Assembly: GCA_028291615.1 (NCBI GenBank)
Contig: JAQGHM010000014.1
Span: 1 to 43,689, forward strand
Source: Phycisphaerales bacterium
GTDB lineage: Bacteria > Planctomycetota > Phycisphaerae > Tepidisphaerales > Tepidisphaeraceae
Length of the DNA: 43,689 bases
Direction: 5' to 3'
Shown: positions 1-43,689 of the stretch, piece after piece
Layout: each line of letters starts with the position of its first letter
Position numbering within the stretch: the first letter of the stretch is position 1
Notes under the pieces: model-generated
The model's input: the letters and a program-made list of their open reading frames with translations, nothing else
What the model was told of the DNA's origin: nothing
Databases searched by the model: none
Translations under genes and position numbers: made by a program

Positions 1-65
1 TTTCTGATTATTCAACATTTCAGCCAACGGTTCAACCAAAACACAATGATTCCCAGATGCCCCTT

Positions 66-1148
66 CTACCGCTTAATCCGCGCACTCCCCCCTCCAAACA
101 CGTGCATCAACTCCTCCAGATCGATCTGGCTCGTATCCCCCCGAGTGCTCTGCAACAGCGCCCCATGCGCCGCCCCCAGATCCACGCACTCCTGCGGCGT
201 CTTCCCCGTCAGAAACCCATACGCAAACCCCGAGCTGAACCCGTCCCCGCCCCCCACGCGGTCTTCGATCTCCAGATTCTCATACCGCCGCGACTCGTAA
301 AACTGCCCATCCACGTAAAGGATCGCCGACCAATTATTCACGAGCCCGCTCTTCACCTCCCGCAGCGTCGTCCCCACCACCTTGATGTTCGGATAAGCCT
401 TCACGACCCGCTCGACCATCCGCTTATACGCGCCGGTGTCCAGCGCCGAGAGATTCTCATCCTGCCCCTCAACCTCAAACCCGAGCACCTTCTGAAAATC
501 CTCCTCATTCCCAATCAGACAGTCGATGTGCGGGATCAACGCTTTCGTCTTCCGCTGCGCTTCAGCAGCGCTCCAGAGCTTGCTCCGAAAATTAAGATCG
601 TAACTCGTCACCGTGCCCGCCTCCTTCGCAGCCTTCAGTGCCGCAAGACAAGTTTCAGCACACGAGTCGCTCAGCGCTGTAAAAATCCCGCCCGTGTGAA
701 GCCACCGCGCCCCCTCCTTCGCAAAAACCTGATTCCAATCAACATCGCCCGGCTTCATGTGCGACGCCGCGCTATGCCCCCGATCGTAAAGCGTCACGCT
801 CGCCCGCACGCCCGTCCCCACCTCCGTAAAGTTCAGCCCGATCCGGTCCGCCCGCCCCACCCCGTCATACTTGGCCATTACCACGTTCCGCGTATCCATC
901 CCCACGGCCCGCGCGTGATTCAGGATCAGCCGCCCCAGCGGGTTTTCCACGAGTCTCGATATGAACCCCGTCCGGAGTTGTAGCCGGCTGAGCGCGTACG
1001 CGACGTTATACTCCCCACCGCCAACCCAGACCTCCAGCGTCGGCGAAAACTCGATCCGCCCATGCCCCGGCGGTGACAGCCGCAACATGCACTCCCCCAG
1101 GGACAGCAGGTCGAACTGGCAGGACTGGGCGTCACGCAGGTTGAGCAT
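66..1148 (-). CDS. kdgK: 2-keto-3-deoxygluconate kinase (PfkB family)
   Basis: Ribokinase/PfkB-fold sugar kinase, 360 aa, predicted to phosphorylate 2-keto-3-deoxygluconate to KDPG in the cytoplasm. The N-terminal strand reads FDLLSLGECMLRLSPPG, followed by the substrate-side glycine motif VGGGEYNVAYALSRL. The C-terminal anion-hole/catalytic-base motif is DRVGGGDGFSSG, the variant typical of KDG kinases rather than fructokinases. The frame stays open upstream to a GTG at 1253, but the family homology begins near MLNLRDAQSCQFDLL, so ATG 1148 is chosen; no Shine-Dalgarno is visible there. It is divergent from the pyruvate dehydrogenase operon, which fits a route from sugar acids through KDPG and pyruvate to acetyl-CoA. 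Family assignment is firm; substrate is inferred. Confidence 0.85.
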   Translation of the reverse strand: MLNLRDAQSCQFDLLSLGECMLRLSPPGHGRIEFSPTLEVWVGGGEYNVAYALSRLQLRTGFISRLVENPLGRLILNHARAVGMDTRNVVMAKYDGVGRADRIGLNFTEVGTGVRASVTLYDRGHSAASHMKPGDVDWNQVFAKEGARWLHTGGIFTALSDSCAETCLAALKAAKEAGTVTSYDLNFRSKLWSAAEAQRKTKALIPHIDCLIGNEEDFQKVLGFEVEGQDENLSALDTGAYKRMVERVVKAYPNIKVVGTTLREVKSGLVNNWSAILYVDGQFYESRRYENLEIEDRVGGGDGFSSGFAYGFLTGKTPQECVDLGAAHGALLQSTRGDTSQIDLEELMHVFGGGSARIKR

Positions 1149-1156
1149 GGTGTATA

Positions 1157-1183
1157 TGTCTAGCGTGGAAGCAGACTTGTCAA
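1157..1183 (-). promoter_or_regulatory. Possible promoter for kdgK
   Basis: On the minus strand a perfect TTGACA (1178-1183) is followed 15 nt later by TAGACA (1157-1162), only 8 nt before the chosen ATG. An overlapping TATACA lies at 1151-1156. The spacing is shorter than the usual 16-18, so this is tentative. If real, the kdgK mRNA would be nearly leaderless. Confidence 0.3.
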
Positions 1184-1270
1184 ATCCGAGTTCTCGGACC
1201 ACCCAAGTGCCCCGCAGCGCCGGAACAGCATTGAAGCCAGCATCGACTTCCACTACACTTTATATTCCCA

Positions 1271-1295
1271 GGCCGGGCGTCGTCATTGCCCGGCC
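1271..1295. promoter_or_regulatory. Perfect inverted repeat upstream of pdhA (possible operator)
   Basis: GGCCGGGC (1271-1278) and GCCCGGCC (1288-1295) form a perfect 8-bp inverted repeat around a 9-nt centre. It lies in the divergent kdgK/pdhA gap, just after a TATATT -10-like hexamer (1261-1266) that has no clear -35 partner. Position and symmetry suit a repressor site or a 5'-UTR hairpin for the pyruvate dehydrogenase operon. No known operator consensus was recognised. Confidence 0.3.
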
Positions 1296-1337
1296 CGGGC
1301 CATTACCGTAGACCTTGGAAACTCCGGAGTTTAGGAC

Positions 1338-2420
1338 ATGGCCGTCACCAGCGAAGTAGAAAAACGGAGCGCGAGCAAAGCACCCGGCGTCAACGGCGCC
1401 GAAGACCCCGGCAAAGGTCAATCCGAGCGCGAACGCCTCCGGATGATGATGCTGATCCGCCGCTTCGAAGAAAAGACCGAGCAGGCGTACAAGACGCCGC
1501 GCAAGTTGCCCGACGGGAGCGTAGCACAGCTCATCGGCGGTTTCTGCCACCTTTACAGTGGGCAGGAGGCCATCGCTGTCGGCATCGCCGCTGTCTTCAA
1601 CAAGGGCTTCGACGCCCTCGTCAACGGCTACCGCTGCCACGGCCACTCGCTGGCGCTGGGCATGGACCCCCGGGCAGCGATCGCCGAGCTTTTCGGCAAG
1701 GAGACCGGTTGCTCAAAGGGCAAGGGCGGATCGATGCACCTCTTCCAGGCCGAGGTCGGCAACCACGGCGGCCACGGCATCGTAGGCGGTCACATTCCCC
1801 TCGGCCTCGGTATGGCCTTCGCCCAGTCGTACAAGAAAACCGGCGGTGTAACCTACTGCCTCTTTGGTGATGGCGCCATCAACCAGGGGACATTTAACGA
1901 AGCCTTGAACATGGCCAGCCTTCTCAAAGTGCCGGCCATTTTCATTGTCGAAAACAACGGCGTCGCCATGGGCACCCAGGTCGAGCGCCACAGCGCCGAA
2001 AAAGACCTCGCCAAGCGCGGCTGCGGTTTCAACATGCCCCACTACCACGTCGATGGCAACGACGTCGATGTCGTAATGGAAGAAATGAAAAAGGCTGGCG
2101 ACCGCGCACGCCGCGGTGAAGGTCCCTGCTACATCTCCGCCGACACGTTCCGTTTTCGCGGCCACTCGACATCGGACCCACTCAAATATCGTACGAAGGA
2201 AGAAGCCGAAAAGGCCAAGCTCCGCGACCCGATCACCCTCTACGAAACACGCCTCCGCGAAAAAGGCCTTCTCTCCGACGAGCAGCAGACCGCCCTCGAA
2301 GAAGGCGTCGCCGAAGAAGTCAACCGCGCCTTCGAAATGGCCGAAGCCGACCCGAATCCCCCGCTTGATTCGCGATTCGACGATGCGCTTTCAGAGACCT
2401 ATCCCTACCAACCCAAATGA
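1338..2420 (+). CDS. pdhA: Pyruvate dehydrogenase E1 component, alpha subunit
   Basis: Thiamine-diphosphate-dependent E1 alpha, 360 aa, which decarboxylates pyruvate and with E1 beta reductively acetylates the lipoyl group of E2. The ThDP/Mg motif runs from GDG at residues 177-179 to NN at 206-207 (GDGAINQGTFNEAL ... IVENNG). The later loop FRFRGHSTSDP matches the serine-containing regulatory loop of pyruvate-type E1 alpha. An Ala/Lys-rich N-terminal extension of about 25 residues precedes the fold. ATG 1338 follows GGAGTTTAGGAC, a plausible ribosome site. It heads a co-directional set with the 77-aa gene, E1 beta, E2 and E3. Pyruvate rather than a branched-chain 2-oxoacid is the likely substrate from motif and context, but this is not proven. 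Confidence 0.93.
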   Translation: MAVTSEVEKRSASKAPGVNGAEDPGKGQSERERLRMMMLIRRFEEKTEQAYKTPRKLPDGSVAQLIGGFCHLYSGQEAIAVGIAAVFNKGFDALVNGYRCHGHSLALGMDPRAAIAELFGKETGCSKGKGGSMHLFQAEVGNHGGHGIVGGHIPLGLGMAFAQSYKKTGGVTYCLFGDGAINQGTFNEALNMASLLKVPAIFIVENNGVAMGTQVERHSAEKDLAKRGCGFNMPHYHVDGNDVDVVMEEMKKAGDRARRGEGPCYISADTFRFRGHSTSDPLKYRTKEEAEKAKLRDPITLYETRLREKGLLSDEQQTALEEGVAEEVNRAFEMAEADPNPPLDSRFDDALSETYPYQPK

Positions 2421-2427
2421 GGGGCGT

Positions 2428-2661
2428 ATGGCCGAACACGAACAACTGAAATTCGAAGAGGAGCTCCAACGCTGCTGCCGCGCGGAACCATTCATTCCGT
2501 TCGATATCGTCCTGACCAGTGGCGACCGCTATGAGCTTACCCATTGGCAGCAATTGGCGTTCGGCGAAAACATGATTGTCGTCGCTCTACCGAGAACCGG
2601 CATCCGATTCTTCCGCAAAAATCAGATCGTCGCCGTCCACGTCCACGAACCCTCCATCTGA
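2428..2661 (+). CDS. Small unknown protein inside the pyruvate dehydrogenase operon
   Basis: 77-aa protein placed between pdhA and pdhB, 7 nt after the pdhA stop. Its ribosome site GAGGGG (2419-2424) overlaps that stop codon, which suggests translational coupling. The sequence has the pattern EPFIPFDIVLTSGDRYELTH followed by a short hydrophobic strand MIVVALPRTG and a basic tail. This resembles a class of small beta-rich proteins with an F-x-PF-x-I...G...Y-x-V/L-x-H core that I associate with planctomycetes; I know no function for them. No signal peptide, membrane segment or metal motif is visible. Its position suggests either a PDH accessory role or a harmless insertion in the operon. Confidence 0.7.
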   Translation: MAEHEQLKFEEELQRCCRAEPFIPFDIVLTSGDRYELTHWQQLAFGENMIVVALPRTGIRFFRKNQIVAVHVHEPSI

Positions 2662-2678
2662 CAACAACTGACAACTGA
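2655..2678 (+). repeat. Heptamer tandem repeat CAACTGA, before pdhB
   Basis: Two perfect CAACTGA units (2665-2671, 2672-2678), preceded by a variant CATCTGA (2655-2661) that contains the stop codon of the upstream gene. They sit in the 36-bp gap before pdhB, which shows no Shine-Dalgarno. One of several 7-nt repeat tracts in the window. Confidence 0.6.
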
Positions 2679-2697
2679 CCACGGACAACGAACCAAA

Positions 2698-3690
2698 ATG
2701 CCAGTCATCCAACTCCGACAAGCACTCCGCGAAGCCATGTCCGAAGAAATGGACCGCGACGAAAACGTCTTCCTCATGGGCGAGGAAGTCGCACAATACA
2801 ACGGTGCCTACAAAGTCTCCGAAGGCATGCTCGAAAAATACGGTCCCCGCCGCATCATCGACACGCCCATCTCTGAAGCCGGCTTCTCCGGCCTCGGGGT
2901 CGGCGCAGCCTGCATGGGCCTCCGCCCCATCATCGAATTTATGTCCTGGTCCTTCACCTGGGTCTGCATGGACCAGATCGTCAACAACGCCGCAAACGTC
3001 CGCTACATGTCCGGCGGACAGTACAAGGTCCCCATCGTCTTCCGCGGTGGCAACGGCATCGCCCACCAGCTCGCCGCCACCCACTCCCACCGCATGGAAT
3101 CCGTCTACGCCCGCATCCCCGGCCTCATCGTCGTCGCCCCCAGCACTCCCGCCGAAGCCAAAGGCCTCCTCAAGTCCTCCATCCGCTGCGACGATCCCGT
3201 CATCTTCCTCGAGAACGAGAAGATGCTGAACGAGATGGGCGAAGTCCCCGATCCCAAGGACGGCGACTTCACGCTCCCCCTTGGCATCGCCAACGTCGAG
3301 CGCCCCGGCAAGGACGTCACCATTGTCAGCTACGGCCGCGCCCTGGCGCGCGTCGTTCGTCCCGCTGTCGAGCACCTCGCCAACGACCACGGCATCGACG
3401 CCGAAGTCATCGACCTCCGCACGCTCCGCCCCCTCGACACTACAACCGTCATCAACAGCGTCAAGAAGACCAACCGCTGCGTTATCGTCGATGAAGACTG
3501 GGGCTACTGCGGCATGGGCTCGGGCATCCTCTTCAAGCTGCAAAAGCCCCTCTTCGATTACCTCGACGCCCCCATCGAATACGTCCACAGCGACGAGATC
3601 CCCGTCCCCTACAACCACTACCTGGAAGAAGCCATGCTCCCCAGCGTAGACCGAATCGTCGCCTCCGTGAAGGAAGCCTGTTACCGATAA
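2698..3690 (+). CDS. pdhB: Pyruvate dehydrogenase E1 component, beta subunit
   Basis: Transketolase-like E1 beta subunit, 330 aa, the usual family length. The N-terminal pyrimidine-binding domain contains FLMGEEVAQYNGAYKVSEGM and IDTPISEAGFSGLGVGAA; the conserved Glu of this region activates the ThDP pyrimidine ring bound between the alpha and beta chains. The C-terminal transketolase domain carries VSYGRALARVVRPAVEHL, VIDLRTLRPLDT and VIVDEDWGYCGMG, all typical of E1 beta. It pairs with pdhA, with only the 77-aa gene between them. No ribosome site is visible before ATG 2698. Its plus strand is very C-rich, like the neighbouring E2 gene. Confidence 0.93.
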   Translation: MPVIQLRQALREAMSEEMDRDENVFLMGEEVAQYNGAYKVSEGMLEKYGPRRIIDTPISEAGFSGLGVGAACMGLRPIIEFMSWSFTWVCMDQIVNNAANVRYMSGGQYKVPIVFRGGNGIAHQLAATHSHRMESVYARIPGLIVVAPSTPAEAKGLLKSSIRCDDPVIFLENEKMLNEMGEVPDPKDGDFTLPLGIANVERPGKDVTIVSYGRALARVVRPAVEHLANDHGIDAEVIDLRTLRPLDTTTVINSVKKTNRCVIVDEDWGYCGMGSGILFKLQKPLFDYLDAPIEYVHSDEIPVPYNHYLEEAMLPSVDRIVASVKEACYR

Positions 3691-3693
3691 AGG

Positions 3694-3721
3694 AGAAGGC
3701 AGAAGGCAGAAGGCAGAACGA
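3694..3721 (+). repeat. Heptamer tandem repeat AGAAGGC, after pdhB
   Basis: Three perfect AGAAGGC units (3694-3714) and a degenerate fourth AGAACGA (3715-3721), beginning 4 nt after the pdhB stop. A second, unrelated heptamer tract lies 23 bp further on in the same gap. Confidence 0.7.
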
Positions 3722-3743
3722 TGAGTCAGAGAATCTCTCTTTA

Positions 3744-3771
3744 TTCATCCTTCATCCTTCATCCTTCATCC
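3744..3771 (+). repeat. Heptamer tandem repeat TTCATCC, before pdhC
   Basis: Four perfect TTCATCC units in a row, ending 8 nt before the pdhC start codon where a Shine-Dalgarno would be expected. The same heptamer recurs at 18895-18922. Confidence 0.8.
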
Positions 3772-3779
3772 TTAAGATC

Positions 3780-3930
3780 ATGCCCACCGAAATCACGATG
3801 CCCCAGCAAAGCGACACGATGACCGAAGGCACCGTCGTGAAGTGGCTCAAAAAAGAAGGCGACAAGATCAGGGCCGGCGAGATCATTGCCGAGATCGAGA
3901 CCGACAAAGCCACCATGGAAATGGAAGCCT
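3780..3930 (+). repeat. Direct repeat copy 1 (lipoyl-domain DNA, pdhC)
   Basis: First copy of a roughly 150-bp direct repeat covering codons 1-50 of the lipoyl domain. By eye only a handful of bases differ from 5330-5480. Identity falls sharply, including at third codon positions, beyond codon 50. Confidence 0.85.
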
Positions 3931-5156
3931 TCGACGCCGGCACCTTGGCCGTCATCATCGCTGGGCCCGGGCAAAAAGCTCCCGTCGGCGCACCCATCGC
4001 CGCCATGGCCACCGGTAAGGAAACCGTCGACGAAGTAAAAAAGAAATACGCCTCTGGCACCAGCGCCGCTGCTCCAGCCACCACTCAAAAAGCGCAGTCA
4101 GCGGGCGCACCACAGGCCGCTTCAACCCCCAAGTCCTCCACCGCCATTATTATGGAATCCCCCAACACCGCAGAACTCAAAGAACCCGACGAATCCATCG
4201 GACACGGCGCAACCCGTGAGGCCGCCCACGCGGTCCCGCCCATCCCCACAAGCGGCAACGGCAACGACCGCCTCAAGGTCTCTCCCCTCGCCAAGCGCAT
4301 CGCCCAGGACAAGGGCATCGACCTCCACCAAATTCGCGGCACCGGCCCCGCAGGACGCATCGTCCAGCAAGACGTCCTAAACGCCTCGCAAAAACCGACC
4401 GGCGCAGGCGCTCCCGCGACCCTCTCCCCCCCCGTCCAACTCACCGCCCGCGTCCCCACCGGTCAAACCGAAAAAGTCCAGCTCACTAAGATGCGCGTCG
4501 CCATCGCCACCGCCCTCCAGCGCTCCAAGCAGAACGTCCCCCACTTCTACGAGACGATGGACATCGACGTGGAAGAAATCTCCCAGCTCCGCGAGCGCCT
4601 CAACAAGCGCCTCGAAAAAGAAAAAATCCGCCTCAGCCTCGGCGACTTCGTCACCCAAGCCGTAGCCGCCGCCCTCAAGCGCCACCCCATCCTCAACGCC
4701 ACCTTCGACCCCGCCAAAAACGAAATCACCCGCTACGGCGACGTCAACCTAGGCATCGCCGTCGCCCTCCCCGACGGCCTGATCGTTCCCGTCATCAAGG
4801 GCGTAGACCAGATGGGCCTGAAGGAAATCCGCCAGCGCAGCGTAGACATCGTAGAACGCGCCCGCGCCCAGAAGCTAAAGGGCGAAGAAATGAAAGGCGC
4901 CACCTTCACCGTAAGCAACTTAGGCGCATTCGGCGTCCGAGAATTCATGGCCATCATCAACCCCCCCGAAGTCGGCATCCTTGCAGTAGGCGGCGCAGAA
5001 AAACGCGCCGTCGTCCAAGGCGACCAGATCGTCCCCCGCACCATCATGACCGTCACCCTCAGCGCCGACCACCGGGTTGTCGATGGCGCCACCGCCGCAG
5101 ACTTCCTCCGTACCCTAAAAGGTCTCCTCGAAGAACCCGCAACCCAGTTGCTCTAA
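3780..5156 (+). CDS. pdhC: Dihydrolipoamide acetyltransferase, PDH E2
   Basis: E2 core of the pyruvate dehydrogenase complex, 458 aa; it transfers the acetyl group from its lipoyl arm to CoA. Domains in order: one lipoyl domain (about 1-78) with acceptor Lys43 in ETDKATMEME; an Ala/Pro-rich linker; a peripheral-subunit-binding domain (VSPLAKRIAQDKGIDL, GTGPAGRIVQQDV); and the catalytic domain with the active-site motif DHRVVDGA near the C-terminus. ATG 3780 is the only start that keeps the whole lipoyl domain. No ribosome site is visible; heptamer repeats fill that space. About 140 bp of its 5' end is almost identical to the start of the downstream E3 gene (see findings). Confidence 0.93.
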   Translation: MPTEITMPQQSDTMTEGTVVKWLKKEGDKIRAGEIIAEIETDKATMEMEAFDAGTLAVIIAGPGQKAPVGAPIAAMATGKETVDEVKKKYASGTSAAAPATTQKAQSAGAPQAASTPKSSTAIIMESPNTAELKEPDESIGHGATREAAHAVPPIPTSGNGNDRLKVSPLAKRIAQDKGIDLHQIRGTGPAGRIVQQDVLNASQKPTGAGAPATLSPPVQLTARVPTGQTEKVQLTKMRVAIATALQRSKQNVPHFYETMDIDVEEISQLRERLNKRLEKEKIRLSLGDFVTQAVAAALKRHPILNATFDPAKNEITRYGDVNLGIAVALPDGLIVPVIKGVDQMGLKEIRQRSVDIVERARAQKLKGEEMKGATFTVSNLGAFGVREFMAIINPPEVGILAVGGAEKRAVVQGDQIVPRTIMTVTLSADHRVVDGATAADFLRTLKGLLEEPATQLL

Positions 5157-5157
5157 T

Positions 5158-5190
5158 TCTGCCCCGACCGCTCTACATTGGCGGGGCAGA
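5158..5190 (+). other. Hairpin between pdhC and lpd
   Basis: TCTGCCCCG (5158-5166) and CGGGGCAGA (5182-5190) form a perfect 9-bp stem starting right after the pdhC stop. No T-run follows, so it is not a canonical intrinsic terminator. It could stabilise the upstream mRNA 3' end or mark a processing point in the operon. Confidence 0.45.
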
Positions 5191-5329
5191 CAGCAAACCC
5201 AGACCCGCGACATCTGCGCAAAACGCGAAATATTACCCGCCCATTTTAACCGTCACTCTCCACCTCATCGTGACAAGGCCCGCCCATTCCCCTATTATCC
5301 GCACCCCCTCGAACCGGAGAAAAAACGAC

Positions 5330-5480
5330 ATGCCCACCCCAATCACGATGCCCCAGCAAAGCGACACGATGACCGAAGGCACCGTCGTGAAGTGGCTCAA
5401 AAAAGAAGGCGACAAGATCAAGGCCGGCGAGATCATCGCCGAGATCGAGACCGACAAAGCCACCATGGAGATGGAAGCGT
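5330..5480 (+). repeat. Direct repeat copy 2 (lipoyl-domain DNA, lpdA)
   Basis: Second copy of the lipoyl-domain repeat, 1550 bp downstream of the first and in the same orientation. Recombination between the copies would delete the E2 body and leave an intact lipoyl-E3 gene. Confidence 0.85.
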
Positions 5481-7159
5481 TTGATTCCGGCACGCTGGCG
5501 GTAATCCTGGTCGGCCCGGGTCAGAAAGCGCCGGTGGGCGCACCGATCGCCGCTATGGCAACCAGCAAGGAAACCGTCGATGACGTGAAGAAGCAGTACG
5601 CCTCTGGAACCGGCGCAAAACCCCAACCCGCCCCCGCCGCGCCCACCGCCAAACCCGCCCAAACCGCCGCGCCCGCCCCGCAGTCGCTTGCGGTTTCGCG
5701 GCCCACTCGCACGCCCCCGACAAAACCCACCACCTACCACTACGACATCATCGTCATCGGCGGCGGCCCCGCCGGTTACGCCGCCGCCATCCGCGCCGGG
5801 CAACTCAAGCAGCGCGTCCTCTGCATCGAAAAGGAAAACCTCGGCGGCACCTGTCTGAATTGGGGCTGCATCCCCACCAAGGCCCTCCTCGAAGACGGCG
5901 CATTCGTCCGCCGCCTCCGCACCGAATCCGCCGAGCGCGGCGTCACCATCACCGACATGAAGGTCGATTTCTCCAAGATCGTCGCCCGCTCCCGCGCCAT
6001 CGCCGATAAACTCGCCAAAGGCATCGGCCATCTCTTCAAAAAATACCTCGTCCAGCACGTCATGGGCGTCGGACAGGTCCTCGGCGCGCACAAGGTGAAG
6101 GTAACCAGCCGCGAAGGCGCCAAAGAATACACCGCCCAGCACATCATCGTCGCCGTCGGCGCCAAGCCCACCGAGCTCCCCTTCGCCAGGTTCGACGGCA
6201 AGCAAATCATCACCTCGCGCGAGGCGATGAACCTCCCGAAACAACCCAAGCGCATCGCCATCATCGGCGCGGGCGCGATCGGCTGCGAGTTCGCCGATTT
6301 CTACAACGCGCTCGGCACCGAAGTGACTGTCGTTGAGATGCTCCCGCACTTATTGCCGAATGAAGACGAAGACGTCTCGATCTTGCTCGAGCGCATCTTC
6401 GCCAAGCGCGGCGTCAAGGTCCACCTCAAGACCAAGACCGACAAGATCGACAAGACCGCCGACGGCGTGAAGCTCACCCTCAGCGGTGAAAAGGCCGGAA
6501 CCGTCGACGCCGACGTCGTGCTTGTCGCCGTCGGCGTCGTCGCCAACACCGACGGCCTGGTCGGCCCCGGCGCCGGCCTCGAACTCGATCGAGGCCGAGT
6601 CAAGGTCGATCAGATATACAAGACCAACCTCGAAGATGTCTGGGCCGTCGGCGACTGCATCGCGATGCACTTCCCCGAGCAGATGGCCATGGGCAGCTAC
6701 CGCCACCCCGACCTCGCGCACGTCGCGCATCACGAGGCCGTCCACCTGGTCGATCGCATCGCCGGCCTGCACGACGACATGATCGATTACCGCAACATTC
6801 CCGCCTGCACCTACACCCATCCACAGGTCGCATCGATGGGCGCCACCGAGAAAAAACTCCGCGAACAGGGACGCCAGATCAAGATCGGAAAGTTCCCTTT
6901 CAGCGCGTCCGGCCGCGCGCTCGCCGCCGGTGAATCCGACGGCTTCGTCAAGCTGATCTTCGACGCGCAATACGGCGAGCTGCTCGGCGCGCACATGATC
7001 GGCGAAAACGTGACTGAGCTTCTCGCCGAGCTCGTCCTCGCGCGCAAACTCGAAGCCACCGAGGCAGAGATCATCGACGCCATGCATCCGCATCCAACGA
7101 TGAGCGAAGCGGTGATGGAAGCCGCCGGCGTCGCCGACGGCCGCGCCATTCACCTCTGA
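5330..7159 (+). CDS. lpdA: Dihydrolipoamide dehydrogenase (E3) with N-terminal lipoyl domain
   Basis: E3 of the pyruvate dehydrogenase complex, 609 aa; it reoxidises dihydrolipoamide using FAD and NAD+. Residues 1-78 form a complete lipoyl domain with acceptor Lys43, then an Ala/Pro linker to about 136. The flavoprotein follows: FAD motif GGGPAG (144-149), redox disulfide in GGTCLNWGC (Cys175, Cys180), NAD motif IIGAGAIGCEF, second FAD motif VWAVGDC, and the C-terminal His-Glu dyad in HPHPTMSEAVME. Usual E3s are about 470 aa; lipoyl-E3 fusions are known in several bacteria. ATG 5330 is preferred over an upstream in-frame start because CCGGAGA lies just before it and it aligns with the E2 start. 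Confidence 0.93.
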   Translation: MPTPITMPQQSDTMTEGTVVKWLKKEGDKIKAGEIIAEIETDKATMEMEAFDSGTLAVILVGPGQKAPVGAPIAAMATSKETVDDVKKQYASGTGAKPQPAPAAPTAKPAQTAAPAPQSLAVSRPTRTPPTKPTTYHYDIIVIGGGPAGYAAAIRAGQLKQRVLCIEKENLGGTCLNWGCIPTKALLEDGAFVRRLRTESAERGVTITDMKVDFSKIVARSRAIADKLAKGIGHLFKKYLVQHVMGVGQVLGAHKVKVTSREGAKEYTAQHIIVAVGAKPTELPFARFDGKQIITSREAMNLPKQPKRIAIIGAGAIGCEFADFYNALGTEVTVVEMLPHLLPNEDEDVSILLERIFAKRGVKVHLKTKTDKIDKTADGVKLTLSGEKAGTVDADVVLVAVGVVANTDGLVGPGAGLELDRGRVKVDQIYKTNLEDVWAVGDCIAMHFPEQMAMGSYRHPDLAHVAHHEAVHLVDRIAGLHDDMIDYRNIPACTYTHPQVASMGATEKKLREQGRQIKIGKFPFSASGRALAAGESDGFVKLIFDAQYGELLGAHMIGENVTELLAELVLARKLEATEAEIIDAMHPHPTMSEAVMEAAGVADGRAIHL

Positions 7160-7181
7160 TTCCACCTAACTTCCTGCGATC

Positions 7182-7210
7182 AAAAAATAGTGTTTTTCCC
7201 GCTATTTTTT
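7182..7210 (+). terminator. Possible terminator of the PDH operon
   Basis: AAAAAATAG (7182-7190) and CTATTTTTT (7202-7210) make a perfect 9-bp AT-rich stem 22 bp after the lpdA stop, with the T-run inside the 3' arm. The stem is weak, so efficiency is uncertain. Confidence 0.45.
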
Positions 7211-7238
7211 GCTGGATTCGCGCGTCACAGCTTATGTA
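7209..7238 (+). promoter_or_regulatory. Possible promoter of the large RNA
   Basis: TTGCTG (7209-7214) and TATGTA (7233-7238) are separated by 18 nt, immediately before the structured region. Each hexamer matches the sigma-70 consensus only in part, so this is tentative. Confidence 0.3.
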
Positions 7239-7244
7239 GTTTAA

Positions 7245-8468
7245 CACACGTAAGAGGTTCATTTCGATCGGCGCCCAAGTCGCCAGTAAAATCGGCGGAC
7301 GGCGCAAAAACTTCAGACAGGGACATTGATCCACCGGAAATCCCGGCGGACCGATTAGTCGCCTGAGTCCCTCACGACGCCGAAGGGCACGAGCGATCCC
7401 GCGACCCGCACTGCAGGCCCGCCGCGGAATCAAGCGCAAAGCCCACGGGCGCCAAGGCGCGTCAGAAATGGCGCGGCGGAGACCGGCGCGATGAAGACCT
7501 GAGAGAAGCGAAAAGCCCATGGCAGGAATGGCTGGTGGATTCGATCGGCCCTGTGCGTAAAAGCTATAGCGGGGCCGGCAGATCACACGGCACGGTTCGT
7601 CCGCGGGGCCAAACCCCAGGAGCCGCGGCCACAAACCCTTGGTCCGCCCTATCAGGTGGACCCCGCGACGATGAAACTCGCGGCGGCACGTGGCGAAACG
7701 GCAGGTGGGTGCGACGAAGGCCGACGAGGCGTCGTCACCCGCGGGCGGAAGTAAAACTGCGAAGGGAACAGATGAATCCCACGGGCGTCGCCGGGACTTT
7801 GACGGTCCCGGCCAGGTCGCGAGAACAGCCCGGCGCGGGCCCGGTACGTGAGCCGAAAGAAATCGGCCGCGAATGACCCGCGCGGGCGGCGTCTCCAACG
7901 CACGCAATTGAAAGCACCGGAGACGCGAGGCGCTAAAAACCGCATGGGCGAGCCGACTTCCTGGCGTGGGTGCCGAGGTCGGAACAACGCCGCAGCGGGA
8001 TGGCCCGGAGCAGGTAACTCCGGGCGGTACGGCGCGACCGGCGAACGCCGAAGGGACAAGGCGAAACCTCAAGAGAGGCGCCTGCCGGCCTGTCCGCATT
8101 GATGATGCGGGCGGATATAGCCGACGGGCCGGTGACGCGAAGGCGACCTGTGCACAAAGCGCGGGTCGGGCGCTGAAGCGAGCGCCGCGAACAGAGGCCG
8201 ACGTGGACGACGCGCAAGGATGGGAAGTCAGCGTCGCGAAACGTCAATCAGCGGATCCGGTCGGGCAAACCAATAGCCCGCGGGCGATCCGCCGATGAGT
8301 GCCTCGGGACAGCGGCGAATCGCACGAGTGCTCGGAGCACGTCGGCCAGCAATGGCGGCGGGCTCGTCCGACGTCGGCCGCGATCCTCTGAAGAGGACGG
8401 ACGATTGAAAGTTAGAATCTCAGCCTTGCTCGAACGAGAGCGACCGGATAACGGTCGCTCTTTTTATT
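7245..8468 (+). ncRNA. Candidate large structured non-coding RNA (about 1.2 kb), class unknown
   Basis: No convincing protein is encoded here: the open frames on both strands are Arg/Pro/Gly-rich and match no family I know. The DNA is packed with perfect stems: 7707-7716 with 7730-7740 (one bulge), 7790-7797 with 7805-7812, 7889-7896 with 7919-7926, 8003-8010 with 8018-8025, 8094-8099 with 8105-8110, and 8169-8174 with 8181-8186. It ends in a strong intrinsic terminator read on the plus strand, and a weak promoter-like pair precedes it. I see no RNase P or tmRNA signature, no group II domain V and no reverse-transcriptase frame. It could belong to a large ornate RNA class (GOLLD, ROOL, OLE type) or be new. 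The 5' end is approximate. Confidence 0.65.
8438..8465 (+). terminator. Intrinsic terminator of the large RNA
   Basis: GAGCGACCG (8438-8446), loop GATAA, CGGTCGCTC (8452-8460), then TTTTT: a perfect 9-bp GC-rich stem with a U-tract. It works only on the plus strand and does not follow any protein gene, so it marks the 3' end of the non-coding transcript. Confidence 0.85.
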
Positions 8469-8485
8469 GGGTCGCCTTAGCGAGT

Positions 8486-8513
8486 TTGACATTGACCCCG
8501 CCCGTCCTAAAAT
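8486..8513 (+). promoter_or_regulatory. Strong sigma-70-like promoter
   Basis: TTGACA (8486-8491), 16-nt spacer, TAAAAT (8508-8513). This is the best promoter match I found in the window. Transcription would start near 8520, just before the leader ORF ribosome site AGGAG (8522-8526). Confidence 0.7.
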
Positions 8514-8533
8514 CGCCTGTCAGGAGATCCGAG

Positions 8534-8593
8534 ATGGCGGCGTTACCCTTCATTACTGGAATTCAAATTCGGCGAGGAAACGGCTGCGCCTAA
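8534..8593 (+). CDS. Putative 19-aa leader peptide with three Ile codons
   Basis: A 19-codon ORF reading MAALPFITGIQIRRGNGCA, preceded by AGGAG at 8522-8526 with 7-nt spacing. It lies between a strong promoter and an intrinsic terminator. Ile ATT codons sit at 8552, 8561 and 8567, and ileS is the second gene downstream. The bases 8588-8596 (GCCTAAGGG), spanning the stop codon, can pair at 7 of 9 positions with the 5' arm of the terminator stem. A ribosome stalled at the Ile codons would leave that segment free, whereas one reaching the stop would cover it. This is the arrangement of a leader-peptide attenuator. It may instead be a small RNA or an unrelated small protein. Confidence 0.5.
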   Translation: MAALPFITGIQIRRGNGCA

Positions 8594-8620
8594 GGGACCG
8601 CGTTTGATGTAATCACAACG

Positions 8621-8649
8621 ACCCTGAAGCGACGGCTTCAGGGTTTTTT
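8621..8649 (+). terminator. Intrinsic terminator / attenuator before the MATE gene
   Basis: ACCCTGAAGC (8621-8630), loop GACG, GGCTTCAGGGT (8635-8644), followed by a six-T run: a 10-bp perfect stem ending only 18 nt before the MATE start. Downstream genes therefore need read-through or another promoter, which suggests conditional termination. Confidence 0.85.
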
Positions 8650-8667
8650 GTTGGACGGGATCAGCTC

Positions 8668-10116
8668 ATGAATCTGGCGGCGGTGGAAATCCCGGAGGGC
8701 GGAGCGGAACTGTCGCCGGCGCGGCGGCCGCTGGTCGAACTACTGCTGCTGGCGATGCCGACGATGGCCCAGATGGCCTCGTACACGCTCATGCAGTTTG
8801 GCGACACGTGGATGCTCTCGCGCCTGGGCGTGACAGAACCGACGGCGGCGGGGAACGCGGGACTCTTTGCGTTCTCGATCATCGGGTTCGGCGTCGGCGT
8901 GCTCTTCTGCGTGAACACGCTGGTCAGCCAGCACTACGGGCAGAAGGATTATGCTTCCTGCGGCCGCTACCTTTGGCAGGGGGTTTGGTTCGGCGTTCTC
9001 TTTGGATTGCTATCGCTCATCTCGCTCCCTTTCGCGCCGCACCTGTTCCGTTTCATCGGGCACGAGCCGCGCTTGGCGGGGATGGAATCGACGTTCTTCC
9101 GGATTACGGTTTCGGCGACGGTGATCAAGCTGGCGGCGGTGGCGTTCGGGCAATTCCTGATGGCGATCAACCGGCCATGGGTTGTGATGCTGGCCGCGGT
9201 GTGCGGCGTGAGCGCGAACGCAGGCGTGAATTATTTCCTGATCTTCGGGCATGGCGGTTTCCCGGCGATGGGCGTCGCTGGGGCGGCGTGGGGAACGAAC
9301 ATCGGCGTGACCGTCGAGATGCTGGTGCTGCTGGGCGTTGTGATGACGCCCGCGATCCGCCAGCGGTACAACACGCTTGACCTGACGCTCCGACATCATC
9401 AGATCCGGACTCTGCTCAAGATCGGCCTGCCGTCGGGCGTGCAGATCGTCGCCGACGTGCTGGCGTGGAGTCTTTTCAGCTTCTGGGTGATGGCGGAGTT
9501 TGGCACCAAGGCGATGGCGGCGAACATCTTCCTCTTCCGCTACATCAGCGTCAGCTTCATGCCCGCGTTCGGCATCTCGACCGCGGTAACGGCATTGGTC
9601 GGTCGATATATCGGGGCGGGCAAACCGGAGATCGCTGAGCAGCGCGCGCACCTTGGGTTCTACGTGAGCGCGGTCTACATGGTCGCGTGCGGGCTGGTTT
9701 ACATCTTCGGGCGGAATGTGCTGATGAAGTTGTTTACGCACGACCCGGAGGTGTTGAAGATTGGCGCGCTGTTGTTGATCTTCGGCGGCATCTACCAACT
9801 TTTCGACGCGATGTACATTGTTTACAACGGCGCGCTGCGCGGCGCGGGGGACACGTTCGTCCCTGCGGTGGCGACGGCGGTGCTCTGTTGGGGGATCGCG
9901 GTGTGTGGCGGCTATGCGGTAGCACGGCTTTGGCCGAACTTGGGGCCGGGTGGGCCGTGGACGGTGGCGAGCATTTACGGCGTGATCTTGGGCGTCTTCA
10001 TGTTCGTGCGCTTCAAGGCAGGGGGGTGGAAGGCGATCCGCTTGGACAGGCAGGGGGCGTTCGCTAAAGTACCGGGCTTTGACGTTTTACCCGCGACGCA
10101 GACGAGTGGTCAGTAG
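8668..10116 (+). CDS. MATE family multidrug/cation efflux transporter
   Basis: Polytopic inner-membrane transporter of the MATE (NorM/DinF) family, 482 aa, close to family length with about 12 hydrophobic segments. The first repeat starts LVELLLLAMPTMAQMASYTL with the downstream SQHYGQKDY signature; the second repeat begins at IGLPSGVQIVADVLAWSLF. Such proteins export drugs or organic cations using Na+ or H+ gradients; the substrate here cannot be told. It follows a promoter-leader-terminator unit and precedes ileS by 27 bp in the same direction, so the two are probably co-transcribed. The ribosome site is weak (GGACGGG about 9 nt before ATG). The codon third positions are G-rich. Confidence 0.88.
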   Translation: MNLAAVEIPEGGAELSPARRPLVELLLLAMPTMAQMASYTLMQFGDTWMLSRLGVTEPTAAGNAGLFAFSIIGFGVGVLFCVNTLVSQHYGQKDYASCGRYLWQGVWFGVLFGLLSLISLPFAPHLFRFIGHEPRLAGMESTFFRITVSATVIKLAAVAFGQFLMAINRPWVVMLAAVCGVSANAGVNYFLIFGHGGFPAMGVAGAAWGTNIGVTVEMLVLLGVVMTPAIRQRYNTLDLTLRHHQIRTLLKIGLPSGVQIVADVLAWSLFSFWVMAEFGTKAMAANIFLFRYISVSFMPAFGISTAVTALVGRYIGAGKPEIAEQRAHLGFYVSAVYMVACGLVYIFGRNVLMKLFTHDPEVLKIGALLLIFGGIYQLFDAMYIVYNGALRGAGDTFVPAVATAVLCWGIAVCGGYAVARLWPNLGPGGPWTVASIYGVILGVFMFVRFKAGGWKAIRLDRQGAFAKVPGFDVLPATQTSGQ

Positions 10117-10143
10117 GCGAAATTTCCGGCAGCAAGTGCAGTT

Positions 10144-13020
10144 ATGTCAACCGAAACGCAACCGCAGGAGAAGAAGAGTTACAAGGAGACGCTGAACCTT
10201 CCGCAAACGGATTTTGCGATGAAGGCAGACCTTGTCACGAGCGAGCCCGCGCGCCTGCAGAAGTGGCGGGAGATGCACCTGTATAAACGGCTGCTATTGG
10301 CGCGTTCGGAATCGCCCAAGGGGAAGTGGATCCTGCACGATGGCCCGCCGTTCGCCAATGGCGACATCCACATCGGGCACCTGATCAACAAGACGCTGAA
10401 GGACGTGATCCTGCGATTCCGCACGATGCAGGGATACCAGACGCCGTACGTGCCGGGGTGGGACTGCCACGGGTTGCCGATCGAGCACAAAATCCAACAG
10501 GAACTGGGTCCGAAGCTGCGCGAGATGAGCACCGTCGAGGTGCGCCGCAAATGCCACGAGTACGCGGCGAAGTACGTGAAGATCCAGAGCGAGCAGTTCC
10601 AGCGGCTTGGCATCCTGGGCGAGTGGGACGATCCGTACCTGACGATGGAAAAGGGGTACGAGGCGGGGACGCTGGAGGTGTTCGCGAAGTTCGTGGAGAA
10701 CGGCCTGGTTTACAAGCAGCTCAAACCGGTGCCGTGGTCGGTGTCGAACCAGACGGCGCTGGCGGATGCGGAACTGGAATATAAGGACGTGGAAGACCCG
10801 AGCGTGTACGTCGAATTTCCGGCGGTCGATCCGGTGCGGCTTCACGAGGTGTTTTCGGGGGGGATGGGGAAGTCGGAATTGCCGGTGTCGTTCCTGGTAT
10901 GGACGACGACGCCTTGGACGCTGCCGGCTAATTTGGCGATCGCGGTGCACGCGGATGTGGAATATGCGCTGGTCGCCTACGACGAGCGCGCGGTGGTACT
11001 GGCGACGGATTTGGTGAAGCAGGTCTTCGCGCTGCGGCCTGATCTGCGGCACGACATCATCGCAACGGTTCACGGGCGCGACTTGCTGGGGTTGCAATAT
11101 CGCCACCCGTTCATCGATCGGGTCGGGCGGATCGTTGAGGCTGAGTATGTGACCACGACCGACGGCACGGGTCTGGTTCACACCGCGCCGGGACATGGCG
11201 AGGAAGACTACAACACCGGCGTGCGCGAGGGGCTGGAGACGTATAGCCCGGTGCTGGCGAACGGGCGATTTGATGATACTGCGCCGGAGTTTGTGCGCGG
11301 CAAGACGGTGTGGGAAGCTAACCCGCTGATCGCGCAGAATCTTAAGGATCAGGGGGCGCTGTTTGCAGAGGTGAAGATCCGGCACAGTTATCCGCACGAC
11401 TGGCGGAGCAAGAAGCCCATCATCTTCCGCGCGACCGAGCAGTGGTTCATCGCGATGGACAAGCCATTTTCGTTTGAGGGCGAGGCAGAGACGGTCTCCA
11501 TGCGCGAGCGTGCCAAGCGCGCGTGTAGCGACCACGTCGACTTCGTCCCCGACTGGGGCAGAGCGCGCTTGTTGGGGATGCTCGAATCGCGGCCGGATTG
11601 GTGCGTTTCGCGGCAGCGCGCGTGGGGATTGCCGATCCCAGTGTTTTATAACGACAAGGATGAGCCGTTGCTTTCGAAGGAGTCGGTGTTGGCGGTATCG
11701 CATCGCTTCCGCGAGCATGGGTCGGACGCATGGTTTACGCTCTCGCCGCAGGAATTGCTGGGGCACGATTTTCCGTATCCGCCCGGTTTTGAACCGGAAA
11801 AGCTGCGCAAGGAGCAGGACATCTTTGACGTCTGGTTTGAGTCGGGCAGCTCGTGGCATTCGGTTTTGCAGCGGCGGACGTACCTGCAATTCCCGGCTGA
11901 TCTGTATCTCGAGGGCTCGGATCAACATCGCGGTTGGTTCCAGCTTTCGCTGCTGCCGAGCATCGGGTTCAACGGGGTTGCGCCGTTCAAAGCGGTGCTG
12001 ACGCACGGGTTTGCGGTCAAGCCGGACGGGACGAAGGTTTCGAAGAGCGACAAGGAATATGTGACGGCGACGCAGGAGATCGATCGGCACGGTGCGGACG
12101 TATTGCGGCTTTGGTGCTGCTCGGTCGATTACCAGCACGACCTGCCAGTGAGCCCGGCGATGATCAAGGAATTCGGCGACAAGTGCCGCAAGATCCGCAA
12201 CACGTTGCGGTACCTGATGTCGAACCTTTATGACTTTAATCCGCAGACGGATGCGGCTCAGGTGACGGCGTCGAGTTTGGATGGATGGGCGTCGGCGGCG
12301 CTGGATAAGTTGATCGTCGAGGTGACCGCGGCGTATGAGCAATACGAGCTGCACCGAGTCTTCCGGCTGTTGCACGAGTTCTGCGCGGTGGAGATCAGCG
12401 CGATCTACGGCAACGCGATGAAGGATCGTCTTTATTGCGAAGCGCCGGACTCGCCGTTGCGGCGGCGTTCGCAAACGGTGATGCACCGGATGCTGGTGGC
12501 GATCACCAAGCTGCTGGCGCCGATGCTGGTGTATAGCGCTGACGAGGCGTGGGAGCACATCCAACACAAACCCCTGGAAGATGCGCGGTGCGAGAGCGTG
12601 CATCTGACGTTGCTGCCGCAGCCGTCGGGTGAAGAGGTCTCGGAGAAGCAGGAGGCGGAGTGGCGGCTGATCATGGAGCTGCGCGATCAAGCGTTACTGC
12701 AGCTCGACAAGTTGAAGAAGGAAGCGGGATTGAACAAGGCGCTGGATGCGGAGGTGATCTTCTACGTTGACGATGCGGAACTGCGTCGGCATCTGGAGGC
12801 ATATGGGGTGGACTTGGCGGATGTGGTCGGCGCGGGGTTCCACTCGTTTGCGGAGAAGGATACGCCCGGGCCGGCCGTCGAAGTGAAAGTGCTCGACCGG
12901 CGCGAGACGTATGCGGTATGCGCGCGGAGTTGGAAGCGGCGGCCGGATGTGGGAAGCGACGCTGAATACCCCGACCTGTGCCTTCGCGACGCGCTGGCGG
13001 TGAAGGGGTTGAAGAAGTGA
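10144..13020 (+). CDS. ileS: Isoleucyl-tRNA synthetase
   Basis: Class I aminoacyl-tRNA synthetase, 958 aa, charging tRNA-Ile in the cytoplasm. The HIGH motif appears in PPFANGDIHIGHLINKTLKD, the editing (CP1) domain contains VWTTTPWTLPANLAIAV and GTGLVHTAPGHGEEDY, and the KMSKS loop reads KVSKSDKE. The C-terminal zinc-finger region is recognisable but has kept only Cys926 and Cys946; the partners are Ser929 and Asp949 where CxxC pairs are expected. Length and the FANGDIHIG context point to the bacterial (E. coli-like) type. No ribosome site is visible before ATG 10144. Its last bases overlap the purN start. Confidence 0.95.
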   Translation: MSTETQPQEKKSYKETLNLPQTDFAMKADLVTSEPARLQKWREMHLYKRLLLARSESPKGKWILHDGPPFANGDIHIGHLINKTLKDVILRFRTMQGYQTPYVPGWDCHGLPIEHKIQQELGPKLREMSTVEVRRKCHEYAAKYVKIQSEQFQRLGILGEWDDPYLTMEKGYEAGTLEVFAKFVENGLVYKQLKPVPWSVSNQTALADAELEYKDVEDPSVYVEFPAVDPVRLHEVFSGGMGKSELPVSFLVWTTTPWTLPANLAIAVHADVEYALVAYDERAVVLATDLVKQVFALRPDLRHDIIATVHGRDLLGLQYRHPFIDRVGRIVEAEYVTTTDGTGLVHTAPGHGEEDYNTGVREGLETYSPVLANGRFDDTAPEFVRGKTVWEANPLIAQNLKDQGALFAEVKIRHSYPHDWRSKKPIIFRATEQWFIAMDKPFSFEGEAETVSMRERAKRACSDHVDFVPDWGRARLLGMLESRPDWCVSRQRAWGLPIPVFYNDKDEPLLSKESVLAVSHRFREHGSDAWFTLSPQELLGHDFPYPPGFEPEKLRKEQDIFDVWFESGSSWHSVLQRRTYLQFPADLYLEGSDQHRGWFQLSLLPSIGFNGVAPFKAVLTHGFAVKPDGTKVSKSDKEYVTATQEIDRHGADVLRLWCCSVDYQHDLPVSPAMIKEFGDKCRKIRNTLRYLMSNLYDFNPQTDAAQVTASSLDGWASAALDKLIVEVTAAYEQYELHRVFRLLHEFCAVEISAIYGNAMKDRLYCEAPDSPLRRRSQTVMHRMLVAITKLLAPMLVYSADEAWEHIQHKPLEDARCESVHLTLLPQPSGEEVSEKQEAEWRLIMELRDQALLQLDKLKKEAGLNKALDAEVIFYVDDAELRRHLEAYGVDLADVVGAGFHSFAEKDTPGPAVEVKVLDRRETYAVCARSWKRRPDVGSDAEYPDLCLRDALAVKGLKK

Positions 13021-13661
13021 ATCCGCGGCGGCCGCTTAGGATTGCAGTACTGCTCAGCGGTGGCGGGCGGACGCTGCAGAATTTCATCGACCTGCGCGCG
13101 ACGGGTGAATTACCGATTGAGATTCCGATCGTGATCGGATCGAAGGCAAATCTGGTCGGTCTGGAGCGGGCGGCCAACGCGAAGATCGCCACCGAAGCGG
13201 TAGACCGAAGACAATTCGAAACGCTGGGCCATTATTGCGACAACATCTTCGGGCTTTGCGATGAAGCGGGAGTGGACCTGATCTGCCTTGCGGGGTGGCT
13301 GTGTTTGTTGCACGTGCCGGAGCGCTACCTTGGGCGGGCGATGAACATTCACCCGGCGTTGCTGCCGAGCTTTGGCGGCAAGGGGATGTTTGGGCATCGC
13401 GTTCACCAATCGGTGATCGACCATGGCTGCAAGGTTTCCGGGTGCACGGTGCATTTTCTGGACAACAGTTATGACACCGGGCCGATCATCCTGCAGCGGA
13501 CCTGCCCGGTGCTGGACGATGACACCGCCGACACGCTGGCGGCGCGGGTGTTTGAGCAGGAGACGATCGCGTACCCGGAGGCGATTCGGCTGTTCGGACA
13601 GGGGCGTCTGAAGATTGAGGGGTCGCGGGTGCGGATTCTTCCCGAGCCATCCGCTCACTGA
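13017..13661 (+). CDS. purN: Phosphoribosylglycinamide formyltransferase
   Basis: GAR transformylase, 214 aa, the third step of purine synthesis, moving a formyl group from 10-formyl-THF to glycinamide ribonucleotide. The phosphate loop is VLLSGGGRTLQNFIDL. The catalytic Asn-His pair is in MNIHPALLPSFGGKGMFG and the conserved Asp region is VHFLDNSYDTGPIIL. GTG 13017 is chosen because it overlaps the ileS stop as GTGA, with purine-rich GGGGTTGAAGAA just before, implying translational coupling. A start at 12978 would add residues that do not fit the family. Its end overlaps the convergent lipoprotein gene by 7 bp. Confidence 0.9.
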   Translation: MNPRRPLRIAVLLSGGGRTLQNFIDLRATGELPIEIPIVIGSKANLVGLERAANAKIATEAVDRRQFETLGHYCDNIFGLCDEAGVDLICLAGWLCLLHVPERYLGRAMNIHPALLPSFGGKGMFGHRVHQSVIDHGCKVSGCTVHFLDNSYDTGPIILQRTCPVLDDDTADTLAARVFEQETIAYPEAIRLFGQGRLKIEGSRVRILPEPSAH

Positions 13662-14383
13662 TTGGGAGCGGGTTTCACGTGCGACGCGAGTGACGCTGTG
13701 CGGGAATTGGATCCGGTCGCGTAGCCGCCGCCGGTGGTGGCGCGGGTGGGCATGGATGTGGGCTGCGTTGCAGAGTGCGCCGATGCGGTGTCGCCGGCAG
13801 GGGCAGGTTCTTTCAGCCTGAAGCTGGAGGAAAGCACCATGCCTTCGACGCGGCATCCGAGGCGGGCGAGCCATTGGGCGGTGAAGTGGTTGCAGTTGTG
13901 GCCTACGCCGTAGGGTTCGTCGTCTTTCACGAAATACAACTGGTGCACGGGGGAGTAGACGATGGAGTCCAGGCGCGCGGAGAAGCGCTGCTCGAGCGCT
14001 CGCTCGAGTTCTTCAACCTTTTCTCGCGGGGCGTCGAAGCGCAGGATCGTCTTCGCGCCCAGCGCCTCTTTCAAGCCGGGCTGGTTGACTTCGCGATCGA
14101 GCATCCGGCGGCCCATAGTCGCCTGGTCCGATGCCATGAGGGCATGAAGGGCGGTGCCGACCGATTTCTGGTTTTGGCCGAAGTAGGTCCAATCGCCGTA
14201 GGCGTACTCGATCATCCCGCCGCTATCGGGGCGGGGGAGGATCAGCGTGCTGTGATAACCGTAGTCGGCGATGAGGACGGGGACGGCGTCTTTGGCCGCG
14301 ATGGCCGGCGGTACGATGACGGGCGCGCAGCCGCCGGCGGCAAGGCAGAAGAGCAGGAAGATGCAGAGTCGCCGATGGGTCAT
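13655..14383 (-). CDS. Putative lipoprotein, DUF2459-like
   Basis: 242-aa predicted lipoprotein: a signal peptide with a lipobox ending LAAGGC, so the mature N-terminus would be the lipidated Cys. The body begins VPVLIADYGYHSTLILP and continues with MIEYAYGDWTYFGQ, reminiscent of the HGWHT...GWGD pattern of DUF2459 proteins. A later GHNCNHFTAQWLARLGC resembles the Cys/His motif of papain-like NlpC-type folds. The last 45 residues are Ser/Thr/Pro-rich and probably disordered. It lies downstream of a DoxX gene on the same strand and converges on purN with a 7-bp overlap. Function is unknown; the family link is from pattern memory and should be treated as moderate. Confidence 0.7.
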   Translation of the reverse strand: MTHRRLCIFLLFCLAAGGCAPVIVPPAIAAKDAVPVLIADYGYHSTLILPRPDSGGMIEYAYGDWTYFGQNQKSVGTALHALMASDQATMGRRMLDREVNQPGLKEALGAKTILRFDAPREKVEELERALEQRFSARLDSIVYSPVHQLYFVKDDEPYGVGHNCNHFTAQWLARLGCRVEGMVLSSSFRLKEPAPAGDTASAHSATQPTSMPTRATTGGGYATGSNSRTASLASHVKPAPNQ

Positions 14384-14398
14384 GACACTTTCAATACT

Positions 14399-14911
14399 TC
14401 ACAACCCCGCCGGCCGTTGGTTGACCTCTTCGGTGACGACCACCTTGCGGCGGGGGCGGAAGAGGAATCCGTCAACCGAAAGCCGCCCCGGCCCGCATAG
14501 AGCCAGGGCCAGCGCAGTCCCAACATAGACCAAGTTCGGATGAAACGGGAGCTTTGCGTCGGGCACAAGCGTGGCCGTCACGCCTGTGTACAGGGTGAAG
14601 CTGATCAGCAGGAGCGCGATGATCGTCGCTGCCACGCGCGTCAGCAGGCCCACGATCAGCAGGATGCCCACGGAGAGTTCCACCCAGGGGAGATAGGTCA
14701 GGTACATGCGCGCCAGGTGCTCGGGCAGAAACTTTGTTGCCGAGGGGAGCATGGCGTTGACGAAGTTGCCTACGCCCATGCTGAGCTTCGCCGCCGCCGC
14801 TAAAATGAAGTAGGCCCCGAGAGGAATTCGTGCTAGCAAAAGACCAATGCTGGTGGCCATCGAATGTCTCATGACGGTCGTTGTCGTCGTCGTGTCGCTT
14901 TCAAGTGCCAT
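14399..14911 (-). CDS. DoxX family membrane protein
   Basis: 170-aa integral membrane protein with about four hydrophobic helices: LLLARIPLGAYFILAAAAKL, YLPWVELSVGILLIVGLLTR, AATIIALLLISFTLYTGV and LVYVGTALALALCGPGRLS. The pattern RIPLGAYFILAAAAKL...E...G.LLIVGLLTR and the final GPGRLSVDG is typical of DoxX/DoxD-like proteins, whose roles range from thiosulfate:quinone oxidoreduction to oxidative-stress complexes; the specific role here is unknown. ATG 14911 has GGAGAA just upstream on the minus strand. An internal Met would give a form 14 residues shorter. Confidence 0.8.
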   Translation of the reverse strand: MALESDTTTTTTVMRHSMATSIGLLLARIPLGAYFILAAAAKLSMGVGNFVNAMLPSATKFLPEHLARMYLTYLPWVELSVGILLIVGLLTRVAATIIALLLISFTLYTGVTATLVPDAKLPFHPNLVYVGTALALALCGPGRLSVDGFLFRPRRKVVVTEEVNQRPAGL

Positions 14912-14944
14912 GACTTCTCCAATTCGACTGCTGGCGCGCAGGAC

Positions 14945-15757
14945 TCAGGCGCCCAACTCTCTGCTGCGCCGTTCGGCTGCCTTCATCGCATCTTCAATGA
15001 TACTCCCTAGCCCTCGCTCCTCCATATGGGAAATCGCGGCGTGGGTTGTGCCGTTGGGGGTGGTGACTTTACGCCTGAGTTCCTGGGGCGAATCCGGACT
15101 GTTCAGCAGCATCTTGGCTGAGCCCAGGGCGGTTTTGCTGGCCAGGCGATGGGCTTGCTCGGCGGTGAGGCCAAGTTCCACGCCGGCGCGGATCATCTGC
15201 TCTACGAAGTAGAAGAAATAGGCGGGCCCCGATCCCGATACCGCCGTTACGGCGTCGATCTGATTTTCGTCCACGTCGATGACGTCAGCCGACGCTTCGA
15301 AGATCCGCCGCGCTGCTGCCAAATCGGTGGCGGTGGCGTGTTTGCCGGGCGCGATGGCGACCATTCCCTCGCCGACGAGCATGGGCGTATTGGGCATGCT
15401 CCGCACTACGCGCCACGACCGGCCTTGGCCGAGGAATTTTTCGATCGACGCCGCGCGAACGCCGGCGGCGATGGAGATGACGAGCGTCTCGGCACGGAGC
15501 ACCTCGCCGATGCCGCCGAGCACGTCTTCCATCTGGTATGGCTTGACCGAGAGGAGCAGGGCATTGGATTGCCGGGCGACCTCGACGTTGGCTTCGACTG
15601 CCTTGACCTTCAATTCATCCGCGAAGAGCTTGCGGCGCGGTTCGGCGACGTCGGCAGCGATCAGTTGGTCGGCCTTGAATAAGCTGGCGCGAAGGAGGCC
15701 GCGGACGATGGCCTCAGCCATCTGGCCCGCGCCGATGATTCCCAGTTCGTAAGACAT
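14945..15757 (-). CDS. proC: Pyrroline-5-carboxylate reductase
   Basis: 270-aa NAD(P)H-dependent enzyme that makes proline from pyrroline-5-carboxylate. The N-terminal Rossmann motif is LGIIGAGQMAEAIVRGLL. The mid-protein signature RSMPNTPMLVGEGM and the C-terminal substrate/dimer segment AVSGSGPAYFFYFVEQM followed by LTAEQAHRLA are diagnostic of ProC. ATG 15757 (MSYELGIIGAG) is preferred; the frame extends upstream to a GTG at 15799, adding residues that do not match the family. It lies 33 bp upstream of the DoxX gene on the same strand, so these genes may form an operon. Confidence 0.93.
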   Translation of the reverse strand: MSYELGIIGAGQMAEAIVRGLLRASLFKADQLIAADVAEPRRKLFADELKVKAVEANVEVARQSNALLLSVKPYQMEDVLGGIGEVLRAETLVISIAAGVRAASIEKFLGQGRSWRVVRSMPNTPMLVGEGMVAIAPGKHATATDLAAARRIFEASADVIDVDENQIDAVTAVSGSGPAYFFYFVEQMIRAGVELGLTAEQAHRLASKTALGSAKMLLNSPDSPQELRRKVTTPNGTTHAAISHMEERGLGSIIEDAMKAAERRSRELGA

Positions 15758-15840
15758 GGGCGGGACTTTACCAGAAAATGCGACGCAAGACGGTGGCACC
15801 GACTTCCGTCGTTAGATGATGGATTGTAAGGTTACACGCC

Positions 15841-17226
15841 ATGCTCAACACCGTTCTCCAACAGATCGACGCCAACCGCCAGCAATCCCTTGAAGGCCTC
15901 AAAGCCTTCCTCCGCATCCCCAGCGTCAGCACCAAGCCCGAGCATCAGCCCGACATGGAGCGCTGCGCCCAGTTTGTCGCCGACCAACTCGCCGCTTGCG
16001 GCTTCGCACCGCAAATCCTGCCGACCGCCGGTCATCCCATCGTCGTCGCCAGGAACCAGCACCAACCCAACCGTCCCACCGTCCTGGTCTACGGCCATTA
16101 CGACGTCCAACCTCCTGAACCCCTCGATCAGTGGACCACGCCGGCCTTCGACCCCAGCGTTCGCAAAGACGAGAACGGCTTCGACGCGATCTATGCCCGC
16201 GGCGCGGTGGATGACAAAGGGCAGGTCTGGTGTCACATCGAAGCGCTACGCGCCTGGCGGCAGGGGGGTGGCGTTCCGGTCAACATCACCCTCCTCATCG
16301 AGGGCGAAGAAGAGATCGGCAGCGTCAATCTCGAACAATTCATCCGCGACCATAAAGACGAACTGCAAGCCGACATCGCGCTTGTCTCCGACACCAACCA
16401 ATTCGCCCGCAACGTCCCCGCCATCACCTACGGCCTGCGCGGGCTGGTCTACACCGAGGTCACACTCACCGGCCCATCCCACGACCTACACTCCGGCCTC
16501 TACGGCGGCACGCTGCACAACCCCGCCAACGCGCTCTGTGAGCTTCTCGCCACCCTCCACAACCCCGACGGCAGCGTCAACATCCCCGGCTTCTACGACG
16601 ATGTCCGCAAGCTCACCGACCAGGAACGTAAAATCTGGGCCAGCCTCCCGTTCAACGATGAAAAACACCGCAAGGAAATGGGCGTCCCCCACCTCTTCGG
16701 CGAGGCGGGCTTCAGCACGCTGGAGCGAAAGTGGGCGAGGCCGACGCTGGACATCAACGGCCTGACCAGCGGCTACCAAGGCCCCGGCGCAAAAACGATT
16801 ATTCCCGCCAAAGCCAGCGCCAAAGTCTCCATGCGCTTAGTCCCCGATCAGGAGCCGAAGAAGATCGAAGCCGCCTTCCGCCGCGCGCTGGAATCGCGCC
16901 TCCCCAAAACCGTCACCCTCGACATCCACGTTCATAGCGGCGCCGCCCCGAGCATCCTCCCCATCGACAACCCCGCGACGCAACTGGCCGCCAAGGCCGT
17001 CAAGACCGGCTTTGGCATCGACCCGGTCTTCATGCGCGAAGGCGGCACGGTCCCCGTCGGCACGCTCTTCAAAGCCGCCATGGGCATCGACACGCTCTTC
17101 GTCGGCTTCGGGCTAAGCGATGACCGCGTGCATAGTCCGAACGAAAAGTTCGATTTGGATGCGCTGCACAAAGGCACCAGAACCGCCGCAGCGCTGTATG
17201 CCGAACTGGCTAAATTACAGGTGTGA
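15841..17226 (+). CDS. M20 family metallopeptidase (dipeptidase)
   Basis: 461-aa zinc peptidase of the M20/M25/M40 family, dipeptidase/CNDP-like branch. First metal ligand motif VYGHYDVQPPEP, bridging Asp in ARGAVDDKGQV, and the catalytic Glu pair in EGEEEIGSVN are all present. The dimerisation (lid) domain begins around YGLRGLVYTEVTLTGPSHDLHSGLYGG, and the last zinc-ligand region ends VGFGLSDDRVHSPNEKFD. No signal peptide, so likely cytoplasmic hydrolysis of peptides or N-acyl amino acids. A weak AAGG precedes ATG 15841. The plus strand switches from G-rich to C-rich at the boundary with proC. Confidence 0.9.
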   Translation: MLNTVLQQIDANRQQSLEGLKAFLRIPSVSTKPEHQPDMERCAQFVADQLAACGFAPQILPTAGHPIVVARNQHQPNRPTVLVYGHYDVQPPEPLDQWTTPAFDPSVRKDENGFDAIYARGAVDDKGQVWCHIEALRAWRQGGGVPVNITLLIEGEEEIGSVNLEQFIRDHKDELQADIALVSDTNQFARNVPAITYGLRGLVYTEVTLTGPSHDLHSGLYGGTLHNPANALCELLATLHNPDGSVNIPGFYDDVRKLTDQERKIWASLPFNDEKHRKEMGVPHLFGEAGFSTLERKWARPTLDINGLTSGYQGPGAKTIIPAKASAKVSMRLVPDQEPKKIEAAFRRALESRLPKTVTLDIHVHSGAAPSILPIDNPATQLAAKAVKTGFGIDPVFMREGGTVPVGTLFKAAMGIDTLFVGFGLSDDRVHSPNEKFDLDALHKGTRTAAALYAELAKLQV

Positions 17227-17256
17227 AGCCTGGTGATCGTGAAATGGGGGAACGCA

Positions 17257-18099
17257 ATGTCCGAGAAGCCACTATCGCCGACCGCCTCGTCCCTGGCCGT
17301 CGAAGCCTTCTGCCTCGGTTGTGGTTATCCCCTCCATCCACTGAAGCGCGAATTCGGCAACTGTCCCGAATGTGGACGCCCGTTCCACCTTGCGGACTCT
17401 ACCACCACCAGCCGGACCCCAAACGCGCTCCGCCTCCGCCGCGTCCGTGAAGCAAGTCGACGCCGATTTCGCCAGCTGCGAGAAGCCTACCTCCGCGCCA
17501 TCGCCCGCCCCGCGCCCTGGCTCCGCCCAGCCGCACTCGCCGTTCACGTCACGTCGATCGTCGTAAGCATCCTGCTATTAGGCGACGTGTTCATCCCCCT
17601 GGTGATCCTCGGTGCCGGCTCGTGCTGCGTCGCCCTCGCCCACCTGCCACGTCAGATCGCCCGACGCCGCTTGGGCCGGATCGGTCAGTTCCCAGCCGAG
17701 GCCACGAAGATCGACATCACCAAACTCCATCGGATGCGCAAGGCGTCTCTCTGGATCGCATTCCTGCTGCTGCTTCGACTGCCGTTCTACCTCATCTTTC
17801 TCATCAACCTCGCCGCGTTCAATGGCGTCGCGCATCAGGTCGATACCGATCCCGCCTGCGCCGCCCACCCGTCGTTCGCCCTGATGGGATTCTTTCCGAT
17901 TCGCGAGCGGCTGGTCGGACACGGCGGCGCAGACTTCGAACTGCCCACCGGCAGAACGCTCCTCTACCGCCCCGCTTGGAACGCCGATTACTACGACTCA
18001 CACGTGCGCCACGCGGGCGGACGCTGGTTCGTCTGCGACCTGCCGCTCCGCCAGTGCACGTTCTTTGGAGGAGTGCGAGGCCGTCATTGGTCAGATTAG
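17257..18099 (+). CDS. Zinc-ribbon membrane protein (tandem paralogue 1)
   Basis: 280-aa protein with an N-terminal zinc ribbon, CLGCGYPL and CPECGRPF (two CxxC knuckles), then a basic region and hydrophobic segments around LAVHVTSIVVSILLLGDVFIPLVIL and SLWIAFLLLLRLPFYLIFLINL. The C-terminal part is soluble and Trp/Tyr-rich. ATG 17257 is chosen because GGGGG lies 6 nt upstream; an in-frame GTG at 17233 is possible. The next gene shares the same layout (CxxC ribbon, membrane pairs, FRVPFY/LRLPFY motif), so they are tandem paralogues. Function unknown; similar zinc-ribbon membrane proteins seem common in planctomycetes. Confidence 0.7.
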   Translation: MSEKPLSPTASSLAVEAFCLGCGYPLHPLKREFGNCPECGRPFHLADSTTTSRTPNALRLRRVREASRRRFRQLREAYLRAIARPAPWLRPAALAVHVTSIVVSILLLGDVFIPLVILGAGSCCVALAHLPRQIARRRLGRIGQFPAEATKIDITKLHRMRKASLWIAFLLLLRLPFYLIFLINLAAFNGVAHQVDTDPACAAHPSFALMGFFPIRERLVGHGGADFELPTGRTLLYRPAWNADYYDSHVRHAGGRWFVCDLPLRQCTFFGGVRGRHWSD

Positions 18100-18142
18100 A
18101 AAGGCGCGAGTTCGCGCGGGCTCTGGTAAAAGGGGGACAATC

Positions 18143-18859
18143 GTGACTGACCAACGTGACCAGCCGATTGCAGCAGTCGCCCCGGACGCGTTCTGCATTG
18201 ACTGCGCCTACCCACTTAACCAACTCGAATCTGCGACGCGGCGATGTCCCGAATGTGGCCGGGCGTTCAATCCGATCGACCCCGCCACGGTAATCATGAA
18301 CCGCTCCATACCGGACGGCATCCGCTGGGCACTCCGCCCGGCGCGCTGGCTTTACCCGACCGTCCGAGGCGTCGTCATCGTCGCGCTCCTGGCCGATGTA
18401 TTTCTCGCTGGCGTCATCGTCCACGCGTGGATCGCGCTGGGCTTGATCTGGCTGCCGGTCGGAATCGTCTACTACCTGCGCCGCAAACTGCGCAGTTGGG
18501 TCGTGTGGCACTACCGGCAGAATCGGGCGCTGCTCAAGGTGGATAACCATCAGAAACTGCGATCGCGACAGTTGATTGCCCTTACGGTGATCCTGCTGCT
18601 CTTTCGCGTGCCCTTCTACGCGGTCTTTCTCCCAAGCCTCCACTGGCTCAACAAGGCCGCGCACGAAGAGTATGCGGTTAAGCCGTACGATTCGCCCCGC
18701 CCGAAGCTCACCGTCATCGGCCTGATGCCGGTTTCTGAGGTGACGGTCGATTTCAGCGGCGCAACCATATGGACGGGGCTCGGCGCGATCAGTTATCACG
18801 AAACCTACGACGACAAACACTGGTGGGAGTTCAGCGATCAATCCCGCCTGCCGTGGTAA
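18143..18859 (+). CDS. Zinc-ribbon membrane protein (tandem paralogue 2)
   Basis: 238-aa paralogue of the preceding gene. The N-terminal ribbon has CIDCAYPL and CPECGRAF, followed by hydrophobic segments (GVVIVALLADVFLAGVIVHA; LIALTVILLLFRVPFYAVFL) and a C-terminal soluble domain rich in aromatic residues. GTG 18143 is favoured because AGGGGGA ends 5 nt before it, whereas the longer open frame beginning at 18065 would overlap the previous gene. The two genes are 43 bp apart and likely co-transcribed. No catalytic motif is visible; the ribbon might bind zinc structurally or interact with a partner. Function unknown. Confidence 0.7.
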   Translation: MTDQRDQPIAAVAPDAFCIDCAYPLNQLESATRRCPECGRAFNPIDPATVIMNRSIPDGIRWALRPARWLYPTVRGVVIVALLADVFLAGVIVHAWIALGLIWLPVGIVYYLRRKLRSWVVWHYRQNRALLKVDNHQKLRSRQLIALTVILLLFRVPFYAVFLPSLHWLNKAAHEEYAVKPYDSPRPKLTVIGLMPVSEVTVDFSGATIWTGLGAISYHETYDDKHWWEFSDQSRLPW

Positions 18860-18894
18860 TGCCACATACATCAGGGGACGCGATGCAATTCCGA

Positions 18895-18922
18895 TCCATC
18901 CTTCATCCTTCCTCATTCATCC
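18895..18922 (+). repeat. Heptamer tandem repeat, TTCATCC family
   Basis: Four consecutive 7-nt units TCCATCC, TTCATCC, TTCCTCA, TTCATCC. The tract supplies the stop codon (18917-18919, minus strand) of the methyltransferase gene. The heptamer is the same as at 3744-3771, 15 kb away. Confidence 0.65.
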
Positions 18923-19528
18923 TTCGGCCGCTTTCCCCATCGCCACCGTGCAATCGCCCGGCAGGTAATCCTCCAGCTTCCGCACGCGGTCGCTCAGCGT
19001 GCGCGCGAAGGCCATCACCTCGTCGGCTGGATGCCAGACGAGATAATCCGCCCCCGCCAGGCGCGACGAGCAGAGGAAGTTGAAGACCAGCGTCTCTCGT
19101 GCCGCGTCGTACGCGCGGCTGAGCGTGGAATAGAATCCGCTCGAATCCATCGTGTTGAGCGACCCGCTGAACAGGATGACATCCGCCCGCGCCGCCGCCA
19201 GTTGCTGCGGCTGGGCAATGAAGTCCGCCTCGATGATCTCGCACTGCGGATGTCCTTTCGCCCGCGCCGCTTCCGCGAGCGTGGCGACGCCTTCGATCCC
19301 CGTGTACGACGCCACGCGCACCTTTCGGGCGAGCAGATAGTCGAGCAGGTCGGCCCGCCCGCAGCCGACGTCCAGCAGGCGCTTGCCGGTGAGATCGACC
19401 AGCCGCCGCATTGCCTCGAAGCGCAGGGCCTGTGTCTGCGGACTCGCCCAGAGCAGCGAGCCGAACCCGGCGCCATGCCGCCGCGCGGCGCGCTCGTACG
19501 GCTCTAGATAGTCGGGCCTCTCACCCAT
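18917..19528 (-). CDS. Class I SAM-dependent methyltransferase
   Basis: About 203 aa. The SAM-binding motif I is RLLDVGCGRADLLDYLL, preceded by a helix typical of small methyltransferases, followed by YTGIEGVATLAEAARAKG (motif II region), IIEADFIAQ and ADVILFSGSLNTMD (motif IV-like). The substrate is unknown. The start is uncertain: ATG 19528 (MGERPDYLEPY) is used, but GTG 19573 would add 15 residues (VTIQNFEDGVYHLRP). The frame remains open well beyond that, over the divergent gene. The gene is head-to-head with the PNPOx-like gene with almost no room for a promoter. Confidence 0.75.
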   Translation of the reverse strand: MGERPDYLEPYERAARRHGAGFGSLLWASPQTQALRFEAMRRLVDLTGKRLLDVGCGRADLLDYLLARKVRVASYTGIEGVATLAEAARAKGHPQCEIIEADFIAQPQQLAAARADVILFSGSLNTMDSSGFYSTLSRAYDAARETLVFNFLCSSRLAGADYLVWHPADEVMAFARTLSDRVRKLEDYLPGDCTVAMGKAAEG

Positions 19529-19573
19529 CGGGCGGAGATGATAGACTCCGTCCTCGAAATTCTGAATGGTCAC

Positions 19574-20125
19574 ATGCTTCCATGGCTCCCCATTTTCCGA
19601 GACGCGCTCGACGCCGAATACGGCGAGCGCCCGCGCATCGCCACGCTGGCGACGGTCGATGCAGAGCATCGCCCGCGCGCCCGCAGCGTCATCCTCCGCC
19701 GGATCGACGACAACGGCGCGCTCTGGATCGTCAGCTCGGCACACAGCGAGAAGAACGGCCAGATCCGTCAAACGCCCGCCGCCGAGCTCGTCCTCTACTT
19801 ACCGATTGCCCGTGAGCAGTTCCGTCTCTTTGGGCCGGCTGGCATTATCGGAAGGGTGGATGACGAAGCGGCGCGGCAAGCGTTCTGGGCCACGCTCTCA
19901 GATGCCGCCCGCGCCAGCTTCTATTGGCCCACGATCGGGCAGCCCGCGAACAACGATAGCGCCGTCCCGGCGGCCCTCCCGCCCGATACGCCCGTGCCCG
20001 ACCACTTCGAACTGATCCGCATCCAGCCGATTCAGGTCGAGCACCTGACCACCGCCGCTCTCCCCCACCGTCGCACCCGCTACCGCCAATCCACAGCCTG
20101 GCAGCCAGAACCGATCAACCCGTGA
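19574..20125 (+). CDS. Pyridoxamine 5'-phosphate oxidase-like FMN-binding protein
   Basis: 183 aa; FMN-binding split-barrel protein of the PNPOx/Alr4036-like type. Core: RIATLATVDAEHRPRARSVILRRIDDNGALWIVSSAHSEKN, with the FMN phosphate-binding RxxxLR-like segment, then PAAELVLYLPIAREQFRLFG. The C-terminus HRRTRYRQ...W...INP resembles the PNPOx C-terminal motif. It may oxidise PNP/PMP, but many relatives do not, so no symbol is given. Start is ambiguous: ATG 19574 (MLPWLPIFRDAL) or ATG 19538, 12 codons earlier; neither has a well-spaced ribosome site. Confidence 0.75.
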   Translation: MLPWLPIFRDALDAEYGERPRIATLATVDAEHRPRARSVILRRIDDNGALWIVSSAHSEKNGQIRQTPAAELVLYLPIAREQFRLFGPAGIIGRVDDEAARQAFWATLSDAARASFYWPTIGQPANNDSAVPAALPPDTPVPDHFELIRIQPIQVEHLTTAALPHRRTRYRQSTAWQPEPINP

Positions 20126-20128
20126 CCC

Positions 20129-20156
20129 TTTTGCCTTTTGCCCTTTGCCTTTTGCC
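20129..20156 (+). repeat. Heptamer tandem repeat TTTTGCC
   Basis: Four heptamers in register: TTTTGCC, TTTTGCC, CTTTGCC, TTTTGCC, beginning 4 nt after the stop codon at 20123-20125. Fills most of the gap to the next gene. Confidence 0.7.
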
Positions 20157-20180
20157 TTCGTCCCCCTACCATCCCGCCCC

Positions 20181-20549
20181 ATGCGCTTCCTGCTTATCGG
20201 CAACCTGACTCCCGCCGTCGCCGCCGCGATCGTCCGGCACGGCCACCAGACCGCCACGCCCGAGTCGCTTCACCTGACCGAGGTCACGCCCAAGGATGAT
20301 GTGCTCAAGGCGGCCACCAAGGCCCAGCTCGACATCGTCACCGCCGATCCGGAAATGGCCGACGCTCCCTTCAAGCACGATTTCTACTTTCAGCGGTCGA
20401 TCGTCTTTCTGCAGCTCACCGGCGGGGACATCGAGCAGGACGACGCGATCGACCGCCTCTTCACCCGCTACAAAGCCCCCAAGCCCAAGCGGCTTTACAC
20501 GGTGACCGAAGGGCGCGTGAAGGTACGTCAGCTTCCGGGATCGATCTGA
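20181..20549 (+). CDS. DUF5615-like (PIN-fold) small protein, possibly degenerate
   Basis: 122 aa. MRFLLIGNLTPAVAAAIVRHGH followed by DDVLKAATKAQLDIVTADPEMAD resembles PIN-like DUF5615 proteins, which usually begin F-L-L-D-E-N-L-P and carry the second acidic pair at L-V-T-x-D-x-D. Here the first acidic residues are replaced by I-G-N, while the second region keeps T-A-D-P-E. The active site may therefore be incomplete, so nuclease activity is doubtful. No antitoxin-like partner is adjacent: the upstream gene is PNPOx-like and the downstream one is a small membrane protein. ATG 20181 is the natural family start; an upstream in-frame ATG at 20145 lies in the heptamer tract. Assignment is by pattern only. 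Confidence 0.6.
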   Translation: MRFLLIGNLTPAVAAAIVRHGHQTATPESLHLTEVTPKDDVLKAATKAQLDIVTADPEMADAPFKHDFYFQRSIVFLQLTGGDIEQDDAIDRLFTRYKAPKPKRLYTVTEGRVKVRQLPGSI

Positions 20550-20594
20550 CCGAGAGTTTTGTCGCTCGGTTCGCGGATGATAGACTGGTGAGCC

Positions 20595-20906
20595 ATGTCC
20601 GAATCAACCCTGGAACCCGCTCAAGTGATCGCCTACGCCTCCCCGGGCATGACCAAGCCGCGGATTACGTTTCGCGGCGCGGTGACGACGCTGATCGTCG
20701 GCGGGGCGTTCCTGCTGCTGGCGATCGGTCTGGTGTTGATCGCGTGGTCGATCTTCAGGGAGTTTTCGGAGCTGCAATATCGCCGCGGCGACTCCCTGGA
20801 GATCCTGGGTACTTTCGTCAGCGTTCTGGCGGGCATCTCGTTCTTCATCGGAACAATCATCGCCTTCATCGGCCTGCGCGGCGTGCGCCAGCGCGAGCTC
20901 AATTGA
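20595..20906 (+). CDS. Small two-helix membrane protein
   Basis: 103 aa. Two predicted membrane helices, GAVTTLIVGGAFLLLAIGLV and LGTFVSVLAGISFFIGTIIA, separated by a short charged loop with EFSELQYRRGDS; the C-terminus RGVRQRELN is basic. The N-terminal 25 residues are soluble. I do not recognise a family. ATG 20595 lacks a clear ribosome site. It stands alone, 45 bp after the PIN-like gene and 29 bp before the PfkB gene, and may be co-transcribed with either. Confidence 0.55.
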   Translation: MSESTLEPAQVIAYASPGMTKPRITFRGAVTTLIVGGAFLLLAIGLVLIAWSIFREFSELQYRRGDSLEILGTFVSVLAGISFFIGTIIAFIGLRGVRQRELN

Positions 20907-20935
20907 AAACACTCATCCCTTAACTATTCATCACT

Positions 20936-21838
20936 ATGTCTCTTCTCGTCACCGGCAGCATTGGCATCGATACCGTTGAAACCCCATTCGGCAAGCGTGA
21001 AAACGTCATCGGCGGGTCGGCCATTTACTTCTCGTACGCCGCCTCGTTTTTCACGCCGGTCCGCCTAGTAGGTGCGGTCGGTGAGGATGCGCCTGGAGAA
21101 ATCTTCAAAGTGTTCGGTGATCAGGATGTGGACACCACCGGCCTGGAAGTCCGCAAAGGATCGAAGACGTTTCGCTGGCACGGGTCGTATGTGAAGGACT
21201 TGAACGAAGCCGTCTCAGTCCAGACGGACCTGAACATCCTCGCCGAGGCCGCGCCGAAGATTCCGGAGAAGTTTCTCGATTCGAAGTACATCTTCCTGGC
21301 CAACACGCACCCGGTGCTGCAGCAGCAGATGGCGGCTTCGCTGAAGAAGCCGAAGTTGATCGTCGCGGACACGATGAACCTCTGGATCAACACCGCTCGG
21401 CCCGAGCTGCTCAAGACGCTGAAGATGATTGACGGCCTGGTGCTCAATGATGGCGAGGCGCGCCTGCTGACGGAAAAGAAGAACCTGATCGAAGCCGCGC
21501 GCGAGGTGCTGAAGATGGGGCCGAAATTCGTGGTCATCAAGAAGGGGGAGCACGGCTGCCTGATGTGCAGCGGCGATCACATCTTCGCGCTGCCGGCGTA
21601 TCCGGCGGATACGGTCATCGATCCCACCGGCGCGGGCGACAGCTTCGCAGGCGGGATGATGGGCTACCTCAGCACGCAGGGGAACGTGTCGATGGCGACG
21701 CTCAAGCGGGCGCTGGCGTTTGGCACGGTGGTCGCAAGCTACACGATCGCCGATTTTTCGCTCGGCGGATTAAAGGCGACCGATCGTGAGAAGATTGACC
21801 ATCGCTGGACTCAGTTCAAGCAGATCGTCGATTTCTAA
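20936..21838 (+). CDS. PfkB family carbohydrate/nucleoside kinase
   Basis: 300-aa PfkB-fold kinase. N-terminal strand SLLVTGSIGIDTVETPFG, substrate motif VIGGSAIYFSYAASFF, and the C-terminal signature DPTGAGDSFAGGMMGYL containing the catalytic Asp and anion hole. It differs clearly from the KDG kinase at the window start. The substrate (sugar, nucleoside or other) cannot be read from the sequence; the GGSAIYFS pattern is seen in a group of bacterial PfkB proteins of unclear substrate. Start ATG 20936 agrees with the fold; no strong ribosome site is visible. Confidence 0.85.
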   Translation: MSLLVTGSIGIDTVETPFGKRENVIGGSAIYFSYAASFFTPVRLVGAVGEDAPGEIFKVFGDQDVDTTGLEVRKGSKTFRWHGSYVKDLNEAVSVQTDLNILAEAAPKIPEKFLDSKYIFLANTHPVLQQQMAASLKKPKLIVADTMNLWINTARPELLKTLKMIDGLVLNDGEARLLTEKKNLIEAAREVLKMGPKFVVIKKGEHGCLMCSGDHIFALPAYPADTVIDPTGAGDSFAGGMMGYLSTQGNVSMATLKRALAFGTVVASYTIADFSLGGLKATDREKIDHRWTQFKQIVDF

Positions 21839-21921
21839 CGGCTTATTGCGTTTCGCCTGTGTGCGCACAACCCTCTGATCTTGCCGCTGTAGAACAGTGC
21901 GGAGCCTGGGTTCCGCCGACC

Positions 21922-23721
21922 ATGCGCACGTTTTTTCCGATCATCGTCCTATTATGCTGCTGCTCCCTGGCCGATGCCGAGGTCGCCGCGCCGCGCTCGT
22001 CGGAGGAGGTTTTCGATTCTGGCCGCGTTCACACGATCCACCTCCGCGTCCCCGCGCAGGCTTGGAAGATGCTCCAGCCGGGCGCGGCGTCGCACAAGCC
22101 TTCGAAGCGTGCGGGGGCGGCCACGCAACCGGCGAACGATGACGACGACGTGCGGCTTCGGCCGGGGCAGCCGAGCGCCAGATATGCCTACGTCCGCAGT
22201 GAGATCGACTATGACGGCGAGCGCGTCACGAACCTGGGCATTCGGCTGAAAGGGAACAGCTCGTATGGTGTCTCCGCTGCTTCGCCGCGTCGCCCGTTTA
22301 AGCTGGATTTCGAGCGGTTCGTCGATGGCCGGCACTTCGCGGGGCTGTCATCGCTCAATCTCAACAATGCCGCGTTTGATTCATCGCAGGTGCGCGAGAC
22401 GTTTGCGTTTGCGTTGTTTCGAGAGCTTGGCGTTCCGGCGCCGCGCACGGGGCACGCGTTGGTTTACCTGACCGTGCCTGGCTTGTACGACCAGGAGTAC
22501 CTTGGCCTCTACACGCTGATCGAGGAAGTGGATCACAAGTTCCTCAAGCGGAACTTTGCGCGACCGGACGGCCTGCTGTTAAAACCCGGGGGGATGCGCG
22601 GGCTGGTCTATTTTGGCGACGACTGGAGCGCGTACAAGTCGCGTTACAATCCGAAAGGGGATGCGCCGCCGGAGCAGGCGCGGCGCGTGATGGAGCTTGC
22701 GAAGCTGATCAATCGCGCCGACGACGCGATGTTTGGCCTGAAGATCGAATCTTATGTGGACGTGGATGAGTTTCTCCGCTATCTCGCGGTCAACTCGGCG
22801 ATCACCAATTTCGACAGCTTTCTCTCGACGGGGCACAACTATTACCTCTATTGCGATCCGGCGGATGGGCGATTCCATTTCCTGCCGTGGGACATGAACC
22901 TGTCGTTCGGCGCGTACAGTTGGCTGGGTACGGCGGAGCAGACGTCCGATTGCAGCATCACCCATGCCTATGCGGACCACAACCGGCTGATCGAGCGACT
23001 GCTGGCGATCGACGCTTACGCGTCGGCGTATCGGGCGCACGTGCGGCGGTTGGTGGACGGGCCAATGGGTGAGTCGGCGATGCGGGCGCGGTTTGAGGCG
23101 GTCGCGCCGGTCTTTCAGGCGGCCGGGCGGGCGGCGCGGGACGTGGGTCGGTTCGGCAGCGCCGCGACGCAACCGTCCAGCGGCATGGGATTCAGGCCGA
23201 CCGACCTTCGCACTTACGTCGCCCAGCGCACCGAATCGATCCGGATGCAACTCGACGGCAAGCGGCGGGGGTATCTGCCGGGATTTCGTGATCCGCAATG
23301 CGTGCCAGCCGAGTGGGCGCCGTATGCCACCGCCGCGGTGGCGATGATGGCGGCGGCGGATGCGGATGGCGACGGGCGGCTTAATGATGCGGAGGTCGGC
23401 GCAGCGTTCGAGCGGTTACGGACGGCGGCGGACCTGGGTCCTACTGGTGCGATCGAACGCGCTGCGGCTACCGCCGCTATTGAGCGCGTCATGACCGAGG
23501 ATATGCGCCCACGCGTTCCCGCCGCCGCGTGGGCGGATTGGCTCTTTCGCATCGCCGACGCGAACAAGGATGGCCGCCTCGATTCTGCTGAGATTCTCAC
23601 GGCCTATCACAAGCTCCTCGCCGGCGAAGACCGCGACGGCGACGGCATGCTCGACGGGCGCGAGCTCCTTGAGACGCTTGCCGGCAGCCGCGCGCCGGCC
23701 GACGCTCAGTTAAAGCGCTGA
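21922..23721 (+). CDS. Secreted CotH-kinase family protein with C-terminal EF-hand loops
   Basis: 599 aa. ATG 21922 begins a signal peptide, MRTFFPIIVLLCCCSLADA, so the longer frame is not used. The body matches the CotH kinase fold: NLGIRLKGNSSYG, PFKLDFERFVDGRHFAGLSSL, LNLNNAAFDSSQVRE, EYLGLYTLIEEVDHKFLKR and the catalytic-region FLPWDMNLSFG. CotH was shown to be a protein kinase in spore coats; its role in planctomycetes is unknown. The C-terminal 140 residues hold three EF-hand-like loops, DADGDGRLNDAE, DANKDGRLDSAE and DRDGDGMLDGRE, implying calcium binding outside the cytoplasm. It precedes another secreted protein. Confidence 0.85.
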   Translation: MRTFFPIIVLLCCCSLADAEVAAPRSSEEVFDSGRVHTIHLRVPAQAWKMLQPGAASHKPSKRAGAATQPANDDDDVRLRPGQPSARYAYVRSEIDYDGERVTNLGIRLKGNSSYGVSAASPRRPFKLDFERFVDGRHFAGLSSLNLNNAAFDSSQVRETFAFALFRELGVPAPRTGHALVYLTVPGLYDQEYLGLYTLIEEVDHKFLKRNFARPDGLLLKPGGMRGLVYFGDDWSAYKSRYNPKGDAPPEQARRVMELAKLINRADDAMFGLKIESYVDVDEFLRYLAVNSAITNFDSFLSTGHNYYLYCDPADGRFHFLPWDMNLSFGAYSWLGTAEQTSDCSITHAYADHNRLIERLLAIDAYASAYRAHVRRLVDGPMGESAMRARFEAVAPVFQAAGRAARDVGRFGSAATQPSSGMGFRPTDLRTYVAQRTESIRMQLDGKRRGYLPGFRDPQCVPAEWAPYATAAVAMMAAADADGDGRLNDAEVGAAFERLRTAADLGPTGAIERAAATAAIERVMTEDMRPRVPAAAWADWLFRIADANKDGRLDSAEILTAYHKLLAGEDRDGDGMLDGRELLETLAGSRAPADAQLKR

Positions 23722-23764
23722 TCGGTTATCATTCGCGCACCTTTCGCGAACGGGAGACCTGTGC

Positions 23765-26230
23765 ATGCTGCGAAACCTGGCCGTCTTTGTCCTGGCCGTC
23801 CTTGCGCTTCCCGCGCTCGGTCAGCAACCGGCGGCCATTAAGCCCAAGACGCCGCCGCCGAAGCTTTGGCTGGAGATGGACCGCGGGCCGGTGGTCAGCG
23901 CGACGATCGAGTCGGCGTACCCGCAGCGCAACATCACGCAGAAGGGGATCGCGATCCGGCTCGACGAAAAGTCGCAGGCTTACGTGCTGTTCGACGAGGA
24001 TCTGTTTCGCTATTCAATCGCGTGGACGGGCGGGTTCATCGACTTCAAGGGCGTGCTGTTTGACGGACAGCACCGCGTCTGGCCGAGCGTTGTCGGGCAA
24101 CCGATCTTCGGCACGTCGCTCGCGCCGGGCTGGGGGCACAACGGGAACTTTGACGATCCGCGGACGCGATATAAATCCACGGAGTACACGAAGGAATCGG
24201 AGGAGTGGAAGAATCGTCCGTACGGGCCGCTGCCTCATGAGCATGCGCAGTACAAGGGGCTTTATTTCCATGGCCAACAGGTGATTCTTTCTTACACGGT
24301 TGGCGGCACGGCGATCCTTGATTCACCCGGACTGCAACGAGCTGGCGGGGTTGACGTCATCACGCGCACGCTCAACATCGCTAAAGCCGATGCTGACCTT
24401 GACCTGGAGATTCTTGAACACCCTTCGGCCAACGCCAAGATCCTCGCGGGCATTCGTCCGCCGACGGCAAAACGTCAGGCCACCGCGCAAGGAAGCGTCG
24501 CGCTGCTCGGCGATCTCGCCGCCACGACACCCGCCACGCGCCCCGCGACGACGTCACCTGCCGATGGATCGATCGCGGTCATCGCCCAAGGCGCATCGAA
24601 TGACATGATCTTCTCGATCGTCGGCCAATCACATCTTCGCCTGCACATCCCGGCCGCCGCGACTCCGGCACGGCTCAAGCTCCTGATCGCCCGCGTCGAT
24701 TCGACGACGCTGAAGCCGTTCATCGCGGCGGCCGATTCCTCGCCAGCCGCGGTCGATCTCAGCACGCTGACCGCCGGCGGGCCGCCGCGCTATCCACAAG
24801 TCCTCGAGACTCACGGGACGCTTGCCCCGGCGGTGGAGGAAGGACCAGCCGCGCCGGGGCCGGCGTATGTCGTCGATACGCTCGCGGCGCCCAACGATAA
24901 TCCGTTCAAATCGCGGATGCGATTCGGCGCCTTCGACTTCTTCCCGGACGGCAAATCCGCTGCGATCACGACTTGGGACGGCGACGTCTGGCGCGTCTCG
25001 AACATCGACGAGAAGCTTGATCATCTGACATGGCAGCGGATTGCCACGGGTCTGTATCAGCCGCTGGGTTTGCAAATTATTGGCGATGCGATTTACGTCC
25101 TCTGCCGCGATCAAATGGTTCGCCTCCACGACCTCAACGGCGACGGCGAGATCGATTTCTACGAATGCTTCAACAACGACCATCAGGTGACCGAGCATTT
25201 TCACGAGTTCGCGATGGGGTTGCAGACCGACCCTCAGGGAAACTTTTACTATGCCAAGAGCGCCCGGCACGCGCTGGATGCGGTCGTGCCGCAGCACGGG
25301 ACGCTGCTGAAGGTATCGCGCGACGGCACGAAGACCGAGATCCTCGCCAATGGCTTTCGCGCGGCCAACGGCATTGGGATCGGCCCGAACGGCGAGCTAG
25401 CGGCTACGGATCAGGAAGGATTCTGGACGCCTGCCAATCGCATCAATCTGTTCACACCTTCAGCGGACGGCACGCCATTCTTTGGGAATCTCTGGTCGTA
25501 TTTAGGCGCGCCGCGGACGATGAAGGAGGGGTTTGATCCACCGCTCTGCTGGATTCCGGTGAATGTGGATCGCTCGCCGGCTGAGGACCTCTGGGTTACG
25601 AGCGACAGGTGGGGGCCGCTCAAGGGTCAATTGATTCACACGTCCTACGGAACCGGCAAACTGTTTCTCGTGCTTCACGAGACGGTCGATGGCGTTCCGC
25701 AGGGCGGAGTTGTTCCGTTTCCCGATCTGGCCTTTCGCACCGGGACGATGCGGGCGCGATTTAATCCGGTGGACGGCCAGCTTTACGCCTGCGGCCTGGT
25801 CGGCTGGGCGACGAACATGACCGAGCCGGGCGGCTTCCACCGGATTCGCTACACGGGTAAGCCGCTGCGGATGCCGACGGCGCTTTACGTGCAGAAGGAT
25901 TCAATCACACTTTCCTTTTCCGATCCGCTGAATAAGGCTGCGGCGGAAGACCCCGCCAGTTATGCGGTGCAGCAGTGGGGATATCGGTGGACGCAGAATT
26001 ACGGCTCGAAGCACTACAGCGTCGCCGATTCCAAGAAGGAAGGGCACGACGACGTGGAGGTGACGGCGGCAACGCTTGGCGAGGACGGTCGAACCGTCAC
26101 GCTCAAGATTGCTTCATTGCAGCCGGTGATGCAGATGAAGATACAGGTCAGCTTGAAGACCGCGGATGGCAAGCCGCTCGTGCACACGATTCATAACACG
26201 ATCAATCGGGTGCCGGCGAAGAGTAATTAG
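23765..26230 (+). CDS. Large secreted protein, DUF6797-like with beta-propeller region
   Basis: 821 aa. A signal peptide, MLRNLAVFVLAVLALPALG, is followed by an N-terminal domain (IAIRLDEKSQAYVLFDEDLF, WTGGFIDFKGVLFDG, GPLPHEHAQYKGLYFHGQ) of the DUF6797 type. A middle propeller-like region resembles sorbosone-dehydrogenase proteins (GDVWRVSNIDE, LGLQIIGDAIYVLCRDQMVRL, GFRAANGIGIGPNGELAATD). An EF-hand-like loop, LNGDGEIDFYE, lies within it. Planctomycete relatives often carry a C-terminal cytochrome c domain; no CxxCH is present here. Probably periplasmic or surface located, perhaps in polysaccharide use; the exact role is unknown. Its stop overlaps the convergent small gene by 4 bp. Confidence 0.75.
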   Translation: MLRNLAVFVLAVLALPALGQQPAAIKPKTPPPKLWLEMDRGPVVSATIESAYPQRNITQKGIAIRLDEKSQAYVLFDEDLFRYSIAWTGGFIDFKGVLFDGQHRVWPSVVGQPIFGTSLAPGWGHNGNFDDPRTRYKSTEYTKESEEWKNRPYGPLPHEHAQYKGLYFHGQQVILSYTVGGTAILDSPGLQRAGGVDVITRTLNIAKADADLDLEILEHPSANAKILAGIRPPTAKRQATAQGSVALLGDLAATTPATRPATTSPADGSIAVIAQGASNDMIFSIVGQSHLRLHIPAAATPARLKLLIARVDSTTLKPFIAAADSSPAAVDLSTLTAGGPPRYPQVLETHGTLAPAVEEGPAAPGPAYVVDTLAAPNDNPFKSRMRFGAFDFFPDGKSAAITTWDGDVWRVSNIDEKLDHLTWQRIATGLYQPLGLQIIGDAIYVLCRDQMVRLHDLNGDGEIDFYECFNNDHQVTEHFHEFAMGLQTDPQGNFYYAKSARHALDAVVPQHGTLLKVSRDGTKTEILANGFRAANGIGIGPNGELAATDQEGFWTPANRINLFTPSADGTPFFGNLWSYLGAPRTMKEGFDPPLCWIPVNVDRSPAEDLWVTSDRWGPLKGQLIHTSYGTGKLFLVLHETVDGVPQGGVVPFPDLAFRTGTMRARFNPVDGQLYACGLVGWATNMTEPGGFHRIRYTGKPLRMPTALYVQKDSITLSFSDPLNKAAAEDPASYAVQQWGYRWTQNYGSKHYSVADSKKEGHDDVEVTAATLGEDGRTVTLKIASLQPVMQMKIQVSLKTADGKPLVHTIHNTINRVPAKSN

Positions 26231-26430
26231 AAAAGCGGGAGTTGCTGGTCGGTGAGGATCGCGGGATCGAACGTGGGGCGGAGGGGTTGGCCGGTGCGGG
26301 CGTCGGTGGCGAAGATGGGGAAGGATCGCCCGCCTTGCGCGGCTCTAGCCAGGATGTATTGGGCCATCTCGTCGCCGACGTGTAGGCTGAGCGTGGCGCG
26401 GAGCTTTTGCTGGAGTTCAGTGAGTTTCAA
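26227..26430 (-). CDS. Small unknown protein with TTG start, coupled to the upstream gene
   Basis: 67 aa, starting LKLTELQQKLRATLSLHVGDEMAQ. The TTG at 26430 has a perfect AAGGAG at 26438-26443 (minus strand, 7-nt spacing). It overlaps the end of the upstream membrane-protein gene by 14 bp, which implies translational coupling. The remainder (AQYILARAAQGGRSFPIFATD, PTFDPAILTDQQLPLF) shows no known motif, signal peptide or membrane helix. The longer open frame to 26577 is mostly a shadow of the membrane-protein gene. Its stop codon overlaps that of the convergent DUF6797-like gene. Confidence 0.55.
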   Translation of the reverse strand: MKLTELQQKLRATLSLHVGDEMAQYILARAAQGGRSFPIFATDARTGQPLRPTFDPAILTDQQLPLF

Positions 26431-28228
26431 GTTTTGGCTCCTTCGTGTCCAGATCGTACAGGTGATAGGCGTCTTTTTCAAAAGCCGCGTGAAGGGTGGG
26501 TAGGGGGCGTGCGGTGATGACGTAGCGCGCACCATATTGCCGTGCGACCGCTGTGAGGTGCTCGGTCCGCAGCGCATCGTATCGCGCGGCGATGGCGGCG
26601 TGGGCGAGGTCGAACCGTTTGGGGAGGTTGGTGAGTGGCTGATCGAGCACCGCCTCCAGGCGCTTTTGCCATTCTGCCATTTCGCTGGAGAGCTGGGGGA
26701 CGTTCTTGAAGTTCACGACGATCGCCCGCTGGGCGTGGTAGCGGAAGAGCTGCTCGTTGGGCGGGACAATGAAGAGCGCGTCGATCGGCGTGTGGTCGCG
26801 CGCCCAGTGGCAGACTTCGAGGTAGGCGCGGCCGCCGTCGTGGGCGATGGCGATTTGCAATCCCAGGTAGTTGCGGAAAAGCGCGAAGAGGAGGATCAAT
26901 CCAGCGGCGACGCGGTGATCGGCCCGGGGCTTGGGTACGTCCTGCCGGAAGCAAATGTAGGTGACGCCCGCGACCATGATGGCGATGAAGAGCAGCAGGG
27001 GGCCGAGGTTTGCGCCGACGAACGCAGCGGCGGTTGATGACGGGCGGGCGAAGCGGATGGCCACGAGTCCTAGGATCGCTGCGAGCGGCAGGGCGATCAG
27101 GGCGCGGCGCACATTTTGGCGCGCCATGATGCCGGGGTCGAGCAGGAAGGCCGCTGCGCCGATGCAAGAGAGGAGCTTGGCGTAGATGCTGGAGCGGAAG
27201 AGGCTCATTTGGATGAGCGGCTCAGAGACGAAGATGACGCCGGCGAAGAGGAGGGCGATCAGTTGCAGTGCGAGGAAGAACGTGAAAGCGAAGGCGGCGC
27301 GCACGGGGGCGGCGATCGTCCGCCGTCGGTAGGCGATGATTGCGAGTGGGATTGGCCAGAGGAAGGAAATCCAAAGCGCGGCGGGCCAGGAGAGGGGGTC
27401 GTAGTGATGAGGGTGGCGGAGATGGACGTAGAGGTTTACGAAGTCTCTTAGCGGCATCTTCGGTACGTGCGCCAGCGCCAGGCGTGCGGCTGGAAGAATG
27501 CTGGGCAATGCGAAGAGGAGAATCAGTCCGAACCAGAGAATGGCGCGCGTGATTGAGGCGGTCGGCGTTGTGTTCTCTTCACGGGCGGGACGCCCGTGCC
27601 ACCTGTGGAAGATGAAGCCTGTTGGCCAGAATGCCAGTGCGATCAGCGCGTGATTCAGGTGGAACAGGCTGGCGACGGCCATTGCGGCGGCGGCTGGACC
27701 GATGCGTCCTTCGATCCAGAATCCGATACCCCAGAGAAGCGCCACATTGGCGACGTTTCCCGGCAAGAAGGAACTGTCCTGCAAAAACTGGTACGACCCA
27801 AGGCCCGTTCCGCCCGCGCTAAGGTAGTAAAGCAGCACCGACAGCAGGTAGCCGCGCGCATCAAGTCCAAGTATGAGCGATAGCCGAATCCACGCCACAT
27901 GCAGCAGCACCACAAGGCTGAGGTAAAGGATGAGGAATGCCGGCTCGACTATTCCGGCCCGCATCAGCGTCGCCGTCAGCTTGTTGAACGCGACGTGGTA
28001 CTGCAGCGTGTGCGTCGTCCACCAGTCGTTGGCTAGCAGTTCCGGGTGCACCTCGCGCAGCGGCTCGATCAGGTAAACCGTGTGGTTTCCGCCGCCGAAC
28101 TGATAGCCGCGCAGCACGAGCGTGATCGCGATGCCCAGGAGCAGGGGGAGCAGCAGGCGCGATAGACCTTGCGCGGTGTGGGATGAAGCGGTGGGGTTCG
28201 ACATCTGCAATGCCGCGTGTCGCTTCAT
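26417..28228 (-). CDS. Polytopic membrane protein, GT-C or DUF6798-like
   Basis: 603 aa with about ten to eleven hydrophobic segments (for example LLLPLLLGIAITLVLRGYQF, FLILYLSLVVLLHVAWIRL, LILLFALPSILPAARLAL, LLLFIAIMVAGVTYICF) and a soluble C-terminal domain. The early loop GGGNHTVYLIEPLREVHPEL and DWWTTHTLQYH recalls planctomycete DUF6798-like proteins and GT-C glycosyltransferase-like folds, but no catalytic motif is certain. ATG 28228 lies 3 nt after the stop of the upstream beta-lactamase-like gene; ATG 28204 is an alternative. A palindromic repeat (27580-27598) is embedded in frame in a loop, read as HGRPAREEN. Confidence 0.65.
   Translation of the reverse strand: MKRHAALQMSNPTASSHTAQGLSRLLLPLLLGIAITLVLRGYQFGGGNHTVYLIEPLREVHPELLANDWWTTHTLQYHVAFNKLTATLMRAGIVEPAFLILYLSLVVLLHVAWIRLSLILGLDARGYLLSVLLYYLSAGGTGLGSYQFLQDSSFLPGNVANVALLWGIGFWIEGRIGPAAAAMAVASLFHLNHALIALAFWPTGFIFHRWHGRPAREENTTPTASITRAILWFGLILLFALPSILPAARLALAHVPKMPLRDFVNLYVHLRHPHHYDPLSWPAALWISFLWPIPLAIIAYRRRTIAAPVRAAFAFTFFLALQLIALLFAGVIFVSEPLIQMSLFRSSIYAKLLSCIGAAAFLLDPGIMARQNVRRALIALPLAAILGLVAIRFARPSSTAAAFVGANLGPLLLFIAIMVAGVTYICFRQDVPKPRADHRVAAGLILLFALFRNYLGLQIAIAHDGGRAYLEVCHWARDHTPIDALFIVPPNEQLFRYHAQRAIVVNFKNVPQLSSEMAEWQKRLEAVLDQPLTNLPKRFDLAHAAIAARYDALRTEHLTAVARQYGARYVITARPLPTLHAAFEKDAYHLYDLDTKEPKLETH
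27580..27598. repeat. Palindromic repeat inside a coding sequence
   Basis: CACGGGCG (27580-27587), GGA, CGCCCGTG (27591-27598): a perfect 8-bp stem with a 3-nt loop, followed by CCACC. It is read in frame in an extramembrane loop of the membrane protein. It looks like a short mobile palindrome of the REP type rather than protein-driven sequence. Confidence 0.55.
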
Positions 28229-28231
28229 CGG

Positions 28232-29422
28232 TTATTTCATCGCGTCCACCGCCGCCTGCTGGAACGTCTTGCGGACGTCGCTGGCGTCGGAGTTGGCGAA
28301 GTTCTGCCGCTGCACCATCAGCACGTACGCGACGCCCTTCACCGGGTCGATCCAGGCCTGCGTGCCGTAAGCCCCGCCGTGCCCGAACGTGCCGGGCGAG
28401 AGCATCGCGGTGACGCCCTGCGGCTCGCGCACGACGCAGACGGCTGTGCCCCACCCGTTGCCGGGCGTGAAACCGGTCTTCACGTCGCCGGAGAGGATGC
28501 TCGACATCAGCTTGATCGATTCGGGCCTGAGATAGATCCGGCCGTCGAGCGCGCCGTTGTTGAGGAGCATCTGGCAGAAGCGGGCGTAGTCTGAGGCGGT
28601 GGAATAGAGGCCGCCATTGGCAAGTGGCACGCGGCCGGTGTCGGCCAGGTCGAGGCCGGCGAAGAGCGAGACGATGGCCGGTTCCAGTTTTCCGGTCTCC
28701 TTGCTCTTCGAATAGGTTCGCGCGGTTCGCGCCTGCTGCGCCTTGGACGGATAGAACGTCGTGTCGCGCATGCCCAGCGGGCCGGTGATGCGCTTCTCGA
28801 GGAAATCCGGCAGCGGCTGCCCCGAGGCGATCTCGATGATGCGCCCGAGCGTGTTGATACCCGACTGGCAATACATCCACTTCTCACCCGGCTCAAACTT
28901 CGTTGGCTTGTCCACGAAATGCGGGATCAGGTCTGACAGAGTCTTGGCAGCCTTCTGCTGCTCCACGGTCGCTTCCGACAAGCCTGAGGTGTGCGTGAGC
29001 AAGTGCCGCAGGGTGAGGTTAGCCGGCTTGCCAGACGGCGTCTTGATATTCGCGAAATCCGGGATGAACTTGGCAACCGGATCTTCAATGCTGAGCTTTT
29101 GCTCGTCCTGCAGCATGAGGATGGCCGTGCCGGTCAGCGGCTTGGTCATAGAGGCGATCCAGAAGATCGCATCGGGTTTCATCGGCGTGTGTGCTGAAGA
29201 GTCGGATTCGCCGATGGCCGCCAGGTGCACGATACGGTCCTTCGTGGCGACGAGCGTAACCGCGCCTGTGATCTCATTGTCGGCAATGAAAGGCTTGAGC
29301 GCCTCGGCGATTGCCGGGAAGTTTCCCGAGTCCGGCGGGGCGGCGCTTGCGGGGACGGACGGAACAAACAATGCAACGAAACCAAGCAGGATGACGGAGA
29401 GCCCGAGCAGGGATTTGTTCAT
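28232..29422 (-). CDS. Serine hydrolase, beta-lactamase (class C/PBP) fold, secreted
   Basis: 396 aa with a signal peptide (MNKSLLGLSVILLGFVALFV...PASA). The serine motif SxxK is in FWIASMTKPLTG. The second motif, usually YxN, appears as YCQSGINTLGRI, a variant also seen in esterase-like relatives. The third motif is HGGAYGT, the HxG triad of EstB-type proteins. TLRHLLTHTSGL is a standard family segment. Likely a periplasmic carboxylesterase or DD-peptidase-like enzyme rather than an antibiotic-resistance beta-lactamase. It ends 3 nt before the membrane-protein gene, so they are probably one operon, and it follows ddl by 48 bp. Confidence 0.85.
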   Translation of the reverse strand: MNKSLLGLSVILLGFVALFVPSVPASAAPPDSGNFPAIAEALKPFIADNEITGAVTLVATKDRIVHLAAIGESDSSAHTPMKPDAIFWIASMTKPLTGTAILMLQDEQKLSIEDPVAKFIPDFANIKTPSGKPANLTLRHLLTHTSGLSEATVEQQKAAKTLSDLIPHFVDKPTKFEPGEKWMYCQSGINTLGRIIEIASGQPLPDFLEKRITGPLGMRDTTFYPSKAQQARTARTYSKSKETGKLEPAIVSLFAGLDLADTGRVPLANGGLYSTASDYARFCQMLLNNGALDGRIYLRPESIKLMSSILSGDVKTGFTPGNGWGTAVCVVREPQGVTAMLSPGTFGHGGAYGTQAWIDPVKGVAYVLMVQRQNFANSDASDVRKTFQQAAVDAMK

Positions 29423-29470
29423 GCCCGGCAGTCTAAACGTGAACCGCAGAAATCGGAAGCGGTCATGCGC

Positions 29471-30367
29471 CTAAGCCGCCCGTGCCGCGGCCCGCTTCAC
29501 GAGTCGATCAACCAATTGTGCGAATGGGATGCCCGCGTGTCCCGCCGCCTCCGGCAGCAGGCTCTTCGACGTGAACCCCGGCAGCGTGTTGATTTCAAGC
29601 AGGTATGGCTCCTGGCTCTTCTCGTCGATCATCACGTCCACGCGCGCCAGGTCGCGCGCCCCCACCACGGAGTTCGCCTTTTCCACCAGTCGCTTGCAGC
29701 GCTCGATAAGCGGCGCCGGCAGGCCGGTGTCGAAGCGATGCTCGGTGTCGTTCCGTTTGTATTTCGCTTCGTAATCGAAGAACTCGACCTTGGCGACGAT
29801 GCGAATCGGCGCCAGCGCTTTCTCTTCGAGCAGACCGACCGTCAGTTCAGGCCCCTTGATAAACTGCTCCACCAGCGCTCGCCCGTGCTTATCCAGCAGC
29901 GTCTGGAGCGCCTTGTCCGCGTCGGCCTGGTTCTGGCAGATGTAGACGTCGACGCTTGATCCCGAATCCACGGCCTTCACAGCGCATGGCGCGCGAACCG
30001 CCGTTACCGGATTCGCGTTGGTCACCAGCTCATATGCCGGCGTCGGCAGATCCGCCTTTTCCCATGCCATTTTCGTCGCCGCCTTATCCATTCCCAGTCG
30101 CGACGCCGCCGATCCCGAACCCACGAACCGCACGCCCCGCGCCTCCAGAACTGCCTGCAACTGCCCGTCTTCGCCCCACGTCCCGTGCAGCACCGGGAAC
30201 ACCACCTCCGTCGGCTTGGCCAGCGCCGCCTCCAGCGTCTCGGGCCTCACGTCCACTTCATGAACCGTATGCCCCGCATCGCGCAGCCCCTGCGCCACCG
30301 CCTTGCCAGAAACCAGCGAAACTTCCCTTTCCGCGCTGGGACCACCGTAGAGAACAGTTACATTCAT
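29471..30367 (-). CDS. ddl: D-alanine--D-alanine ligase
   Basis: 298-aa ATP-grasp ligase making the D-Ala-D-Ala dipeptide for the peptidoglycan stem. N-terminal motif VLYGGPSAEREVSLVSG, then VFPVLHGTWGEDGQLQAVLE, ATP-grasp core VEQFIKGPELTVGLLE, and the C-terminal metal-binding RVDVMID...PYLLEINTLPGFT. ATG 30367 (MNVTVLYGG) is preferred over the longer frame; it starts 5 nt after the murB stop, implying co-translation. It is the last gene of the cell-wall cluster here; the usual ftsQ, ftsA and ftsZ do not follow. Confidence 0.93.
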   Translation of the reverse strand: MNVTVLYGGPSAEREVSLVSGKAVAQGLRDAGHTVHEVDVRPETLEAALAKPTEVVFPVLHGTWGEDGQLQAVLEARGVRFVGSGSAASRLGMDKAATKMAWEKADLPTPAYELVTNANPVTAVRAPCAVKAVDSGSSVDVYICQNQADADKALQTLLDKHGRALVEQFIKGPELTVGLLEEKALAPIRIVAKVEFFDYEAKYKRNDTEHRFDTGLPAPLIERCKRLVEKANSVVGARDLARVDVMIDEKSQEPYLLEINTLPGFTSKSLLPEAAGHAGIPFAQLVDRLVKRAAARAA

Positions 30368-30372
30368 AGTAT

Positions 30373-31311
30373 TCACCAGATCTGTACTTCCGTCTCCAGC
30401 GCGATCTCGTTCTTTTCCCAAACCTTTTCCTTGATAATCCCGATCAGCCGCTTGACGTCATCCGCCATGCACCCCGGATGCGCGATGATGAAGTTAGCGT
30501 GCTTTTGGCTGATCTCCGCGCCGCCCACGCGCATTCCCTTCAGCCCGGCTTGGTCGATCAGTGCGCCCGCCGACAGCCCGCGCGGGTTTTTGAAGACGCA
30601 TCCGCAGTTCTTCGTGTTTAGCGGCTGGCTGTTCTGCTTGAACATCCAGATCTCCTTCGTCCGCTTCATGATCCGTTCGGAGTCGTCCTCTTCCAACGCC
30701 AGCGTGGCGCCGAGAATGAATGGCGCCGAGATGTTCGTGTGCCGGTATTCGAACTTGAGGTCGTCTCGCGTCCGCTGGAAGATCGTGCCTTCGCTGTCCA
30801 TGACGGTAACGGTCTGAACGAACGCGCCCAGGTCGCCGTATTTGCCGCCGGCGTTCATACGAATGCCCCCGCCGATCGTCCCGGGGATCCCGGCCAAACA
30901 TTCAATCCCCGCCAGCCCCTGCCGCACGCAACGGACTATCAGCTTCTGCATGTCGACGCCCGCGCCGACCTCGATCGTCGTCTTGTCGAACTTCACCCGC
31001 CGCCAATACTCTTCGTCAAACCGGAAGACGGCGCCGGGGACGCCTTCGTCGCTCACCAGCAGGTTCGCCCCCAAGCCCAGCACCTGGTACGGCACGCCGT
31101 TTCCCACACACCTGGCGACCGCCTCCTGTATTTCTTCGGGCGTCCGCGGGCAAATGTAATACCGCGCCGGGCCGCCGATCTTGTACCACGTGTGCTTGGC
31201 CAGCGGATGGTTCTCAGAGACGAACGCCTCGAGCCCTGAAAACGGGTTGGCGATGCGCAGCGACGGCCCCGTTGGAAAGCTCGAAGAAGTTTGCGGGTTC
31301 GTCGCACTCAC
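30373..31311 (-). CDS. murB: UDP-N-acetylenolpyruvoylglucosamine reductase
   Basis: 312-aa FAD enzyme that reduces UDP-GlcNAc-enolpyruvate to UDP-MurNAc. FAD-binding residues lie in YQVLGLGANLLVSDEG and GIPGTIGGGIRMNAGGKYG. The proton-donor position, Ser in E. coli, is Cys in NCGCVFKNP, a variant found in many bacteria. The C-terminal motif AGLKGMRVGGAEISQKHANF is standard. GTG 31311 is preferred because GGAG lies at 31319-31322 with 7-nt spacing; a GTG at 31341 is the longest option. The short domain pattern with Y-K-I-G-G (TWYKIGGPARYY) near the N-terminus is as expected for MurB. Confidence 0.93.
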   Translation of the reverse strand: MSATNPQTSSSFPTGPSLRIANPFSGLEAFVSENHPLAKHTWYKIGGPARYYICPRTPEEIQEAVARCVGNGVPYQVLGLGANLLVSDEGVPGAVFRFDEEYWRRVKFDKTTIEVGAGVDMQKLIVRCVRQGLAGIECLAGIPGTIGGGIRMNAGGKYGDLGAFVQTVTVMDSEGTIFQRTRDDLKFEYRHTNISAPFILGATLALEEDDSERIMKRTKEIWMFKQNSQPLNTKNCGCVFKNPRGLSAGALIDQAGLKGMRVGGAEISQKHANFIIAHPGCMADDVKRLIGIIKEKVWEKNEIALETEVQIW

Positions 31312-31364
31312 TAAATCGCTCCAAGCCGAGTCGGATCGCACATACGGCCCGACCGCTCAAAAAG

Positions 31365-32780
31365 TTAGACGGCCCCGGCCTCCGCCGAGTTCGCAAGCTC
31401 ACGCGCAACGTCAACGACATTGCCAGCGCCGATCGTCAGGATCAAGTCGCCGGCCGCGGCGTTCTGTTTCAAATATTCCACGATCTGCGGGAAGGTCGCG
31501 ATGTGAATCGCCCGCGACCCCGCCGCGTTAATGCGCTCGACCACCATCTTCGATGAGGTCAGCCGTTTCTCTTCCTCCGAATCGCGCACCGAATAAATGT
31601 CGGCGATAATCGCCAGGTCGGCCCCGTTAAAGCAAGTCGCGAAATCATCGAGCAGCGTGCGCGTGCGGCTGTGCTGGTGCGGTTGAAACACGCAGATCAG
31701 CCGCGACGGCCGATACCGTTCGCGCAGCGCCTTGAGCGTCGCCACGATCTCCGTCGGGTGATGACCGTAATCGTCCACCAGCGTCGCCCCGCGGTAAGAG
31801 CCCATCGGTGTCATACGTCGATCAACCCCGGTGAAGCGTCCCAGCGCCGTCGCCGCCTGTTCGAGATTCACACCCGCCGCATTGCACGCCGCCAGGGCCA
31901 GCGTCGCATTGTATAGGTTGTGCAGGCCCGGTATTGAAAGTCGGATCGTCGCCACCGGCTTGCCGTGATAGTGCACGATCCCGCCGTGACAGCCGTTTTG
32001 TGGCGCGATGGGCACCGTCACCCAATCCGCTTCGTCCAGAGCCCCCGCCGCCGTCGCGCTGTGGATTGCCACGGTCTCCACCTTCGTCGGCAACCCCTTC
32101 ACCGCCTTGGCGACGTTGGTGTCCTGACCATTAGCCAGGATCAATCCGTTGGCCGGAACCTTCTCTGCGAACTGTCGAAACGACGCGATGATATCGTCCA
32201 AGTCTTTATAGCAATCGAGGTGATCCGCTTCGATATTGGTGATGATGCAGACGGTCGGATGGAGGTTGTGAAAGCTGCGATCATATTCGCACGCCTCCAC
32301 CACAAACGATCGCCCACCCCCCGAGCGGCTCGACCCGCCCAGTTGCGGTACGGTGCCGCCAATGACGAACGATGGATCGGCGTCACAGGAAAGCAGTGCG
32401 TGCGAGATCAGCGAAGTCGTCGTCGTCTTCCCGTGCGTTCCCGAGACGGCGATCGCATACCGCTCCTGCATGATCTGCCCAAGGAGTTGAGCGTACTTGA
32501 TCGTCGCCAGATTAAGTTTCTTCGCCGCCAGAAATTCGGGATTGCCGTCCGGCACCGCCGCCGTCCGCACCACGAGATCAACGTCCCGACTCAGCAGTTC
32601 CCCAAGCTGCGTCCGGCTGATCTTCGCGCCGCGCTTCACGAGATCCAAAGATTGTTCGTTGGGCGTAGGATCCGAGCCGGTAACCGTCGCCCCCGCGTCG
32701 AGCAGCATCCGCGCGAGCCCCGCCATTCCGCATCCGGCGATACCGATAAAATGAATCTTTTTGCCGGCAAAGCGGCTCAT
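31365..32780 (-). CDS. murC: UDP-N-acetylmuramate--L-alanine ligase
   Basis: 471-aa Mur ligase adding L-Ala to UDP-MurNAc. N-terminal UDP-binding segment KIHFIGIAGCGMAGLARMLL; ATP P-loop VSGTHGKTTTTSLI; central-domain VEACEYDRSFHNLHP and TNIEADHLDCY; C-terminal domain VDDYGHHPTEIVATLKAL and LICVFQPHQHSRT, all typical of MurC. ATG 32780 (MSRFAGKKIHFIG) is chosen; the frame is open for another 86 codons, whose residues are low-complexity and unlike the family. It lies 53 bp upstream of the murB start. Confidence 0.95.
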   Translation of the reverse strand: MSRFAGKKIHFIGIAGCGMAGLARMLLDAGATVTGSDPTPNEQSLDLVKRGAKISRTQLGELLSRDVDLVVRTAAVPDGNPEFLAAKKLNLATIKYAQLLGQIMQERYAIAVSGTHGKTTTTSLISHALLSCDADPSFVIGGTVPQLGGSSRSGGGRSFVVEACEYDRSFHNLHPTVCIITNIEADHLDCYKDLDDIIASFRQFAEKVPANGLILANGQDTNVAKAVKGLPTKVETVAIHSATAAGALDEADWVTVPIAPQNGCHGGIVHYHGKPVATIRLSIPGLHNLYNATLALAACNAAGVNLEQAATALGRFTGVDRRMTPMGSYRGATLVDDYGHHPTEIVATLKALRERYRPSRLICVFQPHQHSRTRTLLDDFATCFNGADLAIIADIYSVRDSEEEKRLTSSKMVVERINAAGSRAIHIATFPQIVEYLKQNAAAGDLILTIGAGNVVDVARELANSAEAGAV

Positions 32781-32925
32781 GGCAGGAGTGGAGCGCGACT
32801 CCGTTCGCAACTCGGGAGTAAGGGTGGACACAGTTCCTTCGCGCATGGTACAGGCCGATAGTTGAGAGTCAATTCCGCATCGAGAGACGGGTAAAAACCG
32901 TACCCAATTCGATGCCGCTATCTCT

Positions 32926-34056
32926 CTATCGGCCAGAATTGATGAGCTCTGTGATGACCGTCGCCACCGCGTCCGCCGCCGCCGGTTTGCCCAGCGTTCG
33001 GGCCGCCTGGGCCATGGTTTTACGCCGGTCGGCGTCATGGATCAGCGGGGCCAGCAGTGGTAGCAGCTTTTCCGCATTTTCCTTCGCGTCCCGCAGGTCG
33101 TCCAGCAGCACCGCTGCCCCCGCGTCCGCCAGCACCTGCGCGTTCAACCGCTGATGCTGATCCTTGTGAAATGGGTAGGGCATCAGGATGCTCGGCACGC
33201 CGCACGCGGTCAGTTCGGCGCAGGTGCTCGCCCCGCTCCGCGACACTGCCAGGTCGCTCGCCGCCCAGACGTCTGCCATCGCCGGCGTAAAATCGATCAC
33301 CCGCGCCGGCAGGTTGTGTGTCCGATAAACTGCCCGCACCGCCTCCGCGTGCGACCGCCCCGACAAATGCAGGATCTGCCATCCCTGCATCTTGATCTGC
33401 GCCAGCGTCGGCGGCAGCGCATCGTTGATTGTCGCCGCCCCCTGGCTTGCCCCCGTGATCGTCAGCGTATTCAGCGCCGGGTCGAGCCCCAGGTTCTGCG
33501 CCGCCTGCGCGCGCGTCGGCAAGTTGGCAAAATCCGCCCGGATGGGACAACCGGTCACCCGCAGCTTCGATCGTCGGCTGCTCGAAACGTGCTCGCGCGT
33601 CTCCTCGAATTGGCAGCAGACCGCCGCCGCGTGTTTCATCAAATACTGATTAGCCTTGCCCGGAATCACATCCGGATTGATCAGCGCCGTCGGAATCTTC
33701 TGATCCGCCCCAAGCCGCACCGCCACCCCCGCCGCATAACCGCCAAGCCCCACCACCGCCGCCGGTTGCCGCTCTTTGAGTGTCTTGCGCACCAGTTCCT
33801 TGGTCTCGCGCCAGCTCTTCCAGAACTTCAGCAGCCCGCCGATCGACCGGTGCGGCCGCTCGATCGGCTGTGGGATGAACTCAAATCCAATGGGCTCAAG
33901 GATCACCCGATCGATCTCGCGCGTGGTGCAAAGGAATAAACAGCGTAATTCCGGCGCGATCCGCCGCAGCGATTCCGCCACCGCGATCCCGGGGTACAAG
34001 TGACCGCCGGTGCCCCCGCCGGCCATCAGAATCGTCTTCGAAGAGAGTTCAGACAT
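32926..34056 (-). CDS. murG: UDP-GlcNAc:lipid I N-acetylglucosaminyltransferase
   Basis: 376-aa peripheral membrane glycosyltransferase (GT28) that converts lipid I to lipid II on the cytoplasmic face. N-terminal glycine-rich motif MAGGGTGGHLYPGIAVAESL, acceptor-side VVGLGGYAAGVAVRLGAD, and the C-terminal donor-binding region ITGASQGAATINDALP and SRSGASTCAELTACGVPSILMPYPFHKDQHQ. One departure is the second G-loop, which reads GASQGA where GGSxGA is usual. No ribosome site is seen at ATG 34056. A 145-bp gap separates it from murC. Confidence 0.93.
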   Translation of the reverse strand: MSELSSKTILMAGGGTGGHLYPGIAVAESLRRIAPELRCLFLCTTREIDRVILEPIGFEFIPQPIERPHRSIGGLLKFWKSWRETKELVRKTLKERQPAAVVGLGGYAAGVAVRLGADQKIPTALINPDVIPGKANQYLMKHAAAVCCQFEETREHVSSSRRSKLRVTGCPIRADFANLPTRAQAAQNLGLDPALNTLTITGASQGAATINDALPPTLAQIKMQGWQILHLSGRSHAEAVRAVYRTHNLPARVIDFTPAMADVWAASDLAVSRSGASTCAELTACGVPSILMPYPFHKDQHQRLNAQVLADAGAAVLLDDLRDAKENAEKLLPLLAPLIHDADRRKTMAQAARTLGKPAAADAVATVITELINSGR

Positions 34057-34075
34057 CGCGGCAGATCATAGGTAA

Positions 34076-34096
34076 GAAACGTGAAACATGAAACAT
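34076..34096 (+). repeat. Heptamer tandem repeat GAAACAT
   Basis: GAAACGT (34076-34082), GAAACAT (34083-34089), GAAACAT (34090-34096) in the 57-bp gap between ftsW and murG. Another intergenic heptamer, unrelated in sequence to the others. Confidence 0.6.
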
Positions 34097-34113
34097 GAGG
34101 AGTCGCGTGCGTT

Positions 34114-35439
34114 TCACAGCGCCGACGCCAGCGCCAAACTATCCGTCTCCCACAACGCCGACCGCTCCTCTTCCTCCGCATCGTGCCGATGCCGGGCCAC
34201 GCTATGCAGCAACCCCAGCGCCCCGCACGTAATGATCAGCCCCGTCCCACCCGCGCTAATCAGCGGTAAACTAAGCCCTTTTGTGGGCACGCTCACCGTC
34301 GCCACCGCAATGTTCATCAGCGCCTGCAGCCCGATCATCGCACCAATGCCGAAGCCCAGCAGCCGCCCGAACCCATCCCGCGCCTGGTGCATGATCTGCC
34401 ACGACACGTACAAGATCCCCAGGTAAAGCGCGATCGTCAGAGCCGCGCCAAACAGCCCCATCTCCTCGCAGATCACCGCGAAGATGAAGTCGGTCGTATC
34501 CTCAGGCAGATAACCCAGCTTCTGAATACCATTCCCCAACCCCCGCCCAAACACGCCGCCGGTTGAGAACGACAGCAGGCTCTGGATCATGTGATACCCC
34601 TGCCCCTGCGGGTCGGCGTACGGATCCATGAACGCGGTCATCCGCTTCATCCGGTATGCCTTGTGCGTCACGAACCAAGTCGCCGCCGCCAGTCCCGGCG
34701 CCGCGGCGATCAACAGGTGCCACAGCCGCGCCCGTCCCGCCACCAGGATCGCCACCGTGCAGATCGCGATCAGCGCCGCCGTCCCGAAGTCCTGGATGAC
34801 GATCAACAGCGCCACGATCACCACGGGAATCAGCGTTGGCACAAACCCGCGCGTGAAGCTTTCGATCCGCACTTTCCGTTGTGAGATGAAGTACGCCAGG
34901 AAGATCACCAGGCTCCACTTCCCCACTTCCGAAGGCTGAAACTGCGTGAACCCAAGCGAGATCCACCGCCGCGCCCCGTTCATCTCGCGCCCGATCCCCG
35001 GCACCAGCACGCCCGCGCACGTCACCGCCGCTACGACCACCAGCCACACGATCGGATTCCGCCACAGCGGCCCCCGCGCCAGTTTAGAATAATCGAAGAA
35101 TCCAACCGCCATGAACGTCATCATCGCGGCGATCGCAAACCCCAGTTGCTTCATCCCCGTCGGTGTCCAATACCAATGCGTCGGCCGCTCATCGAACCGG
35201 GTCGTCACCTCGGCGACCCGTGCCTCAAAATCCTTCTTAATCGCCGCCTGCTGCGCCGCATCGGTAGTCTTGGCCAAGGCAGCCGTCCGCTGCCCCTTCA
35301 GCTCCTGCAGCCGCACCTCCAGCGCCCCGGTCGCATTCATCGACGCCGACTGCACCATCACCACGCCCAGCGCCAGGAGGCCCATGACGCAAAGGGTCAA
35401 AATATCCGCGTGCCGCAGACGGTAGATAGAATCTTCCAT
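34114..35439 (-). CDS. ftsW: SEDS-family peptidoglycan polymerase FtsW
   Basis: 441-aa polytopic SEDS protein, a lipid II-using glycan polymerase. Family motifs: GARRWISLGFTQFQPSEVGKW, VIQDFGTAALIA, LPEDTTDFIFAVICEEMGL and PTKGLSLPLISAGGTGLI, the last favouring FtsW over RodA. Between the first and second membrane helices (residues about 35-92) lies an unusually long, charged, Ala/Gln/Lys/Glu-rich segment (LQELKGQRTAAL, QQAAIKKDFEARVAEV) with coiled-coil character; E. coli-type FtsW has a much shorter loop there. Position between mraY and murG, in the usual dcw order, supports FtsW. Confidence 0.88.
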   Translation of the reverse strand: MEDSIYRLRHADILTLCVMGLLALGVVMVQSASMNATGALEVRLQELKGQRTAALAKTTDAAQQAAIKKDFEARVAEVTTRFDERPTHWYWTPTGMKQLGFAIAAMMTFMAVGFFDYSKLARGPLWRNPIVWLVVVAAVTCAGVLVPGIGREMNGARRWISLGFTQFQPSEVGKWSLVIFLAYFISQRKVRIESFTRGFVPTLIPVVIVALLIVIQDFGTAALIAICTVAILVAGRARLWHLLIAAAPGLAAATWFVTHKAYRMKRMTAFMDPYADPQGQGYHMIQSLLSFSTGGVFGRGLGNGIQKLGYLPEDTTDFIFAVICEEMGLFGAALTIALYLGILYVSWQIMHQARDGFGRLLGFGIGAMIGLQALMNIAVATVSVPTKGLSLPLISAGGTGLIITCGALGLLHSVARHRHDAEEEERSALWETDSLALASAL

Positions 35440-35545
35440 GCTGGAAGTAGTTATCGGACGTCTCCCTCGCGAACCTTTGGCAATTTCATTCCCCCCCCCA
35501 AAAGCACACCAGAGCTTGTTCTGTGGATTCCGCTGCGTTCCCCAT

Positions 35546-36715
35546 TTACCGCAACTTCACCGTCGCCAGCGCCATCGCCGCCAGCATCGCCGTGATCAAC
35601 CAGAACCGAACCACCACCTTCGCCTCAGGCCACCCCTTCTTCTGAAAATGATGATGCAGCGGCGACATCAAAAAGATCCGCCGCCCCGCCCCAAACCGCT
35701 TTCGCGTGTACTTGAAGTAGCTCACCTGCACCAACACCGACATCGCTTCCATCACGAACACGCCGCCGACCAAAAACAACATCAGCTCCTGCCGGATCAC
35801 AATCGATATGTACCCGATCAACCCCCCCAGCGCCAGCGACCCGGTGTCCCCCATGAACACCTTCGCCGGGAAGCAGTTGAACCACAAAAACCCCATGCAC
35901 GCCCCCGCCAGCGCCGCCGCCACGACGGCCATCTCTTCAGCGCCGGTCACGTGCGCCAGCAGCAGCCCCGACGCCGCCGGTTGGTCGCGAATCTCGATCG
36001 TCTCCGTCCCGACGATCACCGCCAGAATGAAGAACGTGAAGCTCACGATCGCCATCGTCCCCGCCGCCAACCCATCGAGTCCGTCCGTCAGATTCACCGC
36101 GTTGCTCGTCCCCGTCAGCACCAACGTAGACAGCACCACGAACGCGGTCATCCCTAATGGCAATCCAAGATCCTTGAAGAACGGGAAGTACAACGTGTGA
36201 TTCGCCGGAACGTTCTTACCGTGCAGGTAAGTAAAGATCCCCAGCAGCACCCCAAGCCCAAGCTGAAAAATCAGCTTCTCAATGCTCCGCAGCCCTTGGC
36301 GGTCCTTGTTCCCCACGCGCCTCTGCTTTGTCAGCTTCAGCCAATCATCAATCCCGCCCAGCCCGCCCAGGTAAAGCGTGCAAACCAGCGCCATCAGCAC
36401 GTAAAAGTTCCGCAGATCCGCCAGCAGCACGACCGACCCCACAATCGACGCGATGATCAACACCCCGCCCATGGTCGGCGTGTTCTTCTTCGACGCCATC
36501 ATCTCGTTCAGCGTCGCCTCGTCGAAATTCGGATTGTCGCCGATCTTCTGCCGCACCAGCCAGTTGATAAACCGCGGCCCGAATAACATGCAAAGGATGA
36601 ACGCCAGCGGAATCGAGAGCATCGCCCGAAATGGCGCGCTCTGAAACACTCGAAACGCCCCCAGCCCATGCGCCTTCAACCACGGATATAGAAGATCGAT
36701 CAAATAAGGAAGCAT
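35546..36715 (-). CDS. mraY: Phospho-N-acetylmuramoyl-pentapeptide transferase
   Basis: 389-aa integral membrane enzyme that makes lipid I from UDP-MurNAc-pentapeptide and undecaprenyl phosphate. Asp-rich Mg-binding site LGGIDDWLKLTKQ, nucleotide motif GTSNAVNLTDGLDGLAAGT, catalytic FMGDTGSLALGG and the cytoplasmic loop MSPLHHHFQKKGWPE are all intact, with about ten membrane helices. The early substrate motif KKNTPTMGGVLI is also present. About 30 residues longer than E. coli MraY, mostly between the middle helices. It is followed directly by ftsW with no murD between them. Confidence 0.95.
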   Translation of the reverse strand: MLPYLIDLLYPWLKAHGLGAFRVFQSAPFRAMLSIPLAFILCMLFGPRFINWLVRQKIGDNPNFDEATLNEMMASKKNTPTMGGVLIIASIVGSVVLLADLRNFYVLMALVCTLYLGGLGGIDDWLKLTKQRRVGNKDRQGLRSIEKLIFQLGLGVLLGIFTYLHGKNVPANHTLYFPFFKDLGLPLGMTAFVVLSTLVLTGTSNAVNLTDGLDGLAAGTMAIVSFTFFILAVIVGTETIEIRDQPAASGLLLAHVTGAEEMAVVAAALAGACMGFLWFNCFPAKVFMGDTGSLALGGLIGYISIVIRQELMLFLVGGVFVMEAMSVLVQVSYFKYTRKRFGAGRRIFLMSPLHHHFQKKGWPEAKVVVRFWLITAMLAAMALATVKLR

Positions 36716-36781
36716 CGGATCACATGGCGCCGTTTAGCTGCGACCCCCGGAAGGGGAGCGCGTTTGCCCGGAAAACTAAAC

Positions 36782-38194
36782 TCACGCCGACCACCGCGTC
36801 AAATCCAGATTGCGAAACTCCGCGATCGCGCTGGCGATCCGCTCCAGCCTCATCCCCCGCGAACCCTTGAGCAATACCAGATCCCCCGCGTCCAACCACC
36901 GCGGCACGTCCGCCGCAGCAAGTGCCGAATCCTCGAAGTGGCTCACCCGCGACGCCTCCATTCCCGTCTTCACCGCCGCCTCCATGATCAGTTTCGACTG
37001 CGGTCCCACGCAGATCAGCGCATCAAACTTGCATGTCCCCGCATATTCCCCCACCTCGCGGTGAAATCGCTCAGACGACCGCCCCAGTTCCAGCATGTCC
37101 GCCAGCACAGCGATTCGCCGCCCCGGCGCTGCCAGGTGCGCCGCGGTTTCCAATGCCGCTTTCATCGATGCCGGGTTGGCGTTGTACGCATCGTTCAGCA
37201 CCGTCACGTCTCCGCTGGTCTGCAACTGCAGCCGCATGTCCGGCCCCTCGACCAGCGCCAGGCCCGCCGCGATCTCCGTCTCCGACAGTCCAAGCCGCCG
37301 CGCCACCGCGATCGCCGCCAGCGCATTGCACGCCGAATGCCGGCCGAGCATGGGCACGAAGAACCGCTGCTTCGGATTTCCGTTCAGACTGAAATGACAC
37401 CCCGTCGCGCTCGTTACAACATCCGTCGCGAACAATTGATTGGTCGAATTAAATCCGAAGGTGATCTTCCGCCCCTGCCAATTCTCCAGCACCTTGAGCA
37501 GTTCCAGGTCATCCCCGTTTACGACCAGCAGCCCTTTCTTCTCGTCCAGGCCGTCGGTAATGCTCGCGTTCTCGCGCTTGACGCCCAGCAGGTCGCCCAA
37601 CCCCTGCAGGTGTTCGGCCGAGCAGTTCGTGATCACCGCAATGTCCGGCCGCGCCATCGTCGCCAGGTTGCGAATCTCACCCGGATTGTTCGTCCCCATC
37701 TCCAGCACCAGGAAATCATGGAGTGGATCGGCAGGGAAGATCGTCAGCGGAACGCCAATCTCGTTGTTAAAGCTCTTGGGCGACGACGTGCCATTCAGCT
37801 TCGCCGACAGCGCCGCCGCGATCAGGTGCTTGGTCGACGTCTTTCCATTAGACCCCGCGACCGCGATCACCTTCCCGTGCATCTGCTTTCGCACCAGGGT
37901 CGCAAGCTTCCCCAGCGCGACGCGCGTGTCCTTTACCTGGATTACGTGGAGCTTGGGCGGGATGACCGCCGGCTTATCCTGCACGATCGCCCAGACCGCC
38001 CCGCCCGCCGCCGCGTCCGCCAGGTACTGATGACCATCGTGCTTGTCCCCCTTGATCGCGACGAAGAGCGACGCCGGCGACATCGCGCGGGTGTCCGTGC
38101 AGATCGCGGCGACCGGCGGAAAAAAGTTGGGCAAGGGATTGAGCGCCTTGCCGGACACCGCGTTACGAGCATCGTGAATCGACAACGGTTTCAT
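36782..38194 (-). CDS. murF: UDP-MurNAc-tripeptide--D-alanyl-D-alanine ligase
   Basis: 470-aa Mur ligase that adds D-Ala-D-Ala to complete the UDP-MurNAc-pentapeptide. N-terminal domain ICTDTRAMSPASLFVAIKG; P-loop VIAVAGSNGKTSTKHLIAAAL; central SFNNEIGVPLTI and EMGTNNPGEI, the MurF-typical motif; C-terminal LNDAYNANPASMKAALETA and VLADMLELG. It sits between murE and mraY in the usual order, using the dipeptide made by ddl at the far end of the cluster. Confidence 0.95.
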   Translation of the reverse strand: MKPLSIHDARNAVSGKALNPLPNFFPPVAAICTDTRAMSPASLFVAIKGDKHDGHQYLADAAAGGAVWAIVQDKPAVIPPKLHVIQVKDTRVALGKLATLVRKQMHGKVIAVAGSNGKTSTKHLIAAALSAKLNGTSSPKSFNNEIGVPLTIFPADPLHDFLVLEMGTNNPGEIRNLATMARPDIAVITNCSAEHLQGLGDLLGVKRENASITDGLDEKKGLLVVNGDDLELLKVLENWQGRKITFGFNSTNQLFATDVVTSATGCHFSLNGNPKQRFFVPMLGRHSACNALAAIAVARRLGLSETEIAAGLALVEGPDMRLQLQTSGDVTVLNDAYNANPASMKAALETAAHLAAPGRRIAVLADMLELGRSSERFHREVGEYAGTCKFDALICVGPQSKLIMEAAVKTGMEASRVSHFEDSALAAADVPRWLDAGDLVLLKGSRGMRLERIASAIAEFRNLDLTRWSA

Positions 38195-38254
38195 GATTTT
38201 GGGTGACCGATCGGGTGGAGAGCGGCGGACATGACCTGGAGCACGACGTAAACC

Positions 38255-39727
38255 CTAAACGGAGGCGGCGCGTGATTGCAGGACACGCGCCGCTTCTTCG
38301 GCATCATCGAAATGCCTTTTTTCTGTGCCAATGATCTGATAGTTCTCGTGGCCCTTTCCGGCCAGCAGCACCACGTCGCCGGGCGCGGCGTCGGCGATGA
38401 TCCGTTCGATCGCCCGCCGGCGGTCGATCTCTTCAATCACGCCCGCCGCACTATTCGTCGTCAGACCGGCGCGTATTTCAGCAAGAATCCCTTCGGGTTG
38501 CTCCGTGCGCGGGTTGTCGCTGGTCACGTAAACCACGTCCGCAAGCCGCTGCGCCACCCGCGCCATCCGCGGCCGTTTGGTGCGGTCGCGATCCCCGCCG
38601 CAACCGAACATCACGCGAAGTTTGCCTTTGCACAACGGCCGCAATGCGGTCAGCACCTTGTCCAATGCATCGTCCGTATGGGCGTAATCGACCAGCACCG
38701 CGAACGGCTGGCCGCAACGCACCGGCTGAAGTCTTCCGGGCGCGCCAGCGGCGTCCTTAAGTCCGGCGGCGACCTGATGGACGGATAATCCGAAGACTTC
38801 GCATGCCAGCGCCGAGGCGACCAGTGCGTTTTCGATGTTGTGTTTGCCGACGAGCGCCATGTGGACTTCGGCGCGACCGTCGGGGGTGTGCAGGATGAAG
38901 TGGCTGCCGTCGGACGAGATCTTGTAATCCGCGGCGCGGTAATCGCATTCTTCACTGAAGCCGAAGCGCACAATGCGGGCGCGGCAGTCGCGGATCATGC
39001 GCCAGGTCCACTCGTCGTGATGATTGACCACCGCAGTGGCGTCCTCGTCCAGCGATTCGAAGATCCGCGCCTTGGCGGCGGCGTAGTTCTCCATCGTCTG
39101 GTGGTAATCCATGTGATCGCCGGTCAGGTTGGTGAACGCCGCCCCGGCAAACTGGACGCCCGCGACGCGGCCCTGGTCCAGCGCGTGGCTGGAGACTTCG
39201 ATCCCGGCGGCCTGACAGCCGTGGTCGCGCATCGCGCCGAGGTACGCGGCGACGTCGATGGCGGACGGCGTGGTCTGGTCGGCTTCGCGGCGGGTCTTGC
39301 CGTCGTCGATCTCCACGGTGCCGATCATGCCGCAGGGGTGTTTGGTCTTGTTCAGCAGGTGGCGGAGAAGGAAGGTGGCGGTCGTCTTCCCCTTGGTGCC
39401 GGTGATGCCCAGGACGCGGAGGGCATGGCTGGGGTGGGCGGCGAAGCAGTTGGCAAGGATTGACGAGGCGACCGCCGCATCGGTCACGATGACTTGCGGC
39501 AGGGTGCAGGCGGGGATCGGGTGCTGGGTAACCACCGCAACCGCGCCTTTGGCTTGGGCGTCGGCGGCGAAGCGGGCGCCGTCGGATTTGGCGCCGGGGC
39601 GGGCGATAAACAGGTTGCCGGGACTGATCTTGCGCGAATCTTCCTGGATCGAGCGGATCTGGCAGTTGGGGATCCGTTCGAGGGGAAGGCTGGGATCGAA
39701 TTGCCGGAGCAGGGTGTGGAGGAGCAT
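38255..39727 (-). CDS. murE: UDP-MurNAc-L-Ala-D-Glu--meso-diaminopimelate ligase
   Basis: 490-aa Mur ligase adding the third stem residue. P-loop GITGTKGKTTATFLLRHLL, central FTNLTGDHMDYHQTMENYAAAK containing the Mur-ligase H-x-D/Y pattern, and the C-terminal specificity motif DNPR in VTSDNPRTEQPEGIL, which selects meso-diaminopimelate over lysine. A final ERIIADAAPGDVVLLAGKGHE is standard. ATG 39727 is used; the frame is open 7 codons further. First gene of the cluster in the window. Its strand composition changes from C-rich to G-rich along the gene (see findings). Confidence 0.95.
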   Translation of the reverse strand: MLLHTLLRQFDPSLPLERIPNCQIRSIQEDSRKISPGNLFIARPGAKSDGARFAADAQAKGAVAVVTQHPIPACTLPQVIVTDAAVASSILANCFAAHPSHALRVLGITGTKGKTTATFLLRHLLNKTKHPCGMIGTVEIDDGKTRREADQTTPSAIDVAAYLGAMRDHGCQAAGIEVSSHALDQGRVAGVQFAGAAFTNLTGDHMDYHQTMENYAAAKARIFESLDEDATAVVNHHDEWTWRMIRDCRARIVRFGFSEECDYRAADYKISSDGSHFILHTPDGRAEVHMALVGKHNIENALVASALACEVFGLSVHQVAAGLKDAAGAPGRLQPVRCGQPFAVLVDYAHTDDALDKVLTALRPLCKGKLRVMFGCGGDRDRTKRPRMARVAQRLADVVYVTSDNPRTEQPEGILAEIRAGLTTNSAAGVIEEIDRRRAIERIIADAAPGDVVLLAGKGHENYQIIGTEKRHFDDAEEAARVLQSRAASV

Positions 39728-39830
39728 GGGGCGGGAGTCCTTTCCCAATCAGTATCGGGCGTCCGTGCCCGCGGCTTGGAAACTATCAGGTGGGGGGAAT
39801 CAAATCAACGCGGCCTGGGGTCGGAAAGGA

Positions 39831-40211
39831 TCAGGCGGCGAGGTGGCGGCGGATGGCGTCCGTGAGGTCGGCCAGGCTGAACTTGGTCTTGACCAAGTAC
39901 TCGCTGGCGCCCAGTTCCAGGGCCTGGGCCTGGCGGGCGGGGTCGGCGAGGGCGCTGGTGACGATTACGGGGAGGCCTGCGACGGCGCTGCCGCGGAGTT
40001 GGCGGAGGAAGCCGAAGCCGTCCATGCCGGGCATCATCATGTCGAGGAGGACCAGGTTCGGGGCGTCGCCGACGGCGCGGTCGAATCCTTCCATGCCGTT
40101 ATCGGCGACGATGACGTCGAAGCCGGAGCGCTGGAGGAATCGCTTCATCAGGTGCTGGGTGACCTCGTCGTCTTCAACGATGAGGATCCTGGGCTTTGCT
40201 GGGTCGGACAT
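39831..40211 (-). CDS. Single-domain response regulator
   Basis: 126-aa CheY-like receiver without an output domain. The acidic pair is in ILIVEDDEVTQ, the phospho-acceptor Asp is in LVLLDMMMPGMDG, the switch Thr/Ser is in VIVTSALAD, and the conserved Lys is in EYLVKTKFS. ATG 40211 is chosen because the receiver fold starts there; the open frame runs on to 40334, but the extra residues look unrelated. A perfect hairpin abuts the start codon. Probably part of a phosphorelay whose kinase is elsewhere; it is not obviously linked to the adjacent mur genes. Confidence 0.88.
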   Translation of the reverse strand: MSDPAKPRILIVEDDEVTQHLMKRFLQRSGFDVIVADNGMEGFDRAVGDAPNLVLLDMMMPGMDGFGFLRQLRGSAVAGLPVIVTSALADPARQAQALELGASEYLVKTKFSLADLTDAIRRHLAA

Positions 40212-40212
40212 A

Positions 40213-40226
40213 GTCTGGTTCCAGAC
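40213..40226 (-). promoter_or_regulatory. Hairpin abutting the response-regulator start codon
   Basis: GTCTGG (40213-40218), TT, CCAGAC (40221-40226) is a perfect 6-bp inverted repeat ending 1 nt before the ATG on the minus strand. No Shine-Dalgarno is visible. It could control translation initiation or be an operator half-site pair. Confidence 0.35.
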
Positions 40227-40330
40227 GTGTTCGAGTTGCTCTGCGCCGATAATAGAAGTCATCAGGGATTCCGATGCTAACCACGCGACGTTAAATGGCA
40301 AGGCCATGCGCGCACACTGTGCGAGGTCGC

Positions 40331-41773
40331 TCACGGTAGTCGCACGGGGCCGGATTCGTCGAAGTAGATCGTTTCGTTGGGTTTAATTTCTTTGAAAGGT
40401 ATGTTGCGTGACTTGAGTTGCTGTGCGCTGGTGGCGAAGAGCGGGGAGATTTCGAGGACGGCGGCGGGCTCGGCGGCGCTGGCGCGGTGGACCTTCACGC
40501 CGGCGATTTCGAGCCAGTCGGCGGCGCGGCGGACCTGGTCGCGGCGGCAGGTGGCGGGGCTGTCGTCGCCTTGCGCGTTCTTGACCGGCGAAAATTCCTC
40601 CTCGCGCCGCGTGGTGTAGACGATCGCGTTCTTCGCCAGCGGGATCGCGTCGAAGACGAACTGCTCGAGCTTGACCGCATTGGGCTTGTCGGGCTTGACC
40701 TCGTTGCCGGCGGCATCGACGTAGGGAACTTTTTTCTCGGCGCGGTGCCAGGGGAGCTTGAGCTGGCCGCCGTGGTTGAGGCGCTCGATGAAGGAGACGC
40801 GCAAGGCGTGGATGGCGATCGAGCCGGCGTTGAAGAGCGGCTGTCCGTCGGGGCCCACCTGGCGGGCGAGGGAGTCGGGGAGGTCGGAGTATTCGATGAC
40901 CTGGAGGACGTTGTCGCCGACGACGAAGTTGCCGACCTTCTCCAGCGCGTGCGCCTTGGCGATGGTCTTGGAGGACATTTCTGAATCGGTGAGGTCGTGA
41001 AGGCCGAGGAAGAGCGGGTCGATCGCGTGGACGAGGGGGTTATCGACCTGGAAGTAGGAGAGGTGCTCGACGCCGCGTTTTTTCATGTCGGCCAGCGCGC
41101 CGGACTTGTCGATGGCGCGGAGGGAGCCGCCGTGACCGTCGGGGGAGAGGGCGAGGGAATCTTTTTCTGAGAGGAGCATCTCGCCTGTCGCCATGTCGAA
41201 GGCGGGGAGCATGCCCTGCTGGAAGAAGAATATATTGGCGGGGTTGTAGTTGAAGTAGCGGTGCTCTTCGAAGAAGGCGCGGGTGGGGGCGTCATTGACC
41301 TCGCTGGTCATGATGTACCAGGGGATCGGCTTGCCGGCGTCGCGCGAGTGGGCGAGGAGCTGTTCGGCGAAGACCTGGAAGAGCGGCTTGTTCTTGATGG
41401 GCGTGACGGGGAATTCTCCCTTGGGGCCGTCGTACCCGAGGCGGGTGCCCTGGCCACCGGCGACGAGGAAGGCGCCGACCTTGCCTTGCTTGAGCAGGTC
41501 ATGCCCGCGGACCAGGGCGCGGTCGTAGAGGTCTTTGAGTTCTTCGGTGGGGCGATAGGGGTAGGCCTTGACCGGCTTGATGTCGGTGGGGAGCGGGACG
41601 TGGGGTTTGCGCCTGACGTTTTCGTCGATCAGGGTGGGGAGCTTGTCGAGATCAAGCGCGGCGAGTTGGGCGGTGAGTTTTTGCTTGCCGGCGGGGTCGA
41701 GGGAATCGGCGAAGCGGAGCGCGGCGGCTTGGCCGAGGGGGGCGAGCTTGGCTTTGAGTTGGGCGAGGTCCAT
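40331..41773 (-). CDS. UDP-N-acetylhexosamine pyrophosphorylase (eukaryote-type UDPGP family)
   Basis: 480-aa nucleotidyltransferase of the UDPGP/UAP1 type, making UDP-GlcNAc (or a related UDP-HexNAc) from UTP and the sugar 1-phosphate. The nucleotide loop is VAGGQGTRLGYDGPKGEFPV; substrate motifs include YIMTSEVNDAPTRAFFEEH, FFFQQGMLPAFD, SPDGHGGSLRAI and YFQVDNPLVH. The late EEEFSPVKNAQGDDSPATCR matches the UAP1 signature rather than UDP-glucose pyrophosphorylases. It is unlike bacterial GlmU, with no acetyltransferase repeats. ATG 41773 has GGGAGA just upstream. The frame extends far upstream through repeat DNA, which is not part of the gene. It could feed the cell-wall cluster next to it. 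Confidence 0.85.
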   Translation of the reverse strand: MDLAQLKAKLAPLGQAAALRFADSLDPAGKQKLTAQLAALDLDKLPTLIDENVRRKPHVPLPTDIKPVKAYPYRPTEELKDLYDRALVRGHDLLKQGKVGAFLVAGGQGTRLGYDGPKGEFPVTPIKNKPLFQVFAEQLLAHSRDAGKPIPWYIMTSEVNDAPTRAFFEEHRYFNYNPANIFFFQQGMLPAFDMATGEMLLSEKDSLALSPDGHGGSLRAIDKSGALADMKKRGVEHLSYFQVDNPLVHAIDPLFLGLHDLTDSEMSSKTIAKAHALEKVGNFVVGDNVLQVIEYSDLPDSLARQVGPDGQPLFNAGSIAIHALRVSFIERLNHGGQLKLPWHRAEKKVPYVDAAGNEVKPDKPNAVKLEQFVFDAIPLAKNAIVYTTRREEEFSPVKNAQGDDSPATCRRDQVRRAADWLEIAGVKVHRASAAEPAAVLEISPLFATSAQQLKSRNIPFKEIKPNETIYFDESGPVRLP

Positions 41774-41847
41774 GGTTATCTCCCGGGATTGTAGAGGTGA
41801 ATTTTGGACAGATATATCGGCAGGGGGTTGGGGCGGCAAGCGGGAAG

Positions 41848-41864
41848 GTGGGTTCGATTTGCGC
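41848..41864 (+). repeat. Dispersed repeat copy 1
   Basis: GTGGGTTCGATTTGCGC, one mismatch from the consensus GTGGGTTCGTTTTGCGC. The match to copy 2 continues as CGGCGC to 41870. Confidence 0.6.
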
Positions 41865-42161
41865 CGGCGCGCGCGGATGGCGGACGATTGATTGGGAACG
41901 TCGAAGCAGCTTGTAGCTTTTGTAGCGGCGGTTTCGACGGTGGGTCGCGGGGAAAAAATGTTGCGTGATTCGTGTCTCGCGGGCGGCAGTTGATGTAAGG
42001 GTTGATGGGGTGGAGAGTTGGGCACGAAATTGAGGCGAGGCGGGCGAGGGAAAAGTGTTTTTCGCGGGTTTTCGCGGAGTAATCGCGGGTTTGGCGATGG
42101 GAAAAGACGGGGAAACGGGGGAAGAAATAGGAGACGGCGGCGCGGAGAGACGGAGGGGAAA

Positions 42162-42178
42162 GTGGGTTCGTTTTGCGC
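42162..42178 (+). repeat. Dispersed repeat copy 2
   Basis: Perfect GTGGGTTCGTTTTGCGC, continuing as CGGCGC to 42184 like copy 1. Confidence 0.65.
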
Positions 42179-42221
42179 CGGCGCGGTGCACTGGAACATT
42201 GAGGAACTTTGTGGAACATCG

Positions 42222-42238
42222 GTGGGTTCGTTTTGCGC
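42222..42238 (+). repeat. Dispersed repeat copy 3
   Basis: Perfect GTGGGTTCGTTTTGCGC; the match ends there and TTTTCG follows. Confidence 0.65.
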
Positions 42239-42261
42239 TTTTCGTGGTTGAAGCGCGAAGA

Positions 42262-42320
42262 CATGCTCACGCGAGCCGGGGGCGGTGTGGGTGTGCGGGC
42301 TCTCGGCTCGCGTGAGCATG
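42262..42320. repeat. 16-bp perfect inverted repeat with 27-nt loop
   Basis: CATGCTCACGCGAGCC (42262-42277) is the exact reverse complement of 42305-42320. The loop is G/T-rich. GCACCC follows the right arm. It resembles a small non-autonomous palindromic element; no T-run follows, so it is not a typical terminator. Dispersed repeat copies lie on both sides. Confidence 0.65.
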
Positions 42321-42338
42321 GCACCCGAGGCGGGGGCG

Positions 42339-42355
42339 GTGGGTTCGTTTTGCAC
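42339..42355 (+). repeat. Dispersed repeat copy 4
   Basis: GTGGGTTCGTTTTGCAC, one mismatch at the last-but-one base. Confidence 0.6.
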
Positions 42356-42727
42356 GGGCGCTGTGATGGGGCGCAGTGGCAGGGTTTGGCGCGCTTTGGC
42401 GTGGTTTGGTGCGCGGGGTGCGGTCGCGGCGCGAGCGGGAGCGGTCGGGTTGTCGAGGCGCATAGCGGTCCTCCCTGTTACGGGCGGTGGTGCGCGATTG
42501 GGACCACGTTTGCGCATCGATGGCGAGAAAAGCTGGAATTGACGCTGATATTGAAGGGTGTGGCGGGGATTTTTTTATTTTGGGGGGTGCGCGCGGAGGG
42601 TCCTAAATGCGCACCGCGCGACGGCACGCGCGTTGGGGATGGTGGGTGGCTGCGGTTCTGTCGTTGGTTTGGAGGTGGTTGAGGACGTGGGTCACCGGAG
42701 GTGACCACGCCGGTGCGTGGGCGGGCA

Positions 42728-43689
42728 TTATTCCTCTAGCAGGTCGCTGATCTTCCGCTTGGTCTGGAAGGCGGTCAGGCTCCGCTGTACGGTGGCGCTT
42801 TCGCCTGAGGGCGGCGACGCGGTGGGGATGGCAACGGTGAACTCGCCCAGGTCGTCGCCGGTGGCGGCGTTGCCGGCGGTGTCGGTGACCTGGTTGCCGT
42901 GCAGGCGGATGGCGTAGGCGCCGTTCTCGCCGGCGTCCCAGCGCAGGCCTCGGCCACGGACGGAGTAGGTGACGATCCTCGTGCTGGCGTGCTTGCCGCG
43001 GGTTTGCGAGACGAAGCTTGCGGCGTGGTTGAATCCGTTGGGGCCGGTGACGAAGACGTCGTTGTTGTCGAAGGTGCTTCGGTCGATGCCGTTGCGGTCG
43101 TGGTAGCTGACGGTGAAGGTGTAGGAGCGCATGGAATGATCGAGCGTCGGGGCCGCGACGAGTTGGGACGTGGGGACGGCGTTGTCGAGGGTGAAAAGAT
43201 CGACTACTGCGCTTTCGTTATCAATGCTTTGACTTCCTGGATCGTATCCGCCCGCGAATATGGCGGCGTTGCCGACAGTAGTTCCCGCCAATAGCGCTCG
43301 CGCGGATGCCAATGATTCTACCGACCATTCGCCCGTCGTGCTGTCGTAGACGTCCACAACCGCACTGGCATGGGTTCCATGGCGATCATCGTATTTCCCG
43401 CCCGCGAAGAGCGCCGCCTTGCCGCCAATGCTGGCGGTCGCGAGGCCGGAGCGCGGCTGCGAGAGGGCGGCGATAGACCAGCGATTCGTCTTGACGTCAT
43501 AGATCTCAACGAGATCGCTATCAACGTAGCTCCCGTGCTTATTGCGGGAAAGACCACCAGCGAAGATCGCCTTAGTACCCACCGTGGTCGCGACGTCGAA
43601 GCTGGCGGCGACGGGAAGCGTCGCCGTGGACCATCGGTCCGTGGAGCCGTCATAGATGTCTACGACGTTACTAAAGCCCCGACCGTCGG
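42728..43689 (-). CDS. Kelch-repeat secreted protein with Ig-like C-terminal domain (5' end outside window)
   Basis: Partial: the frame is open to the window edge, so only the last 319 residues or so are visible. At least three kelch-type blades are seen: VVDIYDGSTDRWSTATLP, VEIYDVKTNRWSIAALSQ and VVDVYDSTTGEWSVESLA, each followed by a glycine pair such as AIFAGG or ALFAGG. After the propeller, a domain of about 110 residues (YTFTVSYHDRNGIDRSTFDN, DVFVTGPNG, GAYAIRLHGNQVTDTAGNA) matches Ig/cadherin-like modules common in planctomycete exported proteins. It ends KISDLLEE. Probably surface or exported; the signal sequence would lie outside the window. Confidence 0.8.
   Translation of the reverse strand, partial: DGRGFSNVVDIYDGSTDRWSTATLPVAASFDVATTVGTKAIFAGGLSRNKHGSYVDSDLVEIYDVKTNRWSIAALSQPRSGLATASIGGKAALFAGGKYDDRHGTHASAVVDVYDSTTGEWSVESLASARALLAGTTVGNAAIFAGGYDPGSQSIDNESAVVDLFTLDNAVPTSQLVAAPTLDHSMRSYTFTVSYHDRNGIDRSTFDNNDVFVTGPNGFNHAASFVSQTRGKHASTRIVTYSVRGRGLRWDAGENGAYAIRLHGNQVTDTAGNAATGDDLGEFTVAIPTASPPSGESATVQRSLTAFQTKRKISDLLEE

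What the first reader, a model, noticed from the sequence alone, without database searches (positions are those of the whole stretch)
7245..8468. A 1.2-kb structured non-coding RNA of unknown class with its own terminator
Seen: more than 1.2 kb between lpdA and the next transcription unit has no believable gene. It holds at least six perfect or near-perfect stems of 6-10 bp with short loops and ends in a strong plus-strand intrinsic terminator (8438-8465) that serves no protein gene. A weak promoter-like pair (7209-7238) precedes it. Known: bacterial RNAs this large and ornate are few (rRNA, group II introns, OLE, GOLLD, ROOL). I see no RNase P or tmRNA signature, no group II domain V and no reverse transcriptase. 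Inference: this is a highly structured RNA, possibly an undescribed planctomycete class.
Basis: partly seen in the sequence, partly recalled or inferred. Interest (0 to 1): 0.88.

Follow-up and report, generated by a model that had tools for sequence, protein, structure and literature searches.

The report
Undescribed giant structured bacterial RNA
Two planctomycete genera carry, right behind the same metabolic gene, a 1.2- to 1.8-kilobase stretch with no recognisable protein in which 15 short blocks and many matching predicted stems are kept while the rest has changed, so it is likely an undescribed class of giant RNA, predicted to work as a folded structural or catalytic RNA in its own right.

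Summary
Window 7245-8468, between lpdA and a MATE/ileS unit, has no recognisable gene and no Rfam match. It folds far better than its dinucleotide shuffles (z -7.6; three nearby genes -2.2 to +0.3). A relative sits in the same place, just behind lpdA, in another genus of the family (G020, a named Phycisphaerae MAG), 1.83 kb against about 1.2 kb here. Fifteen blocks (194 of 213 columns identical) lie in the same order between segments that differ in sequence and length. Folded separately, the two share 13 co-located stem matches; 120 shuffles gave 3.4 on average and 8 at most. Many of these stems are built from different letters. Both are predicted to close end to end by the same helix and end in a plus-strand terminator. 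Two covariance models built from the pair found no third member in 397 class genomes, and one of them none in 392 phylum genomes. Searches of phage, plasmid and viral collections found none either. This is an undescribed RNA class, rare at the sensitivity reached. Transcription and function are untested. Best guess: a stand-alone structural RNA, comparable in kind but unrelated to OLE, ROOL and GOLLD; a ribozyme is the main rival.

The parts
5270..7159 (+). lpdA (lipoyl domain plus dihydrolipoamide dehydrogenase), last gene of a pyruvate dehydrogenase cluster; the same gene precedes the RNA in G020
   Evidence: Pfam; tblastn
7183..7211 (+). A/T-rich inverted repeat AAAAAATAG...CTATTTTTT, possible end of the lpdA transcript (inferred)
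   Evidence: read from sequence
7205..7251 (+). presumed promoter region; a T-run, one or two bases, then CTGG 35-36 nt before AAGAGG in both genomes; no sigma-70 match by the scan
   Evidence: side-by-side print; scan
7245..8468 (+). the structured RNA gene, about 1.2 kb including terminator; 5' end inferred
7254..7260 (+). closing helix P1 (predicted), 5' arm GAGGTTC, pairs with 8415-8421
   Evidence: mean pair probability 0.97; recurs in the G020 fold
8415..8421 (+). closing helix P1, 3' arm GAATCTC
7262..7270 (+). P2 (predicted), 5' arm, pairs with 8402-8410; against G020, 7 of 9 pairs changed on both sides, 1 unchanged, 1 broken
8402..8410 (+). P2, 3' arm
7271..7305 (+). hairpin P3a/P3b (GCGCC/GGCGC here, GCACC/GGTGC in G020: one G-C to A-U change), leading into block 2
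7311..7321 (+). conserved block CYTCAGACAGG
7437..7447 (+). conserved block CAAAGCCCACG
7498..7528 (+). conserved block CCTGARAGARGC(G)AAAAGCCCANGGCAGGAA
7744..7766 (+). conserved block GGCGGRAGYAAAMCTGCGAAGGG
7790..7812 (+). hairpin with changed letters on both sides of some pairs in G020, abutting block GGCCAGGTCGCGA
7810..7822 (+). conserved block GGCCAGGTCGCGA; GGTCGCG pairs with CGCGACC 8033-8039 (CGCGGCC in G020)
7936..7953 (+). conserved block AAAACCGCANGGRCGAGC, pairs with 7988-7998
7988..8002 (+). conserved block CGYCGMAGCGGGATG
8050..8082 (+). conserved block GAAGGGRCAAG...AAACCTCANGAGAGGMGCC with hairpin CCTC/GAGG
8125..8134 (+). conserved block CGGGCCGGTG
8436..8462 (+). intrinsic terminator of the RNA (11 pairs, then a T-run)
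   Evidence: G020 equivalent L074 4696-4720

Best explanation
Window 7245-8468 holds a stretch without a recognisable protein that keeps 15 sequence blocks and many co-located predicted stems with a relative behind the same gene in another genus, and it is likely the gene of an undescribed stand-alone giant RNA that would work as a folded structural RNA, alone or as the scaffold of an RNA-protein particle. Shown: no Pfam-recognisable gene, no known RNA family over threshold, the relative in the same place, the conserved blocks, predicted stems at matching places with changed letters, shared closing-helix letters and a terminator-like hairpin in both. Inferred: that it is transcribed from its own promoter behind lpdA, that the end-to-end helix closes a multi-domain core, and that this core, decorated with variable peripheral stems, acts in trans. 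The pattern of a near-invariant core with growing and shrinking arms is that of known large RNA machines (general knowledge), which is why a structural or catalytic RNA is preferred to a regulator of the neighbouring genes.
For: No Pfam match in 8 ORFs; frame not conserved between the two. No Rfam family over its cut-off in the window and none credible at E<=10 in either copy. MFE z -7.6 against -2.2, +0.3 and +0.2 for stretches of three genes; G020 copy z -5.0 against -0.95 and -0.96. Relative behind lpdA in G020, four colinear local matches of E 6e-6 to 8e-4 in its 12-kb contig stretch. 15 colinear blocks, picked by eye, 194 of 213 columns identical; a chain score over these block patterns is 201 for the full copy in both genomes, and at most 39 in the 212 loci, of 226 scored, that are not copies of these two. 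13 co-located stem matches between separate folds, null mean 3.4, sd 1.7, maximum 8 of 120 shuffles; counting stems with at least 3 pairs reaching outside the blocks, 9 against 1.4, maximum 5. Twelve hand-picked helices: 73 pairs, 41 unchanged, 26 changed on both sides, 5 on one side, 1 broken. Plus-strand terminator-like hairpins in both. One copy found in its genome (87% complete).
Against: Only two members, so no R-scape-grade covariation; the 15 blocks were picked because they match and the 12 helices because they pair in both. Two earlier forms of the shared-stem test were weak. The closing helix alone is not improbable: 90 of 891 comparable low-GC pairs and 43 of 2000 shuffles bind at least as well, and its P1 letters do not vary between the two. 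The reverse complement also folds well (z -3.7 here; -5.5 in G020 against -5.0 for the plus strand), so the strand rests on the terminators. No consensus promoter was found. No transcript data. The lpdA tree neither firmly joins nor separates the two carriers (32% of bootstrap trees join them). Nothing tested here separates a structural RNA from a ribozyme or a regulator.
Confidence: 0.62

Rival explanations
1. A large ribozyme: the near-invariant blocks would form an active site brought together by the closing helix, acting on another RNA or on itself.
For: Block conservation (194 of 213 columns) with variable arms, the pattern of RNase P and group I/II cores (general knowledge).
Against: No match to any Rfam ribozyme at E<=10; RNase P lies elsewhere in both genomes; no substrate or cleavage junction is visible.
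Confidence: 0.2
2. A cis-acting element: a long 3' UTR of the pyruvate dehydrogenase operon or a leader of the MATE/ileS unit.
For: It directly follows lpdA in both carriers.
Against: A terminator closes it before the next gene; in G020 no MATE or ileS match lies in the 7.3 kb read behind it; 1.2-1.8 kb exceeds known cis-elements (general knowledge); in the 20 other family loci whose lpdA downstream stretch could be scored, the blocks are absent there.
Confidence: 0.08
3. A worn-out mobile RNA element such as a group II intron without its reverse transcriptase, or a phage-derived giant RNA.
For: Patchy distribution: 2 of 26 held genomes of the order; similar ornate fold.
Against: No intron or phage RNA family at E<=10; same locus in two genera; the blocks are not decaying; no phage or plasmid match and none of the viral-contig motif hits carries the block chain.
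Confidence: 0.05
4. A fast-evolving or misread protein gene, for instance the 342-aa minus-strand frame 7071-8099.
For: The frame is open for 342 codons.
Against: No Pfam match; its best tblastn match in the relative is 17 residues at E 0.011, over the best-conserved nucleotide block; indels are not in threes (5 of 14); it runs antisense through the end of lpdA.
Confidence: 0.01

Closest known systems
OLE, ROOL and GOLLD RNAs (large ornate bacterial RNAs; PMC12286853, passages seen)
   Same: Large stand-alone bacterial RNAs with elaborate secondary structure; function of ROOL and GOLLD unknown (passages). Predicted structural elaboration and lack of a protein here are comparable.
   Different: No covariance-model match at E<=10. 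Longer than the lengths given in the passages seen: 577 nt for the OLE solved, many GOLLD over 800 nt, here about 1.2 and 1.8 kb. ROOL and GOLLD are phage- or prophage-borne, often near tRNAs; this one sits beside housekeeping genes with no tRNA in the window.
RNase P RNA (RF00010)
   Same: Conserved core blocks with variable peripheral helices; a few short words such as AAACCGC and GCGGGAU occur in both (recalled resemblance, not tested as homology).
   Different: No RNase P match here; RNase P RNA over the family's cut-off lies elsewhere in the window's genome and in G020.
Group II introns
   Same: Multi-domain RNA closed by long-range pairing (general knowledge).
   Different: No group II family match at E<=10, no reverse transcriptase among the 8 ORFs tested, own terminator, lies between genes.

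Membership tests
OLE RNA | match to the family covariance model | tested here: not met
   no match at E<=10 in either copy
OLE RNA | membrane localisation and OLE-associated protein partners | not testable with these tools
   needs experiments
ROOL RNA | match to the family covariance model | tested here: not met
ROOL RNA | phage or prophage setting, often near tRNA islands | tested here: not met
   no tRNA in the window; PDH, MATE and ileS neighbours; no phage or plasmid match; viral motif hits lack the chain
GOLLD RNA | match to the family covariance model | tested here: not met
GOLLD RNA | homo-oligomeric RNA cage | not testable with these tools
   needs cryo-EM or native mass measurement
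RNase P RNA | match to RF00010 | tested here: not met
   no match here; the genome's own is at G000:C314:9982-10397
Group II intron | match to a group II covariance model (domain V or D1-D4) | tested here: not met
   none at E<=10
Group II intron | intron-encoded reverse transcriptase (optional in the family) | tested here: not met
   no Pfam match in 8 ORFs of the stretch
tmRNA | ARAGORN tmRNA call | tested here: not met
   0 genes in the window
Large structured non-coding RNA (general kind) | structure conserved through paired changes in homologues | tested here: met
   (13 co-located stem matches, null maximum 8 of 120); only two sequences, and two cruder tests were weak
Large structured non-coding RNA (general kind) | discrete transcript | not testable with these tools

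The most novel reading that the evidence does not exclude
An undescribed class of giant RNA machine, 1.2-1.8 kb and so longer than typical OLE, ROOL or GOLLD RNAs, carried beside housekeeping genes of planctomycetes rather than by phages, in which 15 near-invariant blocks held together by an end-to-end helix form an RNA active site or a self-assembling RNA particle.
Probability: 0.3. Interest if true: 0.92.

Novelty: categorically new. Interest (0 to 1): 0.74.

Why it matters
Bacterial non-coding RNAs above 1 kb other than rRNA are very few (general knowledge), and the known large classes OLE, ROOL and GOLLD turned out to have unexpected RNA architecture (PMC12286853, passages). This would add a class that matches no Rfam family, sits in a housekeeping setting and has a sharply defined conserved core, so probing, deletion and cryo-EM can be aimed at named nucleotides. 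It also shows a search lesson: blastn with one member did not recover the other, and neither did a single-sequence covariance model, so such RNAs can stay hidden even between genera of one family. It is called categorically new at the level of RNA class; the broad idea of large structured bacterial RNAs is known.

Tried and rejected
Blastn of the stretch: 101 relatives (only itself) and 397 class genomes at E<=0.05 (140 genomes with a match, mostly short ones on both strands; the 29 loci fetched besides the window's own show no block chain; the list was cut, the one G020 match shown is elsewhere and its second is not listed). These negatives say little, because the G020 copy as query does not recover the window copy either. 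That search also gave one other match, G025:C375 (37 bases, E 5.9e-4); its locus has no chain. Single-sequence model R1 (7995-8175) in 61 genomes: 6 genomes at E<=0.1; the matches in the five others lie inside long open frames and are taken as chance; it missed G020. Motif scan of genome contigs: 55 stretches, of which only L159 (= G020) carries the other blocks. Two-sequence model R2 (its training sequences are the two members): 5 of 397 class genomes at E<=0.01, the three others taken as chance, inside open frames; 2 of 392 phylum genomes at E<=0.003, the window's own and G550, which lies in the 3' end of an open frame. R3 (5' block, same two training sequences): 3 of 397 at E<=0.02; the third, G100, lies in a long open frame and has no chain. 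These searches of about 400 genomes used Infernal's stricter filters. Viral contigs, six exact-motif scans: 0 stretches; 5; 11; 14; 1; 37; none carries the chain.

First test of shared stems by outermost pair of merged stems: 2 shared, 20 of 100 shuffles as many, though 1 of 100 reached the 17 shared pairs. Anchor-to-anchor pairs: 19 shared, 40 shuffles mean 11, maximum 18, weak because anchors are near-identical. The criterion was then changed to co-located single stacks, which is the figure used; its null is mononucleotide shuffling of the non-block segments, and one window stack and one G020 stack each enter two of the 13 matches. End-helix significance by itself: weak. Block GCGCAAG occurs twice in the G020 copy, so that block is weak. 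Literature: three searches; of the rows listed (10, 15 and 15 of 11, 25,930 and 1,273 papers) no title or abstract start describes a large planctomycete or Phycisphaerae RNA, and no row holds the word Phycisphaer; beyond that only passages of PMC12286853 were seen.

Full report
What was claimed.

The observation. Between the lpdA stop (7159) and the MATE gene (8668) eight ORFs of the stretch, including the 342-aa minus-strand frame, have no Pfam match at E<=1. T is 12% and G 35% on the plus strand. The fold energy of 7250-8425 is 7.6 standard deviations below 24 dinucleotide shuffles; stretches of lpd, MATE and ileS of the same length lie at -2.2, +0.3 and +0.2. The fold has 31 stems of 4 or more pairs with mean probability over 0.6, among them an end-to-end pair of helices, 7254-7260/8415-8421 and 7262-7270/8402-8410, just inside the terminator 8436-8462. 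That end helix is weak evidence on its own (90 of 891 low-GC pairs and 43 of 2000 shuffles do as well). No Rfam family reaches its threshold in the window, and the four matches at E<=10 are weak.

Finding a relative. Blastn and a single-sequence covariance model gave nothing believable. Reading downstream of lpdA in the family did: G020:C90 has three colinear weak matches behind its own lpdA, and the fetched contig shows a fourth (E 6e-6). Its copy runs from about L074 2886 to the terminator 4696-4720, about 1.83 kb against about 1.2 kb here.

What is conserved. Fifteen blocks of 7-33 columns, picked by eye as matching, occur in the same order, 194 of 213 columns identical. The segments between them differ in length (for example 55 against 301, 50 against 141) and not in threes (5 of 14 differences are multiples of three). 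A chain score over the block patterns is 201 for the full copy in both genomes. Of all 226 loci held, 14 are whole or partial copies of these two; the other 212 score at most 39, and shuffled sequences at most 29. G020 folded alone again closes with the GAGGTTC/GAATCTC pairing.

Paired change. Each RNA was folded on its own and stems were compared by position relative to the blocks. 13 stem matches were found; with the non-block segments of G020 shuffled, 120 trials gave 3.4 on average and 8 at most; counting only stems with at least 3 pairs reaching outside the blocks, 9 against 1.4, maximum 5. Two earlier, cruder versions of this test were weak. Twelve helices followed pair by pair give 73 pairs: 41 unchanged, 26 changed on both sides, 5 on one side and 1 broken; these helices were chosen because they pair in both. 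Examples: GCGCC/GGCGC here, GCACC/GGTGC there; GGCG/CGCC against GACG/CGTC; CCGACTTC/GAGGTCGG against GCTCCGG/CTGGAGC.

Distribution. R2 and R3 were built from the two members, so these match by construction; the question is whether they find a third. R2 found none believable among 397 class genomes, among the 26 held genomes of the order or among 392 phylum genomes, a sample that apparently did not include G020. R3, from a different part of the RNA, found none believable in the 397. The window copy has only short pieces at E>=0.3 in phage and plasmid records, the G020 copy nothing at E<=0.01; viral-contig motif hits lack the chain. One copy was found in the window's own genome, which is 87% complete. 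In the lpdA tree the carriers lie in one unresolved group of ten; one origin is not ruled out. G019, just outside that group, has lpdA, about 1 kb without the blocks, then MATE and ileS.

What it is not. RNase P RNA over the family cut-off is present elsewhere in both carriers. No tRNA or tmRNA was called in the window. No intron family, OLE, ROOL or GOLLD appears at E<=10 in either copy.

How it may work (inferred). A near-invariant core with arms that grow and shrink, predicted to close end to end and ended by its own terminator, is the pattern of a trans-acting structural or catalytic RNA. I prefer a structural RNA, alone or with proteins, over a ribozyme, because no catalytic family or cleavage site is visible; this preference is weak. 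Nothing here shows transcription, and the strand rests on the terminators, since the reverse complement also folds well, in G020 slightly better by z.

Noticed in passing
window 8486-8645: Directly behind the RNA lies what looks like a second tiny unit: a sigma-70-like promoter TTGACA-16-TAAAAT (8486-8513, 11 of 12), a 19-codon ORF MAALPFITGIQIRRGNGCA from 8534 and a hairpin terminator (8620-8645). No copy was seen in other fetched loci with up to 4 changes; one exact-pattern scan of viral contigs found none.
   Followed up: partly
window 7381-7447 and 7744-7790; L074 3048-3166 and 3609-3660: Within the RNA a module GAAGGG ... CCCAYG seems to occur twice (blocks 3-4, and behind block GGCGGRAG), and AAAGCCCA recurs in block CCTGARAGA; possibly an internal duplication. 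Read by eye.
   Followed up: no
L074 2731-2810: Between lpdA and the RNA in G020, TTGACGATTGA / TCAATCGTCAA units repeat several times as inverted repeats (read from the print).
   Followed up: no
L075 7330-8031: In G019 the lpdA-MATE interval holds a 233-aa ORF on the opposite strand and no block chain.
   Followed up: partly
window 20126-20160: Short imperfect repeats of CCTTTTGCC at the start of an 810-bp interval between ORFs of 150 aa or more; the interval seems to hold shorter ORFs and is probably ordinary.
   Followed up: no
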